Positions 1 through 64,000 of a stretch of DNA of 64,000 bases are shown piece by piece. How positions within the stretch are numbered: the first letter of the stretch is position 1; each line of letters opens with the position of its first letter. A program made the translations under genes and the position numbers. Under the pieces are notes generated by a model. The model was not told the DNA's origin and searched no databases. It saw only the letters and a list, made by a program, of their open reading frames with translations. Origin of the DNA: Pseudomonadota bacterium (lineage in GTDB: Bacteria; Pseudomonadota; Alphaproteobacteria; Acetobacterales; Acetobacteraceae). The stretch is taken from the NCBI GenBank assembly GCA_019352115.1, contig JABBNW010000001.1:1-64000 (forward strand). The letters run 5' to 3'.

Positions 1-3
1 CGA

Positions 4-68
4 GGAACCAACGGAAGGGTTCCAAGGGCGAGCCCTTGGCGGGGTCCAGGGGCAGCGCCCCTGGCCTT
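4..68. repeat. Partial copy of triple-hairpin intergenic element
   Basis: This stretch matches positions 47465-47536 with only a few differences. It carries the same hairpins: an imperfect GGAACC/GGTTCC arm, then CCAAGGG/CCCTTGG, then the arm GGGTCCAGGGGC. The left part of the element would lie outside the window. It sits just downstream of the minus-strand amidotransferase gene, so it could act as a transcription terminator. It is not coding. Confidence 0.6.
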
Positions 69-102
69 CCTTGCGAACTCACACAAACATCACAGGTTTG
101 CG

Positions 103-828
103 TCATGGGGCGCAGGCGGCCACGAGGGCGTCGAAGATGCGGCGGTCGGCGGGGTCGATCAGGAATTCGGGGTGCCATTGGACGCCGAGGCAGAAGCGGG
201 CGGTGGGGTTTTCCAGGCCTTCGATCACGCCGTCGGTGGCGGTGGCGTTGGTGATGGCGTGGGGGCCTGGGGTGGCGACGGCCTGGTGGTGGGCGGAGTT
301 CACGTTCATGGTTGGGGTGCCGACGATCGCGGCGAGTTGGGTGCCGGGGACGATCGTGATCGTGTGGCCGGGTTCGTGGCGCGGGTTGGGTTGTTCGTGT
401 TCCAGCGCGTCGGCGATGGTATCGGGGATGTGTTGCACGAGGGTTCCGCCGAGGGCGACGGCCAGCAGTTGTTCGCCGCCGCAGATGCCGAGCACGGGCA
501 TGTTGCGATCGAGGGCTTCGCGGGTCAGCGCCAGTTCCGCGGCCGTGCGGTCCTGCTTCAGGCTGACGGTCGCGTGTCGGGTGCCGGCGCCATACAGGGC
601 CGGATCGACATCGAAGGCGCCGCCGGTGACCACCAGGGCGTCGATCCGGTCGAGGAAGGCGGCGGCCAGGGCGGGGTCGTGCGGCAGGGCGATGGGAAGG
701 CCGCCGGCGGCGGCGATCGCCTCGGCGTAGTTTCGCCGCAGGGCGTACCAGGGGTAGGCCGAGTAGCCGCCGGGGGGTTCGGCATCGAGGGTGACGCCGA
801 TCAGCGGGCGTCGCGCGGGTGCGTTCAT
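103..828 (-). CDS. Class I glutamine amidotransferase-like hydrolase (peptidase C26, PuuD-like)
   Basis: This 241-residue protein has the fold signature of gamma-glutamyl-gamma-aminobutyrate hydrolases. It opens with PLIGVTLD, then LVVTGGAFDVDP, the nucleophile elbow GICGGEQ with Cys116, and the C-terminal GVQWHPEF with His219 and Glu221 completing the triad. The family cleaves gamma-glutamyl amide bonds in the cytosol, for example in putrescine breakdown. No puu pathway genes are nearby, so the true substrate is unknown. The ATG at 828 gives the usual family length. The gene is divergent from tadA with only about 50 bp between the starts, so their promoters must overlap. Confidence 0.88.
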   Translation of the reverse strand: MNAPARRPLIGVTLDAEPPGGYSAYPWYALRRNYAEAIAAAGGLPIALPHDPALAAAFLDRIDALVVTGGAFDVDPALYGAGTRHATVSLKQDRTAAELALTREALDRNMPVLGICGGEQLLAVALGGTLVQHIPDTIADALEHEQPNPRHEPGHTITIVPGTQLAAIVGTPTMNVNSAHHQAVATPGPHAITNATATDGVIEGLENPTARFCLGVQWHPEFLIDPADRRIFDALVAACAP

Positions 829-876
829 CCGATCCTGCTAGACCCCGTTGCCGGCAGCGGGCAAGAAGCGCTTTGC

Positions 877-1410
877 ATGAAGACGCGCCCGCCTGTCCTG
901 ACGGTGCCCGTTCCGGCCGCGCCGCGCCGGACGGCCGGCGGTCCGATGGCGGTGGCCTTGGCCGAGGCCGAAGCGGCCGGCGCCCGCGGGGAGGTGCCGG
1001 TCGGTGCAGTCGTGCTCGGCCCCGACGGCGCCGTATTGGCGCGGGCGGGCAACGAGACGGAGGCGCGGGCCGACGCCTCCGCCCATGCCGAGTTGCTGGT
1101 CCTGCGGGCCGCGGCGGCTGTGCGCGGGACGCCTCGGCTGCCCGATTGCGACCTGGTGGTGACCTTGGAGCCGTGTCCGATGTGCGCCCAGGCGATCAGC
1201 CTGTTCCGGATTCGCCGTCTGGTGTTCGGGGCCTACGATCCCAAGGGCGGCGGGGTGGAGCATGGCGCGCTCGTGTTCGATGCGTCGTCCTGCCACCATC
1301 GGCCGGAGGTGGTGGGCGGGGTGCGCGAGCGCGAGGCGCAGGCGCTGCTGCGCCGATTCTTCGCCGCCCGCCGGCGTAGCGCGGCTGTCGATTTGCTGGA
1401 TCCGGAATGA
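877..1410 (+). CDS. tadA: tRNA-specific adenosine deaminase TadA
   Basis: TadA deaminates A34 to inosine in tRNA-Arg(ACG), which allows wobble decoding. The zinc and catalytic signature is complete: HAE with His70 and Glu72, then EPCPMCA with Cys100 and Cys103. The core GEVPVGAVV is also typical. The ATG at 877 gives 177 residues, slightly long for the family. A second in-frame ATG at 946 would start directly at the conserved MAVALAEAEAAGARGE and give 154 residues, and it would leave more room for a promoter between this gene and its divergent neighbour. Which start is used cannot be settled from the sequence alone. Confidence 0.93.
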   Translation: MKTRPPVLTVPVPAAPRRTAGGPMAVALAEAEAAGARGEVPVGAVVLGPDGAVLARAGNETEARADASAHAELLVLRAAAAVRGTPRLPDCDLVVTLEPCPMCAQAISLFRIRRLVFGAYDPKGGGVEHGALVFDASSCHHRPEVVGGVREREAQALLRRFFAARRRSAAVDLLDPE

Positions 1411-1473
1411 AAGCGGACGGTCTCCGTATCGTATGCGCCCTCCCGGCGCGGCGGCCATGAGGGGGCGCGCGGC

Positions 1474-2673
1474 ATGAGCGCCGACGCCCGGCCTGCCCCG
1501 ATCGTCCATATCGAGCCGCTGGGCCGGCTCGGCAATCGCATGTTGCAGTTCCTGGCCGCCTGGCGGCTCGCGTCGCTGGTGCCCGGCGCGCGGTTGTCCG
1601 GAGTAGCACTGGAGGAATGGGGCCTGGTGCATCCGGCCCTGGCGCGCGGGCCGGGCGGATCGGTGCGGGTGGACCGGCGCGACCCGGCGACCGGTTTCGC
1701 GCTCGACCTTGCGCTGCTCGCCGAGGCGCTGAACGCCGGCGTCCTGGCGCGCGTCGAGCTTGCCCACTACGCCCAGCACATGAACAATTTCCCGCCGCGC
1801 GAGGTGGCCGCGGCGTTGTTTCCCGACACCGTCATCCCGTGCGAGCGCTGCGGGCGGGACACGTTGCTCATCAGCATCCGCGGCGACGAGATCTACGCCG
1901 CCGCGCACCCCGACTATACGCTGGTCCCGATCGGCTTCTACCGCGAGCTGGTGGCGCAGACCGGGCTCACGCCGGTGTTCCTCGGCCAGTTCGAACCCAA
2001 CCCCTACACCGACCGGCTGCGGCGCGAATTTCCGCACGCGCGCTTCATCGCCAGCCGTGACCCGATGATCGATTTCGCCATCCTGCGGCATGCAACGAAT
2101 ATCGTTCCGAGCGTCAGCACCTTCGCCTGGACCGCCGCCTGGATCGGCCGGGCGGAGCGGGTGTTCCTGCCGCTCACCGGCTTCCTCAATCCCGCCCAGT
2201 GCCCGGAGGTCGATCTGCTGCCGCTCGCGGACCCGCGCTACCGGTTCTATCTGTTCCCGATCAACTACGCCGTCCCGGCCGCGCGGGTGCTGCCCACGCA
2301 CCGCGCGATGGCGGGCACCTGGCGGCTGCTGCGCCCGGAGATGCTGGCCGCGTTGCGCATGGGCCGCCCGCGCTTCCGCTCTGACCCCTACGCGCTGCGC
2401 GCCGCGTTCGACGAGACGTTCTACCTCGAACACTATCCCGACGTGGCCGAGGCGGTGGCCGCCGGCAGCTATCCCAGCGGCCGGGACCATTTTTTGCAAG
2501 AGGGCATCGCCGAGCAGCGGGCGCCGTTCCGCCTCGATCGGGTGTGGTATGCGCGTGCCTATCCGCTGGCGGCGGTGGAGGTGGGGCAGGGGGATTTCCT
2601 CGATTTCTACCACCATTACCTGGCGGTGGGGGCGGCGCGCGGCTACCGGCCGTTGCCGCCCGAGGCGCCGTAG
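1474..2673 (+). CDS. GT11-like sugar transferase-type protein with C-terminal tyrosine-rich repeats
   Basis: This 399-residue protein starts IVHIEPLGRLGNRMLQF, resembling the GGLGNQMFQ donor-binding loop of family-11 (alpha-1,2-fucosyl) transferases. LISIRGDEI near residue 131 is in the place of the H-x-R-x-D segment. PSVSTFAWTAAWIGRA near residue 212 is in the usual acceptor/donor pocket region. The last 90 residues carry two copies of a motif of the kind FYLEHYPDV / WYARAYPL followed by FLQEGIAEQR / YLAVGAARGY, a repeat that I recall from glycosylation proteins of Acetobacteraceae. The sugar and acceptor are unknown. Its 3' end overlaps the convergent glycosyltransferase gene by 31 bp. Confidence 0.6.
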   Translation: MSADARPAPIVHIEPLGRLGNRMLQFLAAWRLASLVPGARLSGVALEEWGLVHPALARGPGGSVRVDRRDPATGFALDLALLAEALNAGVLARVELAHYAQHMNNFPPREVAAALFPDTVIPCERCGRDTLLISIRGDEIYAAAHPDYTLVPIGFYRELVAQTGLTPVFLGQFEPNPYTDRLRREFPHARFIASRDPMIDFAILRHATNIVPSVSTFAWTAAWIGRAERVFLPLTGFLNPAQCPEVDLLPLADPRYRFYLFPINYAVPAARVLPTHRAMAGTWRLLRPEMLAALRMGRPRFRSDPYALRAAFDETFYLEHYPDVAEAVAAGSYPSGRDHFLQEGIAEQRAPFRLDRVWYARAYPLAAVEVGQGDFLDFYHHYLAVGAARGYRPLPPEAP

Positions 2674-3941
2674 ATCTCCACCCGCTCGGGCGGCGGCGCC
2701 TCCGCTCGCTCGGGGCGAAGGCGGACGAAACGCGCAGGGATCGGGACGGGGGCGACGAAGCAAGCCGGCGCGATGGCGGGTCCGCCGGCCGGCGCCGCGG
2801 CGGCGCGGCCGACCCGCAGCCAGTGGCGCCCGTCGGAGGATGTGTCGATATCGATCTGGCGCGGCTCGGCCGGGTACCAGCCCTCCAGCGACTGAATGAC
2901 CCGGATTTCGCGCACGCGGGCCGCGGCGCCGAGATCGACCTGCCAGGAGGGCGGCGCCGCGGCGGCGATCCGAGTGTCCGAGCCACCGGCGGCCGGCTCC
3001 GCGCGCTGCCCGCCCGGGCCGATCGGCCGGCCCTGCGCGAGGTCGGGCCAGGCGGGACGCGGCAGCACCGCGCCGGCGGCGATGCCGCGCGTGCGCCGGC
3101 GGGCCCAGTCCTCGGCGAGGAAGCGGTCCTCCACCGCGTCCAGTTCCGCCATCGTCGCCGGCCCGGTCCCGCTTTCAAGCACCCGCTGCCACATCTTCTG
3201 GCCGCGGAAATCGCCACCCAGGCCGCGCGCTACCCGCTGCGCCAGCGCTGCTTCCGAGCGGAACGTGTAGTGGTGGACCGCGGCGCGGCCCAGGATCGCC
3301 GCGATCATCGCCGGGTCGGTCAGGAAATGACCGTCGGCGGGCATCGCCTCGCGCTCCAGCCCGACCACGCTGCGGCTTGCCGCGCCCGGTGCGAGCGTGC
3401 CTTCCCAGCCGTGCCAGACGTAGATGCGGCGGTCGATCCGGGAAAGATCGATGCAGGCGCTGCGGGTGATCGTCTTGGTGGCGACCCAGGGGCGCTCGGC
3501 GCGCCGAGTATAGTTCTCCGGCACCCCGCCCGGCGGCGGGGTGGCGTGGCCGTTGGGGCCGAACATCAGCCAGTGCAGCAGCAGGCAGCCCTGGTTGGGC
3601 GGCACTTCGTCCAGCAGGTCGTCGAGCGTGCCGCCGGCGCGCAACGCCAGGAACTCGTCGATATCGAGGAAGGCGATCCATTCCGCCGCGTCGCGATAGC
3701 GGGCGAGCGCATCCATGTACATGCGGAACTGCTCGCCTTGCGGCAGGTAGTGGTGGAAGGTCACGAAGGGGTCGGTTCCTTGCAGGAACGGCAGCACCGC
3801 GGCGAACAGCGGGCCGGGATCGTCGTCGTTGCAATACAGGAACACGTGCCCGAAGCCGATGGCGCGATGGTAGGCGAGCCATTCGGCGATATACGGCGTC
3901 TCGTCGCGGGCACAGGCGAAGATGACGGCGCGGTGGGTCAT
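2643..3941 (-). CDS. Glycosyltransferase family 2/92-type protein with C-terminal discoidin-like domain
   Basis: This 432-residue protein begins AVIFACARDETPYIAEWLAYH, the classic start of the glycosyl_trans_2_4/GT92 group. A metal-binding D-x-D occurs in AFLDIDEFLALR around residue 95, and a YCNDDDPGP loop around residue 36. The C-terminal ~130 residues (SWQVDLGAAARVREIRV, then DIDTSSDGRHWLRVG) look like an F5/8-type (discoidin) carbohydrate-binding domain. The ATG at 3941 overlaps the purD stop as ATGA, so translation is probably coupled to purD. A link to purine synthesis is not obvious, and the pairing may only reflect local operon packing. Acceptor and sugar are unknown. Confidence 0.72.
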   Translation of the reverse strand: MTHRAVIFACARDETPYIAEWLAYHRAIGFGHVFLYCNDDDPGPLFAAVLPFLQGTDPFVTFHHYLPQGEQFRMYMDALARYRDAAEWIAFLDIDEFLALRAGGTLDDLLDEVPPNQGCLLLHWLMFGPNGHATPPPGGVPENYTRRAERPWVATKTITRSACIDLSRIDRRIYVWHGWEGTLAPGAASRSVVGLEREAMPADGHFLTDPAMIAAILGRAAVHHYTFRSEAALAQRVARGLGGDFRGQKMWQRVLESGTGPATMAELDAVEDRFLAEDWARRRTRGIAAGAVLPRPAWPDLAQGRPIGPGGQRAEPAAGGSDTRIAAAAPPSWQVDLGAAARVREIRVIQSLEGWYPAEPRQIDIDTSSDGRHWLRVGRAAAAPAGGPAIAPACFVAPVPIPARFVRLRPERAEAPPPERVEIYGASGGNGR

Positions 3942-5203
3942 GTGCGGGCGCCGATGTCCTGGCGATAGAATCCCTCCGGCCAGTCGATCGCGGCGATCGC
4001 GGCATAGGCGCGCGCGCGCGCGGTCGCCAGGTCGGGGCCGGTGGCGCAGACGTTCGCCACCCGTCCGCCGGCGGCGACCAGCCGGCCGGCGGCGTCGCGC
4101 GCGGTGCCGGCGTGGAAGACGTGCACGCCGGGCTGCGCGGCGGCGGCATCCAGGCCGCGGAGTTCGCTGCCGCGTTCCGGCGCGTTCGGATAGCCGCGCG
4201 CAGCCAGCACCACGGCGATCGCCGCGTGGTCGTGCCAGCGCAGGTCGAACTGCGCCAGTTCGCCTTCGCAGGCCGCCAGCAGGGCGGCCAGCAGATCCGA
4301 TTTCAGCCGCAACAGCAGCACCTGGCATTCGGGATCGCCGAAGCGGACGTTGAACTCGATCAGCTTGGCGCCGTCGGCGGTCAGCATCAGGCCGGCAAAC
4401 AGGATGCCGCGGAACGGGGTGCCGCGGGCGGCCATGGCGGCGAGCGCGGGACGGATGATGCGGTCCATGATTGCCGCGTCCGCGGTGGGCGGGAACGCCG
4501 CCACCGGGCTATAGGCGCCCATGCCGCCGGTGTTGGGGCCGGTGTCGCCGTCGCCCACCCGCTTGTGGTCCTGCGCGACGCCGAGCGGGATCGCGTTCGT
4601 GCCGTCGCACAGGGCGAAGAAGGAGATTTCTTCGCCGACCAGGCATTCCTCGATCACCACCGACGCGCCGGCCTCGCCCAGGCTGCGGTCGGTCATGATC
4701 GTGTCGATGGCGGCGAGCGCGTCTGCCTCGGTCGCGGCGACCACCACACCTTTGCCGGCGGCGAGACCGTCCGCCTTCACGACGATCGGTGCGCCGCGGC
4801 GGCGGACGAAGTCGCGCGCGGCGGCGGCGCTATCGAAGCGTTCCCAGGCAGCGGTGGGAATGCCGGCTTCGTCGCAGATCGTTTTGGTGAAGGCCTTGCT
4901 GCTTTCCAGCCGCGCGGCGGCGGCGGTGGGACCGCAGCAGGGGATGCCGGCGGCGTCCATCGCATCCGCGAGGCCGGCGGCGAGCGGGGCTTCCGGGCCG
5001 GGGAACACCAGGTCGATCGCGTTGGCTTGGGCGTAGGCGACCAGGGCAGCGATGTCGGTGGCGGCGATCGGGGCACAGGTGGCGAGTCCGGCGATCCCAG
5101 GGTTGCCGGGGGCGGCGAACAGCGCGGTGAGCAGGGGGCTGGCGGCGAGCGCCCAGCACAGCGCGTGCTCGCGTCCGCCCGATCCGACCACTAGTACGCG
5201 CAT
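3938..5203 (-). CDS. purD: Phosphoribosylamine-glycine ligase PurD
   Basis: PurD (GAR synthetase) joins glycine to 5-phosphoribosylamine using ATP in de novo purine synthesis. The 421-residue protein has the expected N-terminal MRVLVVGSGGREHALCWAL, the GNPG turn, the ATP-grasp core IVVKADGLAAGKGVVV, GPNTGGMGAYSP, and the metal-binding FNVRFGDPECQVLL. The frame stays open upstream of 5203, but that region shows decayed foreign coding sequence, and the ATG at 5203 is where homology begins. The stop overlaps the start of the following glycosyltransferase by 4 nt. Confidence 0.97.
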   Translation of the reverse strand: MRVLVVGSGGREHALCWALAASPLLTALFAAPGNPGIAGLATCAPIAATDIAALVAYAQANAIDLVFPGPEAPLAAGLADAMDAAGIPCCGPTAAAARLESSKAFTKTICDEAGIPTAAWERFDSAAAARDFVRRRGAPIVVKADGLAAGKGVVVAATEADALAAIDTIMTDRSLGEAGASVVIEECLVGEEISFFALCDGTNAIPLGVAQDHKRVGDGDTGPNTGGMGAYSPVAAFPPTADAAIMDRIIRPALAAMAARGTPFRGILFAGLMLTADGAKLIEFNVRFGDPECQVLLLRLKSDLLAALLAACEGELAQFDLRWHDHAAIAVVLAARGYPNAPERGSELRGLDAAAAQPGVHVFHAGTARDAAGRLVAAGGRVANVCATGPDLATARARAYAAIAAIDWPEGFYRQDIGART

Positions 5204-5285
5204 GAGTCCCCTCCGTGCCGGGCTGCGACCCTGGTATGGCACGGCGTACCGTGCCCCGGCGAGAGCGGGTCGGGTTGCGGGGCGA

Positions 5286-5402
5286 CGCCAGCTTCGCCTG
5301 CTCCAGTTCCCAGCACAGCCAAGCTGCATGGACCGAATCCAGCAACCCCGGCCCGGGCCGGCGGTGCATCTTGACGGCAAACCGAATGATCCGCCCTGTC
5401 AG
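5286..5402 (-). pseudogene. Remnant of a GxxExxY-family gene
   Basis: Read on the minus strand, these ~39 codons give LTGRIIRFAVKMHRRPGPGL followed by LDSVHAAWLCWELEQAKLA. This matches the start of the GxxExxY family (typical pattern: LTGRII, then H-x-x-L-GPGLLES-x-Y, then YELxxxGL). The name-giving motif has decayed to G-L-L-D-S-V-H, and similarity stops abruptly just before purD. The family has no established function. The fragment lies next to the CTCTGCG-rich repeat, as such genes often do in my recollection. The call rests on motif similarity only. Confidence 0.5.
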
Positions 5403-5428
5403 CGCCGCTTCGTCGCCCGCATCCCCCG

Positions 5429-5471
5429 CTTCTCTGCGCTCTCTGGTCCTCTGCGACCTCTGCGTTGAATC
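5429..5471. repeat. CTCTGCG-rich dispersed repeat (GxxExxY-associated type)
   Basis: Minus-strand reading runs from GATTCAACGCAGAGGTCGCA to CAGAGAAG. The same vocabulary (AACGCAGAG, GGTCGCAGAG) appears in the inverted repeat at 29316-29539. It immediately precedes the GxxExxY remnant in that gene's reading direction. No coding function is seen. Confidence 0.5.
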
Positions 5472-5800
5472 GGCGCGATCCATCGGTCCCGAGCCCGGTT
5501 GCGTGCCGGGCATCATCTCGCCCGGTTACTGAAACGCCAAAGCAACCCCGCAAGAATGCACCGATCCGGCAACCCGCCCCGCTCGATCAGCCGGCCGTGA
5601 CCGCCGTCATACCGCCACCACAGCCGCCGCCAGCTTCCGATCGAGCGTCACCAGCAGCCGCGCGCTCCAGCCAAAGACAGCTCGCGTCACAAGCGGTCGA
5701 ACCCGTGGCCGCCGCCAGGTCCAACGTGCTCCCAGCGATCGACCACGATCGTCTCCACCCCCCGCTTCACCCGCACCCCTCCGCATCCTACCCTCCCCGC

Positions 5801-7366
5801 ATGGACGCCCCCGCCCCCCTTTCCAACCTCCCCGAATTCTCCGTCTCCGACCTCGCCGGCGCCATAAAGCGCGCCCTGGAAGGCACCTTCGGCCGGGTCC
5901 GCGTGCGCGGCGAGATCACCGAACTCAAGCGCTATCCCTCCGGCCACATCTACTTCTCCCTCAAGGACGAATCCGCCAAGCTCGCCGCCGTCGCCTGGAA
6001 GAATGTCGTCCCCCGCCTTGGGATGACGCCCGAGAACGGCGTGGAAGTCATCGCCACCGGCCGCATCACCACCTACGCCGACCGTTCCAGCTACCAGCTC
6101 ATGGTGGAACGCCTCGACTACGCCGGCGCCGGCGCCTTACTTGCCCGCATCGAGGCCCTGAAGCAGCGCCTCGCCGCCGAGGGCCTGTTCGACCCCGCCC
6201 GCAAGCAGAAGCTCCCCCTGCTCCCTGCCACCATCGGCGTCATCACGTCGGAACGCGGGGCGGTGATCCAGGACATCCGCACCACCATCGCCCGCCGCTT
6301 CCCCCGCCCCATCCTGCTCTGGCCCGTCCCCGTGCAGGGCGACGGCGCCGCCGAGCGCATCGCCGCCGCCATCCGCGGTTTCGACGCGTTCCCGCTGAAC
6401 GGCCCCATCCCCCGCCCCGACATCCTGATCGTCGCCCGCGGCGGCGGCAGCCTCGAAGACCTCATGGCCTTCAACGACGAGGCCGTGGTGCGCGCGGTCG
6501 CCGCCTGCACCATCCCGGTCATTTCCGCGGTCGGCCACGAGACCGACACTACCCTGATCGATTTCGCCTCCGACCGTCGCGCCCCCACCCCGACCGCGGC
6601 GGCCGAACTTGCCGTGCCCGCCCGCGCCGAGCTGGCCGCCGCCCTGGCGCAGACCGCCGCCCGGCTGGCCGGCGCGCTGAACCGGCTGACCCAGGACCGC
6701 CGCCTGCGCCTGTCGCGCGCCGAGCGCGGGCTGCCCGATCTCCCCGCCCTGCTCGGCACCGCGCGCCAGCGCCTGGACGATCGCGGCGAGCGCCTGGCCC
6801 TTGCGCTGCCCAACCTGCTGGCCGCGCGGCGATCGGGGCTGGACCGCGCGGGCGCGCGCCTGCCCGATCTGCCGCAGCTGATCGCGCAGACGCGGCGCGC
6901 GACGACCGAGGCCGGGGCGCGGCTGACCCGCGCACTGCCGTCCCTGCTCGAACGCCGGCGCGGCGGGCTGGCCCTCGGCGGCCAGCGGCTCGGCTTCGCC
7001 TTGCGCCAGGCGGTGGCGCGGGTGCATCGCCAGGCCGGGACCACCCTGGCGCGGCTGACACCCGTTCCGCTCGGTGCACTTCTGCGTGAAGCACGGGCGC
7101 ATATCGGCGGCGCGGGGGCGCGGCTGGAGGCCGTGTCGCCACTCGCGGTGCTGTCGCGCGGCTACGCGCTGGTCACCGATCCGGCCGGCCACGCGCTGAC
7201 CACGGCGGCGGCGGTGGCGCCGGGTGCGCGGCTCCGCCTGCGGTTTGCGGACGATTCCGTAGCGGCAACGGCCGATCCACGCACCCCGGGGCAGATCGAT
7301 CCGGGGCCGCAGCGGCGCGCGCCGGCGGCGCAAGCGGCCACCACGCAGGGACGTCTGGGGCTGTGA
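5801..7366 (+). CDS. xseA: Exodeoxyribonuclease VII large subunit XseA
   Basis: The large subunit of exonuclease VII degrades single-stranded DNA together with XseB. The 521-residue protein has the N-terminal OB-fold (FSVSDLAGAIKRALEGTFGR, then VRGEITELKRYPSGHIYFSLKD) and the catalytic-domain motifs IGVITSERGAVIQDI, DILIVARGGGSLEDL and ISAVGHETDTTLIDF. A long Arg/Ala/Leu-rich helical region follows (residues ~270-440), then the conserved SPLAVLSRGYALV. The frame is open from 5465, but homology begins at the ATG at 5801. XseB is not in the window. The C-terminal tail of ~40 residues is low-complexity. Confidence 0.96.
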   Translation: MDAPAPLSNLPEFSVSDLAGAIKRALEGTFGRVRVRGEITELKRYPSGHIYFSLKDESAKLAAVAWKNVVPRLGMTPENGVEVIATGRITTYADRSSYQLMVERLDYAGAGALLARIEALKQRLAAEGLFDPARKQKLPLLPATIGVITSERGAVIQDIRTTIARRFPRPILLWPVPVQGDGAAERIAAAIRGFDAFPLNGPIPRPDILIVARGGGSLEDLMAFNDEAVVRAVAACTIPVISAVGHETDTTLIDFASDRRAPTPTAAAELAVPARAELAAALAQTAARLAGALNRLTQDRRLRLSRAERGLPDLPALLGTARQRLDDRGERLALALPNLLAARRSGLDRAGARLPDLPQLIAQTRRATTEAGARLTRALPSLLERRRGGLALGGQRLGFALRQAVARVHRQAGTTLARLTPVPLGALLREARAHIGGAGARLEAVSPLAVLSRGYALVTDPAGHALTTAAAVAPGARLRLRFADDSVAATADPRTPGQIDPGPQRRAPAAQAATTQGRLGL

Positions 7367-7537
7367 CATTCCGGCCGCAGTTGTTGCACGCATGCAAGCC
7401 ATGATGGGATTGCCGGCCTCTGGAAACTTGACGCCGCGCACGCCCCCGACTAATCCGGGTCTCGGTCGCAACGGTCCCGCCGTTGCGCCGCGATCCCCGT
7501 ACCTGACGCTGCACCCTTCATCCAGGGACCACCCCAA

Positions 7538-8038
7538 ATGAACATCAAGCTTCTCGGCGCCTTCGCCGCTGTTGCCCTGTTGGCGGCGTGCGCGAACAAG
7601 CCGGCCACGACCGGCATGGCCACGGGCGCCGGCGCCGCCGCTGCAACCTCGGGCCCGGCCCCGGGCAGCGAGCAGGACCTGGTCGCCAATGTCGGCGATC
7701 GCGTGTTCTACGCGTTCAACCGCTCGAGCCTGACGTCTTCCGACCAGGCGACCCTGGACCGCCAGGCCGCATGGCTCGCGAAATACCCGCAGGTGCAGAT
7801 CATGGTCGCCGGCAACTGCGACGATCGCGGCACCGAAGAGTACAACCTGGCGCTCGGTCATCGCCGCGCCAACGCAGCCCGCGAGTTCCTGGCCGCCAAG
7901 GGCGTGAGCCCGTCGCGCATCAAGACGATCAGCTACGGCAAGGATCGTCCGGTCGCGCTCGGCGACAACGAGCAGGCGTGGGCGCAGAATCGCAACGCAA
8001 TCACCTCCGTGCAGGGTGACAATCCGCAGGGGAACTGA
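7538..8038 (+). CDS. pal: Peptidoglycan-associated lipoprotein Pal
   Basis: Pal is an outer-membrane lipoprotein that binds peptidoglycan and works with TolQRAB during cell division. The 166-residue protein starts with a lipoprotein signal MNIKLLGAFAAVALLAAC, so Cys18 would be lipidated. After an Ala/Gly-rich linker comes an OmpA-type domain with FYAFNRSSLTSSDQATL and GNCDDRGTEEYNLALGHRRA, the meso-DAP binding region. In this block tolB usually lies directly upstream; here xseA does. The stop codon lies inside a 15-bp tandem repeat. Confidence 0.95.
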   Translation: MNIKLLGAFAAVALLAACANKPATTGMATGAGAAAATSGPAPGSEQDLVANVGDRVFYAFNRSSLTSSDQATLDRQAAWLAKYPQVQIMVAGNCDDRGTEEYNLALGHRRANAAREFLAAKGVSPSRIKTISYGKDRPVALGDNEQAWAQNRNAITSVQGDNPQGN

Positions 8039-8073
8039 GTCTCGGGGAACTGAGTCTCGGGGAACTGAACTCC
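8029..8073. repeat. 15-bp tandem repeat across the pal stop codon
   Basis: Three consecutive units: GGGGAACTGAGTCTC twice exactly (8029-8043, 8044-8058), then GGGGAACTGAACTCC (8059-8073). The pal stop TGA (8036-8038) lies in the first unit. The unit length is a multiple of three, so each unit repeats an in-frame TGA. This looks like slippage duplication at the gene end. Confidence 0.85.
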
Positions 8074-8528
8074 CGGGCGGACGGAACCTGGGTACAGCCT
8101 GACGAACGGAACTGCCGCATGTCCGCCGGGACGTGTGGGCCGAGCGATCGCCAGGCCCGGAAAGTCTCGATCCGGGCCGACCGAGCGGCGGTGGGCAACC
8201 CGTTCGATGCGACAATCCCGAGGCGCCTCCGGTTGATCCGGAGGCGCCTCGTTGCGTCTCAGCGCTAGGACCCGCGCCGAAGCACCCGGTCGGAAGCACC
8301 CGGGTCGCCGGACCGGGCGGTTCCGCTGCGGCGGCCAAGCGGATAGACTGGCCGCAGCGGTTCCTCTCACCCGTCTCCGGCCTGCGGCGGAACGCCCGGC
8401 CGGGCGAGGGAGGGCTCGCCGCGGCGCGTGCCTGTCCTCGGAACGGACCGCTCTCCCGCCCGGCCTCGTCCCAGCCCCGTTTCCACCTCCTGGTCCACGC
8501 CCACCTGGTCTATGCAAGGATGCCGCGC

Positions 8529-9479
8529 ATGCGTCTGCCGCCCGCCAAAGCGCTCGTGATCGCCCTGCTGCCGCTGTTGCCGGCTGCGTGCCTGCTCATG
8601 CAGGCACGCCCCGCGGCGGCGCAGATCGAAAGTCGGGAGGGGATCGCGCTGCGCGACCAGATCCTGGAACTGCGTCAGGAGGTCGACGCCCTGCGCGCAC
8701 AGGTCGCCAACGGCGGCGGCTCCTACCTCGGCGGCGCCGCGCCGGCGCAGGCGGCGCCGGCCGCAGGCACGTCCGACATGGTGGCGCATCTGCTCGACCG
8801 GATGAACGGCCTGGAAGACGAGATCCGCAACCTGCGCGGCCGGATCGACGAGCTGCAGAACGACGATGCCCAGAAGATCGCCGACCTCGGCAAACGGATC
8901 GACGACCTCAAGTTCGAGGTCGAAAACCCCGGCGCCGGCGGCTCCGCCCCTCCCGGCGGACCCGCGCCATCCCGGGCAGGCCCTTCCGCGGACACCTTGC
9001 GGGCGCCGCCCGCGCGCCCGCCCGCGCCGCCGCCGGCCCGCCGTCCGGAGGCGGACCGCAACGCGCCGCGTCCCCTCGCCCCCGTGCCATCGGAACACCG
9101 GCCCACCGGGCCGTTGCAGGCGGCCTATGCCGCACTCGACCACCGCGATTATCCCGCGGCGGAACGCAGCGCCCGCAGCGTGCTGGCCCGCCGCGCCGCG
9201 CCGGGCGCCTACGACGCGCAGTTCGTCCTGGCGGAGGCGCTGGCCGGGCAGCACCAATGGTCGCGCGCAGCGATCGCCTACGACGACGCCTACAACCGGT
9301 CCAAGAACGGCACGCATGCCCCGGCGGCCCTGCTCGGCCTGGCGGAATCGCTGTCGGCGATCAACGAACGCCGCGCCGCCTGCGAAACGCTCGCCAAGCT
9401 GCATGCGCAATACCCGCGCCAGGGAACCGCACTCAAATCCCAGGCCGTCGCCGTCGCGCGTCGCGCCGGCTGCCGCTGA
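8529..9479 (+). CDS. cpoB: Tol-Pal-associated periplasmic protein CpoB (YbgF)
   Basis: CpoB/YbgF works with the Tol-Pal machine and coordinates cell-wall synthesis with outer-membrane constriction. The ~316-residue product has a signal peptide (ALVIALLPLLPAACLLMQARPAAA), a coiled-coil trimerisation segment (LRDQILELRQEVDALRAQV and repeats up to residue ~135), a Pro/Ala-rich linker, and a C-terminal TPR-like domain (LQAAYAALDHRDYPAAERSA onward). The ATG at 8529 is preferred over 8520 because AAGGA at 8516-8520 then has an 8-nt spacer. It follows pal in the same direction. Its TGA is also the first triplet of a dispersed palindromic repeat. Confidence 0.9.
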   Translation: MRLPPAKALVIALLPLLPAACLLMQARPAAAQIESREGIALRDQILELRQEVDALRAQVANGGGSYLGGAAPAQAAPAAGTSDMVAHLLDRMNGLEDEIRNLRGRIDELQNDDAQKIADLGKRIDDLKFEVENPGAGGSAPPGGPAPSRAGPSADTLRAPPARPPAPPPARRPEADRNAPRPLAPVPSEHRPTGPLQAAYAALDHRDYPAAERSARSVLARRAAPGAYDAQFVLAEALAGQHQWSRAAIAYDDAYNRSKNGTHAPAALLGLAESLSAINERRAACETLAKLHAQYPRQGTALKSQAVAVARRAGCR

Positions 9480-9581
9480 GAGTTTGTGAAGGAAGGCCCG
9501 TTGCCGACAAGGCCGCCAGATGAAGTCAGTCACTTGCAAGGGGCCTGCCTTTACAAGTTCGATTTCTTCCACAAGCTCTGA
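9477..9581. repeat. Stop-codon palindromic repeat, copy 1 (diverged)
   Basis: Begins on the cpoB stop codon with TGAGAGTTTGTGAA and ends ACAAGCTCTGA. Its outer parts match the copies at 54087 and 62269, while the core differs. Arms GAAGGAAGGCCCGTTGC (9489-9505) and GCAAGGGGCCTGCCTTT (9536-9552) pair over 14 of 17 positions. Two positions show compensatory change relative to the other copies (G-C here, A-T there), which supports a conserved hairpin. Confidence 0.75.
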
Positions 9582-9694
9582 GCCCGGCGCGCCGGATGCG
9601 CTCGCGCTCCCTGCGCGCCTGCGGGCAGGGATGACGCCCGGGCGGACCGGCCGGCCGGCCGCGAGCCGATCCAGCCGGCGGTGCTCCGGCCGCC

Positions 9695-10999
9695 GTGGCT
9701 GACCCCGCCGGTCCGGGGCGCGATCCCGCCGCGCCCCTCGGCGCTGCCGCCTTTGCCGCCTGCCTCGATCCGCTGGGTCCGTTCGAACCCGCACCGCGGC
9801 TGGCGGTTGCGGTGTCCGGCGGTCCCGACAGCCTGGCGCTGGCATTGCTGGCGCAGGCCTGGGTGGTCGCACGCGGCGGCGCCCTGCTCGGGGTGATCAT
9901 CAATCACGGGCTGCGCGCGGCGGCAGCCAGCGAGGCGGCCGAGGCGCAGGCGTGCCTCGCGCGCATCGGCATGCCGGCGCGCATCGTCCGCCTGACCGAC
10001 CTTGCGCGCGGACCGGGGCTCGCCGCGCGCGCGCGTCTGGCGCGGTACGCCGCATTGGAAGCCGTCTGCGGGGAGGCCGGGATCGTCCATCTGCTGCTTG
10101 GCCACCACGCCGGCGACCAGGCCGAGACGATGATCCTGCGTGCGCTCGGCGGCAGCGGTCCGGCGGGACTCGCGGGGATGGCGGCGCTGGCGGAAACATC
10201 CCGGCTGCGTTGGCTGCGGCCGCTGCTCGACGTTCCGCCGGCGCGGCTGCGCGCCACCTTGCGCGCGGCCGGGCTCGGCTGGGCGGAGGATCCGTCCAAT
10301 GCCGATCCCACCGCCACCCGCGCCCGGCTGCGCGCGCTGCGTGCCGATCGGGCGGGCACCGGCCCGGCCACGCGCGCCCTGTGCGTGTCGGCCGCCGCAG
10401 CCGGCGCCGCACGGGCCGCGGCCGAGGCGAGCGGCGCCACCTTGCTGGCCGCGCACGCAACGTTCCGCCCGGAAGGATTCGCCCTGCTCGATCCCGCGCC
10501 GTTGCCAGCGGCGGCGCTGGGCGCGCTGATCCAGGCCGTGGCCGGCAGCGACCATCCGCCGCGCAGCCGGTCCCTGGCCGCGCTGGCAGCGGCGCCTCGG
10601 CCGGCGACCCTCGGGGGCGTGCGATTCCTACCCGCCGGCCGGCTCGCCCCCGGCCGCCTGCTGCTCGTGCGGGAGGAAGCGCGCCTTGCCCCCCCGGTCG
10701 CGGCCGCGCCGGGGGCGGTCTGGGACGGGCGATTCCGGGTCGTTCGGATGCCCCCACAGCATGCGGGTCCCTACCCGCTCACGATCGGCGCCCTCGGCCC
10801 GGCCGCGGCGTGGCGAGCGCGGTCGGGTCTTCCCGCCGCGGTCCTGCGCACCCTGCCGGCGCTGTTTGGCGACGGAAGCCTTCTCGCGGTGCCGCATCTC
10901 GGCTATCATCGCCCCGGAAGCGAGGGGTTTCTCGCGCTTTTCGCGCCTGCCCGGCCCGCTTTCGGCGCGCCGTTCCGGCCCGTCGCCTTGCCGCGCTGA
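9695..10999 (+). CDS. tilS: tRNA(Ile)-lysidine synthase TilS
   Basis: TilS attaches lysine to C34 of the tRNA-Ile(CAU) anticodon using ATP, changing its specificity from AUG to AUA. The PP-loop SGGPDS is at residues 41-46. Further family motifs are [32 protein letters not shown], and [20 protein letters not shown] with WAEDPSNAD. The 434-residue length is normal. The start is GTG at 9695; no ATG lies between the upstream repeat and the PP-loop. It sits between cpoB and ftsH, as is usual for alphaproteobacteria. Confidence 0.95.
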
Positions 11000-11148
11000 G
11001 CTGCGCCGAAAGCGCCGCAGGCGGGGATGCGCGGCGGCGGGTAACGCACTATGTTATCCGCTCGGAGCCTTCCGGCCCCGGCGCCGCGCCGGACGTCGCA
11101 GAGGTGAAGCGGCCCTTCCCGTGTGGGCATGAACGTGAGCACGAACGC

Positions 11149-13077
<1,929 letters not shown>

Positions 13078-13084
13078 CGGGGGC

Positions 13085-13981
13085 GTGGCGCCGGGGGACG
13101 GGACCCCCGTGGCGACTGTCACGCCGAAGTTTCCGATTGCCCATCACGCCTGGGCGGGCCTGACGTTGGATCGCCCCCGCGTGATGGGCATCCTGAACGT
13201 CACGCCCGACAGCTTCAGCGATGGCGGTGCCCACGCCGACCCCGCGGGTTCCATCGCCGCCGGCCTCGCCATGGCCGCAGCCGGCGCCGACATCGTCGAC
13301 ATCGGCGGCGAATCCACCCGCCCGGGCGCGCCCGCCATCGACCCCGCCGAGGAAATCCGCCGCGCCGTCCCGGTCGTCCGCGCGCTCGCTCAGGCCGGGG
13401 TCCGCGTTTCCATCGATACCCGCAATGCCGCCACCATGGCAGCCGCGCTCGACGCCGGCGCGGCGATCGTCAACGACGTCTCCGCCCTGGCGCACGATCC
13501 CGCCGCGGCCCCGTTGGTTGCTGCTCGCCGCGTGCCGATCGTGCTGATGCACATGCGCGGCACGCCGGCGACCATGGCGACCCGGGCGACGTATGCCGAC
13601 ATCGCCGCCGAGGTCGCCGCCGAGCTTGCCGCCCGGGTCGCCGCCGCCGAGGCGGCCGGTATCGCGCGCACAGCGATCTGCCTGGATCCAGGGATCGGGT
13701 TTGCCAAGCATGCCGAGCACTCGATCGCGCTCCTGCGTCGCCTGCCGGAGCTGGCAGCTCTCGGGTATCCGATCCTGGTCGGCGTTTCGCGGAAGGGGTT
13801 CATCGGCCGGATTTCCGGTGTCGCCGCGCCGGCCGACCGGCTCGCCGGGTCCCTGGCGGCCGGGTTGTTCGCACTTGCCCGCGGGGCGACGCTTCTGCGG
13901 GTGCATGATGTCCGCACGACGGTGGAGGCCGTGCGGGTGTGGCACGCGCTCGATACGGGCCGCGGGGCGGACAGTGCGTGA
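13085..13981 (+). CDS. folP: Dihydropteroate synthase FolP
   Basis: FolP condenses p-aminobenzoate with hydroxymethyl-dihydropterin diphosphate in folate synthesis and is the sulfonamide target. Signature motifs are present: VMGILNVTPDSFSDGG, DIVDIGGESTRPGA, VSIDTRNAATM, IVNDVSAL, ILVGVSRKGFIGRI and a final RVHDV. The GTG at 13085 gives 298 residues; a GTG at 13109 is also possible. It lies 7 nt after the ftsH stop and is probably cotranscribed with ftsH. Confidence 0.96.
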   Translation: MAPGDGTPVATVTPKFPIAHHAWAGLTLDRPRVMGILNVTPDSFSDGGAHADPAGSIAAGLAMAAAGADIVDIGGESTRPGAPAIDPAEEIRRAVPVVRALAQAGVRVSIDTRNAATMAAALDAGAAIVNDVSALAHDPAAAPLVAARRVPIVLMHMRGTPATMATRATYADIAAEVAAELAARVAAAEAAGIARTAICLDPGIGFAKHAEHSIALLRRLPELAALGYPILVGVSRKGFIGRISGVAAPADRLAGSLAAGLFALARGATLLRVHDVRTTVEAVRVWHALDTGRGADSA

Positions 13982-14119
13982 CCGGAGGTATCTCGCCCTG
14001 AAACTTCCGGAGATTTCCGCCGGCCGAAGCTCGCCCTCGAAAGACTGACCGCCCGCCGGCCCTTTTGGCCCGAGCAGATGGCCGCGCCGCCGGTTCGCTC
14101 CCGTCGAGCGCGATCTGCT

Positions 14120-15190
14120 TCAGGCGTCATCCTCCTTCTGATGGCCGAGCACCCAGTCCTGCCGCAACTCCACCTTGTTGCGCTTCAACATGCGATAGAA
14201 CGTCACCCGGGAGACCTTCAGTTCGGACGCCGCCCGGGTGATGTTGAATCGGGTCCGCTCCAGGGCTTCGAGCATCATGCTGAGCTCGCCGCTGGACCCT
14301 GGCGGCGGCCGGCTGGGCGCATCCAGGGTGGGCGCCGTCGAGGTTGCCGGCGCCGGGTCTTCGATATCGATCTCCATCGGGCCGATCTGTTCCCCGCGAG
14401 AACGGATGGCCGCGCGTTGGATGACGCCGATCAGTTCGCGCACGTTCCCCGGCCAGGAATGGGCTTTCAGGCGGCCGATCGCCTCGGGGGCGAAGGCGTA
14501 TCGCTGTCCCTGCAGGCGGGTGCCGATCTGGTCCAGGAACAGCTGCGCCAGCGGTCCGATATCCTCGATACGCTGACGCAGCGGCGGCAGGTGCAGGCGC
14601 AGCACGCTCAGTCTGTAATAAAGGTCGGGACGCAACGAAGCCGACACGGGTCGTTCCGATTCGGACAGGGTGATCCCGGTGATCAGCCGCAGATCCACCT
14701 GGATCGGCACCCGCTCGCCGATGCGCACGATCTCCCGCGTGTGCAGAAGGTGCAGCAACCCGGTCTGCGCCGAGATCGGAAGTTCGCTCACTTCGTCGAG
14801 GAAGATCGTGCCGCCGTGGGCACGCTCCAGCAGCCCGCGCTTGAGCCCGGCGCCCGGTACCAGGGTACGGCCATGGCCGAACAGTTCCGTATCGGTGAGC
14901 GACGCCGGGATGGTCCCACAATGCTTGGACACGAACGCCGAGCCGCGCCGACGGGACCGGTCGTGGATGAACCGGGCCAGCATCGACTTCCCGGTGCCGA
15001 TTTCGCCGGTGATCAGGACCGGCAGGTCGGTAGCCGCGAACTGCCGCGCCTTCTCGAGCACCGCCCGCATGGCCTGGCTTTCGGCGATGACGGTCGGCGG
15101 CGTGTCGGGCCCGAGCACGGCCTTCGGCGGGAGGGACGGGGACGACATCTGGGCGACGATCGGGTTGGGAGTGCTGGCGACCGTTAACAT
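14120..15190 (-). CDS. Sigma-54-activator-like AAA+ regulator with degenerate GAFTGA and Fis-type HTH
   Basis: This 356-residue protein has no receiver or sensor domain, only a ~25-residue N-terminal tail. The AAA+ core has Walker A GEIGTGKS (62-69) and Walker B IFLDEV (129-134), with LRPDLYYRLSVL and LPPLRQR in the arginine-finger region. A Fis-type helix-turn-helix follows (NITRAASELKVSRVTFYRML, 316-335). The sigma-54 contact loop, normally GAFTGA after ELFGH, reads TLVPGA (109-114). It therefore probably does not open sigma-54 promoters and may act as a plain DNA-binding regulator, as known for VpsR/TyrR-type relatives. Targets are unknown. It is convergent to folP and faces a ~1 kb intergenic region. 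Confidence 0.85.
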   Translation of the reverse strand: MLTVASTPNPIVAQMSSPSLPPKAVLGPDTPPTVIAESQAMRAVLEKARQFAATDLPVLITGEIGTGKSMLARFIHDRSRRRGSAFVSKHCGTIPASLTDTELFGHGRTLVPGAGLKRGLLERAHGGTIFLDEVSELPISAQTGLLHLLHTREIVRIGERVPIQVDLRLITGITLSESERPVSASLRPDLYYRLSVLRLHLPPLRQRIEDIGPLAQLFLDQIGTRLQGQRYAFAPEAIGRLKAHSWPGNVRELIGVIQRAAIRSRGEQIGPMEIDIEDPAPATSTAPTLDAPSRPPPGSSGELSMMLEALERTRFNITRAASELKVSRVTFYRMLKRNKVELRQDWVLGHQKEDDA

Positions 15191-16193
15191 TGTCTTTCCT
15201 TGCGTTCCATAGAACGGGACAGTTCTCGGCTGCGAAGCATCTCCCCAGACAGAATGCTCCCCACGTCGTCTAATAACATGGACGATGTCAAATCACTTCT
15301 ACGTTCGCGCCCGTGCACATTTGCGTGCGCACGTATGGCCCCATCCACTGCGACGTGGCCCCGCAAGAGGGCGCCGGGCGGCACGACAAGCGATCCGGCG
15401 CATCGGGCTCTGCGCGCCGGCGGCGAAATCGCAATCGCCACGCCCGGGTTCCGGCGATCGAACGGGGCAGACCTTTGCGGGCGGAAATCGCGGAAGTCCA
15501 AGCATTTCCTGCCATTTTCGTATCGCAGCGTCGATGAGCGTTCCGGCATCATGCATGACTCCATGCCCCCGTGCCCGTCTCGGGTTTGGCGCCGCAGCCT
15601 GCGGTGATTGGCCCCTCGGGCAGCGAGCGCTTGCGGGCTTCGATACGCTAGTACCCCGTCAACGAAGGATTGATGGAAAAAAAACGACGAAGCGTCTGTA
15701 AATGTATGTGTACGTTTTTCGTCAATTGAAATTTGGACGCGACACAGCAGCAGCGGCGGCGCTGCAGGCCGGGATGATCGTGCCGGCGCTCTTGCGAGAA
15801 CCACCGGCCGGAACGTGCGCCGATGGCGCGGGCCCCATTTCGGTCCGTTGGCAACGGCCCCCCCCTTCCGACCGAGCCCGGACACATGCCCATCCGCCAC
15901 CGGCAGGCGATCGCGAGGCCGCGGAACGCCGTGCCGCCCGGACGGCCCGCGCAAACGCCGCACGCTTGTCACCCCGCGGCATGGGATACGTAGCCGTCGC
16001 AATCGCAGCGATCGAAGATCGTATCGTATCAGGACCGGTCGGCCTACGCCGCAAGCGCGTACCCGCCGCTGGCAGCCACCCAAGGCAAAGGAACCGCCCG
16101 ATGTCTCACCGCTTCCCTGATCGGCGCCGCGCCGCTACACCGTCCTGGGCCGCGGCCGATCCGCCGACCTCCCCGCGCCCCGAGGACGAACGC
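15191..16193. other. Large intergenic region between the AAA+ regulator and glmM
   Basis: About 1 kb separates these divergent genes. Just upstream of the regulator start lies AGAAC-N6-GTTCT (15211-15226), part of GTTCCATAGAACGGGACAGT, a possible autoregulatory operator. A conspicuously AT-rich stretch runs from 15660 to 15740, including an A8 tract. Within it a very short reading frame (15673-15729) has an upstream AAGGA. No longer coding sequence is supported; the frame open into glmM has no family-like sequence before 16194. Confidence 0.5.
15211..15226. promoter_or_regulatory. Candidate operator of the AAA+ regulator gene
   Basis: AGAAC-GGGACA-GTTCT is an inverted repeat 20-35 bp upstream of the regulator's ATG, overlapping a second palindrome GTTC-CATA-GAAC (15204-15215). 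Its position suits self-regulation. There is no independent support. Confidence 0.3.
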
Positions 16194-17555
16194 ATGACGC
16201 CTCCCCGCCGCCTGTTCGGCACCGATGGTATCCGCGGTACCGCCAACCTCGAACCCATGACCGCCGAAACCGCGCTGCGTCTCGGCCAGGCGGCCGGACT
16301 GCTGTTCACCCGCGGGCCGCATCGCCACCGGGTGGTCATCGGCAAGGACACGCGGCTGTCGGGCTACATGCTGGAACCCGCGCTCACCGCCGGATTCATC
16401 GGCGCCGGCATGGACGTGACCCTGGTCGGCCCGCTGCCCACGCCGGCGATCGCCATGCTGACCCGCAGCCTGCGCGCCGACCTCGGCGTGATGCTGTCCG
16501 CCTCGCACAACCCGTTCGAGGACAACGGCATCAAGCTGTTCGACCCCGACGGCTGCAAATTGTCCGACGCCACGGAACGCGAGATCGAGGCGCTGATGGC
16601 CGCCGATCTGTCCGGTCGCCTCGCCGCATCGCGCGCGCTCGGCCGTGCCGCCCGGCTGGAAGACGCCGCCGGCCGCTATATCGAGGCCGCCAAGGCCACC
16701 TTTCCGCGCGGCCTCCGGCTCGGCGACCTGAAGATCGTCGTCGATTGCGCGCACGGCGCCGCCTACCGGGTCGCCCCCACCGTCCTGTGGGAGCTCGGCG
16801 CCACCGTCATCCCCGTCGGCGTCAGCCCCGACGGGTTCAATATCAACCAGGGCTGCGGCTCCACCGTTCCCGCCTACCTCTGCGCGCAGGTGGCCGAACA
16901 CGGCGCCGACCTCGGCATCGCGCTCGACGGCGACGCCGATCGGGTGCTGCTCGCCGACGAACAGGGGGAACTGATCGACGGCGACCAGATCCTGGCCTTG
17001 ATCGCCCGCTCCTGGGCCGCCAGCGGCCGGCTGCGCGGCGACGGTATCGTCGCTACCGTGATGTCCAACCTCGGGCTGGAACGCTTCCTCGCCGGCATCG
17101 ACCTCCGCCTGCACCGCACCCAGGTCGGGGACCGCTACGTCGCCGAGCGCATGCGCGCCGAGGGGATGAACATCGGCGGCGAGCAATCCGGCCATATGAT
17201 CCTGTCCGACTACGCCACCACCGGCGACGGCCTGGTCGCCGCGCTGCAGGTGCTGGCCGTGCTGGTCGAGCAGGGGCGGCCAGCCAGCGAAGTCTGCCGT
17301 GCCTTCGCTCCGCTGCCGCAGGTGCTGCGCAACGTCCGATTTGCCGAAGCCTCGCCCTTGCAGGCCCGCTCCGTGCAGGCCGCGATCGCCGCGGCCGAGG
17401 CGCGGCTGGGCAGCAGCGGCCGCCTGCTCATCCGCGAAAGCGGCACGGAACCCCTGGTCCGCGTGATGGCGGAAGCCGAGGACGAGGCGCTGGTCGTCGA
17501 CGTCGTCGATTCGCTCTGCGCCGTCATCGCCGATGCGGCCCGGATCGCGGCCTAG
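16194..17555 (+). CDS. glmM: Phosphoglucosamine mutase GlmM
   Basis: GlmM converts glucosamine-6-phosphate to glucosamine-1-phosphate, feeding UDP-GlcNAc for peptidoglycan and lipopolysaccharide. The 453-residue protein starts [12 protein letters not shown], has the phosphoserine loop [14 protein letters not shown] (101-114), the metal-binding [13 protein letters not shown] and the sugar-binding [10 protein letters not shown], and ends with the phosphate-binding [14 protein letters not shown]. Homology starts at the ATG at 16194. Its TAG is within the CTAG that begins a palindromic element. Confidence 0.97.
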
Positions 17556-17662
17556 TGTCCCGCTTCCCCAATATCGTCATCATGCGTCGGGACACTGGCT
17601 CTTTGTTTTCAGGGGCCTTCTGGTCCCTGAAATGGGAAGGCATTTCAGGGGCAGGACACTAG
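17552..17662. repeat. CTAG-bounded palindromic element at the glmM stop
   Basis: The 9-bp terminal inverted repeats CTAGTGTCC (17552-17560) and GGACACTAG (17654-17662) bound a 111-bp element. Inside, GTGTCCCG/CGGGACAC (17555-17562, 17588-17595) and TTTCAGGG/CCCTGAAA (17607-17614, 17625-17632) form two further hairpins, and ATTTCAGGGG recurs at 17642-17651. It fills the gap between glmM and thiD. The layout suggests a small non-autonomous mobile element. The TAG of its left end serves as the glmM stop. Confidence 0.65.
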
Positions 17663-17665
17663 CCG

Positions 17666-18457
17666 ATGCCACTTCTTTCCGGCCGGGTACTGGCGATCGG
17701 CGGGTCGGACTCCGGGGGCGGCGCCGGAATCCAGGCCGACCTCAAGACCATCGCTGCCTTCGGTGCCTACGGCGCCACCGCCATCACTGCCCTGACCGTC
17801 CAGGACACCTGCGCCGTCCATGACGTCATGGTGGTCCCTGCAGCCTTCGTTCGCGCGCAGATCGAGGCGGTGCTCGCCGACATCGGCGCCGATGCGATCA
17901 AAACCGGCATGCTGGGCGATCCCGACGTGGTGGAGGCCGTCTGCGAAGCCCTCGTCGCCGCGCCGTACGGGCTTCCGGTGGTCGTGGACCCGGTGCTGCG
18001 CGCCTCCACCGGTCAGCCCCTGCTCGCAGAGGCGGCGCTGATCGTCCTGAAGCGACGGCTGCTGCCGCGCGCCACCTTGCTGACACCCAACCTGCCGGAA
18101 GCGGAAATGCTGGCGGGCATGGCCATCCCCGACCTCCCCGCCATGCACCACGCGGCCGCGGTCCTGCTGACCCTCGGGGTTCCGGCCGTCCTGCTGAAAG
18201 GCGGACACCTGCCAGGCGAAACAGTGGTCGACCTACTGGCAACCGAGGACGGGGTGGAGGAATTCGCCGCCCCCCGCCTGCCCGGACGCCATACCCACGG
18301 AACCGGCTGCACGCTCGGCAGCGCCATCGCCTGTAGCCTGGCGCAGGGAATGCCCCTCCGCGAGGCCGTGCTGCGCGCCCGCGCCTTCGTCCGCGCCGCC
18401 ATCCTCGCCGCCCCCGGCTTCGGCGCAGGCAATGGGCCTTTGAACCACAGCGTGTAG
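17666..18457 (+). CDS. thiD: Hydroxymethylpyrimidine/phosphomethylpyrimidine kinase ThiD
   Basis: ThiD phosphorylates HMP and HMP-P to HMP-PP, the pyrimidine half of thiamine. The 263-residue ribokinase-fold protein has AIGGSDSGGGAGIQADLKT at its start, then KTGMLGD, VVDPVLRASTG, TLLTPNLPEAEML, LLKGGHLPG and the catalytic HGTGCTLGSAIA. It starts four bases after the palindromic element and ends inside the stem of a bidirectional terminator shared with gltB. Confidence 0.96.
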   Translation: MPLLSGRVLAIGGSDSGGGAGIQADLKTIAAFGAYGATAITALTVQDTCAVHDVMVVPAAFVRAQIEAVLADIGADAIKTGMLGDPDVVEAVCEALVAAPYGLPVVVDPVLRASTGQPLLAEAALIVLKRRLLPRATLLTPNLPEAEMLAGMAIPDLPAMHHAAAVLLTLGVPAVLLKGGHLPGETVVDLLATEDGVEEFAAPRLPGRHTHGTGCTLGSAIACSLAQGMPLREAVLRARAFVRAAILAAPGFGAGNGPLNHSV

Positions 18458-18486
18458 GCGCGCGCGGGCCCGCACACTGTGGTTCA
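18441..18486. terminator. Bidirectional terminator hairpin between thiD and gltB
   Basis: TGAACCACAG (18441-18450) pairs perfectly with CTGTGGTTCA (18477-18486) around a GC-rich loop. It covers the thiD stop and touches the gltB stop at 18484. No long T-run follows on either side, so termination efficiency is uncertain. Confidence 0.6.
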
Positions 18487-21400
18487 GGCGCGGAGTGCCC
18501 CGTCTGTGGCTTCGGCCAGCGGCACCGGCAGGTGTTTGACGTATTCCTTGGGTACGATTTGCCAGAAGTGCGGCAGGGTGCGGTGCCAGTCGTGCAGCAG
18601 GCGGGCGGCGTAGCGGGAGCTGGTTTCGGCAACGTGGCGAGCGACCAGGTCGCGCAGCACCTGTTCCCAGTGCGGGTGGGCGATGCGTTGCCAGATCAGG
18701 GTATCCGGGTTGATCCGCTGCTCGAACATTCCTTCCAGGTCGTAGACGAAGGCCATGCCGCCGGTGAAGCCGGCGCCGAAATTATCCCCGACCGGCCCCA
18801 GGATCGCCGCCATCCCGCCGGTCATGTATTCGCAGCCGTTCGATCCGCAGCCTTCCACCACTGCCTGCGCACCGGAGTTGCGCACCGCGAAGCGTTCCCC
18901 CGCCTGGCCTGCGGCGAACAGGAACCCGGCGGTGGCGCCGTACAGCACCGTATTGCCGATGATGGTGTTCTGGTTGCTGAGCAGGGTCGAGGACGGCGCC
19001 GGCCGGACCACGATGGTGGCGCCCGACAGTCCCTTGCCGACGTAGTCGTTGGCGTCGCCGAACACTTCCAGCTTCAGTCCCTGCACCGCGAAGGCGCCGA
19101 GCGACTGCCCGGCCGAGCCGCGCAGGCGGACGGTCAGGTGGCCCGGCTGCAACCCGGTCATGCCGAAACGGCGGGTGATCTTGGACGAGATCTTGGTGCC
19201 GATCGCCCGGTGCGTGTTGCGGATGGTGTATTGCAACTGCATTTTCTCGCCGTGCTCGAACAGGGCGTGCGCGTCGGCGATCATCTGCGCATCGAGGGTT
19301 TCCGGCACCTCGTTGCGCCCTTCCAGGGTGCAGTAGCGCGCGTGCGGCCCGGGGTCGGCCTGGGCGAGCAGCGGGTTGAGGTCGAGATCGTCCAGGATGT
19401 CGGCGCCGCGGCTCACTTGTTGCAGCAGGTCGGTGCGGCCGATCACTTCGGCCAGGGTGCGGCAGCCGAGGCTGGCGAGGATGTGGCGCACGTCGTCGGC
19501 GACGAAGGAGAACAGGTTGATGACCTTCTCCGGCGTGCCTTCGAATTTGGCGCGCAATTTCTCGTCCTGCGTGCAGACCCCGACGGGGCAGGTATTGGAG
19601 TGGCACTGCCGCACCATGATGCAGCCCATGGCGACGAGCGACGCGGTGCCGATGCCGAATTCCTCTGCCCCCAGCATCGCCGCGATCACCACGTCCCGCC
19701 CGGTCTTGAGGCCGCCGTCGGTGCGCAGCTTCACCCGATGCCGCAGCCGGTTCAGCATCAGCACCTGGTGGGTTTCGGAAAGCCCCAGCTCCCACGGCAG
19801 CCCGGCGTATTTGATCGAGCTTTGCGGCGACGCGCCGGTGCCGCCGGAGTGGCCGGAGACCAGGATCGCGTCGGCCTTCGCCTTCGCGACGCCGGCGGCG
19901 ATGGTGCCGATGCCCGATCGCGACACCAGCTTCACGCAGACCGTTGCGTCCGGGTTGATCTGCTTGAGGTCGTAGATGAGCTGCGCCAGGTCCTCGATCG
20001 AATAGATGTCGTGGTGCGGCGGCGGGCTGATCAGCATCACGCCCGGCGTGGAGTGGCGCAGCTTGCCGATCAGGGCGGAGACCTTGATGCCCGGCAACTG
20101 TCCGCCTTCCCCGGGCTTGGCGCCCTGGGCGACCTTGATCTCGATCTCGCGGCAATTGTTCAGGTATTCCGCCGTCACGCCGAACCGGCCGGAGGCGATC
20201 TGCTTGATCGCGGAGGATGCGTTGTCACCGTTGGCGCGTGGGCGGGAGCGTGCCGGGTCCTCCCCGCCTTCGCCGCTGTCGGATTTGGCGCCGATGCGGT
20301 TCATGGCGATCGAAAGGGTCTCATGCGCTTCCGGCGACAGCGCGCCGAGGCTGATCCCCGGGGCCACCAGCCGCTTGCGGATTTCGGTGATGCTTTCCAC
20401 CTCGTCGACCGGGATCGGCGTGCGGCCTTCGGTGCGGAAGTCGAGCAGGTCGCGCGGGGCGATCGGCGGCAGCTTGCGCACGGCTTCGGCATAGCGGCGG
20501 TACAGCGCGTAGCTGTCGGTGGCGACGGCCGATTGCAGCATGTGGATCAGCGCGGGGTCGAACCCGTGCGTCTCCCCGCCGCGCCGGCGCAGCTTGTAGA
20601 CCCCGCCGACCGGCAGGGTGATCGCGTCCTCGTCCCAGGCGAGCGCGTGCTGGTCCAGTACCTTGCGCGCGATGCCGGGCAGGCCGATGCCGGAAATGCG
20701 CGATGTCATGCCGGGGAAGAACTCGGCCACCAGCGCGCGGGACAGTCCGATCGCCTCGAAATTATACCCGCCGCGGTAGGACGACAGGACGCTGATGCCC
20801 ATCTTGGACATGACTTTCAGCAGGCCCTTGTCGACCGCCTTCTTGTAGCGGGTGATCGCCTGCTTCAACGTGGTGTCGCCAAACAGTCCGCGCCGATGCC
20901 GGTCGGCGATCGATTCCTGCGCCAGGTAGGCATTCACCGTGGTGGCGCCGACGCCGATCAGCACGGCGAAGTAGTGCACGTCGAGGCATTCGGCGCTGCG
21001 CACGTTCAGGCTGGTAAATGTACGCAACGACTGGCGCACCAGGTGGGTGTGCACGCCGCCGGTGGCGAGGATCATCGGGATCGCGGCGCGATCGGGGCCG
21101 GCGTTCTCGTCGGTCAGGATCACATGGGTGCAGCCGCCGCGCACGCCGTCCTCGGCTTCGCGGCGGATGCGTTCCAGCGCGGCACGCAGGCCGACCTCGC
21201 CGTCGGCGACCGGGAAGCTCGCGTCGACCACGCAGACGGAACGGCCCATGAAGGTGCGCATCGCCTGGAACTCGGCGGTGGAGAGCACCGGCGATTCAAG
21301 TTGCAGCAGGTCGCACTGGCTCTGGTCCTCGGCCAGCACGTTGCCGAGGTTGCCGAGCCGGGTCTTCAACGTCATCACCCGCGTTTCGCGCAGGCTGTCG

Positions 21401-23028
21401 ATCGGCGGGTTGGTGACCTGACTGAAGGTTTGGCGGAAGAAATGGTGCAGGCCGCGGTAGCGGTCCGACAGCACGGCGATCGGCGTGTCGTCGCCCATCG
21501 AGCCGACCGCTTCCTGCGCGTCCTCCACCATCGGGTGCAGGATGAGTTCCTGCTCCTCCATGGTGAAACCGACGGCGACCTGACGGCGCCGCAGCGCCTC
21601 GCCCTGGTGCAGCACGGGTTCCGGCGCATCGGTCTTGACGATGCTGTCGATCTCGGTGATCCGCTTGGCCCATTCGCCGAAGGCCTGGCGAGCGGCGAGC
21701 GTGTCCTTCAGTTCCTCGTCGCGGTAGAAGCGCGGGTTGGCGAGATCGACGCCGATCGTCTGGCCCGGGCCGACGCGACCCTTCTCGGCGATCCGCTCCT
21801 GGTCGAGTTTCACCATGCCGGTTTCCGAACCGACGATCAGCAGCCCGTCGGTGGTGATTGTGTAGCGCAGCGGCCGCAGCCCGTTGCGGTCGAGACCGGC
21901 GATCACCCAGCGCCCGTCGGTGGCGGCGATGGCAGCCGGCCCGTCCCAGGGCTCCATGACGGCGTTGCAGTACAGGAACATGTCGCGATGCGCCTGCTTC
22001 ATGGTCGCGTCCTGGCCGATCGAGGCCGGGATCATCAGCGCCTTCGCCATCGGCGCGTCGCGTCCGGCGTGGCAGAGCAGCTCGAACACGTTGTCGAGGG
22101 TCGCGGTGTCCGACCCGCCCGCCTGCACGATCGGCTTCACGTCTTCCAGCCACGGCCCGAGGTCCTCGGCCGCCAGCCGCGTCTCGTGCGACTTCATCCA
22201 GTTGATGTTGCCGGTGACGGTGTTGATCTCGCCGTTATGCGCCAGCATCCGGAACGGCTGCGCCAGCCGCCAGGTGGGGAACGTATTGGTCGAGTAGCGC
22301 TGGTGGTAGATCGCGAAACGGGAGACGAAGCGCGGATCGAGCAGGTCCGGGTAGAACTCGGTCAGGTGCTCGGCAAGGAACATGCCCTTGTAGATGATCG
22401 AGCGCGACGACAGCGAGCAGAAATAGAGTTCGGGGATCTGCGCCGCGATCGCCTGCTTCTCGATCCGGCGGCGGATCACGTACAGGTCGCGCTCGAAGGT
22501 TTCCTGGTCGGTGCCCTTGGGATTCCAGAGCATGATCTGCTCGATCTCGGGCCGGGTGGCGTTGGCCTTCTCGCCGATGCATTCGACGTTGATCGGCACC
22601 TGGCGCCAGCCATAGATCAGGTAGCCGAAATTCAGGATTTCGGTCTCCACGATCTGCCGGCAGCGCTCCTGCGCGCCGAGGTCGGTCTTGGGCAGGAACA
22701 CCTGGCCGACCGCGATCGGCCCGGGCATCAGCTTGGCGCCGCCGCGCTGCACCGCGTCGGCAAAGAAATCCTGCGGGATCTCGATATGGATGCCCGCGCC
22801 GTCGCCGGTCTTGCCGTCGGCATCGACGGCGCCGCGATGCCAGACGGCTTTCAGCGCGTCGATGCCGGCCTGCACCACGTCGCGCCGCGGCGTGCCGTCC
22901 AGCGCCGCGATCAGCCCAACGCCGCAGGCGTCGTGTTCCTGCGACGGGTCGTAGGTGTGCTCCAGGGCGACGCGGTTCTTCTCCCACGCGGCAACGAAGT
23001 CCGGGCCGGATTCGATCGTGTCGGTCAT
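18484..23028 (-). CDS. gltB: Glutamate synthase [NADPH] large subunit GltB
   Basis: GltB takes ammonia from glutamine and, with electrons from GltD, makes glutamate from 2-oxoglutarate, the second half of the GS-GOGAT ammonia assimilation cycle. The 1514-residue product has a short propeptide, then the class-II amidotransferase nucleophile Cys35 in HDACGVGLIA. The central domain is followed by the FMN synthase domain (SGHSGGTGASP) and the 3Fe-4S cysteines in CHSNTCPVGVC. The C-terminal glycine-rich beta-helix is present. The ATG at 23028 is 10 nt after the gltD stop. Full length, no lesions seen. Confidence 0.98.
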   Translation of the reverse strand: MTDTIESGPDFVAAWEKNRVALEHTYDPSQEHDACGVGLIAALDGTPRRDVVQAGIDALKAVWHRGAVDADGKTGDGAGIHIEIPQDFFADAVQRGGAKLMPGPIAVGQVFLPKTDLGAQERCRQIVETEILNFGYLIYGWRQVPINVECIGEKANATRPEIEQIMLWNPKGTDQETFERDLYVIRRRIEKQAIAAQIPELYFCSLSSRSIIYKGMFLAEHLTEFYPDLLDPRFVSRFAIYHQRYSTNTFPTWRLAQPFRMLAHNGEINTVTGNINWMKSHETRLAAEDLGPWLEDVKPIVQAGGSDTATLDNVFELLCHAGRDAPMAKALMIPASIGQDATMKQAHRDMFLYCNAVMEPWDGPAAIAATDGRWVIAGLDRNGLRPLRYTITTDGLLIVGSETGMVKLDQERIAEKGRVGPGQTIGVDLANPRFYRDEELKDTLAARQAFGEWAKRITEIDSIVKTDAPEPVLHQGEALRRRQVAVGFTMEEQELILHPMVEDAQEAVGSMGDDTPIAVLSDRYRGLHHFFRQTFSQVTNPPIDSLRETRVMTLKTRLGNLGNVLAEDQSQCDLLQLESPVLSTAEFQAMRTFMGRSVCVVDASFPVADGEVGLRAALERIRREAEDGVRGGCTHVILTDENAGPDRAAIPMILATGGVHTHLVRQSLRTFTSLNVRSAECLDVHYFAVLIGVGATTVNAYLAQESIADRHRRGLFGDTTLKQAITRYKKAVDKGLLKVMSKMGISVLSSYRGGYNFEAIGLSRALVAEFFPGMTSRISGIGLPGIARKVLDQHALAWDEDAITLPVGGVYKLRRRGGETHGFDPALIHMLQSAVATDSYALYRRYAEAVRKLPPIAPRDLLDFRTEGRTPIPVDEVESITEIRKRLVAPGISLGALSPEAHETLSIAMNRIGAKSDSGEGGEDPARSRPRANGDNASSAIKQIASGRFGVTAEYLNNCREIEIKVAQGAKPGEGGQLPGIKVSALIGKLRHSTPGVMLISPPPHHDIYSIEDLAQLIYDLKQINPDATVCVKLVSRSGIGTIAAGVAKAKADAILVSGHSGGTGASPQSSIKYAGLPWELGLSETHQVLMLNRLRHRVKLRTDGGLKTGRDVVIAAMLGAEEFGIGTASLVAMGCIMVRQCHSNTCPVGVCTQDEKLRAKFEGTPEKVINLFSFVADDVRHILASLGCRTLAEVIGRTDLLQQVSRGADILDDLDLNPLLAQADPGPHARYCTLEGRNEVPETLDAQMIADAHALFEHGEKMQLQYTIRNTHRAIGTKISSKITRRFGMTGLQPGHLTVRLRGSAGQSLGAFAVQGLKLEVFGDANDYVGKGLSGATIVVRPAPSSTLLSNQNTIIGNTVLYGATAGFLFAAGQAGERFAVRNSGAQAVVEGCGSNGCEYMTGGMAAILGPVGDNFGAGFTGGMAFVYDLEGMFEQRINPDTLIWQRIAHPHWEQVLRDLVARHVAETSSRYAARLLHDWHRTLPHFWQIVPKEYVKHLPVPLAEATDGALRA

Positions 23029-23038
23029 GGTCCTGTTC

Positions 23039-24475
23039 CTATTCCGCCGCCGCCGGCAGCGCCTGCTGCTGCACCACGTACTCATGGATCCGCTTCGCCG
23101 CATCCCGCCCGTCGCGGATCGCCCACACCACCAGGGACGCGCCGCGCACGATGTCCCCCGCTGCGAAAACGCCCGGCACCGAGGTCATGAAGCTGCGGTG
23201 GTTGATCCGCAAGGTGCCCCAGCGCGTCACGTCCAGCGCGGGTTCCCCGAACATTGCCGGCAGGTCCTCCGGATCGAAGCCCAGCGCCTTGATGACGAGG
23301 TCGGCGCCGACGGTGAAATGGCTGCCCGCGATCGGTTCCACCGACTGCCGCCCGGAACTGTCCGGCAGGCCCAGGTGCATGCGCACCGCGCGCACGCCGC
23401 TGACGGCGTCATCGCCCAGGAAGGCTTCCGGCGCCGACAGCCAGACGAATTCCACGCCTTCTTCTTCGGCGTTCTTCACCTCGCGCATCGAGCCGGGCAT
23501 GTTCGCCCGATCGCGCCGGTACAAGCACTGCACGGACGTCGCGCCCTGGCGCACCGCGGTGCGCACGCAATCCATCGCGGTGTCGCCGCCGCCGATCACC
23601 ACCACCCGCTTGCCCGCCGCGTTCAGCAGGCCGGAGGCGAAGTCCGGTACGTGATCGCCCAGATTCTCCCGGTTCGACGCGATCAGGTAATCGAGCGCGG
23701 GCACGATCCCGCCCAACCCCGCGCCCGGCCCACCGATTTCGCGCGCCTGGTACACCCCGGTCGCGATCAGCACCGCCGCATGGTGCGCCCGCAGCTCGGC
23801 GAAGGAGATATCCTGCCCCACGGCGCAGTTCAGCACGAATTTTATGCCGGAGGCCTCGGCGAGCGCGCGCCGCCGCAGCACCACGTCCTTCTCCAGCTTG
23901 AAATTGGGGATGCCGTAGATCATCAACCCGCCGGCGCGGTCGTGGCGGTCGTAGATCGTCACCTGGTAGCCGCGGCGGCGCAGTTGCTCGGCCGCGGCCA
24001 TGCCGCCGGGGCCGGCGCCGATGATGCCGATCGAGGCGTCCAGCTCGTGGCGCGGCACGATCGGCTTCACCCAGCCGCGTTCGAAGGCAGTATCGGTGAT
24101 GTAGCGTTCGACGGCGCCGATGGTGACCGCCTCGAACCCTTTCTCGATGACGCAATTGCCTTCGCACAGCCGATCCTGCGGGCAGATGCGGCCGCAGATT
24201 TCGGGGAAGTTGTTGGTGGAGGCGGCGACTTCGTAGGCTTCCTCCAGCCGCCCCTCGGCCGTGAGCTTCAGCCAGTCGGGAATGTTGTTGTGCAGCGGGC
24301 AGTGCACGGAGCAGAACGGCACGCCGCATTGGCTACAGCGGCTGGCTTGCGCTGCCGCTTCGCGATCCTGGAAGATGCGGTAGATTTCGGCGAAATCCTG
24401 GCGACGTTCGCCGACCGCGCGCTTCTCCGGCGTCTGTTGCGGCACGTTGACGAACCGCAGCATGTGCTCCGGCAT
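23039..24475 (-). CDS. gltD: Glutamate synthase [NADPH] small subunit GltD
   Basis: GltD carries FAD and two 4Fe-4S clusters and passes electrons from NADPH to GltB. The 478-residue protein has the N-terminal cysteine clusters CSQCGVPFCSVHCPLHNNIP and CGRICPQDRLCEGNC. These are followed by an FAD dinucleotide fold (IGIIGAGPGGMAAAEQLRRR), an NADPH fold (VVVIGGGDTAMDCVRTA) and a C-terminal GVFAAGDIVRGASLVVWAI. It is the promoter-proximal gene of a gltD-gltB operon. Its promoter must lie in the 145 bp up to 24620. Confidence 0.97.
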   Translation of the reverse strand: MPEHMLRFVNVPQQTPEKRAVGERRQDFAEIYRIFQDREAAAQASRCSQCGVPFCSVHCPLHNNIPDWLKLTAEGRLEEAYEVAASTNNFPEICGRICPQDRLCEGNCVIEKGFEAVTIGAVERYITDTAFERGWVKPIVPRHELDASIGIIGAGPGGMAAAEQLRRRGYQVTIYDRHDRAGGLMIYGIPNFKLEKDVVLRRRALAEASGIKFVLNCAVGQDISFAELRAHHAAVLIATGVYQAREIGGPGAGLGGIVPALDYLIASNRENLGDHVPDFASGLLNAAGKRVVVIGGGDTAMDCVRTAVRQGATSVQCLYRRDRANMPGSMREVKNAEEEGVEFVWLSAPEAFLGDDAVSGVRAVRMHLGLPDSSGRQSVEPIAGSHFTVGADLVIKALGFDPEDLPAMFGEPALDVTRWGTLRINHRSFMTSVPGVFAAGDIVRGASLVVWAIRDGRDAAKRIHEYVVQQQALPAAAE

Positions 24476-24620
24476 TCCGGACCCCCTCGGTTGGGCAAAC
24501 GGGCATGGATCGCCCGGCGCCGGAGGGCCTTATACACGGTCCGGCGCGGTTTGGCCAGAGCAATAGGTCCGAATATGGCAGTATTGACGCCCAAAATCCA
24601 GGAGGCCTGCGGAGACGAGG

Positions 24621-25616
24621 TCAGATGGCCCTCTCCACGAGGGAAGAATGGTCCGATCCGGACCTTTCTTGTCCCGGCCAGATGCGCCGTCCGCCGCCCG
24701 GACGGAACCGCGCCAGGTAATCGGGCACCACGAGGTCCATCGGCGTCGGCACGATGCCAAGCTCCGCCAGACCAGGCATTCCCGCCGACACGATCGCGTC
24801 GCGAGCCAGCATGAGCAGTTGGTCGCGGGTGAAGGGCTTGCCGGGGATCAGTTCCCCGAACTGCGCCTGTAGCCGCGCGAGACCCATCGGCAGGGTGACC
24901 AGCTTGCGCCGCCGGCCGGTCCAGGTCAGCACCGCTTCCATAAGTTCCCGGAAGCTGCGCACGTCCGGCCCGCCGAGTTCGAAGATCGTTCCCTGTGCGT
25001 CGGCCCGGTCAAGCGCGGCCAGGGTCGCGTCCGCCACGTCGCCGACATAGACCGGTTGGAACCGGGTCGCCCCGCTGATCACGGGCATGATCGGGAGCAG
25101 CCGGGCCATGCCGGCGAAGCGGTTGAAGAACGCATCCTCCGGCCCGAACACGAGCGAGGGGCGCAGGATCGTGGCGCCGGGAAAGGCCTGGCGCACGGCG
25201 GCCTCCCCGGCGGCTTTGCTGCGGCCGTAGGCGCTGGGGCTCGCCGGATCGGCGCCGATCGCCGAGAGATGCACGAGACGGGCGACCCCGGCGGCGGCGG
25301 CGATCCGGGCGACCCGGCCGGCGCCTTCCCCATGCACGCGGTCGAAATCGCCGCGGCGCTGTTCGGCCAGGATGCCGACCAGGTTCACCGCCCAGGTGGC
25401 GCCTTCCAGCGCGCGGTGGACGTGCCCTTCGTCCACGATCGGGCCGAACAGGGGGACGATCTGGCCGACCGCGCCCATCGGCTTGAGGAAGCCGGCGCCG
25501 ACCGGGTCGCGCACTGCCACCCGGACGATGAAGCCGCGGCGCGCCAGCCGCTGCACCACGTAGCGGCCGATGAAACCGGAGCCGCCGAATACCGTCGCGA
25601 TCGTGCGGGTTGCCAT
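24621..25616 (-). CDS. NDUFA9-like NAD(P)-binding protein (complex I-associated SDR family)
   Basis: This 331-residue atypical short-chain dehydrogenase has the dinucleotide loop VFGGSGFIGRYVV (residues 9-21), then LSAIGADPASPSAYGRSKAAGE with a Tyr-x-x-x-Lys pair, and GPEDAFFNRFAGMARLLP, a signature shared with the mitochondrial complex I accessory subunit NDUFA9 and its alphaproteobacterial relatives. It may be a complex I assembly factor or a quinone-related reductase; bacterial members are not well characterised. The ATG at 25616 precedes the nucleotide-binding strand directly. It stands alone, between gltD and a tRNA on the other strand. Confidence 0.85.
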   Translation of the reverse strand: MATRTIATVFGGSGFIGRYVVQRLARRGFIVRVAVRDPVGAGFLKPMGAVGQIVPLFGPIVDEGHVHRALEGATWAVNLVGILAEQRRGDFDRVHGEGAGRVARIAAAAGVARLVHLSAIGADPASPSAYGRSKAAGEAAVRQAFPGATILRPSLVFGPEDAFFNRFAGMARLLPIMPVISGATRFQPVYVGDVADATLAALDRADAQGTIFELGGPDVRSFRELMEAVLTWTGRRRKLVTLPMGLARLQAQFGELIPGKPFTRDQLLMLARDAIVSAGMPGLAELGIVPTPMDLVVPDYLARFRPGGGRRIWPGQERSGSDHSSLVERAI

Positions 25617-25724
25617 CGCCTGTCTGCCCTGGCTCTGTTGCGTCACCTTGATAGGTGCGCTGGGCGGGATGCTCAAGGTGGGCTTTGACCTGGGCCCGCG
25701 GCGGACCTATCACCGCCCGGCCGG

Positions 25725-25799
25725 TGGGGCGTCGCCAAGCGGTAAGGCAGCGGACTTTGATTCCGCCATGCGGAGGTTCGAATCCTCCCGCCCCAGCCA
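25725..25799 (+). tRNA. tRNA-Gln (anticodon TTG)
   Basis: The acceptor stem TGGGGCG pairs with CGCCCCA, followed by G and an encoded CCA. The anticodon arm GCGGA-CTTTGAT-TCCGC places TTG at 25757-25759. The T arm is GGAGG-TTCGAAT-CCTCC. The total is 75 nt with all arms intact. Confidence 0.96.
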
Positions 25800-25926
25800 G
25801 TTCTTGCCGCCGGGGGCTGCCTTGCTGCGGCCGACCGGCCCTTCAGACCTTGGCCGATGCGGCCAGCCTCGGGCGCCGGCGTACTACGGATGCCGCACGA
25901 CTGGTGGTTATGGACCGCGACGGCGG

Positions 25927-26652
25927 TCAGGTCCGGAACGTGCCCGTCGCGGCGGTCGACCGCGCGGCCGGCGCAGGCGGCGGGGCGGTCCGACGACGCG
26001 GTGCGCGTGGCTTGCGCGCCTGGGGCGACTCGCCTTTGGGTATGGCGTCGGCGGGGTAGCGAGCTGGCGAGCCATCATCGGCAAGGGGCTGGCCGGGGCG
26101 CACATTACCGGCGGAGCCGGATTTCGCGGCGGTTGATTTGCCAGGGGGCGATCTTTCCGGGGGCGATGTTCCAGGGGGCACCTTCCCCGGGGGCAATTTG
26201 CCAGCCGGTGATTTTTCAGTGCCGGATTTCCCCACGGCCGACTCCGCGGCCGGCAGCCGGGCCGAAGCGGGTTTGCGGGCGGACGACCTGCCGGCAGACG
26301 ATTTCCCGGCGGAAGACTTGCCGGCGGCTGCCTTGTCCGTCGTTGTCTTCCCGGGCCGGGCCGCCGCGGCACGCACGCGTTGCGCGGACCCGCCCGCGGA
26401 CGGTCCCGGCCGCGCGCGGCCTGCGCGGCGCTTGCCCCGACGGCGGGAGCGCCGCGTCCTGCGGTGCGGCCAGGGGCGATGCGGCCAGGCCAGCGCTCCG
26501 AGCGCCAGGGCGACCACGGCCGCCACCGCCCAGGGATGGGCGCGCAGCAGGACGCCCCCGTAGTACGCCGCAATCCGCAACAACGCTGCGGTATCCAGGA
26601 TCATGGCGGCCAGGAAGACCGCGAGCGCAAGAACCAGGATTATCCACCGCAT
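25927..26652 (-). CDS. Membrane-anchored protein with Lys/Pro/Ala-rich repetitive tail, unknown function
   Basis: The predicted 241-residue protein starts MRWIILVLALAVFLAAMILD, a first transmembrane helix, with a second at about residues 35-52 (HPWAVAAVVALALGALAW). A strongly basic linker follows (HRRTRRSRRRGKRRAGR). The last ~140 residues are degenerate five-residue repeats such as AAGKSSAGKSSAGRS and SPAGKLPPGKVPPGTSPPER, mirrored in the DNA as a 15-bp period. I do not recognise a family. The basic tail could bind nucleic acid or wall polymers. The plus strand of the same repeats reads as a pentapeptide-like pattern but lacks a plausible gene start and the membrane segments. Confidence 0.5.
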   Translation of the reverse strand: MRWIILVLALAVFLAAMILDTAALLRIAAYYGGVLLRAHPWAVAAVVALALGALAWPHRPWPHRRTRRSRRRGKRRAGRARPGPSAGGSAQRVRAAAARPGKTTTDKAAAGKSSAGKSSAGRSSARKPASARLPAAESAVGKSGTEKSPAGKLPPGKVPPGTSPPERSPPGKSTAAKSGSAGNVRPGQPLADDGSPARYPADAIPKGESPQARKPRAPRRRTAPPPAPAARSTAATGTFRT

Positions 26653-26762
26653 GCGATGCCAGCGTTGCCCGGCCGGGCGCGCAAAGGCAAGCCCGACCTG
26701 CATCCCGACAGCGACGCGTCGGCGGCACGCGGCGCTGCCGCCGGCGAACCGGCTGCGGCCGC

Positions 26763-27059
26763 TCAGTCCGGATCGTGGCCGTCGATCAGGAACACCTCGG
26801 TGCGCGCCGCGCGTTCGCGGATCGCCTTGGCTTCGCGGTATTGCGGCGAGTGGTACCACTCCCGCGCGCGCTCGGGGGATGCGAATTCCAGCAGCACGAA
26901 GCGGCGGTCCGGGTGGTCCCCTTCCAGCCGCTCGGCCGCGCCGCCGCGAATGAGGTAGCGGCCACCGAAGGCGGCGATGGAAGCCTCGGCCAGCGGGCGG
27001 TACTGCGCGAACACGGCGGGGTCGGTCACGTCAACTTCGGCGAGCACATAGCCTTTCAT
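26763..27059 (-). CDS. DUF1330 family protein
   Basis: This 98-residue protein reads KGYVLAEVDVTDPAVFAQYR, then FGGRYLIRGGAAERLEGD, RRFVLLEFASPERAREWYHS and a final VFLIDGHD. These are hallmarks of the DUF1330 ferredoxin-like (dimeric alpha/beta barrel) family, whose reaction is not known. The ATG at 27059 lies 11 nt after the BNR-repeat gene, so the two probably share a transcript. Confidence 0.9.
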   Translation of the reverse strand: MKGYVLAEVDVTDPAVFAQYRPLAEASIAAFGGRYLIRGGAAERLEGDHPDRRFVLLEFASPERAREWYHSPQYREAKAIRERAARTEVFLIDGHDPD

Positions 27060-27070
27060 GATGTATCCTT

Positions 27071-28105
27071 TCAGACGCAGGCAATCGCGTAGGCGTCGCG
27101 CCCCGCTGGCGGCAGCGGCAACTCCGCCCAGGTAGCACCGGCATCCGCGGTGACAAACGCCTCGCCCCCGCGCGCGGCGAACGCGACCTGCGCGGCATCG
27201 GTCCGGTGCAGGCCAATCCCCATCACCGTCGCGTGCGGCGTGACCTTGTCGAACCGCTGCCAGCTTTCCCCCAGGTCGCCGCTCCGCCACAGCGATCCCG
27301 CGGCGCTGCGTGCCGCCACGCTGAGGGCGGCGTACATCACCCCCGGATCGGTCGGCGCGATCCTGATGTCGCGGCCATAGGTGAAGGGCGAGAACCGCCC
27401 CACCTGCATATCCTGCCAGCTTCGTCCCTGATCGGCGCTGCGGAAGACGCCCATGCGCACGGCAAGATAGACCGCATCCGGATCGGTCGCGGTCATCGCG
27501 ATCGCGTGTCCGTCGAGCATGCCCTCCGCATCCGTATCGCTCAGGATGCGGCTTTTCAGGCGCGGGTCCTCGGCCAGCCGCACGAGGTCGGTGCTGCAAT
27601 CGTGCCAGGTCTCGCCGCCGTCGGTGCTGCGCATGGCCCCGTTCACTTCCAACGTCGCGTAAAGCTCGCCGGCGCGGGTGGGGTGCGTGGCGAAACGCAT
27701 GACCCGGCAGGGAAAATCCATCCGCACCCGCTCCGGCAGGGCGGGATCGGGCAGCCGCGTGAAATGCGCCCCGCCGTCGGTGCTGCGATAGACGCCGACC
27801 GGGGACGTGCCGGCATAGACGATGCGCGGATCGGCCGGATCGACCAGGATCGACCACACCTGCACGCCGCGATCGGGAAACCCGAGCCGTTCCCAGCTCG
27901 CGCCCCGGTCGGTGCTGACGTAGGGGCCGTCCTTGCTGCCGAGGAAGATCGTGTCCGCCTCGGTCGGATGCGGGGTGATCGCGTGCACATCGGCGGCGGT
28001 GAAGACATGCTGCCAGGTTCCGCTGGGTTCGCGCCGGAACAGCCCGCCGGCGCCGCCGTCCTTGGTGGCGGCGGTGCCGACCAGCAGGGTCGCTTCGGTG
28101 GCCAT
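27071..28105 (-). CDS. BNR/sialidase-type beta-propeller protein
   Basis: This 344-residue protein contains at least six BNR (Asp-box) motifs spaced along its length: STDRGASWERL, STDGGAHFTRL, STDGGETWHD, SADQGRSWQDM, SGDLGESWQRF and TADAGATWAEL. This predicts a six- or seven-bladed propeller. Such proteins are annotated as exo-sialidase-like or photosystem-II-assembly-factor-like, but no catalytic residues can be assigned. There is no signal peptide, so it is probably cytosolic. It leads a two-gene unit with the DUF1330 gene and is divergent from the Ldh2-type dehydrogenase gene 94 bp away. Confidence 0.8.
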   Translation of the reverse strand: MATEATLLVGTAATKDGGAGGLFRREPSGTWQHVFTAADVHAITPHPTEADTIFLGSKDGPYVSTDRGASWERLGFPDRGVQVWSILVDPADPRIVYAGTSPVGVYRSTDGGAHFTRLPDPALPERVRMDFPCRVMRFATHPTRAGELYATLEVNGAMRSTDGGETWHDCSTDLVRLAEDPRLKSRILSDTDAEGMLDGHAIAMTATDPDAVYLAVRMGVFRSADQGRSWQDMQVGRFSPFTYGRDIRIAPTDPGVMYAALSVAARSAAGSLWRSGDLGESWQRFDKVTPHATVMGIGLHRTDAAQVAFAARGGEAFVTADAGATWAELPLPPAGRDAYAIACV

Positions 28106-28198
28106 GGTTCCCTCCGGGGTTTCTTTGGAGGAAGGCTAGGCGGGAGCGCTCCGGTTGGGAATACTGGCCGGTGCTGCGCAAGCCAGGAGGAGGAAGCC

Positions 28199-29248
28199 AT
28201 GCCCAACGTCGCCGCCGAGAAGCTGGAAACCATCGCCCGCGCGCTGCTGGAAGGTGCGGGGACGCCGCCCGCGGATGCCGCGCTGATCGCGCGGCTGTCG
28301 ATCGCCGCCAACCTGGCCGGCCATGACAGTCACGGTATCATGCTGATCCCGACCTATATCGACCGGGTGAAGAAGGGCCACATCGTCCCCGACGCACCCT
28401 GGCAGATCGTGCAGGAGACGCCGACGACGACGGTGGTCGATGGGCATTGGGGTTTCGGTTACGTCGTGACCGAACGGGCGATGCGCCACACCATCGCGAA
28501 GGCGAAGACGCAGAACGTGGCGGCGACGACGGTGTTCCGCCAGGGGCATATCGGCAGGCTGGCGTCCTATCCGCTGATGGCGGCCGAGGAGGGCATGATC
28601 GCGATGATCACTGCCGATTCTGGGCGCAGCCCGAAGCACGTGGCCCCGTTCGGCGGCGCGCAGGCGCGGCTGGGCACCAACCCGATATGCTTCGCCGTGC
28701 CGTCCGATCTGGAAGGCCCGCTGTTCTTCGATATGGCAACGTCCGCGGCGGCGGCCGGCAAGATCGGCGTGGCGATCGCGCGCGGCAAGGAGGTGCCGTC
28801 GGGCTGGTTGATCGACGCCGAGGGCCGGCCGACCAACGATCCCGCGCAGTTGCGCAAGGGCGGGGCGCTGCTGCCGTTGGGTGGGGCAGAGGGGTACAAG
28901 GGCTACGGCCTGGCGGCGATGGTGGAGATCTTCTCCGGTCTGCTGACCGGCCTGGGGTTCGGGGTGGAACCGACCGGGCGGCACAACGACGGCTGTTTCA
29001 TTGCGGTGTTCAACGTGGCGGCGTTCCGCGATCTGGGGGTGTTCAAGCGCGAGGTGACGGAGTTCGCGGCCTATCTGAAAGCGACGCCGCCGGCGGCCGG
29101 GTTCGAGCGGGTGTATTATCCGGGGGAGGTGGAGTTCGAGCGGGAGAAGGAACGGCGGGCGGGCGGGATTGCGATCGAGGAGTCGACGTGGGAGGGGCTG
29201 CGGAAGCTCGCTTCCGAGCTGGGGGTGGCGGAGCGGGCGGGGATTTAG
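28199..29248 (+). CDS. Ldh2/malate-type NAD(P)-dependent oxidoreductase
   Basis: This 349-residue protein belongs to the malate/L-lactate/ureidoglycolate dehydrogenase family, which oxidises 2-hydroxy acids or reduces ketimines with NAD(P). Motifs: AGHDSHGIMLIPTYIDRVKKG with the catalytic His-containing DSHG, VVDGHWGFGYVV, GHIGRLASYPLMAAEEG, APFGGAQARLGTNPICFAVP and KGYGLAAMVEIFSGLLTG. A strong AGGAGGAGG (28185-28192) precedes the ATG at 28199. The substrate cannot be fixed from sequence; the neighbouring BNR and DUF1330 genes do not help. Confidence 0.9.
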   Translation: MPNVAAEKLETIARALLEGAGTPPADAALIARLSIAANLAGHDSHGIMLIPTYIDRVKKGHIVPDAPWQIVQETPTTTVVDGHWGFGYVVTERAMRHTIAKAKTQNVAATTVFRQGHIGRLASYPLMAAEEGMIAMITADSGRSPKHVAPFGGAQARLGTNPICFAVPSDLEGPLFFDMATSAAAAGKIGVAIARGKEVPSGWLIDAEGRPTNDPAQLRKGGALLPLGGAEGYKGYGLAAMVEIFSGLLTGLGFGVEPTGRHNDGCFIAVFNVAAFRDLGVFKREVTEFAAYLKATPPAAGFERVYYPGEVEFEREKERRAGGIAIEESTWEGLRKLASELGVAERAGI

Positions 29249-29937
29249 GGCGGTGGGATCGGGGTGGACGCCCGGTGCGTCCGGAAGCGGGTCCGGAGCG
29301 GGGGGCCATGCTGCGACTCCAACGCAGAGAAGGAAGGCGAGGAAGACTGAGGTCGCAGAGCGTCGGCGGGTGCGGGCAAACCGTTTCCGTCGGTTCGGCT
29401 TGGCCTGCGTGCTGAAAAAGGCAGTGCGGGGCACCGTGCATGCGACCCCGGCGCTGCGTGCCGGAGCGCATCCGGTTGCGACCGGAGGCGAGCCCTCTGC
29501 GACCTCGATCTTCCTCGCCTTCCTTCTCTGTGTTGGAGTCGAAGCCTGCGGTCGGCACGGACCCCACCCGCCGACGCGCCTGGCGGACGCTCGGCAGCCT
29601 GTCGTAACGGTGCCGTGCGCACCGCCTCGGCGGCTTGCAACACGGAGGGGCTTGCATGGCGCTCACTGAGCCGGATGTGCCTGCGGACGCACAGGGAAGC
29701 CGACGAAGACCGCGGCGGGCGAATAGGCGAGGCGGCGTGGGACCCGGGTGTGCGGGCGCGCGTCCGGCCATTCTATTGCAATACCGGTGCGGTCGATGGG
29801 CCGCAAGCCGCGGGTCAGGTCATCCCGCAGGTGCTCTCCGGGCCAGCTTCCGCTATGCTGTCGGCACGAGCCGCGTGCCGGCTATGCTGCGCAAGGGCGT
29901 GTGCGGACGCCACTGCCCGCCGAGAGCAGGAGTGACC
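29249..29937. other. Intergenic region with long inverted repeat
   Basis: Nearly 700 bp between the Ldh2 gene and the cupin gene. The first half holds a 45-bp inverted repeat (arms 29316-29360 and 29495-29539). The second half (29640-29937) is GC-rich without convincing coding signal. CAGGAG at 29927-29932 is the ribosome site of the cupin gene. Confidence 0.55.
29316..29539. repeat. 45-bp near-perfect inverted repeat (CTCTGCG family) with 134-bp loop
   Basis: The left arm starts ACTCCAACGCAGAGAAGGAA and ends GGTCGCAGAG (29316-29360). The right arm starts CTCTGCGACC and ends GTGTTGGAGT (29495-29539). The arms match at all but three positions. The right arm has the same sequence style as the repeat at 5429-5471 beside a GxxExxY remnant. 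This may be the footprint of two insertions in opposite directions or a folded mobile element; the loop encodes nothing recognisable. Confidence 0.75.
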
Positions 29938-30249
29938 ATGCGCGTGATCCGACCGAGCGACTTCGCCCCCGACACCGCCTGGGACGCCCTCGACATCGCC
30001 CGCATCGATCCGGCGACCGTCCGGCTGCATTGGACCGACCAGCCCTACAAATGGCACGTCAACGACGGCCCGGAGGTTTTCGTCGTGCTGGACGGCATCG
30101 TGGACATGCACACAAGCGACGCGACCGGCGCGCGCACCCATCGCCTGCATCCCGGCGACATCTTCCACGCCGAGGACGGCGACGAGCACGTCGCCCACCC
30201 GCTCGGCGCCGCGCGCGTGCTCGTGATCGAACGCGCCGGCAGCGTCTGA
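29938..30249 (+). CDS. Small cupin-domain protein
   Basis: This 103-residue single-domain cupin has WHVNDGPEVFVVLDGIVDMH and HRLHPGDIFHAEDGDEHVAHP, which provide the beta-barrel metal ligands (His, Glu and His residues). Such stand-alone cupins may be isomerases, dioxygenases or sensors; the function here is unknown. The ATG at 29938 has CAGGAG upstream. Its TGA overlaps the ATG of the molybdenum hydroxylase gene (TGATG), so translation is coupled and the two probably act in one pathway. Confidence 0.85.
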   Translation: MRVIRPSDFAPDTAWDALDIARIDPATVRLHWTDQPYKWHVNDGPEVFVVLDGIVDMHTSDATGARTHRLHPGDIFHAEDGDEHVAHPLGAARVLVIERAGSV

Positions 30250-32576
30250 TGACCGCCGCGCCGGACGCCCGATCCGACCCGCGCGCCGCGCGCCGCCTGG
30301 AAGACCCGCGCCTGCTCACCGGAGCCGCCCGTTACATCGACGACCTCGCGTGCCCCGGTCTCCTGCACGCCGCCATCGTCCGCTCCCCGCACGCGCACGC
30401 ACGTATCGTCGCGATCGACACCACCGGAGCCCGTACCTCCCCCGGCGTTGCCGGCGCCTTCACCGCCGCCGATCTCGCCGCCGACGCGCTCGGCCCGCTG
30501 CCCTGCACCGCGCAGGTCGCCACCGTGGACCCGATGATCGTGCCGCCGCGTTTCGCCCTCGCCACCGATCGGGTGCGCCACGTGGGCGAGCCCGTCGCCT
30601 TCGTCGTCGCCGCCACCACGGCCGAAGCGCGCGACGCCGCCGAGCGCGTCGCCGTCCGCTACGATCCGCTCCCCGCCGTGACGGACGCCGCCGCCGCGCT
30701 CGCCCCCGACGCGCCGCAACTGCACGACGCCGCCCCCGGCAACCTCGCCTACCGCTTCCGCAAAGGTGACCGCGCGGCAGTGGACGCCGCCTTCGCCGCC
30801 GCCGCGCACAGCGTCACGCTCGATCTGGTGAACCCGCGCCTGATTGTCGTGCCGATCGAACCGCGCGGCGCGATCGCCGAGGCCGACGGCCAGCATCTCA
30901 TCCTCAGCGGCGCCGGCGTGCACGGCATCCGCGACGCGCTCGCCGCGATCTTTCACCAGCCCCCCGCAACGTTGCGGGTCAGCGCCCCCGAAGTCGGCGG
31001 CGGCTTCGGCGTGAAGAACGCGGTCTATCCCGAATACGTCCTGCTGCTCTGGGCCGCCCGCCGCCTGCGCCGCCCTATCAAATGGATCGCCGATCGCGCC
31101 GAGGATTTCGTCTCCACCGCGCAAGGCCGCGACAACCGCACCACCGCCCGACTGGCGCTCGACGCGGAGGGGCGGTTCCTGGCGCTGGATGTCGCAACGA
31201 TCGCCGATCTCGGCGCGCATGTCGCAGGCTTCGGCCCCGGCACTTCCACCAACGCGCCCGCCACCGCGATGGGCGGTCCCTACGCCATCCCGGCGGCGCA
31301 CATGGACGTGCGCGGCGTGCTGACCAACACCGTGCCGATCGACGCCTACCGCGGCGCCGGCAAGCCGGAGGCCAACTACCTCACCGAACGCCTGATCGAA
31401 GCCGCCGCGCGCCAACTCGGGCAAGACCCGTTCGCGTTCCGCCGCGCCAACCTGGTGGCGACGTTCCCGTACCGCAACGCCCTCGGCACCACGATCGACA
31501 GCGGCGGTTTCATCGCCAACCTCGATGCCGCCGAGGCCGCGGCCGATCGCCCCGGCCTGGTGGCCCGCAAGCAAGCCGCCGCCGCGCGCGGCAAGCTGCG
31601 CGGCCAGGGTGTTGCCTGCTACCTGGAAACCTCGCGCGGGCAACCCAACGAGGCAGCGGAAATCCGTTTCGATCCGGACGGCCGCATCGCCCTGCTCGTC
31701 GGCACCCAGTCCACCGGCATGGGCCACGAGACGGCGTATGCGCAGATCGCGAGTGCCCGCCTCGGCCTGCCGCCCACCACGTTCCGCTACGTGCAGGCCG
31801 ACACCGCGCAGGTCCGCACCGGCGGCGGCCATGGCGGCGCGCGGTCGATGCACATGGGCGGCGGCGCGCTCGTGTGCGCAATCGACGCCCTGCTGGCGAA
31901 AGCCCGCCCGCTCGCCGCCCGGTTGTTGCAGGCGAACCCGGACGATCTCGCCTACGCCGATGGCGCCTTTCGCACGCCGGATGGCCGCGCCGTCACCCTG
32001 GCCGCCATCGCCGCCGACCCCGATCGCACCGTATCGCTCGATACGCATGCGGAGAATATCTGCGACGTCTTCACCTTCCCCTCGGGCTGCCATGTCGCGG
32101 AGGTGGAGATCGATCCCGAAACCGGCGCAGTGACCCTGGATCGCTATGTGGCGGTGGACGATTTCGGCCGCCTGATCAATCCGCTGCTCACCGTGGGCCA
32201 GGTGCAGGGCGGGCTCGCGCAGGGCATCGGCCAGGCCCTGCTGGAACGTACCGCCTACGATCCGGTCTCCGGCCAGCTCCTGTCCGGCAGCCTCATGGAC
32301 TACGCACTGCCGCGCGCCGCCGACCTGCCGGATCTCTGCGTCACGCTAACGGAACGTCCCACCGCGGCGAACCCGCTCGGCGTGAAAGGCTCCGGCCAGG
32401 CCGGGGCCATGATCGCACCGCAAACCGTGATGCACGCCGTGCTCGATGCCCTGGCACCGCGCGGCGTGCGCCATCTCGACATGCCGGCGACGGCGGAGCG
32501 GGTGTGGCGGGCGCTTGGGGCGGGTGAGAAGGAAGGCCACGGGCAGCGCCTCTGGCCTTCCTTTCCACCCGCCTAA
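30249..32576 (+). CDS. Xanthine dehydrogenase-family molybdopterin-binding subunit, orphan, Gln at catalytic Glu position
   Basis: This 775-residue protein is the large (MoCo) subunit type of the xanthine dehydrogenase/CoxL/aldehyde oxidase family: RRLEDPRLLTGAARYIDDL at the start, APEVGGGFGVKN, VPIDAYRGAGKPEANYLTER, GQSTGMGHET-like TQSTGMGHETAYAQ and GGGHGGARSMHMGG. The C-terminal segment that in xanthine dehydrogenase carries the base Glu (G-x-GE-x-G) reads GVKGSGQAGAMIAP, with Gln717 at that place. No FAD or 2Fe-2S subunit genes are adjacent. The last ~15 residues are encoded by a hairpin repeat. Substrate unknown. Confidence 0.88.
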   Translation: MTAAPDARSDPRAARRLEDPRLLTGAARYIDDLACPGLLHAAIVRSPHAHARIVAIDTTGARTSPGVAGAFTAADLAADALGPLPCTAQVATVDPMIVPPRFALATDRVRHVGEPVAFVVAATTAEARDAAERVAVRYDPLPAVTDAAAALAPDAPQLHDAAPGNLAYRFRKGDRAAVDAAFAAAAHSVTLDLVNPRLIVVPIEPRGAIAEADGQHLILSGAGVHGIRDALAAIFHQPPATLRVSAPEVGGGFGVKNAVYPEYVLLLWAARRLRRPIKWIADRAEDFVSTAQGRDNRTTARLALDAEGRFLALDVATIADLGAHVAGFGPGTSTNAPATAMGGPYAIPAAHMDVRGVLTNTVPIDAYRGAGKPEANYLTERLIEAAARQLGQDPFAFRRANLVATFPYRNALGTTIDSGGFIANLDAAEAAADRPGLVARKQAAAARGKLRGQGVACYLETSRGQPNEAAEIRFDPDGRIALLVGTQSTGMGHETAYAQIASARLGLPPTTFRYVQADTAQVRTGGGHGGARSMHMGGGALVCAIDALLAKARPLAARLLQANPDDLAYADGAFRTPDGRAVTLAAIAADPDRTVSLDTHAENICDVFTFPSGCHVAEVEIDPETGAVTLDRYVAVDDFGRLINPLLTVGQVQGGLAQGIGQALLERTAYDPVSGQLLSGSLMDYALPRAADLPDLCVTLTERPTAANPLGVKGSGQAGAMIAPQTVMHAVLDALAPRGVRHLDMPATAERVWRALGAGEKEGHGQRLWPSFPPA
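32529..32563. terminator. Hairpin inside the 3' end of the molybdenum hydroxylase gene
   Basis: AAGGAAGGCCA (32529-32539) pairs perfectly with TGGCCTTCCTT (32553-32563), followed by TTCC. It lies before the stop codon and could end transcription for the convergent pair. The loop GGGCAGCGCC resembles part of the triple-hairpin element. Confidence 0.55.
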
Positions 32577-33763
32577 ACCGACGACAGCACCGCCGGCGCC
32601 AGTGCGGCCCAGCCGGCCGCCGGGTGGGCCGGGTTGCGGAAGCGCAATTCGCCGCCCTCGGCCGCGTCCGGCGGGCTCATCCCGAACAGCTCCAGCCGCG
32701 ACGCGCAGGTGATGGCGACCACCGGGCGGGCTTCGGGATGGGTGAGGAACTGGCGGGCCTCGCCTTCCAGTTCCAGCCGTTCGCGCAGGCCGCGCCATTC
32801 GCCGCGGTCGGTGTCTTCGACGAACATCGCGAGGATGCCCGGTCGGCGCCCCGACAGTCGGGCGGGCGCGAGGCTTGCCATGCGTCGGCGCAGCGCGCCC
32901 GCCACCTCGTCGGCCCGCCCGGCGCGGGCGGCGAGCACGAACAGCCCGGTGCCGGCGGCGATGGCGGCCAGTTGTGCTTCCGGTCCGAAGTCGTGCCGCA
33001 GCAGCGCCATCATGCCGGCGGGTTCGGCCTGCGCGCCGGCGAGCAGCAGCGGGTCGAGCCGCAGCACCACGGCCGCGTCCTGCTCGGTCCGCGCACTGCG
33101 CGCCAGCATGTCGCGGATGCGCGCGTGCAGGGCGGCGAGCGCGGCGCCGTTCGGCGGATCGTCGGCGAGCCCGTCCGGCAGGGTCATTTTCAGCAAGTAG
33201 CGGCCCGGGTGGTCGGCGAGCCAGGTCTGCAGATCCGAATCGATCCGGTCGGCCAGCCGCAGCCAGGCGGCGCGCGACAGCGGCCGGCCGTCTTCGGCGG
33301 AGACGACGTCGCAGACGACCTCCGCCTCGGCGCCGTCGCGGGTGAGCAGGAGGTCGAAGCTGGTGCCGTCCTCCAGGCCGGCGAACCGGACGTCGAACCC
33401 GCGGGCGCGTTGCAGGTCTGCGGTGCGCAGCAGGTGAAACAGCGGTACCAGGGTGGCGTCGGCGCTGAGGGCGCCGGCGAGCACCTCGTCCAGCCGCACC
33501 CGTCCCGCCGCCGTCAGGTTCGCGGCAAGCGTCACCGCGGCGCCGGCCAGTGCGGCGATCGCCGCTTCCGCCGGGCCGGCGGGCGGCGTGCCGTGGGCGA
33601 GGCGCGCGAGCGTGCGTTCCACCACGTGGTGCTGGCGCACCGACCGGCCGGCGCGCGGCCCGCTGCCCGACAGCCGCGTGATCTCCGCCTGCCGCTGCTG
33701 CCAGCGGTGCGCGCCGACCAGGGTGACGAAGGCGCGGGCGGCGGCGTCGGGCGGCTGGGACAT
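32573..33763 (-). CDS. Conserved-looking cytosolic protein of unknown function
   Basis: I do not recognise this 396-residue protein. It has no signal peptide or membrane segment. A positively charged N-terminal part (HRWQQRQAEITRLSGSGPRAGR) is followed by Ala/Leu-rich helices, a segment FDVRFAGLEDGTSFDLLLTR with DGAEAEVVCDVVSAEDGR that resembles a nuclease-like beta-hairpin core, and a final part with RPVVAITCASRLELFG. The codon pattern and length make it a credible gene. The ATG at 33763 is chosen over a GTG three bases earlier. Its stop overlaps the stop of the convergent molybdenum hydroxylase gene by a few bases. It lies 51 bp downstream of rsmA. Confidence 0.65.
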   Translation of the reverse strand: MSQPPDAAARAFVTLVGAHRWQQRQAEITRLSGSGPRAGRSVRQHHVVERTLARLAHGTPPAGPAEAAIAALAGAAVTLAANLTAAGRVRLDEVLAGALSADATLVPLFHLLRTADLQRARGFDVRFAGLEDGTSFDLLLTRDGAEAEVVCDVVSAEDGRPLSRAAWLRLADRIDSDLQTWLADHPGRYLLKMTLPDGLADDPPNGAALAALHARIRDMLARSARTEQDAAVVLRLDPLLLAGAQAEPAGMMALLRHDFGPEAQLAAIAAGTGLFVLAARAGRADEVAGALRRRMASLAPARLSGRRPGILAMFVEDTDRGEWRGLRERLELEGEARQFLTHPEARPVVAITCASRLELFGMSPPDAAEGGELRFRNPAHPAAGWAALAPAVLSSV

Positions 33764-33814
33764 CACACGGCTCCGGTGGTCTACCGGATCAATACAGCCC
33801 GTAATTCCCGACCG

Positions 33815-34675
33815 TCAAGGTCGGGTTATTCGCAGTGCAGCATCCGGCGCGGCCGGGAAGAGAGCGGCGAGGCGGTCGAACTCCGCCACCGAAAGGGTTT
33901 CCGCCCGCCGTTCCGGCGCGATGCCGGCGTCGCGCAGCAGGTCGGCGGCGGCCGGCCCGAGCGTCGGGCGCAACGCAGCCCGCAGCATTTTCCGTCGCTG
34001 GCCGAACGCCGCCGCGGTCACGCGCTCCATCGCCGCGAAGCGTGCGGGGTCCGGCTGCACGGCGTGCGGCGTGAGGCAGACGACGGCGGAGTGCACGGCA
34101 GGCGGCGGCACGAAGGCGGTCGGCGGCAAGCGCAGGCCGAGCTGCACGGTGCAGAGCCACTGCGCCAGTACCGACAGCCGCCCGTAGGTGCGCGATCCGG
34201 GGGGAGCCGCGATCCGGTCCGCGACTTCCTGCTGGAACATGAGGGTCAGGCTCTCGAACGCGGCGGCCTGGCGCAGCCAGCCGATCAGCAGCGGCGTTGC
34301 GATATTATACGGCAGATTGGCGACGATCCGCCGCGGCGCCGCGACCAGGGTCGTGAGATCGAGCGCCAACGCGTCACCGGCGACGATCCGCAGCCGGTCG
34401 CTGGCCGTGGCGGCCAGTTCCGCGATCGCGGCGATGGCGCGCGGATCGATCTCGATCGCGGTCACCGAGGCGGCCTGGCTGTCGAGCAGCGCACGGGTCA
34501 GGCCGCCGGGTCCGGGGCCGATCTCGATGACATGCCGGCCGGCGAGGTCGCCGGCGAGGCGGACGATGCGGGCGGTGAGGTTCTCGTCCAGCAGGAAATG
34601 CTGGCCGAGCGCATGCCGGGCGGCAAGGCCGTGGCGCGCGATCACCTCGCGCAGGGGGGGGCGGGAAGGGGTCAT
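33815..34675 (-). CDS. rsmA: 16S rRNA (adenine1518/1519-N6) dimethyltransferase RsmA (KsgA)
   Basis: RsmA dimethylates A1518 and A1519 at the 3' end of 16S rRNA during 30S maturation. The 286-residue protein begins with the typical LGQHFLLDENLTARIV, has SAM motif I VIEIGPGPGGLTRALL, the catalytic NLPYNIATPLLIGWL and FQQEVADRIAAPPGSRTYGRLSV. Homology starts at the ATG at 34675. In many alphaproteobacteria rsmA follows lptD-surA-pdxA; here it is about 14 kb away from lptD-surA and pdxA is not in the window. Confidence 0.96.
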   Translation of the reverse strand: MTPSRPPLREVIARHGLAARHALGQHFLLDENLTARIVRLAGDLAGRHVIEIGPGPGGLTRALLDSQAASVTAIEIDPRAIAAIAELAATASDRLRIVAGDALALDLTTLVAAPRRIVANLPYNIATPLLIGWLRQAAAFESLTLMFQQEVADRIAAPPGSRTYGRLSVLAQWLCTVQLGLRLPPTAFVPPPAVHSAVVCLTPHAVQPDPARFAAMERVTAAAFGQRRKMLRAALRPTLGPAAADLLRDAGIAPERRAETLSVAEFDRLAALFPAAPDAALRITRP

Positions 34676-34819
34676 GGGAGGGGGAGTGTAGGCAGGATCG
34701 CGCCCCCTGTCCGCTTTCGCCCGAGCGGGGCCGGGTTGCCCGGGCCGGTCCCGGAAACGCGCTTGCCGCCGTGGCGGCCGGCGGCTATATGCGCCCCTCG
34801 CGGCTGCGGCCGCGTCGGC

Positions 34820-34896
34820 CGGAGTGTAGCTCAGCCTGGTAGAGCACTGTGTTCGGGACGCAGGGGCCGGAGGTTCGAATCCTCTCACTCCGACCA
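34820..34896 (+). tRNA. tRNA-Pro (anticodon CGG)
   Basis: The acceptor CGGAGTG pairs with CACTCCG, then A and encoded CCA. The anticodon loop TTCGGGA between CTGTG and CGCAG gives CGG. The D arm TAGCTCAGCCTGGTAGAGCA and T arm GGAGG-TTCGAAT-CCTCT are intact. 77 nt. Confidence 0.96.
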
Positions 34897-34990
34897 TTCC
34901 CGCCGACCCGGACCCAGTTCCGATGGCATGAGGTGCGGCGGCATGAGGCGTGGCGCACGGCCCCGGCCGGATCGGCGCCGGGTGGGCAAC

Positions 34991-35839
34991 ATGCAGTTGC
35001 GCGCCGGGGCGTACGAGATCGGCAAGCGCGGCGCGATCCGGTTCGATTGGCGCGATCCCTATCATGTGGCGGTGGGCCTGACCTGGCCGCGGTTTCTGGC
35101 GCTGTTCGTGGCGATCGATCTCGCGGTCAATGCCGGCTTTGCGGCGCTCTACTGGGCGGTGCCCGGATGCCTGGAGAACGCGCGGCCGGGATCGTTCGCA
35201 GACGCCTTCTTTTTCAGCATGGAAACCTTGGCGACCGTCGGCTACGGCCGCATGGCGCCGCTCACGACCTATGGGCATCTGGTCTCGGCGACCGAGATCG
35301 TGTCCGGCACGATGTTCACCGCGCTCGCGACCGGCCTCGCCTTCGTGCGGTTTTCGCGCCCGCGGGCGAACATCCTGTATGCCGAGCGGGCGGTGGTGAC
35401 GCGGCACAACGGGCGGCCGACCCTCATGGTGCGGATCGCGAACGGGCGGACCAGCCTGCTGGTGGACGGCTTGGCGCGCTTCTACGCGCTGGTCGCCGAG
35501 CGCTCGGCGGAGGGGCAGTTCTATCGCCGCATCCAGGAGCTGCCCTTGGTGCGGGCGCGGATTCCGATTTTCGGCCTGACCTGGACCCTGATGCATGTGC
35601 TGGACGAGGCGAGCCCGCTGGCGGGCTACGACCAGGCGCGGCTGCAGGCCGAGGACGTGCGCCTGTTCCTCGCGGTGACGGTGCGCGACCCGACCCTGGC
35701 CGCGGAAGTGCACGACATGCACGATTACGGAGCGCAGGACGTGGTGTTCGGGATGCGCTACGCCGATGCGGTAACGGTCGATCCGACCGGACGGACGGTG
35801 GCGGATCTGGAGCGGGTGGGGGAGATCGAGCCGGAGTAG
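34991..35839 (+). CDS. Inward-rectifier-type potassium channel (KirBac family)
   Basis: This 282-residue protein forms a tetrameric K+ channel of the KirBac type. N-terminal amphipathic FDWRDPYHVAVGLTWPRF precedes helix M1 (~30-55). The pore has FFFSMETLATVGYGRMAPLT with the selectivity filter TVGYG, then helix M2 ending ALATGLAFVRFSRPRANI. The cytosolic immunoglobulin-like domain shows PTLMVRIANGR, PIFGLTWTLMHVLDEASPL and HDYGAQDVVFGMRY. The ATG at 34991 has GGGTGGG upstream; in-frame ATGs at 34928 and 34943 are possible. It directly follows tRNA-Pro. No sequence hint of its regulation. Confidence 0.93.
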   Translation: MQLRAGAYEIGKRGAIRFDWRDPYHVAVGLTWPRFLALFVAIDLAVNAGFAALYWAVPGCLENARPGSFADAFFFSMETLATVGYGRMAPLTTYGHLVSATEIVSGTMFTALATGLAFVRFSRPRANILYAERAVVTRHNGRPTLMVRIANGRTSLLVDGLARFYALVAERSAEGQFYRRIQELPLVRARIPIFGLTWTLMHVLDEASPLAGYDQARLQAEDVRLFLAVTVRDPTLAAEVHDMHDYGAQDVVFGMRYADAVTVDPTGRTVADLERVGEIEPE

Positions 35840-35949
35840 GGGGCTCGTATCGCTTTCGCCGGCGGGAGTGCCGACTGGCCGCGGCGTGTGTGCCGTCGCG
35901 TTTCCGCCATACGGGAGAGGTCGGTCGAGGCGATGCCCTGGCCGCTTGT

Positions 35950-35968
35950 ATATCTCAATGGGATATCC
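35950..35968. promoter_or_regulatory. Candidate operator/promoter of vapBC
   Basis: ATATC (35950-35954) and GATAT (35962-35966) form an inverted repeat, overlapping the palindrome GGATATCC (35961-35968), about 50 bp upstream of the antitoxin ATG in a locally AT-rich patch. VapB antitoxins usually bind such palindromes to repress their own operon. Assignment is by position only. Confidence 0.4.
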
Positions 35969-36014
35969 TATCTGAGCCCTATCGGCCCTCATTGTCCCGA
36001 GAGGCGTTTCCGTC

Positions 36015-36236
36015 ATGAGTCATACGACCCTGTTCCGATCCAATCGCTCGCAGGCGGTGCGTCTGTCGAAGGCGGTCGCGTTTCCGCCCGGGGTGCACGA
36101 AGTGGCTGTCCTGCGGGACGGCGCACGGCGCGTGATCGTACCGGTGGATGCGGTATGGGACGACTTCTTCGATGCCCCGGGGATTGACCTGCCGGAGCGG
36201 GACGCGCCGCGGGCGGAGTCGCGCGAGCCGTTCTGA
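36015..36236 (+). CDS. vapB: VapB-type antitoxin (AbrB/VagC fold)
   Basis: This 73-residue protein starts TTLFRSNRSQAVRLSKAVAF, the swapped-hairpin AbrB DNA-binding domain of the VagC/VapB group, and ends with DDFFDAPGIDLPERD, the flexible tail that normally inserts into the VapC active site. The ATG at 36015 is the only sensible start. Its TGA overlaps the toxin ATG (TGATG), the usual coupling that keeps antitoxin in excess. Confidence 0.93.
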   Translation: MSHTTLFRSNRSQAVRLSKAVAFPPGVHEVAVLRDGARRVIVPVDAVWDDFFDAPGIDLPERDAPRAESREPF

Positions 36237-36655
36237 TGCTGCGCTACCTGCTGGACACGAACCTCTGCATCCGCCTGCTGCGCGATCGCCCGCAGGGGCT
36301 GCGGGCGCGTTTCAACGCCGAGGCGGCGGCGCTCTGCACCTCGGCGGTGGTGCTGGCGGAACTGTTGCACGGCGCGGCGAAATCCGCGCGCCCGCTGGAG
36401 AACCGGCAGGAAGTGGAGCGGTTCGCCGCCCGGCTGGAGGTGCTCGCCTTCGATCCGGCGGCGGCGTCCCATGCCGGGGAGATCCGGGCGGCCCTGGAAC
36501 GGCGGGGGGAGACGATCGGCGCCTATGACGCGCTGATCGCCGGGCATGCGCGGAGCCAGGGGCTGGTGGTGGTGACCGGCAATCTGGGTGCGTTCCGGCG
36601 GGTGGAGGGGCTGCGGTGCGAGGACTGGCTGGCCGGCGCGATGCCCGGGGGATAG
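36236..36655 (+). CDS. vapC: VapC-type toxin, PIN-domain ribonuclease
   Basis: This 139-residue PIN-domain protein has the acidic metal ligands Asp7 (LLDTN), Glu42 (LAELLHG) and Asp98 (GAYDALIAGHA). The fourth position reads VTGN (Asn116), a common variant of the VTND/VTNN motif. VapC toxins cleave tRNA or rRNA when freed from VapB. All catalytic positions look intact, so this module is probably functional, unlike the two MNT/HEPN modules further right. Confidence 0.93.
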   Translation: MLRYLLDTNLCIRLLRDRPQGLRARFNAEAAALCTSAVVLAELLHGAAKSARPLENRQEVERFAARLEVLAFDPAAASHAGEIRAALERRGETIGAYDALIAGHARSQGLVVVTGNLGAFRRVEGLRCEDWLAGAMPGG

Positions 36656-36791
36656 AGCGCGGGAGGGGAGACGGGCGTTCCGCTCCGGCCACCCGCATAG
36701 GGGTGCCGAAAGCGGCGAGCGTTGGTCCGACCTTCGCGATGAAGCCGGATATCGGCCTAAGCCCAAGGGGGAGGCCGAATGGTGGGGATAA

Positions 36792-37430
36792 TTAGTTCGA
36801 TATCGTAACGATATGGGCGTGCATAAGCCGGCCCGGCTCGGCGCCGGATTTGCATCCCATCCGACAACTTCGGCCCCGCCCGCCCGCGCGACCGGATCGG
36901 CCGCTTGTCCCGTTCGTTGCGAGGCGGGCCGCAGCGCGCGCGATCCACCCGGAGCCATCCCGCCAAACGGGCGCGGGATCGGCGGGCCGGGGATCGGCGG
37001 CCGGCAGGTCGGCCATTGCGGGGGGCGCAGCAACGCTTGCGTCAGCGCAGGCCTGATGGCGGGCTGGGAAAGCAGCCGGAGCCGCCGGCGCCGCGATCGC
37101 GGCAACCGCGGGTGCGGGCGTAGCGGGGGAAAGCGCAGGCGGGGACTGGGGGAGCGAATCGTGGTCCGGCCGGCTCGGGAGCGCGCTTTGGGGACGGGAT
37201 TCGGGGGCCGACGACGGCGCGGAACCGGGCGGCGAGAGGGGGCAGACGGCCGGCAGGGCGCCGGCGAGCGTGGGGACCGGGCTCGCTTGATCGGTCTCCG
37301 CCTGATGGTCCCCCGCCTGGTCAAGCGCCGCCTGGTCGCGCAAGGCGTTCCGCTCGCGGATCTCGGCGAGGCGCGCGGCCAGCCAGGCGAGGAGGGCGGT
37401 AAGCTTGTCGATGAAGGAGGCGGGGATCAT
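36792..37430 (-). CDS. Hypothetical protein behind a LexA-box promoter
   Basis: This 212-residue protein starts MIPASFIDKLTALLAWLAAR followed by LAEIRERNALRDQ, a possible amphipathic or membrane-associated helix. The middle is a long Pro/Ala-rich low-complexity region. The C-terminus reads GSGWIARAAARLAT and ends HAHIVTISN, an ending I associate with small conserved Acetobacteraceae proteins but cannot name. ATGs at 37442 and 37430 are in frame; 37430 is preferred because the other lies inside the -10/LexA box. Neither has a clear ribosome site, so translation may be leaderless. Function unknown; SOS control is suggested. Confidence 0.45.
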   Translation of the reverse strand: MIPASFIDKLTALLAWLAARLAEIRERNALRDQAALDQAGDHQAETDQASPVPTLAGALPAVCPLSPPGSAPSSAPESRPQSALPSRPDHDSLPQSPPALSPATPAPAVAAIAAPAAPAAFPARHQACADASVAAPPAMADLPAADPRPADPAPVWRDGSGWIARAAARLATNGTSGRSGRAGGRGRSCRMGCKSGAEPGRLMHAHIVTISN

Positions 37431-37436
37431 GTCTGC

Positions 37437-37471
37437 GAACATATATAGAACATTTGGCCGGGGCGAGGCAA
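37437..37471 (-). promoter_or_regulatory. Candidate SOS promoter: LexA box over a sigma-70-like promoter
   Basis: On the minus strand GTTC-TATATAT-GTTC (37437-37451) exactly fits the alphaproteobacterial LexA box GTTC-N7-GTTC. It overlaps a -10-like TATATA (37442-37447), which is 18 bp downstream of a -35-like TTGCCT (37466-37471). The hypothetical gene would start 7 bp past the box. Confidence 0.5.
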
Positions 37472-38364
37472 GCGATTTCTGTCGCCGGTCGGCAATTCTC
37501 TTTTGGCCAGGACTGCGCCTGACCAGGACGCGCCGCAGGGAGCAGGCTCCGCCACGGCGGCAGGGAGAAGGGCCGGGAGTTCGCGGCGGCGGTGGCGGCC
37601 TCCTTCGTGCCGCCGCGGTGGCGCCTGCCTTTGCATTGCGCCCGCCCCTTCGCCGGCAAACCGAGACGTGCCGGCGGCAAAGGGCGATATGCGCGGGTGC
37701 CGCTGCGCTGGGGGCCTCGTTGTGGCTGCTCGCCATCCCTCCGAGGGCCGGGCACCGCTCCGGCGGCTGATCCGCCGATGGCCAAGGCAGCGATGTGCAA
37801 GCTGTCCTGAAATAGCTCTGTAACCGCCCGGGTGGAAAACGCACGAGCGCTCCGCGGCGCCGCTTCCCCGTGCGATTCGGGGCTGGCCGGCGAGCGGTGC
37901 CGCGATTGCCACGGCCTGGGCATGGCGGTTGCGGGACGGCAAGCGCTCGAACTTCGGGGCTGCTGTCGCTCCGGCGGCGCGGGAGAGAGGCGTGGCGGCG
38001 TAGCGGGGGGGAGCACGCCTGGAACGTGGTCCGCCGGCGCTGTATCGGTTGTTGCGGTCAGCCGAGCGGACGTGCGCTTGGCACGATTGCGTGAGGCGGT
38101 GGCGGAGAGGGCGGTCGAGCCGCTCCATCTGGCGGAGCCGGAGCGAGTTTATATTGAAGAATCAATATATTGCGGGGACTATCCCCGATAACTGCGGGGA
38201 GATGTGGGGGATGTCTGCCGGCGGGGACCGTTCGGGGGCGCGTTGGATTTTTTTTGGGACGCCCGCATTTTTCACTTCCCTAAACGTCCGTTAACGGTAT
38301 TATGCCTTCCAGCGGCGGGCGACGGGTCGGCTGCGCGGCACACATATAACCGAGGTTCGGTGAG
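37472..38364. other. Intergenic region before the first PEP-CTERM gene
   Basis: About 890 bp. The first 600 bp are very GC-rich and hold no reading frame with family-like sequence. The last ~230 bp contain stacked palindromes (38149-38186), a T-rich tract with T8 (38249 region), and the palindrome CCGTTAACGG (38288-38297) followed by TATTAT, a likely promoter zone for the gene at 38365. Confidence 0.5.
38149..38186. promoter_or_regulatory. Adjacent palindromes upstream of PEP-CTERM gene 1
   Basis: TATATTG-AAGAAT-CAATATA (38149-38168) is followed at once by CGGGGA-CTA-TCCCCG (38172-38186). Both are perfect inverted repeats. They lie ~180-215 bp upstream of the start and could be operators or a transcript hairpin. 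Confidence 0.4.
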
Positions 38365-39027
38365 ATGACGTCTTCTATGTCTTCATGGCTGCGCAGAGCA
38401 GCGGTTTGCGCTGGCGTCGCGCTAATAGTCGCGCCCGGTGTGGCAATGGCGACTCCCGTACCGGGATCAGATGCGTTCAGTGTTCTCGGCGCAATCACGA
38501 CGACCCCTGCGGGCGCTGACCTCGCGTCGGCGACGACGATCAGTTTGGCCGGAGTGGTCTGGAACACGGGGAATGGTTCGCTTTCGGCCATTCCTGCAGG
38601 AACCTCGATCACTGCGAGCACGGTGGATTTGGCGAACCTTGCCGCGTTTAACTTCTCTTCCGCTGACGGGTCGTTCCAGGCGGAAAGCAGCGTGACGATC
38701 GGCAGCAATACGTTCAGTCCCGCTATTGTGGGGCGTACGGGCAGCGCAGCAGCGGGTACCGAGTCTCTCTCCATTTACGAGGTCGGCAACTTCACCGGTG
38801 CTGGTACGACGGCAGGGCTCAACCAGACGATGAGCATGACGCTGTCGTTTACCGAGACGGCGGGCGGTGCGATCACCCCTGACAACCTGGGTACGTTTTC
38901 GCTGAGTGCCACGATGGCGACGCCAGCCAACGTGCCGCCCGCGCCACAGGTCCCGGAGCCCGCATCGATGCTCATCCTGGGCTCGGGTCTCCTTGGTCTC
39001 GGAATGGTTCGTTTCCGGAATTCCTGA
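38365..39027 (+). CDS. PEP-CTERM sorting-domain protein 1
   Basis: This 220-residue exported protein has a signal peptide (AAVCAGVALIVAPGVAMA), a Ser/Thr/Gly/Ala-rich beta-type body without cysteines, and a C-terminal sorting signal: VPEPAS at 196-201, a hydrophobic stretch MLILGSGLLGLGMV, and a short basic end RFRNS. In PEP-CTERM systems such tails are recognised by an exosortase, then cleaved. No exosortase is in this window, so sorting would depend on a gene elsewhere. The TGAG just before the ATG is a weak ribosome site. Composition is less GC-biased than neighbours. Confidence 0.9.
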   Translation: MTSSMSSWLRRAAVCAGVALIVAPGVAMATPVPGSDAFSVLGAITTTPAGADLASATTISLAGVVWNTGNGSLSAIPAGTSITASTVDLANLAAFNFSSADGSFQAESSVTIGSNTFSPAIVGRTGSAAAGTESLSIYEVGNFTGAGTTAGLNQTMSMTLSFTETAGGAITPDNLGTFSLSATMATPANVPPAPQVPEPASMLILGSGLLGLGMVRFRNS

Positions 39028-39123
39028 TCTCCCTGCTTGTTGCCTCGCGTGCGGCGCCTTCGGGCGCCGCATTTCGTTTGACCCGCCGCAATTCGCTCCG
39101 TATCCAGCCCAGAATCGCTCGCC

Positions 39124-39450
39124 GTGCCGCCGCGTGTCTCACCATCCGGCGCAAACGTCCTTCTTGGTCTCGGGGCGTTCGAGCGGAGTCTGGTGGAACT
39201 GGTCGGTTGCAAGGTGGACTTGGTGGGAGAGCCGGTCGAGAATCCGCGCGTGCGGGTCAACGTCGACCGGATCGCTAGCGTGCCTTCCAGGTACGATCCG
39301 GCCGACAGCCTGGCCGACGTCATCGAGAACACCGAGCAGATCGAGCGCTGTCTGGCCGGCGTGGGTAAGGCCGTCTTCGCCGGCAACAGCTTGTAGCGCG
39401 ACGCCATGGAACAGCGCATGGAACGCGTGTGCGAGGTGGCCCACCGGTAG
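39124..39450 (+). pseudogene. Decayed MNT-HEPN (MntA/HepT-type) toxin-antitoxin pair
   Basis: Codons 39124-39290 read like the C-terminal third of a minimal nucleotidyltransferase (AFERSLVELVGCKVDLVGE, then NPRVRVNVDRIA). Without any stop or new start the frame runs into the beginning of a HEPN/DUF86 protein (SLADVIENTEQIERCLAGVG). It is broken by TAG at 39394, continues in frame as RDAMEQRMERVCEVAHR, and meets another TAG at 39448. A frame-shifted GSGNRLARAQ around 39475 resembles the HEPN GxGNRLRH region. The N-terminal nucleotidyltransferase part is absent. No functional product is expected. Confidence 0.65.
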
Positions 39451-39667
39451 GGTGGCCATGCCCGTCGCCCTCGGCGGTAGTGGCAATCGCCTTGCACGTG
39501 CGCAGGCGCGGCCCCTCCATCTCTATGCGCACCCGATGGCCCGGGGGGGCCTACGACGGCAACCGCCCCGTCTGCCACCTGAACGAAGCTGGCGTTTCCC
39601 GCTGCGAGACAAGGACACTGACCGATGGCCCACTCGGGCACCGTTGTGTCTGCCTGTGTCCCGACCG

Positions 39668-40027
39668 CTACTCTTCAGTCTGATCGCGTGCGACCGCCAA
39701 CTCCTCTCGACAGGGCGCATCCAGCGCCGGCAGGTTGTCGCGCACCACATGCCACAGCACGTCGGGTACCACATCCTGATACTCCTGCCGCAGCCTGTTG
39801 CCGATGCCGGCGACCTTCGGCCACGGACTGCCCGCGTGACGTGCCCTGAGATCCGCAGGCAGGCGACGACTGGCCTCGGAGATGATCTCGATCCCGCGCG
39901 CGACCACCCAGCGTTTGCGCCGATCGGTCTCGAACGCATCAAGGGTGACGGCCGCCATCTCGCTGCCGATCAACGCGACGGCCTCGACGATGTCGACGAG
40001 GCGCGCAATCGGCGAGGAGTTGATCAT
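39668..40027 (-). CDS. HepT-like HEPN (DUF86) protein with substituted catalytic His
   Basis: This 119-residue HEPN protein has ARLVDIVEAVALIGSEMAAV, WVVARGIEIISEASRRLP and WPKVAGIGNRLRQEYQDVV. In this family the last motif normally reads R-H-E-Y, the RNase site; here a CAG codon (39785-39787) gives R-Q-E-Y. The toxin is therefore probably inactive or changed. The ATG at 40027 lies 4 nt after the stop of the nucleotidyltransferase gene, the normal mntA-hepT arrangement. Confidence 0.82.
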   Translation of the reverse strand: MINSSPIARLVDIVEAVALIGSEMAAVTLDAFETDRRKRWVVARGIEIISEASRRLPADLRARHAGSPWPKVAGIGNRLRQEYQDVVPDVLWHVVRDNLPALDAPCREELAVARDQTEE

Positions 40028-40031
40028 TCCG

Positions 40032-40424
40032 TCAGAATACAAGCAACGCCGACGCCTCGATCCCGTCGCGCAAGACCCGGTGCGGGCTGCGGCGCGTCAT
40101 GATATCGGCCTTGCGCCAAAGGATGCGCGAGGCCGCTTCCTGCAGATCCATCAACTCGTAAAGTCCGATCGAAGCTTCGGGGTGATCGAAAAATAGACCG
40201 ACGTCAGACCCGTCGCCGGCCTCCCCGCGCGCGGTCGAGCCGAATAGGTACAGATGCTCGACACCCAGTTGCCGCAGCTCGGCAACGTGCTCCCTGAGCC
40301 TGGCGCTCGCTTCGTCACGTCCAATGCCGGCAGTATAGCGGTCGCCGGACGGCCGTGCATCAGGGATGCCACCACGGGGGGATGCCACCCGTCGGTCGGC
40401 GCGCCATCCCGGCCTAGCCGACAT
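40032..40424 (-). CDS. MntA-like minimal nucleotidyltransferase with broken D-x-D
   Basis: The product matches the MNT-fold antitoxins that adenylylate HepT-type toxins: LREHVAELRQLGVEHLYLFG then GSTARGEAGDGSDVGLFFD and a final ILWRKADIMTRRSPHRVLRD. The family motif GS-x10-D-x-D here is D-V-G because codon 40197-40199 is GGT instead of GAT, so metal binding should fail. Similarity begins near the codon ATT (minus, ~40335). The first clear ATG is at 40424 with ~30 unrelated residues before it, so the native start codon may have been lost. Confidence 0.75.
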   Translation of the reverse strand: MSARPGWRADRRVASPRGGIPDARPSGDRYTAGIGRDEASARLREHVAELRQLGVEHLYLFGSTARGEAGDGSDVGLFFDHPEASIGLYELMDLQEAASRILWRKADIMTRRSPHRVLRDGIEASALLVF

Positions 40425-41115
40425 ATTTGTGACGGCTGCTTTCTGCCGGGAGCAAGCATTTCGCTTTTATCGCGGACCCTGTTGATACGCGGCCGGCAGA
40501 AGAAGCGTCGAAACGCAAACATGCGCCAATGGACCGAGCGGAATGGCCGGCCGGCGCCACCGGCCCGAGCGAGCGGCCTGCGCTGCCGCGCAATCCGGAA
40601 TGCAGCCCACCGTGACCTGCCTGGCCCGGCGGTCGATGCACGCCGGGCGCTCGCGCGGCGCCGAGGGTCAGCGAAGAGCTGAAGACCCCGCCAGGCAGGT
40701 TGACGTTCCATCGTCCCGCCCGAAGGCCCGGAGGTCGGCGCCGGGATCGCCTTCAGAACCGGCCATCATCATCCCGAAACCGTCTGGCCGCATCCTGTCC
40801 GGCAGTATAGAACCTACGCACGGCCTCGTGTGGTCATGGTCGCCGACTCGCAGCCCACCCCACGCGGATCGCCCGACGACGCAGGTTTCCCGGCGTGTCG
40901 GTCATCCACACCGCGCCTCGCGCCACCGCGCGCGGGGAACGCCTGCCAGGCAGGGCATGGCGCGGACGAAACAATATTCGATCCGTATCGGATTAAATCG
41001 GTGGGGACCGATCTTTTCCGTAGGTAAACCTTTTGCAAGCTTTGCGGTGTAGGTTAAGAACACTCACGGGGACGTGATCGCGGCAGAGTGTTCAACACCT
41101 AGGTAGGGGGACTTC
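40425..41115. other. Intergenic region upstream of the exosortase-associated acyltransferase
   Basis: Nearly 700 bp without a supported gene. The proximal 140 bp are lower in GC and full of small palindromes: ATCCG-TAT-CGGAT (40981-40993), ATCGGT-GGGG-ACCGAT followed by CTTTT (40997-41017), and the inverted repeats described at 41058-41104. These suggest a regulated promoter. Confidence 0.5.
41058..41104. promoter_or_regulatory. Nested inverted repeats just before the acyltransferase start
   Basis: GAACACTC (41058-41065) pairs with GAGTGTTC (41086-41093) around 20 nt. The right arm is part of the palindrome GTGTT-C-AACAC (41088-41098), followed by ACCTAGGT (41097-41104). The ribosome site AGGGGG follows at once. 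Possible operator or 5'-leader hairpin controlling translation. Confidence 0.45.
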
Positions 41116-41799
41116 ATGCGACTGGACGGTATGGGTGCCGCGCTCAACAGCGCGGCCACGCAATACGAACTTGTGCTCGCGCGTTCGCCGCAGGATCTCG
41201 ACGACGTATTTCGACTCCGTTATCAAGTCTACTGCCTGGAACGTGGTTTCGAACCGCCCCACAACGGCCGCGAGACCGACGAATTCGACCATTTCTCGCG
41301 CCACGCCCTCATTCGCCATCGCGCCAGCGGCCAGGTCATCGGCACGGTCCGCCTGGTGGTCCCGGCGCTCGCAGACACCGCGGCGCACATGCCGATCGAG
41401 GAAGTGACCGACTCCGCCTTCATCCGGCGCCTGCCGCGGGAGCGCAGCGCGGAAATCTCCCGCTTCGCCCTGTCGAAGCGGTTTCGCGCCGAGGGCGGCC
41501 TCTCCGATCCCCTGCTGCGCCTGTTCCTGATGCGTGGGATCGTGGCGCTGAGCGGCGAACTCGAACTCACCCACTGGTGCGCCCTCATGGAACCGTGCCT
41601 GCTGCGCCTCCTGCGCACCACGGCCATCCATTTCCAGGCGGCAGGGCCGGTGGTGGAACACCACGGGTTGCGTCAGCCCTCGATCGGCCTGATCGGCGAC
41701 GTGCTGGACCGGATGGAACGCGAGCAGCCGGCGATCTGGGACTTCGTCAGCGAAGGCGGCAGTCTCTGGTCCGATCGCGCCCTGCGCGTCGCCGCCTGA
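41116..41799 (+). CDS. PEP-CTERM/exosortase-associated acyltransferase (LuxI/GNAT fold)
   Basis: This 227-residue protein reads DVFRLRYQVYCLERGFEPP near its start, then ETDEFDHFSRHALIRHR, GQVIGTVRLVVPA and RSAEISRFALSKRFR. These are the conserved blocks of the exosortase-associated acyltransferase family (as I recall, TIGR03694), which shares the fold of LuxI-type N-acyl-homoserine-lactone synthases. It probably transfers an acyl group from an acyl carrier to an amino-group acceptor; the product is unknown. AGGGGGAC precedes the ATG at 41116. Between two PEP-CTERM genes and convergent with a ThiF-nitroreductase gene 25 bp away, it forms the core of a candidate functional cluster. Confidence 0.85.
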   Translation: MRLDGMGAALNSAATQYELVLARSPQDLDDVFRLRYQVYCLERGFEPPHNGRETDEFDHFSRHALIRHRASGQVIGTVRLVVPALADTAAHMPIEEVTDSAFIRRLPRERSAEISRFALSKRFRAEGGLSDPLLRLFLMRGIVALSGELELTHWCALMEPCLLRLLRTTAIHFQAAGPVVEHHGLRQPSIGLIGDVLDRMEREQPAIWDFVSEGGSLWSDRALRVAA

Positions 41800-41824
41800 A
41801 CCCGCACGCCACCCGACGCACGCT

Positions 41825-43858
41825 TCACTCCACGTCGGCGACGGCGCCCAGCCTCGGCGCCGCCGCCCCGCCGGCCGACCCCTGGATCAACTGGTCCAGC
41901 GGCAGCCGGGTCGATCGCGCCCCCGGAAGGCCAGGCCGCGGCGTGCCGATGCGGCCCAGGAACACAACCTCGCCCGGCTCCCGCCCCGTCGTGGCGGAAA
42001 ACTGTCGCGCCAGCACTGCGGCGCGGTCGCGCAGGCCGCGGTCGCCGGTGAACGCCGTCCCGGCCGCGCCGTATTCGGCGAAGGCAACCGTTGCCAGCAC
42101 CGGCTGCAGCACGAGACCCAATCGCGCGGCGGTCAGCCACAAACGCTGGAGACAGCGCCCGATTCGCAGCAGCCGCGCCGGCCCCGTTTCCGCCTCCGGC
42201 CCCGCCTCTGCCTCCGATTCGGCCAGCACCCGCACCACGAAGAAGGCCCCGCTGTTCCACGCCGGCCACAGATCGAGCGCGCCTTCCGTCATCGCCGCCC
42301 CGCCGAGCCGGTTGAGCAGGCGCATCCGTTCCCACCGCTGCATCGCCCAGTGCATCAGCGGCAGCATGGGGCGCGGCAGGCCGATCGCGCCGACGGGGAT
42401 CCGGTCCGGGCTGTGCGGCCGGGACCAGTCGAGGACGCGCTGGTGGACGCCGAACGCCTCCTCCGCCCGCAGCCGGATCCCGGTCGCGCCGGCGTTCAGC
42501 CGGCCGAATTGCCAAAGGGCCGCCGCGCCTTCGTGCCAGTCCACCGCCAGGTCGGCATCGAGGCAGGCTTCCAGCGCGCGCTTCTGCTCCGGCGCGAGCC
42601 GCCGCCGCGCATAAGGGCGGCGATCGACGGAGCGCAACGTCAGGTAGGACAGCAGCGGGTCCGGCGGCGCGTCCGGCGCGGGCGGGAAATGCAGGACCAG
42701 CCCGGGCACCGAGGGCGCCGTGCAGACCATGCCGCGCTGCCAGCCGGACGCGGCGATGCGCAAGGTCTCCACCAGCATGCCGACCGCGAGCAGGGTCGGC
42801 TCGCCGCCGCGGTACTCATATAGCTGTCCCGCCGCCTCCTGGCGGATGTCGACCGCGACGGTCGCGTCGTCCAGGATCCGGAATCGCCAGGGCTGGATGT
42901 TGTCCCCGCTCGGTGCCCAGCGCCCGAGGTCCAGGATCTCCTCGATCACCGAGCGCGGCCCAACCGGCTCCGGCGCCACCGGCTGGCCGACCTGGTGGCC
43001 GAGCTGGCGCCGCCCGATCGCGAGTTTCAGCCGTTGCAGCGGCCCCGCGTTGCCGAACCGCAGCCGACTGACGGCCAGGCGATCGCGGTAGGCGTCGTAC
43101 TGGTGGTGCCACGGCGCCGCCTTCACGCCCCCGCGCCCCAGCAGCAGCTTCACCGCCGCGGTGGCGACGACACCGGCGCAAAGCTGGATCGCCGCGACCG
43201 TGGAGGGGCCTTTCCGCCCCGCGAGATCGACCCGGGTCCGGTCCACGAGATACGGACGGTGCAGCCCGGCCGGCGCCAGCCCCACCAGGAAACGGAGGAA
43301 CTGCTCGCTCTCGGGCTGGCCTTCGAAGCGGAAGTAGCGCTCGAAGCTCATGCCGCCCGGCGTGAAGATCAGCAGGCCGGTGCCCATGCCGATGGGTGCC
43401 GCGGTGACGGCGGGGATGCCGAGCTCGGCGCAGCGGGCGAAAATCTGCCGCCGGATGGGGATTTCGAAGAAATCGAGCCCGTCGGCGAACAGATGCGCGC
43501 CGTCCAGGAAGTCGTCGATCTGCGCCGTCGTGATCGCGGTGTCGAAGCGGCGGATGCGGAGTTCCGGATTGATGGCGCGCGCCATCGCCTCCATGACCGC
43601 TGCTTTGGGCCGGTCGAGCGTGGCCATCGTGGCGCCGACCTGGCGATTGAAATTTGCAACATCAAAACGATCGAAGTCGGCGATCGTGAACGCGCCGACA
43701 CCCAATCGCGCAAGCGTGAGCAAATGGGCGCCTCCGGCGCCGCCCAGACCGGCGATTGCGACCCGTTTGGCGCGCAATGCCGTCTGTTCCCACTCGGTGA
43801 GCCAGCCGAGGTTGCGGTTGAACGCGACGTGATAACGGAAACGGTATGAATTCGACAT
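41825..43858 (-). CDS. ThiF (E1-like)-nitroreductase fusion protein, MoeY/Rv1355c-like
   Basis: This 677-residue protein joins two enzymes. Residues ~10-270 are an E1-like adenylyltransferase: VAIAGLGGAGGAHLLTLARL (ATP loop), IADFDRFDVANFNRQVGA, RPKA, and FADGLDFF at the metal-binding Asp. No Cys pairs for zinc and no obvious catalytic Cys are present, so it may adenylate without forming a thioester. Residues ~300-677 are a diverged FMN nitroreductase (ILDLGRWAPSGDNIQPWRF, LRSVDRRPYARRRL, ending RSTRLPLDQLI). The fusion resembles mycobacterial MoeY. It could activate a carboxylate and reduce or cyclise the product of the adjacent acyltransferase (inference). Confidence 0.82.
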   Translation of the reverse strand: MSNSYRFRYHVAFNRNLGWLTEWEQTALRAKRVAIAGLGGAGGAHLLTLARLGVGAFTIADFDRFDVANFNRQVGATMATLDRPKAAVMEAMARAINPELRIRRFDTAITTAQIDDFLDGAHLFADGLDFFEIPIRRQIFARCAELGIPAVTAAPIGMGTGLLIFTPGGMSFERYFRFEGQPESEQFLRFLVGLAPAGLHRPYLVDRTRVDLAGRKGPSTVAAIQLCAGVVATAAVKLLLGRGGVKAAPWHHQYDAYRDRLAVSRLRFGNAGPLQRLKLAIGRRQLGHQVGQPVAPEPVGPRSVIEEILDLGRWAPSGDNIQPWRFRILDDATVAVDIRQEAAGQLYEYRGGEPTLLAVGMLVETLRIAASGWQRGMVCTAPSVPGLVLHFPPAPDAPPDPLLSYLTLRSVDRRPYARRRLAPEQKRALEACLDADLAVDWHEGAAALWQFGRLNAGATGIRLRAEEAFGVHQRVLDWSRPHSPDRIPVGAIGLPRPMLPLMHWAMQRWERMRLLNRLGGAAMTEGALDLWPAWNSGAFFVVRVLAESEAEAGPEAETGPARLLRIGRCLQRLWLTAARLGLVLQPVLATVAFAEYGAAGTAFTGDRGLRDRAAVLARQFSATTGREPGEVVFLGRIGTPRPGLPGARSTRLPLDQLIQGSAGGAAAPRLGAVADVE

Positions 43859-43902
43859 GGCGCTCTCCAGTCGTGGCTCGGCGGAAGATGGGCGCCGCGA
43901 TG

Positions 43903-43918
43903 TCGAAATGCATTTCGA
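43903..43918. promoter_or_regulatory. Perfect 16-bp palindrome in the ThiF/PEP-CTERM2 divergent region
   Basis: TCGAAATGCATTTCGA is a perfect palindrome 45-60 bp upstream of the ThiF-nitroreductase ATG. A second palindrome, CGAATATTCG, is at 43976-43985. The spot between divergent genes suits a shared operator. The binding protein is unknown. Confidence 0.5.
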
Positions 43919-44141
43919 TTCCCGAAGAGTCCAGGCTTTTCCGTGCCAATCGCGCCAGATTTACCTGATGGGGCGCGAATATTCGTGAGTGCGGCAGAAA
44001 GAGCGAGTTCATGGCTATAATCACACGAAGTTGTCGCGCCGGTCGGGACGATTTCTATGCTCGAAAGCTGACCGCGGAGTTACATACCTCCTACAGACGG
44101 GACGCGATGTGCGAGCCGTCACCGTAAGTTGGTGGAGAACT

Positions 44142-44987
44142 ATGATGTCGCGGCGGCTGATCAGTACTGCAATTCTCGGCCTGAGCCTGGCCGCGTGTAT
44201 GGCACCGGGCGCTTGGGCCACTGCCACCACGAATATCAACGGGGTCGTCGTCCCCGTTGGCCTGGTGCCCGGTGGCAACCAGATCCAGAGTGGCTTCCTC
44301 AATGAAACCACCGTCGCCGGTGTCGGCGACACGCTGTCCGGCACCGGCTACGTGAACGCCATCGCGCTGGGCACCAACTCCAGCGACCAGACCTGGTCGA
44401 ACGGTCAGAATGGTGTGATGCTCGCGTTCGTCTTCTCAGGCTACACGGTGTCCAGCGTCGTGGCGCCGACCGCCAACACCACGGGTTCGGTGGATTTCAC
44501 GGGCGGGACGGTGAACTTCTATACCTTGGCGGCCGGGACGAACCTCCAGACCGGCACGGAAGCGGGTGATATCGCGGCGATCACGAGCGGCACGCTGTGG
44601 TTGTCCACCTCCGCCGCCGTCGAAGGGCCGAACGGCACCACCTTGAGCGCAACGCTGCCAGCGGGGGATTCGGCCTCAAACATCGTCAACGCGGCTTCTG
44701 GCCTGGGCTATCTGGATGCGACCGGGGGCCCCGCCGGCTCGATCTACCACACCGGCACATTCACCAACCCCTACGACGTCGGCGGCGTGTCGGACATGAG
44801 CTTCACGTCGGACTTCTCCAACGCCCCCAGCGGATCGGACTTTCCGATCAGCGGCTCGGCGACCCTGAAGGCGAACACCGTGCCGGAACCCGGCGCGGCT
44901 GCGATCCTCGCCAGCGGCGTCGTGCTGCTCGGCTTCGTGGGCATGCGCCGTCGCCGCCAGGGCGCGGGCGCGATGACCATCGGCTGA
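44142..44987 (+). CDS. PEP-CTERM sorting-domain protein 2
   Basis: This 281-residue exported protein has a signal peptide (LISTAILGLSLAACMAPGAWA), a Gly/Thr/Ser/Asn-rich predicted beta body, and the sorting tail VPEPGAA (from residue 247), hydrophobic ILASGVVLLGFVGM, then RRRRQ. About ten extra residues follow the basic cluster, unusual for this signal. A Cys in LAACMAPG could be read as a lipobox, but the rest favours ordinary signal cleavage after AWA. GGAG in TTGGTGGAGAAC gives the ATG at 44142. It is divergent from the ThiF-nitroreductase gene. Confidence 0.88.
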   Translation: MMSRRLISTAILGLSLAACMAPGAWATATTNINGVVVPVGLVPGGNQIQSGFLNETTVAGVGDTLSGTGYVNAIALGTNSSDQTWSNGQNGVMLAFVFSGYTVSSVVAPTANTTGSVDFTGGTVNFYTLAAGTNLQTGTEAGDIAAITSGTLWLSTSAAVEGPNGTTLSATLPAGDSASNIVNAASGLGYLDATGGPAGSIYHTGTFTNPYDVGGVSDMSFTSDFSNAPSGSDFPISGSATLKANTVPEPGAAAILASGVVLLGFVGMRRRRQGAGAMTIG

Positions 44988-45041
44988 GCTTCCCGATACC
45001 CCGGCGCGCAGGTGCCGGGTGACGACGACCCTCTCAGGCAG

Positions 45042-45069
45042 CCGCGGCCCCCGGAAACGGGTGCCGCGG
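45042..45069. terminator. Terminator-like hairpin after PEP-CTERM gene 2
   Basis: CCGCGGC (45042-45048) pairs with GCCGCGG (45063-45069), extended inward by CCCG/CGGG, followed by TTCGTCTGTT. It lies between convergent genes. Confidence 0.45.
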
Positions 45070-45144
45070 TTCGTCTGTTAAGGGACCCGTGCGTTCAAGG
45101 GCAGGGGCGTTCAGGGACCCGGGCATCAAGAGACTGGGGGCGGG

Positions 45145-45765
45145 TCAGCGCCCGGTGAACGGACGTAGCGCCGTTTCCGTGCCACCCAGGATGGTGCGCA
45201 GAGCGGCCAGCACGCCCGCCACGACTCCCGCCGGCGTATTGGCCCCCAGCGGCGCCGTCGCCGCGACGGTCCGCTGCAGCAGGACCCGGGTCGGATCCCC
45301 CCGCGCGCCCATCAGGACGATCGCCAGCGCCGCCTGCGCCTGCCGCTGCGCGGGATCGCCGAGGAACGTGGTCACTTCCCCCTCCAGCACCAGGTCGGGG
45401 GTCAGGCCACTGTCCGACCCGACCACGGCCGAAAACAGCCCCGACCCGGCGAGCCAGCGGCGCAGATCGTCCGTGATCCCCTCGGCCGGCGGCACCGCCC
45501 ACTGGTTGTAGAAATCGACGTGCAGGCTGCCGTCCGCGCGCAGCCACTGCACTCCGGCCTGATCCAGTCCCGGACCGGGGCGGATTTCCCGCACCATCAG
45601 CACCTTCCCGCCCGTCCGTGGCGGGCGGACCGTCGGGCGGCGCACCACCAGCGGCCAGACGAACCGCTGCACATAGGCCGGCTTCGGCAACAGGCTGCAC
45701 CCGCCGAGCGCCGCGGCGCCACCCAGGACCAGCCGGCGCGGCACCGCCGCTCGTCGCGCGCTCAC
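45145..45765 (-). CDS. ABC-type transport auxiliary lipoprotein (PqiC/MlaE-associated type)
   Basis: This 206-residue lipoprotein has the lipobox ALGGC in RRLVLGGAAALGGCSLLPKP, so the mature form starts at the Cys near residue 23. The body (GKVLMVREIRPGPGLDQAGV, VDFYNQWAVPPAEGITDDLR, then PDLVLEGEVTTFLGD) fits the ABC-transporter auxiliary-component family that works with MlaFED- or PqiAB-like lipid transporters at the outer membrane. No such transporter genes are adjacent. It starts with GTG at 45765, overlapping the stop of the upstream GNAT gene by 4 nt. Confidence 0.82.
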   Translation of the reverse strand: MSARRAAVPRRLVLGGAAALGGCSLLPKPAYVQRFVWPLVVRRPTVRPPRTGGKVLMVREIRPGPGLDQAGVQWLRADGSLHVDFYNQWAVPPAEGITDDLRRWLAGSGLFSAVVGSDSGLTPDLVLEGEVTTFLGDPAQRQAQAALAIVLMGARGDPTRVLLQRTVAATAPLGANTPAGVVAGVLAALRTILGGTETALRPFTGR

Positions 45766-46355
45766 GCGGCCACCGCCGAGGGAAGGTCGCTGACCGATCG
45801 GGGATCGCGGGTGGGCGCGGTCTCGGGGCGGTCGAGCACCGCCTCGACCACGCCCGGCTCGCCGGCGATGTGGCGCAGGTGGAACCCCAGATGCCGCGCC
45901 AGGTCGAGCATCGGCGTGTTCCAGGCCAGGATTTCACCCACGACCCGCGGCACGCCATGTGCCCAGGCCCAGTCCAACAGCCGCTGCATCAGGTGCAGCC
46001 CGAGGCCGTGGCCCTTCACGTCCGTCTGCACCACCACTGCGAACTCGCCCACGGATCGATCATCCTCCCGCACCAGTCGCGCCACGCCCACGGTTTCGCG
46101 GGTGCGTTTGCGCACGGCGATGAACGCCATGTCGCGATCGTAGTCGAGGCGGGTGAAACGGGCCAGCATGGCCGGGCTCAGGTCGCGCACGGCGGCGAAG
46201 AAGCGCAAGCGCACGTCCTCCGGGCTGAGCCGGTGGAAGAACGCGTCATGGGCGGCCGCGTCCTCCGGGCGGATGGGGCGTATCTCCAATGGCTCGCCGC
46301 CTGCGTCCCAGGGGGCATCCCAGTCTTCGGCGAGTTCCGCCGGGTAGGCCGACAT
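45762..46355 (-). CDS. GNAT-family N-acetyltransferase
   Basis: This 197-residue acetyltransferase begins LEIRPIRPEDAAAHDAFFHR then LSPEDVRLRFF. It has the acetyl-CoA loop VQTDVKGHGLGLHLMQRLLD, where the usual Q-x-x-G-x-G/A appears as K-G-H-G-L-G, followed by NTPMLDLARHLGFH. It resembles the GNAT domain of protein lysine acetyltransferases of the Pat type, without the fused acyl-CoA synthetase. The ATG at 46355 is chosen because GAGGAG then has 6 nt spacing. It is coupled to the lipoprotein gene. Confidence 0.86.
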   Translation of the reverse strand: MSAYPAELAEDWDAPWDAGGEPLEIRPIRPEDAAAHDAFFHRLSPEDVRLRFFAAVRDLSPAMLARFTRLDYDRDMAFIAVRKRTRETVGVARLVREDDRSVGEFAVVVQTDVKGHGLGLHLMQRLLDWAWAHGVPRVVGEILAWNTPMLDLARHLGFHLRHIAGEPGVVEAVLDRPETAPTRDPRSVSDLPSAVAA

Positions 46356-46440
46356 CGGCATCTCCTCGATAGGCTTGAGGACGCCGCCCCCTCCCGGCAG
46401 AGTGCCACATATGGTGGCTGCGCCGACAGGAGGTAGATCA

Positions 46441-47406
46441 ATGCCCGTCCATAAGCTCGATCCCGACATGCAGGCCTGGATGCAGGACCAGGCCGCGGCG
46501 GCGGCCGATTATCCGCCGATCCGGCTGGAGGTCCCGCTCGACCCGCACCGAGTGGTGAACGACGCGCTGGCGATGCGCATGGCCGGCGGCGGTCCGGAGA
46601 TGGCGGAAAGCGGCGATCGCTGGGTGTTCGCCCGCGGCCGGCGCATCCAGTGCCGGGTGCACCGCCCGCCGGGCGTCGGGGCGGCGGCGCCCGCGCTGGT
46701 CTATTTCCACGGCGGCGGCTGGGTTTGGGCGTCGATCGACACGCACGACCGGCTGATGCGGGAGTACGCGGCCGGTGCCGGCGTGACGGTGGTGGGGGTG
46801 GACTACGCCCTGTCGCCGGAAGCGAAATTCCCCCAGGCCATCGAGGAATGCGCCGAGGTGGTGCGCTGGCTGGCCGCGCACGGCGGCGACTGGGGGATCG
46901 ACGGCACCCGCTTGCTGCTGGGGGGCGACTCGGCGGGCGGCAACCTCGCGCTCGCCACGGCACTGTTGCTGCGCGACGAAGGCGGGCCTGAGACGCGCGG
47001 CATCCTCGCCAGCTACCCGGTCTGCGACAGCCGGCTCGATACGCCGAGCTACCGCGACTACGGCAGCGGCCTCGGCCTGACCGTCGAGAAGATGGCATTC
47101 TACTGGTCGGTCTATGTGCCGCACGCGGCCGACCGGCTGCACCCGCTTGCTGCGCCGCTGCGCGCCGACCTCGCGGGCCTGCCGCCGGTCCGGCTGCAAA
47201 TCGCGGAATGCGATGTGCTGCGTGGCGAATGCGAGGAACTCGACCGCAAGTTGCGCGCCGCCGGGGTGGACGTGGAAACCGATCTCTACACCGGGATGGT
47301 GCACGGGTTCGTCCGCTGCACGGATTCGGTGGAAAAGGCGCGCGCGGCCATGGCCGCCAGCACCGCCTGGCTGCGCAGGATGGCGGCGGCGCGGCAGACC
47401 GGGTAG
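46441..47406 (+). CDS. Alpha/beta-hydrolase of the hormone-sensitive-lipase type
   Basis: This 321-residue esterase has the oxyanion-hole motif YFHGGGWVWA, the nucleophile elbow GGDSAGGNLALA, the acid-residue region around QIAECDVLRGECEEL and the catalytic His in MVHGFVR. The family hydrolyses short- to medium-chain esters in the cytosol. A strong AGGAGGT lies 7 nt before the ATG at 46441. It is divergent from the GNAT gene. A large triple-hairpin repeat follows its stop. Confidence 0.93.
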   Translation: MPVHKLDPDMQAWMQDQAAAAADYPPIRLEVPLDPHRVVNDALAMRMAGGGPEMAESGDRWVFARGRRIQCRVHRPPGVGAAAPALVYFHGGGWVWASIDTHDRLMREYAAGAGVTVVGVDYALSPEAKFPQAIEECAEVVRWLAAHGGDWGIDGTRLLLGGDSAGGNLALATALLLRDEGGPETRGILASYPVCDSRLDTPSYRDYGSGLGLTVEKMAFYWSVYVPHAADRLHPLAAPLRADLAGLPPVRLQIAECDVLRGECEELDRKLRAAGVDVETDLYTGMVHGFVRCTDSVEKARAAMAASTAWLRRMAAARQTG

Positions 47407-47418
47407 ATCGCGGGGCGA

Positions 47419-47540
47419 AGCCAGCAAGGCCAGGGGGCTAGGCCCCCCTGGACCCCACGCGCACGGAACCCAACGGAAGGGTTCCAAGGGCGAGCCCTTG
47501 GTGGGGGTCCAGGGGGCAGCGCCCCTTGGCCTTGCTGGCT
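47419..47540. repeat. 122-bp triple-hairpin palindromic element between esterase and lptF
   Basis: The outer arms (47419-47457 and 47504-47540) start AGCCAGCAAGGCC and end GGCCTTGCTGGCT and are near-complementary over ~37 bp. Between them sit two perfect hairpins, GGAACCC/GGGTTCC and CCAAGGG/CCCTTGG. The whole can fold as a three-way cruciform. The right half recurs at 4-68. It probably terminates the esterase transcript; it is also the leader region of lptF. Confidence 0.8.
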
Positions 47541-47576
47541 TCCTGTGCAGGATCCCCCGACCCGGGTAGATGGCCG

Positions 47577-48737
47577 ATGCTTGGCGGCAAGTTCGTTTCA
47601 CGGCTGGACCTGTATATCTTCCGCCAGCTGGCAGCGGCCCTGGTCGCCGTCACGCTTGGCCTGACCGCGCTCATCTGGCTGACCCAGTCGCTGCGTTTCG
47701 TGAAGCTGGTGGTTGACCACGGCCTGTCCTTCGGCGTGTTCCTGGAGCTGACGGCGTTGCTGGTGCCGAGCTTCGTCGCCGTGGTGCTGCCGATCACCAC
47801 TTTCGTCGTCATCCAGTTCATCTACCAGCGCCTGGCCGGCGATCGGGAACTGACCGTGATGCGTGCCGCCGGGCGGTCCGATTTCGCCTTGGCGCGGCCG
47901 GCGCTGGTGCTCGCGCTGCTGGCGACCTTGGCCGGCTATGCGCTCAATCTCTGGGTGGTGCCGGCGAGCTTCCGCGGGTTCCAGGACTTCCAGTGGGAGA
48001 TCCGCAACCGCATCGCCGCGTTCCTGTTGCAGGACGGGGTGTTCACCCAGATCTCCCCCGGTCTCACGGTCTATATCCGCTCCCGCTCCCCGAATGGCGT
48101 CCTGCACGGCATCCTGATCAACGACGCGCGCGACAAGGCGGCGGAGACGACGGTGCTGGCGCGCGAGGGGCGGCTGATCGACGGGCCGCACGGGCCGGAG
48201 GTCCTGCTGCTCGACGGTTCGCGCCAGCAGATCGACGCGCGCAGCGGCCGGCTGGACCTGCTGACGTTCCAGCGCAACGTGCTCGATCTATCCGACAACG
48301 GGCAATCGAGCGCGGCGCGGCTGCCGAACATGGCCGAGGTTTCGCTGCACACCTTGCTGCATCCGCCGTCCTTCGTGGCCAAGGCTGATCGCCCGCGCTG
48401 GGTGGCGGAGGCGGCGAAGCGGCTGACGAGCCCGCTGTCCACCCTCGCCTATGCTGCGATCGCGTTGCTGTCGGTGCTGACCGGCACGTTCCGCCGGCAC
48501 GGCAGCCTGCTGCGTCCGCTGGCGGCGGTGGGGGCGGTCGTCGTGCTGGTTGCGGTCGAACTCGGGGTCGGCGACCTGGCGGCGCGCAGCAACGGGCTGC
48601 TCGGACTCGTCTGGGCGGAGGCGATCGTGCCGGCGGTGGTTGCGCTCGGGCTGTTGCTGGGCCCGGAGCTATGGCGGGGGCGGCGGGGTCGGGTGGCGGG
48701 CAAGCACGGGGCGGCAGGTGGCGCGGTGGCGCCGTGA
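47577..48737 (+). CDS. lptF: LPS export ABC transporter permease LptF
   Basis: LptF pairs with LptG in the inner membrane, and LptB powers them to extract lipopolysaccharide towards LptC/A/D. The 386-residue protein starts LDLYIFRQLAAALVAVTLGL (first helix), then the conserved GDRELTVMRAAGRS cytosolic coupling loop, a periplasmic jellyroll domain (about 140-270), and three C-terminal helices with RWVAEAAKRLTSPLSTLAYA. Homology begins at the ATG at 47577. It is the first gene of a four-gene lipopolysaccharide/outer-membrane operon. Confidence 0.95.
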   Translation: MLGGKFVSRLDLYIFRQLAAALVAVTLGLTALIWLTQSLRFVKLVVDHGLSFGVFLELTALLVPSFVAVVLPITTFVVIQFIYQRLAGDRELTVMRAAGRSDFALARPALVLALLATLAGYALNLWVVPASFRGFQDFQWEIRNRIAAFLLQDGVFTQISPGLTVYIRSRSPNGVLHGILINDARDKAAETTVLAREGRLIDGPHGPEVLLLDGSRQQIDARSGRLDLLTFQRNVLDLSDNGQSSAARLPNMAEVSLHTLLHPPSFVAKADRPRWVAEAAKRLTSPLSTLAYAAIALLSVLTGTFRRHGSLLRPLAAVGAVVVLVAVELGVGDLAARSNGLLGLVWAEAIVPAVVALGLLLGPELWRGRRGRVAGKHGAAGGAVAP

Positions 48738-49858
48738 TCGCGCCCGTCACTCTGTCCCTCTACATCGCCCGCCAGTTCAGCCTGGCGGTGGTTGGCGCCT
48801 TGCTCGCCCTCACCGGGTTCGTGGCGCTGTTCGACTTCATCGATCTGCTGCGCCGCGCCTCCGGCCATCCGGGCGTCGGGCTCGTGTTGGTGGGCGGCAT
48901 CGCGCTGCTCCGGCTGCCCTATCTGGCGCTGCAGGTGCTGCCCTTCGCGGTGCAGCTGGGCGGGATGTTCGCTTTCTGGCGGCTCACGAGATCGTCCGAA
49001 CTGATCGTCGCCCGCGCCGCCGGCGTGTCGGCCTGGGAATTCCTGGCCGCGCCGGTGCTGTGCGCGGCGCTGTTCGGCGCGATCGCGACGGCCGGCGTGA
49101 GCCCGCTGTCCTCTGCGACGTTCGCGCGCGCCAACCAGTTGATCAACCGTTACCTGAGCACCGGCGGCGGGCCGCTCGAACTCAACGGCGGCCAGCTCTG
49201 GCTGCGCCAGGCCGACGACAGCGGGGCCGGCCACGGCGCCCGGCCCGGTGTGGCGATCCTGAACGCGCGTGGCGTGGCGGTGCGCGGCGGGATCCTGACC
49301 GGGCAGGACGTCACCGTGTTCCGCCTCGACGGCGACGGCCAACTGGTCAGCCGGATCGAGGCGACGTCGGCCCGGCTTGCCGATGGCGCCTGGACCTTGG
49401 CCTCGGCGCGGGTGATGCTGCCGGATGCGCTGCCGACCCCGCCCCGCACGATCGATCTGCCGACCGACCTCACGGTGCGGCGGGTGCAGGAGAGTTTCGC
49501 CCCACCGGATACGTTGTCGGTCTGGCAGTTGCCGGGGTTCATCGCGCTGCTCGAACGATCGGGTTTTTCTTCCGTGCGCGACCGGCTGCATTTCCAGGCG
49601 CTGCTCGCGCTGCCGCTGCTCACCGCGACCATGGCGCTGGTTGCGGCGGGGTTTTCCATGCGGCCGGCGCGGCGCGGCGGCGTGGCGCGCATGATCGGCG
49701 GCGGCGTGACGGCGGGCTTCGCCCTGTTCATGATTTCCAAGCTGGCGGAGGAATTCGGCCAGTCCGGCGCGCTGCCGGTGGTACTGGCGGCCTGGGCGCC
49801 GGCGGCGGCGGGGTTGCTGCTGGCGGTGACGTTGCTGCTTCACATGGAAGACGGCTGA
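48734..49858 (+). CDS. lptG: LPS export ABC transporter permease LptG
   Basis: The partner permease of LptF, 374 residues. Start LSLYIARQFSLAVVGALLAL gives the first helix. SSELIVARAAGVSAWEFL is the coupling loop. A periplasmic domain (about 130-270) follows, and then RDRLHFQALLALPLLTATMA begins the C-terminal helices. The start is GTG at 48734, overlapping the lptF stop as GTGA. Its stop overlaps the lptD ATG as TGATG, so the three genes are translationally chained. Confidence 0.95.
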   Translation: MIAPVTLSLYIARQFSLAVVGALLALTGFVALFDFIDLLRRASGHPGVGLVLVGGIALLRLPYLALQVLPFAVQLGGMFAFWRLTRSSELIVARAAGVSAWEFLAAPVLCAALFGAIATAGVSPLSSATFARANQLINRYLSTGGGPLELNGGQLWLRQADDSGAGHGARPGVAILNARGVAVRGGILTGQDVTVFRLDGDGQLVSRIEATSARLADGAWTLASARVMLPDALPTPPRTIDLPTDLTVRRVQESFAPPDTLSVWQLPGFIALLERSGFSSVRDRLHFQALLALPLLTATMALVAAGFSMRPARRGGVARMIGGGVTAGFALFMISKLAEEFGQSGALPVVLAAWAPAAAGLLLAVTLLLHMEDG

Positions 49859-52125
49859 TGACCCAGGGGCACGGTGGTGGGCACGGTGGGGGGAAACGGG
49901 CGGCGTGGGTGGTGCTGCGGGTCGCGGCGCTGCTGGCGGCGCTGCTCGGGATCCTGGCGCCCGGCGACGGGGCGCGGGCGCAGATGGGCTCGCTGGTGCC
50001 GGGCGGCGGGGGGATCAGCCGCACGGCGCCGATCGGCTTCACCGCCGATCGGGTCCGCTACGAGCGCAACCGCACGCTCGTGATCGCCACCGGCCATGTC
50101 GAGGCGTGGCAGAACAACAACGTGCTGCGCGCCGACCGGATCACCTTCGACCGCACCACCGGCGTCGCGACGGCGGTCGGCCATGTCGTGCTGATCCAGC
50201 CGAGCGGCACGGTTCTCTATGCGCGCTCGGCCGTGCTGTCGCACCAGATGCGCGACGGCGTGCTGCACATCCTGGAGGCGCGGCTGGCGCAGAACGCCCG
50301 GATGGCCGCCAACGGCGGCAAGCGCACGGACGGCGTGCTCGAACAGCTCTCGAAGGTCGTCTATTCCACCTGCAACCTGTGCAAGAAGAATCCCTATCTG
50401 GCGCCGCTCTGGCAGTTGCACGCGGCCACCGCGACCGAGGATTCGCAGCACAAGCGGATCGAGTTCACCGATGCCGAGATGCAGATATTCGGCGTCCCGG
50501 TGGCCTGGTTCCCGTATTTCTGGACCGCCGATCCGTCGGTGAAGCGTGCGAGCGGCCTGCTGATCCCGTCCTTCGGGGTCAACTCCCACATCGGCGCCTT
50601 CTTCGCGCAACCCTACTACTGGGTGATCGACGGCCAGTCCGACGCGACCATCACGCCGATGATGACGAGCCGGGCGGGACCCGATCTGGATGTCGACTAC
50701 CGCCGGCGGTTCAACAACGGCTACCTCGATCTGAACGGGTCGATGGGCTACCTCAATCAGTCCCCGCAAGGGACGATCTATGCGAACGGGCAGTTCAGCC
50801 TGAACGACACCTGGCGCTGGGGTTTCAACGTCGACCGCGCGACCTCGGCCAACTACCTCGACTATTTCCATCTGGGCAACACGACCGGCATCAACTCCAC
50901 CCTGCTGTCGAGCCAGATCTACGCCGAGGGCTTCGGCGAGGGCGCGTATGCGCGGATCGACGCGCAGTCCTTCCAGGGGCTCGATCCGACCACGATCGTG
51001 AACAGCCAGTTGCCGGTGGTGCTGCCGCATGCGCGCTACCGGTATTTCGGCGCGCCGGACGCGCTGGGCGGGCGGCTTTCGGTCGCCGCCGGCTTCTTCA
51101 ACGTGCTGCGTACCGACGGGACCAACACGCGGCGCGGCCGGCTGACCCTCGACTGGGACCGGCCGTTCACCGGCAGGCTCGGCGATCTGTGGACGTTGAA
51201 GCTGCACATGGACGCACTGGCCTACGATGCCAGCCATTTCAACGAGCAGCCGAATTTCGGCCCCACCGACACGGTCGAGGCGACGCGCGCGCTGCCGCAG
51301 ATGGCGCTTGACGTGCGCTGGCCGTTCATGCGCGACGCCGGCGCCTGGGGCACCCAGATGATCGAGCCGATGGCGGAAGTCGTGGTGGCGCCGGCGGTCG
51401 GCGCGAGCCAGAACGTGCGCTACCCGAACGAAGACAGCTTCGATTTCGCGTTCACCGATGCCAATCTGTTCGGCTTCAACCGGTTCCCCGGCGTCGATCG
51501 GCTGGACGGCGGCCCGCGGCTGAACCTCGGCCTGAAGGGCGCGTGGTATGTCGGCGGCACCGTGCTGGACGGGATGGTCGGCCAGTCCTACCGCACCGCG
51601 CCCGATCCGGTGTTCCCCGAGAACTCGGGCCTGCACGACACCGTATCCGACATCGTCGGGCGGCTGAGCTTCACGCCGACCCCGTGGCTTGACCTGACCT
51701 ATCGCACCCGGCTCGATCATCGCGACCTGGCGACGAAATACGCGGATGCCACCGCCGCGGTCGGGAACCAGACGTTCCAGGTGACCGGCGGGTATCTGTA
51801 TACCACGTTCGATCCCTATTATTTCTACGATCAGGCACGGCCCCTGCCGACCGGCTCGCCCTACTATTTCCCGCGCAACGAGGCGATCGTGGGGTTCCAG
51901 TCCAACTGGGGACAGTACCACCTGGACGGATTCGTCCAGCGCGACCTCGCGCGCAACCAGATGGTGGCGGCCGGGGCCGACGTGGTCTGGCAGAACGAAT
52001 GCACGATTTTGGATTTGCGCTTCTATCGCCGCTATACGGAGCTGGCGGGCGACGGCGGGTCCACGACCGTGCTGTTCCAGATCACCTTCAAGACCATCGG
52101 CCAATTCGGCTTCAACGCCCTGTGA
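49858..52125 (+). CDS. lptD: LPS-assembly outer-membrane protein LptD
   Basis: LptD is the outer-membrane barrel that, with LptE, inserts lipopolysaccharide into the outer leaflet. The 755-residue precursor has a signal sequence (VLRVAALLAALLGILAPGDGARA), an N-terminal periplasmic OstA/jellyroll domain (FTADRVRYERNRTLVIATGH) and a long C-terminal barrel ending FKTIGQFGFNAL with a terminal-type beta-signature. Cysteines occur at 172, 175 and 715, in positions comparable to the pairs that form the long-range disulfides in E. coli, but one N-terminal partner is missing. LptE is not in the window. Confidence 0.95.
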   Translation: MTQGHGGGHGGGKRAAWVVLRVAALLAALLGILAPGDGARAQMGSLVPGGGGISRTAPIGFTADRVRYERNRTLVIATGHVEAWQNNNVLRADRITFDRTTGVATAVGHVVLIQPSGTVLYARSAVLSHQMRDGVLHILEARLAQNARMAANGGKRTDGVLEQLSKVVYSTCNLCKKNPYLAPLWQLHAATATEDSQHKRIEFTDAEMQIFGVPVAWFPYFWTADPSVKRASGLLIPSFGVNSHIGAFFAQPYYWVIDGQSDATITPMMTSRAGPDLDVDYRRRFNNGYLDLNGSMGYLNQSPQGTIYANGQFSLNDTWRWGFNVDRATSANYLDYFHLGNTTGINSTLLSSQIYAEGFGEGAYARIDAQSFQGLDPTTIVNSQLPVVLPHARYRYFGAPDALGGRLSVAAGFFNVLRTDGTNTRRGRLTLDWDRPFTGRLGDLWTLKLHMDALAYDASHFNEQPNFGPTDTVEATRALPQMALDVRWPFMRDAGAWGTQMIEPMAEVVVAPAVGASQNVRYPNEDSFDFAFTDANLFGFNRFPGVDRLDGGPRLNLGLKGAWYVGGTVLDGMVGQSYRTAPDPVFPENSGLHDTVSDIVGRLSFTPTPWLDLTYRTRLDHRDLATKYADATAAVGNQTFQVTGGYLYTTFDPYYFYDQARPLPTGSPYYFPRNEAIVGFQSNWGQYHLDGFVQRDLARNQMVAAGADVVWQNECTILDLRFYRRYTELAGDGGSTTVLFQITFKTIGQFGFNAL

Positions 52126-52139
52126 GACCACGAGCCATC

Positions 52140-53474
52140 ATGCTGACGTCCTCCAAGTTCGCCGCTGCCTGCGCCGGTGCGGCCCTGTTCGCGCTGGCCG
52201 GCGCGGGGCTGGCCCCTCCGGCGGCGGCTGCCCGCCCGCCGCGGCCAGCGGCCGTGCCCGCGGTGGCGCCGGCGGTGCATCTGGTCGCGGTGGTGAACGG
52301 CTCGCCGATCACCAACATCGACGTCGACAACCGGGCGCGGCTGTTCGCGCTGTCGGCCGGGCTGCCGCCGAACCCATCCCTGCTCGACCGGCTGAAGCCG
52401 CAGATCGTGCGCCAACTGATCGACGAGCGGCTGCGCCTGCAAGCGGTCGAGAAGGCGCATATCGTCGTGCCGGACAAGGCGATCGCCGACGCCATCGGCG
52501 AGATCGAGAAGCGCAACGGCATGCCGCCCGGCGCGCTGCGCCAGCGGCTGGAGAGCAGCGGCGTCTCCTTCACCACCCTGGTCGACCAGATCCGCACCCA
52601 GCTCGGCTGGACCCAGTTGCTGCGCCAGACGCTCGGCGCGCGCGCGACCGTGAGCCCGGCGGAGGTGGCGGCGCGGCAGCGGCTGATGGCGCAGCAGACC
52701 GGCCAGTCCGAATATCACGTGGCGGAAATCTTCATCCCGATCGAAAGCGCTGCCGGCCGCGCCGATGCGCAGAGTTTCGCCAACACCGTGATCACCGACC
52801 TGCGCGCCGGCGCGCCGTTCCCGGTGGCCGCGGCGCAGTTCAGCCAGAGCCAGACCGCGCTCGCCGGCGGCGACCTCGGCTGGGTGCAGGCCAACCAGCT
52901 CGATCCCGCGGTGGCGAAGATCGTGACCGAGATGCCGCCCGGCGCCATCAGCAACCCGATCCCGGTGCCGGGCGGGCTCGACATCGTCACCCTGGAAGGC
53001 AAGCGCACGATCGGGCAGGACGTCCACACCGTGCTGTCGGCGCGCCAAGTGTTCCTGCCGTTCACCGCCCCGCTCAATCCCACCGCGCCGACGCCGCAGC
53101 AATTGCAGACCCTGCAACAGGCGCGCGAGATCAGCGCCACGGTGAAAACCTGCCCACAGATGGAGCAGGTGGCCGTGCGGGACCACTCGCCGCGACCGGC
53201 CGATCTCGGCCAGATCGACCTCGATCACGTGCAGCCGCCGAGTTTCCGGACGATGCTCGCGAGCCTGCAGCCGGGGCAGACGACGAAGCCCGTGGTGGCG
53301 CCGGACGGGATCGCGGTGCTGATCGTGTGTTCGAAGGGACGCAAGAACCTGGCCCAGCTCACGCCGGCGGAGATCCGGACGGAGATCCTGTCGCAGCGGG
53401 TGGACCTGCTGTCGCGGCAGTTGCAGCAGGACCTGCGTAGCCAGGCGCAGATCGAGCGGTTCGGCACGGCATAG
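52140..53474 (+). CDS. surA: Periplasmic chaperone/peptidyl-prolyl isomerase SurA
   Basis: SurA escorts outer-membrane proteins, including LptD, through the periplasm. The 444-residue precursor has a signal peptide (FAAACAGAALFALAGAGLAP), an N-terminal chaperone domain beginning VVNGSPITNIDVDNRARLFA, and a parvulin domain with YHVAEIFIPIE, FPVAAAQFSQSQTALAGGDLGW and MPPGAISNPIPVPGGLDIV. A second parvulin-like part is degenerate. It starts 14 nt after lptD. The expected next genes pdxA and rsmA are missing here; a zinc-ribbon gene follows. Confidence 0.93.
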   Translation: MLTSSKFAAACAGAALFALAGAGLAPPAAAARPPRPAAVPAVAPAVHLVAVVNGSPITNIDVDNRARLFALSAGLPPNPSLLDRLKPQIVRQLIDERLRLQAVEKAHIVVPDKAIADAIGEIEKRNGMPPGALRQRLESSGVSFTTLVDQIRTQLGWTQLLRQTLGARATVSPAEVAARQRLMAQQTGQSEYHVAEIFIPIESAAGRADAQSFANTVITDLRAGAPFPVAAAQFSQSQTALAGGDLGWVQANQLDPAVAKIVTEMPPGAISNPIPVPGGLDIVTLEGKRTIGQDVHTVLSARQVFLPFTAPLNPTAPTPQQLQTLQQAREISATVKTCPQMEQVAVRDHSPRPADLGQIDLDHVQPPSFRTMLASLQPGQTTKPVVAPDGIAVLIVCSKGRKNLAQLTPAEIRTEILSQRVDLLSRQLQQDLRSQAQIERFGTA

Positions 53475-53582
53475 GCCGGTCACGCCGGTCGGGCCGGTCG
53501 TCCGGCGGTCGCTCCGGTTGTCCGGAGCCGGTCTGTCGCGCCGGTTTCCCGGTGTCGGTTTTGCGCGCCGGTCTCCCCGGTG
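53475..53582. repeat. GCCGGT-rich degenerate repeat tract after surA
   Basis: The hexamer GCCGGT or a close variant recurs roughly every 8-16 bp across about 110 bp (for example CACGCCGGTCGGGCCGGTCG). It may fold into several weak hairpins and serve as a terminator. No coding sense in any frame. Confidence 0.5.
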
Positions 53583-53657
53583 ACGGCCCTACCCGGCGCG
53601 GGTTGCCTTGCTGCTTGCTCTCCCGCACCATTCGCTTGCTGCAACCGTCGGGGTGCC

Positions 53658-54089
53658 ATGCGCATCGTCTGCCCCTCCTGTGCCGCCGGCTATGATGTCC
53701 CGGACGCTCTGCTGGCCGGCCGCAAGACGGTGCGCTGCGCCCGCTGCGGCACGGAGTGGACGCCGCCGCCGCCCGCCGAACCGGCCGCGCCGGAGGGATT
53801 TCCCGATCCGGTCCGCCCGGTTTTTATCGAGCCGGGGGCCGCGGATTTCGGGATGCCGGAGGCCGCGGATTTTGGCGCGGCGGAGGGCACCGCACCGCCG
53901 GCGCGACTCGCCCCTCCCGTGTCGGCGCCGCGATCCTCGCTCGGCCTGCGCCTGGCCTGGGCGGCGAGCCTGCTGGTGCTGGTGGCCGGGCTGGCCGCTG
54001 GTGTCGTCTGGCGTGCCCGGATCGCGCAGGCCTGGCCGCCGAGCTTGCGGGTTTATGCGGTGCTCGGGCTGGCCCATAACCTGCGCTGA
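53658..54089 (+). CDS. Zinc-ribbon (MJ0042-type) membrane protein
   Basis: This 143-residue protein starts MRIVCPSCAAGYDVPDALL with a second cysteine pair in VRCARCGTEW, the MJ0042-type zinc ribbon common in alphaproteobacteria. A Pro/Ala-rich linker follows and a single transmembrane helix (LAWAASLLVLVAGLAAGVVW, about 96-115) near the end. Role unknown. Its TGA is the first triplet of palindromic repeat copy 2. Confidence 0.85.
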   Translation: MRIVCPSCAAGYDVPDALLAGRKTVRCARCGTEWTPPPPAEPAAPEGFPDPVRPVFIEPGAADFGMPEAADFGAAEGTAPPARLAPPVSAPRSSLGLRLAWAASLLVLVAGLAAGVVWRARIAQAWPPSLRVYAVLGLAHNLR

Positions 54090-54190
54090 GAGTTTGTGAA
54101 AGAATGCCCGTCAGCCGCCGAGATCGCCCGAAAACCCGAGTGATTTCAACGGGCATTCTTTCGCAAGTTCGATTGCTTTTCACGCTCTGA
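54087..54190. repeat. Stop-codon palindromic repeat, copy 2
   Basis: 104 bp running from TGAGAGTTTGTGAAAGAATG to TTTTCACGCTCTGA. It differs from copy 3 (62269-62372) at only two positions. A perfect 14-bp stem GAAAGAATGCCCGT (54098-54111) pairs with ACGGGCATTCTTTC (54149-54162). The ends TGAGAG and CTCTGA are near-inverted. The first TGA is the stop of the zinc-ribbon gene. Confidence 0.9.
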
Positions 54191-54239
54191 GCCGCCGACG
54201 CACCGCGCCCGGGATCGCAACTCCGGGAAGGAGTCTCCG

Positions 54240-54890
54240 ATGTACGTGCCCGCCCCGTTCCGCGAAGACCGGATTGAGACCATGCACGCGGCGATCCGCG
54301 CCGCCGGTCTCGCGACCCTGGTGACCATGACGGCAGACGGCCTGATCGCGAGCCATATCCCGGTGCTGCTCGATCCCGATCCGGCGCCGTACGGGACCGT
54401 GCTCGGCCATCTGGCGCGCCCCAACCCGCAGGCGAGCGGCGCGCTGGCCGGGGTGCCGGCGCTGCTGATCGTGCAGGGGCCGGACGCCTACATCACGCCC
54501 AACTGGTACGAAACCAAGCGCCGCACCGGCGCGGTGGTGCCCACCTGGAACTACGTCGCCGTGCACGCCTATGGGGAGGTCGCGTTCTTCGACGACCCGG
54601 ACCGGCTGCTGGACATCGTGACCCGCCTGACCGACCGGGAGGAAGCCCGCGCCGCGGCTGCCGGCGGAGGCACTCCGTGGGCCGTCGGTGACGCGCCGGC
54701 GGCGTTCGTGGCCGGGATGCTCAAGGCCATCACCGGATTCGCCCTGCCGATCGCGCGGCTGGAAGGCAAATGGAAAATGAGCCAGAACCGCCCGCCCGAG
54801 GACCGCGCCGGCGTGGTCGCGGGCCTCGCCGATGCCGGCCGCGCGGATGTGGCCGGGTTGATTGCCACCCGCCCCGAAGCCGGGCGCTGA
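54240..54890 (+). CDS. PaiB-type FMN-binding protein (negative regulator family)
   Basis: This 216-residue protein has MYVPAPFREDRIETMHAAIR, TMTADGLIASHIPVLLD, GPDAYITPNWYETKRRTGAV, VPTWNYVAVHAYGEV and LEGKWKMSQNRPPEDR. These are the full signature of the PaiB / FMN_bind_2 family with a split-barrel flavin fold. In Bacillus it is described as a negative regulator of sporulation and protease genes; in proteobacteria the role is unclear. GAAGGAG lies just upstream of the ATG at 54240. The phosphatase gene follows 15 nt later. Confidence 0.9.
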   Translation: MYVPAPFREDRIETMHAAIRAAGLATLVTMTADGLIASHIPVLLDPDPAPYGTVLGHLARPNPQASGALAGVPALLIVQGPDAYITPNWYETKRRTGAVVPTWNYVAVHAYGEVAFFDDPDRLLDIVTRLTDREEARAAAAGGGTPWAVGDAPAAFVAGMLKAITGFALPIARLEGKWKMSQNRPPEDRAGVVAGLADAGRADVAGLIATRPEAGR

Positions 54891-54904
54891 GCCGCCGCCC
54901 CGGC

Positions 54905-55576
54905 ATGGACAAGATTTTCCGCGGCGATCTTTCCACTCCGCGCGGGCGCGCGACCGCCTGGGTGGATGCGCTGTTCGTCGATCACGCGATCTTCCGCCTG
55001 GTCTGGACCAACGCGGCGCCGGTGGTGCCGGGGGTGCTGTATCGCTGCAACCATCCGACGCCGGGGACGCTCGCCGCGCTGACCCGGCGCTGGGGACTGC
55101 GCGGGCTGGTGACGTTGCGCGGGCCGACCGGTAACGGGTCGGACGCGCTGGCGCGGGAGGCGGCGGGGCGGCTCGGCCTGACGGTGATCGACATGGCGAT
55201 GGACAGCCGCGGCGCGCCGCAGCCCGAACGCATTCTGCGGCTGGCGGAGATCTACCGCACGATGCCCACGCCGGCGCTGGTCCATTGCAAGTCGGGCGCC
55301 GATCGGGCGGGGCTGGCAGCCGGGCTGTTCCTGCTGCTGCGGGGCGGGAGTGCGGCCGAGGCGCTGGGGCAGTTGTCCTGGCGGTTCGGCCATGTGCGGC
55401 GCTCGCGCACCGGCATCCTGGACGCGTTCTTCCTGCGCTATGCGCGCGAGGCGGAGGGCCGCAAGCCGTTCCTGGACTGGGTGCGGGAGGACTACGATCC
55501 CGCGGCGCTGAAACGGGATTTCCACGCCGGCGGGGTGGCGAGCTTCCTGAACGATCGGCTGCTGCGGCGGGAGTAG
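54905..55576 (+). CDS. Cysteine-based dual-specificity-type phosphatase
   Basis: This 223-residue protein has the P-loop HCKSGADRAGL, with nucleophile Cys128 and phosphate-binding Arg134 in C-x5-R. It also has LYRCNHPTPGTLAALTRRWG and LVTLRGPTGNGSDALAREAA, typical of bacterial DSP/tyrosine phosphatases. A signal peptide is absent, so it should be cytosolic. The substrate could be a protein, inositol phosphate or lipid head group; context does not decide. Its stop lies 7 bp from the convergent squalene-hopene cyclase stop. Confidence 0.86.
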   Translation: MDKIFRGDLSTPRGRATAWVDALFVDHAIFRLVWTNAAPVVPGVLYRCNHPTPGTLAALTRRWGLRGLVTLRGPTGNGSDALAREAAGRLGLTVIDMAMDSRGAPQPERILRLAEIYRTMPTPALVHCKSGADRAGLAAGLFLLLRGGSAAEALGQLSWRFGHVRRSRTGILDAFFLRYAREAEGRKPFLDWVREDYDPAALKRDFHAGGVASFLNDRLLRRE

Positions 55577-55583
55577 GGGGGCG

Positions 55584-57569
55584 TCAGAACCCGAACGCCA
55601 CCCGCTTGTCGTTGCCCCGCTGCAATCCCCGGTACCGCGCCAGCGCCAGCAGCGGGAAATACAGCCGATACCCGTGGTAGCGCAGGTAGAACACGCGCGG
55701 GAAGCCAACCGCGGTGTAGGGCGCCTCGTCCCATTCCCCGTCCGCCCGCTGGGTCGCGGCCAGGTAGGCAATCCCGCGCGCCACCGCCGGATGCTCCGTC
55801 GCGCCGGCGGCCATCAGCCCGAGCACGGCCCAGGCGGTCTGGCTCGGCGTGCTTTCGTGATATTGCCCGTGCGGGGCGTCGGCGTAGCTTTCCTCGTCTT
55901 CGCCCCAGCCGCCGTCGTCGCGCTGCACGGAAATCAGCCAGTCCCTGGCGCGGCGCACCATCGGATCGTCGGGACCGAGGCCGGCGGCGTTCAGCGCGCA
56001 CAGCACCGACCAGGTGCCGTAGATGTAGTTGGTGCCCCAGCGGCCGAACCAGCTGCCGTCCGCCGCCTGCTCGCGCTTCAGGAACGCCAGCGCGCGCGCC
56101 AGCACCGGCTCGTCCGCCCGCATTCCGGTCTGTGCCAGGAACGACACGCAGCGCGCGGTCACGTCGGCGGTCGGCGGGTCGAGCAGGGCGCCGTGATCGG
56201 CGAACGGTATGTGGTTCAGATGCAGATGCGTGTTCTCCGGCTCGAACGCGCCCCAGCCGCCGTCGAAATGTCCGCGCCCCTGCGACTGCATCCCCACGAT
56301 CCACTCGCGCGCCCGCGCGATCGCCTCCGCATGCGCCGGGTCGCCCTGGCGGTGCAGCAGCATGCCGACCACCGCGGTGTCGTCCACATCAGGGTAGGCA
56401 TCGTTCCAGTATTGGAACGCCCAGCCGCCGGGGCGCAGGCCCGGCCGGCGCACCGCCCAGTCCCCGGCATGGCCAGTGATCTGCCGGCCGGCCAGCCAGG
56501 TGCAGGCGACGGCGACGTCGGCGGCGGCGGCGCCGGCGGCCTCCGCCACCGCGTGACCCGCCAGCGCCGTGTCCCAGACGGGGGACAGGCAGGGCTGGCA
56601 CCAGGCGCGGTCTTCTTCTTCGACCAGCAGCTTGCGCACGGCGGCCCACGCGGTGGCGGCAGGCGGCGCGTCGGGCGGGAAGCCCAGGGCGTCGAACATC
56701 ATCACGCTGTTGGCGATCGCGGGATAGATGCCGCCGAGCCCGTCCTCTCCGTTCAGCCGCGCGGTGACGAACGCCATGGCCCGGTCGATCGCGTGCCGAC
56801 GGAGCCGACGCGGGAAGGCGGGCGTGGCGAAGCGCAACACGCTGTCCAGCGCCTTGAAGATGCACCCCCAGCCGGAACGATAGGGACCGCGGATGTAGTC
56901 GCGCACCTGCTCCGGCGGGGTGCGGAACAGCTCTGCCACGCCCACTCCGCGCGGGTTGCGCGCGCGTGGGTGCAACGCCATCAGCACCAGCAAGGGCACG
57001 ATCACGGTGCGCGACCAGTATGACACCTTGCTGAGGTGGAACGGAAACCACAGCGGCAGCAGCATGATCTCGACCGGCATCATCGGCACCGCGCGCCACG
57101 GCACCTGGCCGAACAGGGCAAGCTGGACGCGGGTGAACACGTTGGCGCGCTCGGCCCCGCCGGCGGCGAGGATGGCGGCGCGGGCACGGACCATGTGCGG
57201 CGCGTCTGCAGGATCGCCGATGCAGCGCAGCGCGTAATAGGCCTTGACGCTGCATGACAGGTCGAGGCGCCCGTCCTGGAACAGCGGCCAGCCGCCGTGC
57301 TCCCCCTGGCGGGCGCGCAGATAGACGCCGATGCGCGCTTCGAGGTCCGGGTCGATGCGGTCCAGGAAATGTTCCAGCAGGACGTATTCCGCCGGGATGG
57401 TGGCGTCCGCCTCCAGCGGGAAGACCCAGTGCCCGTCCGGGCTCTGCCTTCCGGCGAGCGCGGCCGCAGCGGCGGCGACAGCGCGGTCCAGGCGGTCGTC
57501 CGGCACGAAATCGCGGTCGGTGCCAGCAGGGGCGATCATATCGGGGGCGGTCATACCGAAGGCGGTCAT
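55584..57569 (-). CDS. shc: Squalene-hopene cyclase
   Basis: The cyclase turns squalene into hopene/hopanol, the base of hopanoid membrane lipids, at the inner membrane. The 661-residue protein has the catalytic acid motif DVDDTAVVGML (DXDD) and many QW repeats such as GHWVFPLEADATIPAEYVLL, GRGHFDGGWGAFEPENTH, DGSWFGRWGTNYIYGTW and DDGGWGEDEESY. The ATG at 57569 overlaps the hpnE stop as ATGA. A further ATG (codon 6) is possible. Genes for HpnC and HpnD, which make squalene with HpnE, are not in the window. Confidence 0.96.
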   Translation of the reverse strand: MTAFGMTAPDMIAPAGTDRDFVPDDRLDRAVAAAAAALAGRQSPDGHWVFPLEADATIPAEYVLLEHFLDRIDPDLEARIGVYLRARQGEHGGWPLFQDGRLDLSCSVKAYYALRCIGDPADAPHMVRARAAILAAGGAERANVFTRVQLALFGQVPWRAVPMMPVEIMLLPLWFPFHLSKVSYWSRTVIVPLLVLMALHPRARNPRGVGVAELFRTPPEQVRDYIRGPYRSGWGCIFKALDSVLRFATPAFPRRLRRHAIDRAMAFVTARLNGEDGLGGIYPAIANSVMMFDALGFPPDAPPAATAWAAVRKLLVEEEDRAWCQPCLSPVWDTALAGHAVAEAAGAAAADVAVACTWLAGRQITGHAGDWAVRRPGLRPGGWAFQYWNDAYPDVDDTAVVGMLLHRQGDPAHAEAIARAREWIVGMQSQGRGHFDGGWGAFEPENTHLHLNHIPFADHGALLDPPTADVTARCVSFLAQTGMRADEPVLARALAFLKREQAADGSWFGRWGTNYIYGTWSVLCALNAAGLGPDDPMVRRARDWLISVQRDDGGWGEDEESYADAPHGQYHESTPSQTAWAVLGLMAAGATEHPAVARGIAYLAATQRADGEWDEAPYTAVGFPRVFYLRYHGYRLYFPLLALARYRGLQRGNDKRVAFGF

Positions 57570-58834
57570 GCGGGGGGATGCAGCAGCAGGTCGCTCGCGA
57601 GGTTGCCCGACCGGATCGCACCTTCGATCGTGGCCGGCAACCCGGTCGCGGTCCAGTCGCCGGCCAGCACGAGGTTGGGGAGCCCGGTGTGCGCGCCGGG
57701 CCGGCGGCGATCCTGCTCCGCAGTGGCGGCGAAGGTGGCGCGCTTTTCCTTCACCACCCGGCACGGCGGCAGCTTCGCGTCCGGCGCGAAGCCGAGCGCG
57801 GTGCGCACCTCCGGCCAGACCTGCGCCGCCAGCGCCTCGGACGGGCGATCGATCAGCCGGCTGGCGGCACTGATGGTGACCGAGACATGGGTGGATTTCG
57901 CGAACACCCATTCCGCCATCCCGCCGATCAGCCCGACGAAGCCGGCGATGCGCACATCCGGCGGGTCGGGCACCGCCGGGGTCGCGTAGTGCAGGTTCAG
58001 GATCGCCTCGAACGCATCGGGCACGGCCAGGCCCGGCAACAGGCCGGTCGCGACCCAGGGCGGCACCGCGAGCACCACGGCATCGTCCGGCCCGAGCGGG
58101 ATCGTGCCCTCCGTGCCGCGCAGCCCGACCACCCGGCCCGCCTCCAGTGCCAGCGCGGCGACGCGGTGGCTGAAACGGACTTCCGCCCCGCGGGCGCGCA
58201 AGGTGGCAATGGCGGGATCGATGAACGAGGCGGCCAGCGAGTGGCGCGGCAGCAGCGGCAGGCAGGCCGCGCCGCCGGCCAGCAGGGTCTCCCGCACCAC
58301 CGCGCCGAGCAGCCGGGCCAGGCCTTCATCCGGCGATGTGTTCAGAGCGGCGATCGCGAGCGGGGCGACCAGCCGGCGGAACAGCGCATTGTCCGGCAGC
58401 GACTCGGCGACCGTGCGGTCGTCGGTGATCCGCGGCAGGTGCAGCAGCCGCAGATAGTCGGCCGCGCCGGTCCCGGGCACGCGCCGGGCGGGGTCCAGGA
58501 CCCACCACGCGAGCCGCCCCCGGTTCGGGCGCACCGTCCACCGCCGGCCGGTGCCGAGGTCCATGAACGGAAAGCGCGGGCGGGTCGGCCCCGTCATGGT
58601 CGCGCGCGCACCGATCGCGTCCAGATAGGCGAGCGCGGTGCGGTTGCCGGACAGCAGCAGGTGGTTGCCGTTGTCGATGGTGAGGCCAAGCTCGCGGTCG
58701 GCGTACGACCGGCAGCGCCCGCCGGCGACCGGCCCGGATTCATGCAGCACCACCGCCCGCCCGGCCGCGGTCAGCGCCAGCGCGGCGGCGAGGCCGGCGA
58801 GCCCGGCGCCGATCACATGCGCGGTCGGGGTCAT
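57566..58834 (-). CDS. hpnE: Hydroxysqualene dehydroxylase HpnE
   Basis: HpnE reduces hydroxysqualene to squalene in the HpnCDE route. The 422-residue FAD-dependent amine-oxidase-fold protein starts AHVIGAGLAGLAAALALTAA (dinucleotide loop), has GGRCRSYADRELGLTIDNGNH, PRHSLAASFIDPAIATLRARG, and ends LVLAGDWTATGLPATIEGAIRSG-like, written here as AGDWTATGLPATIEGAIRSG. It is translationally coupled to the cyclase gene, which supports the assignment. Upstream is the GlxA-type regulator in the same direction. Confidence 0.93.
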   Translation of the reverse strand: MTPTAHVIGAGLAGLAAALALTAAGRAVVLHESGPVAGGRCRSYADRELGLTIDNGNHLLLSGNRTALAYLDAIGARATMTGPTRPRFPFMDLGTGRRWTVRPNRGRLAWWVLDPARRVPGTGAADYLRLLHLPRITDDRTVAESLPDNALFRRLVAPLAIAALNTSPDEGLARLLGAVVRETLLAGGAACLPLLPRHSLAASFIDPAIATLRARGAEVRFSHRVAALALEAGRVVGLRGTEGTIPLGPDDAVVLAVPPWVATGLLPGLAVPDAFEAILNLHYATPAVPDPPDVRIAGFVGLIGGMAEWVFAKSTHVSVTISAASRLIDRPSEALAAQVWPEVRTALGFAPDAKLPPCRVVKEKRATFAATAEQDRRRPGAHTGLPNLVLAGDWTATGLPATIEGAIRSGNLASDLLLHPPA

Positions 58835-58890
58835 GGCCGGGGGGTGCGGAGGAACATGGCGCCCGGGCTAGCGGCAGCGTCCCTGCAAGG

Positions 58891-59946
58891 TCAAGCGACC
58901 CGTTCGCTCACGTCGTTCCTCCCCGGCTCCACCCGCAAGGGGAGGGGAGGGGCGAACCTGGCCCGGTAGTCCTGCGGCGTGCTGGCGAGGCGGCGGAGGA
59001 AACTGCGGCGCAGGGTCTCCTCGGAACCGAAGCCGCAGCGTGCGGCAATGCGTTTCACCGGCAGGCGCGACTCCGACAGCAGCCGCCGCGCCGCTTCCAC
59101 CCGCAGTTGCTCCACCGCCTGGGTCGGCGTCATGCCGCTGCGGGCGGCATAGTGGCGGCTGAAGCTGCGCTCGCTCATCCCGGCGCGGGCGGCGAGCACG
59201 GGCAGGCTCAGGTCGGCGGCGAGATGGTCGGCGATCCAGGCGTGCAGGTCGCCGAACCGATCCTCCCCCGCCTGCAAGGACAGGGCGGCGCTGAACTGGG
59301 CCTGCCCGCCCGGGCGCTTGAGGAACACGACCAGGTGGCGTGCCACCGCCAGCGCCACCGCGCGGCCGAGGTCCTGCTCCACCAACGCCAGCGCGAGATC
59401 GATGCCGGCAGTGACGCCGGCGGAGGTCCAGATCGGGCCATCGCGGACGAAAATCGGGTCGGGTTCCACCCGCGCGGCGGGGAAGCGGCGGGCAAGCTCG
59501 GCGCAATGGGTCCAGTGCGTCGCCGCCCGCCGCCCGTCCAGCAGTCCCGCCGCGCCGAGCAGGAACGCCCCGGTGCAGACCGAGGCCACCCGTCGCGCCC
59601 GCCCCGCGCGTGCGGCCACCCAGCCGACCAGCGCCGGGTCCGCCGCCGCCGCGTGCACGCCCGGGCCGCCGGCGATCAGCAGCGTGTCCAGCGCCGCATC
59701 GATCGCCGGCAGCGGCGCCGTTGCGAGCCCGAGCCCGGCCGAGGCGCCGACCAGTCCTCCGCCGGCCGCGACCACCCGCAGCGCATAGGGCGGCGCCTCG
59801 CCTGCGAGGTCGTTGGTGGTGGCGAAGACCTGCAACGGCCCGGCCACGTCGAGCAGTTGGACCGACGGGAAGGCGAGCACCTCGATGGTGCGCGGCGACG
59901 TTGGGCTGCGCGGCGGGATTGGCGGGAAACGAGGGGATTCTGGCAT
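58891..59946 (-). CDS. GlxA-type AraC-family regulator with DJ-1/PfpI sensor domain
   Basis: This 351-residue regulator has an N-terminal DJ-1/PfpI-like domain (TIEVLAFPSVQLLDVAGPLQ, LLIAGGPGVHAAAADPAL, then ASVCTGAFLLGAAGLL with the elbow Cys) and a C-terminal AraC DNA-binding domain (LPVLAARAGMSERSFSRHYA, MTPTQAVEQLRVEAARRLL, then CGFGSEETLRRSFLRR). Divergent to it is a DJ-1/PfpI enzyme of the isonitrile hydratase type; this regulator/enzyme arrangement is known for isonitrile hydratase, so it probably controls the neighbour. Confidence 0.92.
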   Translation of the reverse strand: MPESPRFPPIPPRSPTSPRTIEVLAFPSVQLLDVAGPLQVFATTNDLAGEAPPYALRVVAAGGGLVGASAGLGLATAPLPAIDAALDTLLIAGGPGVHAAAADPALVGWVAARAGRARRVASVCTGAFLLGAAGLLDGRRAATHWTHCAELARRFPAARVEPDPIFVRDGPIWTSAGVTAGIDLALALVEQDLGRAVALAVARHLVVFLKRPGGQAQFSAALSLQAGEDRFGDLHAWIADHLAADLSLPVLAARAGMSERSFSRHYAARSGMTPTQAVEQLRVEAARRLLSESRLPVKRIAARCGFGSEETLRRSFLRRLASTPQDYRARFAPPLPLRVEPGRNDVSERVA

Positions 59947-60018
59947 CTCCGCCAGACCTTGCCCGCCCATCTTCGTCCTGTCCACCCCGCATCGGCACCC
60001 AAACGGAGACGCCCCCGC

Positions 60019-60738
60019 ATGATCCCCGCCGAAACCCATCTCCAGATCGGCTCGCTCCTGTTTGAAGGCGTGGACCAGATCGACCTCACGGGCCCGTTCG
60101 AGGTGCTGTCGCGCATCCCGAACGCCACCTGTCGCATCTACGCCAAGACGGCCGAGCCGGTTCGCGATCTGCGGGGTTTGCGGCTGACGCCGGATGCGGC
60201 CCTGGCGGATGCCCCACCGCTCGATGTCCTTCACGTGCCGGGCGGCTTCGGCCAGGAAGCCCTGATGGAGGACGCGACGGTGCTCGACTGGATCCGCCGG
60301 CAGGTGGCGGGGGCGCACAGCGTTTTCTCCGTATGCACGGGCGCGTTGCTCTGTGGTGCGGCCGGGCTGCTCAAGGGCCGCCGGGCGACGACGCACTGGT
60401 CATCGTTTCATCTGCTTCCGTTCTTCGGTGCGATACCTGTCAACGAGAGGGTGGTCGTGGACGGGAATTGGATCTTCGCCGCCGGGGTCACGGCCGGGAT
60501 CGACGGCGCCCTCCGTCTGGCGGCCGAACTGCGGGGCGACGACGCCGCGCGGGCCATCCAGCTCCAGATCGCCTATGCGCCGGAACCGCCGTTCGACAGC
60601 GGCACGCCCGAGTCCGCACCGGCCGCGATACTGGAGCAGGTGCGGCGGTCCGTGCAGGGCATCACGGCCCAGCGGGAGGCAACGGCGCGGCGCCTGGCTG
60701 CCCGCCTCGGCATCGCCGTTCCACTGGCCGCGCGCTGA
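60019..60738 (+). CDS. DJ-1/PfpI-family enzyme, isonitrile hydratase-like
   Basis: This 239-residue protein reads IGSLLFEGVDQIDLTGPFEV, LHVPGGFGQEALMED, FSVCTGALLCGAAGLLKGRR, ATTHWSSFHLLPFFG and FAAGVTAGIDGALRLAAEL. The nucleophile is Cys106, and an Asp in GVDQIDLTGP is in the position of the second essential residue of Pseudomonas isonitrile hydratase, which adds water to isonitriles to give N-formamides. It is divergent from the GlxA-type regulator with 72 bp between starts, supporting joint control. Confidence 0.88.
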   Translation: MIPAETHLQIGSLLFEGVDQIDLTGPFEVLSRIPNATCRIYAKTAEPVRDLRGLRLTPDAALADAPPLDVLHVPGGFGQEALMEDATVLDWIRRQVAGAHSVFSVCTGALLCGAAGLLKGRRATTHWSSFHLLPFFGAIPVNERVVVDGNWIFAAGVTAGIDGALRLAAELRGDDAARAIQLQIAYAPEPPFDSGTPESAPAAILEQVRRSVQGITAQREATARRLAARLGIAVPLAAR

Positions 60739-61086
60739 GCCCATCGGCGAGGTTGGCATCAATCGACACCAGGCAAATCGCCCGGCGACGTTGACCTTCA
60801 CGCAGACGGACGAACCCGCATGGCTGTTGGCCTTCTGGAAGGAAATCGACGCCAAGACCTTCGGCGAGACGACGCCGACAAGCGCGTCTCGCCCGCCGCC
60901 GTTGCGGCCATGCGCGGCATGTCGCCGATCGAGGCGGCGTGCTGCTCCCTCTCCCCCCGCAAGCGCGGGTAGAGGGGGAGCAGCTCGGCGCCGCCGCCAT
61001 CCGTCCCGAACAGGGGCTTCCATGGCGGGGCCGGACCGTCGGCGGCCCGGTTTCGCGCCCCGGCGGCGTTCGTGTACAACCCCCCC
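60739..61086. other. Intergenic region with strong hairpin and possible gene fragment
   Basis: About 350 bp between the isonitrile hydratase-like gene and rnd. Around 60800-60870 one frame reads TQTDEPAWLLAFWKEIDAKT and looks like a scrap of protein sequence, but it has no intact gene and I cannot name it. The hairpin at 60941-60983 follows. A short rnd promoter must lie after it. Confidence 0.45.
60941..60983. repeat. 20-bp stem hairpin of the CTCCCTCTCCCC type
   Basis: GCTGCTCCCTCTCCCCCCGC (60941-60960) pairs with GCGGGTAGAGGGGGAGCAGC (60964-60983) over 16 of 20 positions with a 3-nt loop. This looks like the widespread intergenic CTCCCTCTCCCC repeat. It may terminate transcription entering from the left. 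Confidence 0.7.
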
Positions 61087-62271
61087 ATGTCCCGTCCCGC
61101 CCGCCCGAGCTTCCCCACCCCCGTCCTGATCGAGACCACCGAGGCGCTCGCCGCGCTGTGCGCGCGCCTGCGGACGGAGGAATTCGTCACCGTCGACACC
61201 GAATTCATGCGCGAGCGCACCTACTGGCCCGAGCTATGCGTCGTGCAGCTCGCCGGCACAGGGGATGTGGCGGTGGTCGATGCGCTGGCCGAAGGGATCG
61301 ACCTTGCGCCCCTCGGCGAGTTGTTCGCCGATCCGGCGGTGCTGAAAGTGTTCCACGCCGCGCGGCAGGACATCGAGATTTTCGTCCTGCGCTACGGCGC
61401 CGTCCCCACCCCCCTGTTCGACACCCAGGTAGCGGCGATGGTGGCGGGGTTCGGCGACCAGGCGGGCTACGACACCCTGGTGCAGACCCTCGCCGGCGGG
61501 CAGATCGACAAGGCGCACCGGTTCAGCGACTGGGCCGCGCGGCCCCTGTCGCCGGCCCAGCTTGCCTACGCCGCCGCCGACGTGACCTGGCTGCGCATCG
61601 TCTATGAGCAGTTGCGCGACCGGCTGGCCCGCGACCACCGGCTGGAATGGGTGGGGGAGGAGATGGCGGTGCTCGCCGATCCCGCCACCTACCGCGCCGA
61701 GCCCGAGGACATGTGGCTGCGCCTGCGCCCGCGCAGCACCAACCGCCGCTACCTCGGCATGGTCCGCGCCCTGGCGGCGTGGCGGGAGCGGGAGGCACAG
61801 CGGATCAACATCCCCCGCCAGCGCCTGCTGAAGGACGAGACCCTGCTGGAGATCGCCGCCTCCGCGCCGGAGACGCCGGAGGGGCTCGCCCGTGCCCGCG
61901 GCATCAGCAAGGGCTTTGCCGAGGGGCGCACCGGCGTGGCCCTGCTGGAAGCGATCGCCAACGCGCGCGCCCTGCCGGAAGACGCGTTGCCCGTCGTCCC
62001 GCGCGGGACCGAGGGCGCCGCGCGGCCGTCGCCGGCGCTGGTGGCGCTGCTGAAAGTGCTGCTCGCCGCGAAGTGCGAGCAGCACCACGTCGCGCCGCGC
62101 CTGGTGGCGGTGTCGGAGGATCTCGACCGCCTGGCGCAGGGCGAGGACGCCGGCGTCCCTGCCTTGCACGGCTGGCGCCGGGAGGTGTTCGGCGCCGATG
62201 CGCTGGCGCTGCGCGACGGCCGCACGGCGCTTGGCGTGGCGGGGCGGCAGGTGCGGCTGATCCCGGTCTGA
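61087..62271 (+). CDS. rnd: Ribonuclease D
   Basis: RNase D is a 3'-5' exoribonuclease that trims tRNA precursors. The 394-residue protein has the DEDD residues in EEFVTVDTEFMRERTYWP (Asp, Glu), VFHAARQDIEIFVLRYG (Asp) and LAYAAADVTWLRIVYEQL (Asp, with Tyr of the DEDDy type). The C-terminal HRDC-type helices include RINIPRQRLLKDETLLEIAA. The ATG at 61087 is favoured over a GTG at 61072. Its TGA is also the first triplet of palindromic repeat copy 3. Confidence 0.96.
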   Translation: MSRPARPSFPTPVLIETTEALAALCARLRTEEFVTVDTEFMRERTYWPELCVVQLAGTGDVAVVDALAEGIDLAPLGELFADPAVLKVFHAARQDIEIFVLRYGAVPTPLFDTQVAAMVAGFGDQAGYDTLVQTLAGGQIDKAHRFSDWAARPLSPAQLAYAAADVTWLRIVYEQLRDRLARDHRLEWVGEEMAVLADPATYRAEPEDMWLRLRPRSTNRRYLGMVRALAAWREREAQRINIPRQRLLKDETLLEIAASAPETPEGLARARGISKGFAEGRTGVALLEAIANARALPEDALPVVPRGTEGAARPSPALVALLKVLLAAKCEQHHVAPRLVAVSEDLDRLAQGEDAGVPALHGWRREVFGADALALRDGRTALGVAGRQVRLIPV

Positions 62272-62372
62272 GAGTTTGTGAAAGAATGCCCGTCAGCCGC
62301 CGAGATCGCCCGAAAATCCGAGTGATTTCAACGGGCATTCTTTCGCAAGTTCGATTGCTTTTCAAGCTCTGA
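62269..62372. repeat. Stop-codon palindromic repeat, copy 3
   Basis: 104 bp, 102 identical to copy 2 at 54087-54190, starting on the rnd stop codon with TGAGAGTTTGTGAAAGAATG and ending AAGCTCTGA. It has the same perfect 14-bp stem. On the minus strand both copies encode the same peptide start MKSNRTCERMPVEITR, which I take as a by-product of sequence identity. Confidence 0.9.
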
Positions 62373-62546
62373 GGCGTCGCCGGTGCCCCGGCCGGCCGGC
62401 CGGGGCGGCCGATCGAAAAACCCGTTCAGGTTGATCGAGAAAGTCCATTGGACTCGCCCTGAATGATCGACTAACCCTGCGCCCGTCGGACGCCGCCGGC
62501 ATTCCGGCGTGCGTCCCGCATCCGTTGCAGACAAGGGAGCAGGGTC

Positions 62547-62969
62547 ATGGCATCGCTCAAGGGCAGCAAGACGGAAGAGAACCTGAAATACGCCTTCGCC
62601 GGCGAATCGCAGGCCAATCGCCGCTATCTCTACTTCGCCCAGAAGGCGGACGTGGAAGGCTACAACGATGTCGCCGCGGTGTTCCGCTCCACCGCCGAGG
62701 GTGAGACGGGCCACGCGCACGGTCATCTGGAATTCATGGAAGCCGTGGGCGATCCGGCCACCGGCCTGCCGATCGGCAAGACCTCCGACAACCTGGCCGC
62801 GGCGGTGGCGGGCGAAACCCACGAGTACACCGACATGTACCCCGGCATGGTGCGTGCGGCGCGCGAGGAAGGTTTCGAGGAAATTGCCGACTGGTTCGAG
62901 ACCCTGGCCAAGGCCGAGCGCTCGCATGCCGGCCGGTTCCAGCGCGCCCTCGACGAACTGGCGAAGTAA
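62547..62969 (+). CDS. Rubrerythrin-type diiron protein (no rubredoxin domain)
   Basis: This 140-residue ferritin-like protein has the four-helix diiron ligands: [35 protein letters not shown] and [12 protein letters not shown], with the Glu-x-x-His pairs. The C-terminal rubredoxin domain of classical rubrerythrin is absent. Such proteins reduce hydrogen peroxide, taking electrons from a partner. The ATG at 62547 follows GGGAGCAGGG. The Fe-S protein gene ~100 bp downstream is a plausible electron-transfer partner, since I recall this pair followed by a DUF3501 gene in other proteobacteria. Confidence 0.93.
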
Positions 62970-62984
62970 GCGCCGCCCGGCTTC

Positions 62985-63013
62985 GCCTCTCCCGCGCATC
63001 GTGCGGGAGAGGC
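62985..63013. terminator. Hairpin between rubrerythrin and Fe-S protein genes
   Basis: GCCTCTCCCGC (62985-62995) and GCGGGAGAGGC (63003-63013) form a perfect 11-bp stem with a 7-nt loop and no T-run. It may reduce read-through into, or stabilise the mRNA upstream of, the next gene. Confidence 0.55.
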
Positions 63014-63073
63014 CGTCGCGGATTCCCGCCCCCATTCGGCCGACCCGGCCCCCTGCCCGACAGGTGAGAGCGC

Positions 63074-64000
63074 ATGCGCGAAGGCAGCCTCGACGCACCC
63101 ACCCGCCATCCGATCGCCTGGCAGGATCCGGACTTCGTCGATCCCGCGAAGATCGACGCCGAGCTGCGCCGGGTGTTCGACATCTGCCATACCTGCCGGC
63201 GCTGCTTCAACCTCTGTGATTCGTTTCCGAAGCTATTCGACCTGATCGACGCCGCGCCGACCGGCGAATTGGAAACGGTCGCCAGCGCCGATTTCAAGCC
63301 GGTCGTGGATGCGTGCACGCTCTGCGACATGTGCTTCATGACGAAGTGCCCTTACGTGCCGCCGCACGCGTTCGACCTGGATTTCCCGCACCTGATGCTG
63401 CGCTACCGGGCGATGGAAGCGGCGCAGGGGAAGGTTTCGTTCGTCGATCGCCAACTGGCGGCGACCGACCGCAACGGCAAGCTCGCCGCGCTGGCCGCGC
63501 CGGTGGCGAACTGGGCGACGGATCGGACCAATACCCGCACCCGCGCGCTGCTCGGCAAGGCCGCTGATCTCGATCCGCGGGCGGAACTGCCGAAATACCA
63601 TGCGCGCAGCTTCGTCGCCGAGGCGAAGGCGGCGCCGCCGCAGGTGAACGCGGCGGCACCGGGCTTCGGCCGCAAGGCGGTGCTGTACGCCACCTGTTTC
63701 GTGAACTACAACGATCCCGAGCTGGGCCGTGCGGCGCGCGCCGTGCTGGCGCGGAACGGGGTGGAGACCGAGGTCGTGCACCCGCATTGCTGCGGCATGC
63801 CGCTGCTGGAGCAGGGCCGCCTCGCCGATGTGGCGGCAGCGGCGCGGGAGGTGGCGGGCGCGCTCGGTCCCTGGATCGACAAGGGTTACGACGTGATCGC
63901 ACTGGTCCCGTCCTGCGCGCTGATGCTGAAATTCGAATGGCCGCTGATCCTGCCCGGCGACCCGGCAGTGGAGCGACTGGCGCGGGCGAGCTTCGACATC
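63074..64000 (+). CDS. 4Fe-4S dicluster/CCG-domain protein (GlpC/HdrD-like), cut by window end
   Basis: The first 309 codons of a gene with no stop before the window edge. It has two ferredoxin-type clusters, [11 protein letters not shown] and [17 protein letters not shown], followed by heterodisulfide-reductase-type CCG domains: [13 protein letters not shown] with [15 protein letters not shown], and the start of a second one with [12 protein letters not shown]. It resembles the electron-transfer subunit of anaerobic glycerol-3-phosphate dehydrogenase but has no glpAB next to it. GGTGAGAG lies just before the ATG at 63074. Placed after rubrerythrin, it probably delivers electrons for peroxide reduction (inference). 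Confidence 0.88.

What the first reader, a model, noticed from the sequence alone, without database searches (positions are those of the whole stretch)
37437..37471. Perfect LexA box overlapping the promoter of an unknown Pro-rich protein
GTTC-N7-GTTC on the minus strand covers a TATATA -10 element with a TTGCCT -35 at 18 bp spacing, 7 bp before a possible leaderless ATG. A DNA-damage-inducible gene of unknown function would be notable, and it lies in the toxin-antitoxin zone.
Basis: partly seen in the sequence, partly recalled or inferred. Interest (0 to 1): 0.55.

Follow-up and report, generated by a model that had tools for sequence, protein, structure and literature searches.

The report
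DNA-damage switch on repeated gene family
The predicted DNA-damage control site is very probably real, but it belongs to one worn copy of a large, unnamed gene family that sits under the same kind of switch many times over in this bacterium and its relatives.

Summary
The site is as described: GTTCTATATATGTTC at 37451-37437 (-), over TATATA, TTGCCT 18 bp upstream, ATG 6 nt downstream. Alone it is at chance level; comparison makes it convincing. The own genome holds 14 copies of the same promoter plus gene start, and all 14 keep GTTC-N7-GTTC. Three copies in a sister species keep all eight GTTC bases with altered spacers and have intact genes of 230-249 codons. The genome's own lexA and recA carry such boxes. 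The family has no Pfam, NCBIfam, PADLOC or PHROGs model, occurs in 61 of 397 sampled genomes, and gave 60 matches in one genome. There, 40 surveyed promoters are leaderless with a 15-bp slot at the start codon: 15 exact LexA boxes, 25 a second motif, with at least four switches on the gene tree. The LexA reading holds, for part of the family. The Pro-rich protein does not: after about 45 codons the window ORF is out of frame with intact relatives, and only those codons show purifying selection. Most likely LexA represses many scattered genes for small helical proteins at once. Their action is unknown; I favour a short amphipathic effector slowing growth or division. No bench data.

The parts
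37466..37471 (-). -35 element TTGCCT
   Evidence: TTGCC present in most of the 17 aligned close copies, two of its columns invariant
37437..37451 (-). LexA box GTTCTATATATGTTC
   Evidence: all eight GTTC bases identical in 17 of 17 close copies
37442..37447 (-). -10 element TATATA inside the box
36792..37430 (-). ORF of 212 codons, near-leaderless ATG; body out of frame with intact relatives
37296..37430 (-). conserved N-terminal segment (about 45 codons), amphipathic helix, purifying selection
36781..36891 (-). 3' block conserved as DNA, read in different frames by different copies
   Evidence: limits approximate
36795..36809 (-). near-palindrome GTTACGATATCGAAC, which lies after the stop codon in intact relatives

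Best explanation
The box is a LexA operator in the promoter of one member of a dispersed multicopy gene family. Step 1 (strongly inferred): LexA on GTTC-N7-GTTC covers the -10 and start region of a near-leaderless promoter and keeps it silent. Step 2 (inferred from the known SOS pathway): DNA damage activates RecA, LexA is cleaved, and all copies with the box come on together. Step 3 (shown by sequence): intact members encode roughly 190-250 aa, strongly basic, mostly helical proteins; in this genome's 14-copy subfamily only the promoter, the first ~45 codons and a 3' DNA block are still conserved. Step 4 (guess, about 0.3): the amphipathic N-terminal helix is a short effector, at the membrane or on a partner protein, that slows growth or division after damage. 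The confidence given is for steps 1-3, not for step 4.
For: Exact box in 14 of 14 own-genome copies with a complete gene start, found also without using the box. Three sister-species copies with different spacers and intact ORFs. Eight of eight GTTC columns invariant in 17 copies, 0 of 14 columns between -35 and box. Boxes at own lexA and recA and at lexA in 7 of 9 other genomes with a lexA hit. Box abutting a start codon 54 times against 2 for the reversed motif in 16 genomes; 19 of 30 such loci read start a family gene there. Passages of PMC12700426 and PMC8565304 give this LexA motif for Alphaproteobacteria. N-terminal pN/pS 0.47 in the ATG frame against 1.38 and 1.36.
Against: No binding or expression data. 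In the window alone the box is at chance level. Many members lack an exact box: 25 of 40 in G178, 12 of 18 in G257, 2 of 2 in G351, 11 of the 12 further G004 copies read, and 6 of 6 copies of the own genome's second subfamily, which are one base off. The 14 copies are related, so not 14 independent cases. lexA of G351 and G222 has no exact box, and no lexA hit was found in G004.
Confidence: 0.7

Rival explanations
1. A dispersed repeat spreads or is homogenised as DNA. Promoter with box, gene start and 3' inverted repeat are the parts of the element that are kept, the ORF between them is a decaying passenger, and the box is regulatory baggage or serves the element.
For: The 3' block is kept as DNA while being read in different frames; no frame is strongly constrained beyond codon 45; a GTTNY motif follows the stop in 44 of 66 family genes against 6 of 66 further on; many copies lie at contig ends.
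Against: The first 43 codons show protein-level selection; sister-species genes are intact; two boxed copies stand at the same place in two species (G257, G351).
Confidence: 0.25
2. The window copy is a relic: promoter and box still work or did so recently, but the product has no function.
For: Frameshift against intact relatives; no constraint beyond codon 45.
Against: All 14 copies keep the promoter, box and first 45 codons under selection.
Confidence: 0.25
3. The intact proteins are DNA- or RNA-binding proteins that protect or organise the chromosome after damage.
For: pI 11.1-12.0 in all 21 aligned members; disordered tail rich in Pro and Arg.
Against: No fold match beyond common helical arrangements; a second boxed family is mostly acidic.
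Confidence: 0.2
4. The match is an accident of an AT-rich promoter and LexA is not involved.
For: Chance level in the window alone.
Against: GTTC invariance against variable surroundings and altered spacers, boxes at lexA and recA, and 54 against 2 sites for the reversed motif.
Confidence: 0.08

Closest known systems
Alphaproteobacterial LexA (SOS) regulon, e.g. Caulobacter crescentus
   Same: GTTC-N7-GTTC operator in the promoter; the 15-mer GTTCTTGTTATGTTC reported at two mitomycin-induced Caulobacter genes (passages of PMC12700426) also stands before family genes in G004 and G178.
   Different: Here one unnamed family fills many slots of the regulon, with the box directly at the start codon of near-leaderless genes.
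SOS-induced small effectors such as SidA or TisB (recalled, not tested)
   Same: LexA control and a short amphipathic or hydrophobic N-terminal helix.
   Different: Dozens of scattered copies; intact members are about 200 aa and strongly basic; no target known.
Second boxed alphaproteobacterial family found here (alignment A4)
   Same: TTGAC-type promoter with GTTCTTGTTYYGTTC directly before ATG, about 200 aa, all-helical model, no curated family in 8 members tested.
   Different: Mostly acidic; homology not established by profile comparison (probability 1.7%).
VapBC toxin-antitoxin pair next door (36015-36655)
   Same: Neighbour only; the second gene has a PIN domain.
   Different: Opposite strand, convergent; no shared promoter.

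Membership tests
Alphaproteobacterial LexA regulon | GTTC-N7-GTTC in the promoter | tested here: met
Alphaproteobacterial LexA regulon | Same box at lexA and recA of the same genome | tested here: met
Alphaproteobacterial LexA regulon | Box conserved upstream of relatives | tested here: met
   17 of 17 close copies; in the wider family only a part: 15 of 40, 6 of 18 and 0 of 2
Alphaproteobacterial LexA regulon | LexA binds the site and the gene is induced by DNA damage | not testable with these tools
   needs bench work
Any curated protein family (Pfam, NCBIfam, PADLOC, PHROGs) | Score above the family's cut-off | tested here: not met
   no match above a cut-off for the members scanned
SOS division inhibitors or SOS membrane peptides (SidA, SulA, TisB) | Blocks division or depolarises the membrane | not testable with these tools
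   only an amphipathic N-terminal helix was computed
Toxin-antitoxin module with the neighbouring VapBC | Shared operon or recurrent partner | tested here: not met
   convergent, separate promoter; neighbours of the other copies were not surveyed
Transposable element | Target duplications and empty sites | not tested
   only conserved ends and a 3' inverted repeat were seen

The most novel reading that the evidence does not exclude
A lineage of Alphaproteobacteria has hyper-expanded one unnamed gene family (60 matches in one 4.4-Mb genome). Each gene stands behind a leaderless promoter with a 15-bp regulator slot at the start codon, and evolution repeatedly swaps that slot between a LexA box and a second motif (GTTAG-N5-(C/T)TGTC). 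The result is a scattered array of near-duplicate effectors fired in sets by DNA damage or by another signal. In the window's genome one set of 14 has shrunk to promoter plus a roughly 45-residue amphipathic head.
Probability: 0.4. Interest if true: 0.85.

Novelty: new variant of a known kind. Interest (0 to 1): 0.68.

Why it matters
If true, a large share of the SOS regulon in some Acetobacteraceae-like bacteria is one unstudied, multiplied gene family, so LexA does much more there than control repair genes. Paralogues with and without the LexA box in one genome are a natural test of how genes move in and out of a stress regulon. The family is also a defined target for asking what these bacteria do after DNA damage.

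Tried and rejected
Rejected: the window site judged alone (chance level); the Pro-rich ORF as a conserved protein; membership in a curated protein family; presence on phages or plasmids (one protein: none) or viral contigs (one protein: none); an Rfam RNA at 36400-38400 (none at gathering scores). No PDB fold stood out: best E 2.9, best Z 7.2, a designed cage protein; this does not exclude a known fold. Homology of the two boxed families is not established.

Led nowhere: literature. Searches of the held library listed no paper that I recognised as describing LexA control or a multicopy family of this kind in Acetobacteraceae. I saw listings and abstracts only, plus passages of PMC12700426 and PMC8565304 and passages of PMC13384398, so this is no proof of absence from print. 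One search treated genome-search loci as turned to the match; they are not, so I discarded it and redid it. My notebook says 20 of 30; recounting its output gives 19.

Full report
1. The observation. The minus strand carries TTGCCT (37471-37466), an 18-bp spacer, TATATA (37447-37442) inside GTTCTATATATGTTC (37451-37437), and an ATG at 37430 after 6 nt. The ORF runs to 36792, 212 codons. In the window alone GTTCN7GTTC is expected 1.42 times and found twice; 39 of 100 shuffles do as well. The site is real but not significant by itself.

2. It is a repeat. The own genome (4.76 Mb, 385 contigs) has 100 GTTCN7GTTC sites against 40 for the reversed motif. Fourteen are nearly the same 15-mer (8 GTTCTATATATGTTC, 5 GTTCTATATACGTTC, 1 GTTCTATGTATGTTC), and all 14 lie in one conserved block of promoter, box and gene start. 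A DNA search that did not ask for the box and an N-terminal profile search return the same 14 copies with a complete gene start; further pieces lie mostly at contig ends (C48, C232, C364, C76).

3. The box is under selection. A profile of the 14 gene starts (A1), run against 397 genomes of the taxonomic family, found three copies in the same-genus genome G004. They carry GTTCTATCTTTGTTC, GTTCTATTTATGTTC and GTTCTATATCTGTTC in the same place and intact ORFs of 249, 231 and 230 codons. Over these 17 promoters all eight GTTC bases are identical in 17 of 17, while none of the 14 columns between -35 and box is. The genome's single LexA hit and its recA have such a box upstream. Of nine other genomes with a LexA hit, seven have an exact box upstream of it; G351 and G222 do not. 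No LexA hit was found in G004. Published passages give GTTC-N7-GTTC as the alphaproteobacterial LexA motif (PMC8565304, PMC12700426). PMC12700426 reports GTTCttgttatGTTC at two early Caulobacter SOS genes with mitomycin C data. Family genes G004:C20 and G178:C93 carry that same 15-mer.

4. The family. A profile of the three intact proteins (A2) hits 61 of 397 genomes of the taxonomic family, 21 of 102 genera. A wider profile (A5) hits 45 of 395 genomes drawn from the order, 20 of 84 genera; every listed hit is in the same family. Per genome A5 gives 60 matches in G178, 25 in G004, 21 in G000, 19 in G257, 13 in G233 and 10 in G351; some are fragments at contig ends. No Pfam, NCBIfam, PADLOC or PHROGs model fits the members scanned. 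The model of one member (mean pLDDT 74.8) has two long N-terminal helices, a linker, a small helical part and a disordered tail. pI is 11.1-12.0 in all 21 aligned members. That the taxon is Acetobacteraceae is my inference from record titles and the size of the group; the genome search gives no names.

5. A regulator slot. Of 60 copies surveyed (40 G178, 18 G257, 2 G351), 58 show TTGCCC or TTACCC about 30 bp before the start codon. An exact LexA box sits in the slot in 15 of 40, 6 of 18 and 0 of 2; the reversed motif is exact in 0 of 60. In G178 a further 22 of 40 have GTTAG-N5-(C/T)TG(T/C)C directly before the start codon and 3 are similar. On a tree of these 40 proteins the label needs 8 changes, at least 4 of them forced by starred branches, against a shuffled mean of 12.4 (quick method). 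So the slot has switched repeatedly. From the DNA side, GTTCTN6GTTC(A/G)TG occurs 54 times in 16 genomes against 2 for the reversed motif; of the 30 loci read, 19 start a family gene exactly there and 11 do not. Twenty others were aligned as a second boxed family (A4); homology to the first is not established.

6. What is left of the gene here. In the 14 own-genome copies the first 43 codons show pN/pS 0.47 in the ATG frame against 1.38 and 1.36 in the other frames. Beyond codon 45 no frame shows strong constraint (0.70-1.29; two groups, 11 of the 14 copies). Intact G004 proteins match the window copy first in frame 1 and then in frame 3: the Pro-rich part is the other frame of the old gene. 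The ORF reads through GTTACGATATCGAAC (36809-36795), which lies after the stop in intact relatives. A GTTNY motif 18-50 nt after the stop occurs in 44 of 66 family genes against 6 of 66 further on; a GTT-led inverted repeat in 13 of 66 against 0. The genome's second subfamily has TTGACA and GTTC-N7-GT(C/A)C, one base off the box, in 6 of 6 copies with a visible start.

7. Evidence against, and limits. There are no expression or binding data. Most members outside this subfamily lack an exact box. The 14 copies are relatives, not independent cases. Single proteins only were tested against phage, plasmid and viral collections. Flank comparison of 74 loci found matching positions between G257 and G351 (two places) and one short G000/G233 match, so old genes and mobile repeats cannot be told apart fully. 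Many genomes are drafts.

8. Mechanism. LexA occlusion of the -10 and start region, relieved by RecA-driven cleavage, is the best-supported account of control (about 0.85 for the box being a LexA site). The function of the product is open. I commit, at about 0.3, to a short amphipathic effector that slows growth or division (N-terminal helix moment), against a DNA-binding protein, a relic or a DNA repeat.

Noticed in passing
L335-L374 (G178): 25 of 40 surveyed family promoters carry a second conserved motif (GTTAG-N5-(C/T)TGTC or similar) in the same slot as the LexA box; its regulator is unknown.
   Followed up: partly
G178:C92:80355-80519: A second, weaker LexA-type DNA-binding match in the genome that has the second motif (E 1.2e-4).
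   Followed up: no
L245, L209, L254, L222 and others (alignment A4): A second unnamed alphaproteobacterial family with GTTCTTGTTYYGTTC directly before ATG, many copies in MAG CRAIB_MAG65.
   Followed up: partly
window 36795-36809: Near-palindrome GTTACGATATCGAAC; a similar motif follows the stop codon of most family genes across genera.
   Followed up: partly
window 37498-37666: DNA upstream of the window copy (about -215 to -47 from the box) resembles DNA downstream of the C160 copy.
   Followed up: no
L395-L400 (own genome): A second subfamily with TTGACA and a one-base-off box GTTC-N7-GT(C/A)C directly before ATG, many copies at contig ends.
   Followed up: partly
window 36015-36655: Small ORF without Pfam match followed by a PIN-domain (VapC-type) gene (PF01850, E 7.9e-23).
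   Followed up: partly
window 38365-39027: Gene for a protein with a PEP-CTERM motif (PF07589, E 1e-5).
   Followed up: no
window 24977-24991: Second GTTCN7GTTC site in the window, GTTCGAAGATCGTTC; at chance level.
   Followed up: no
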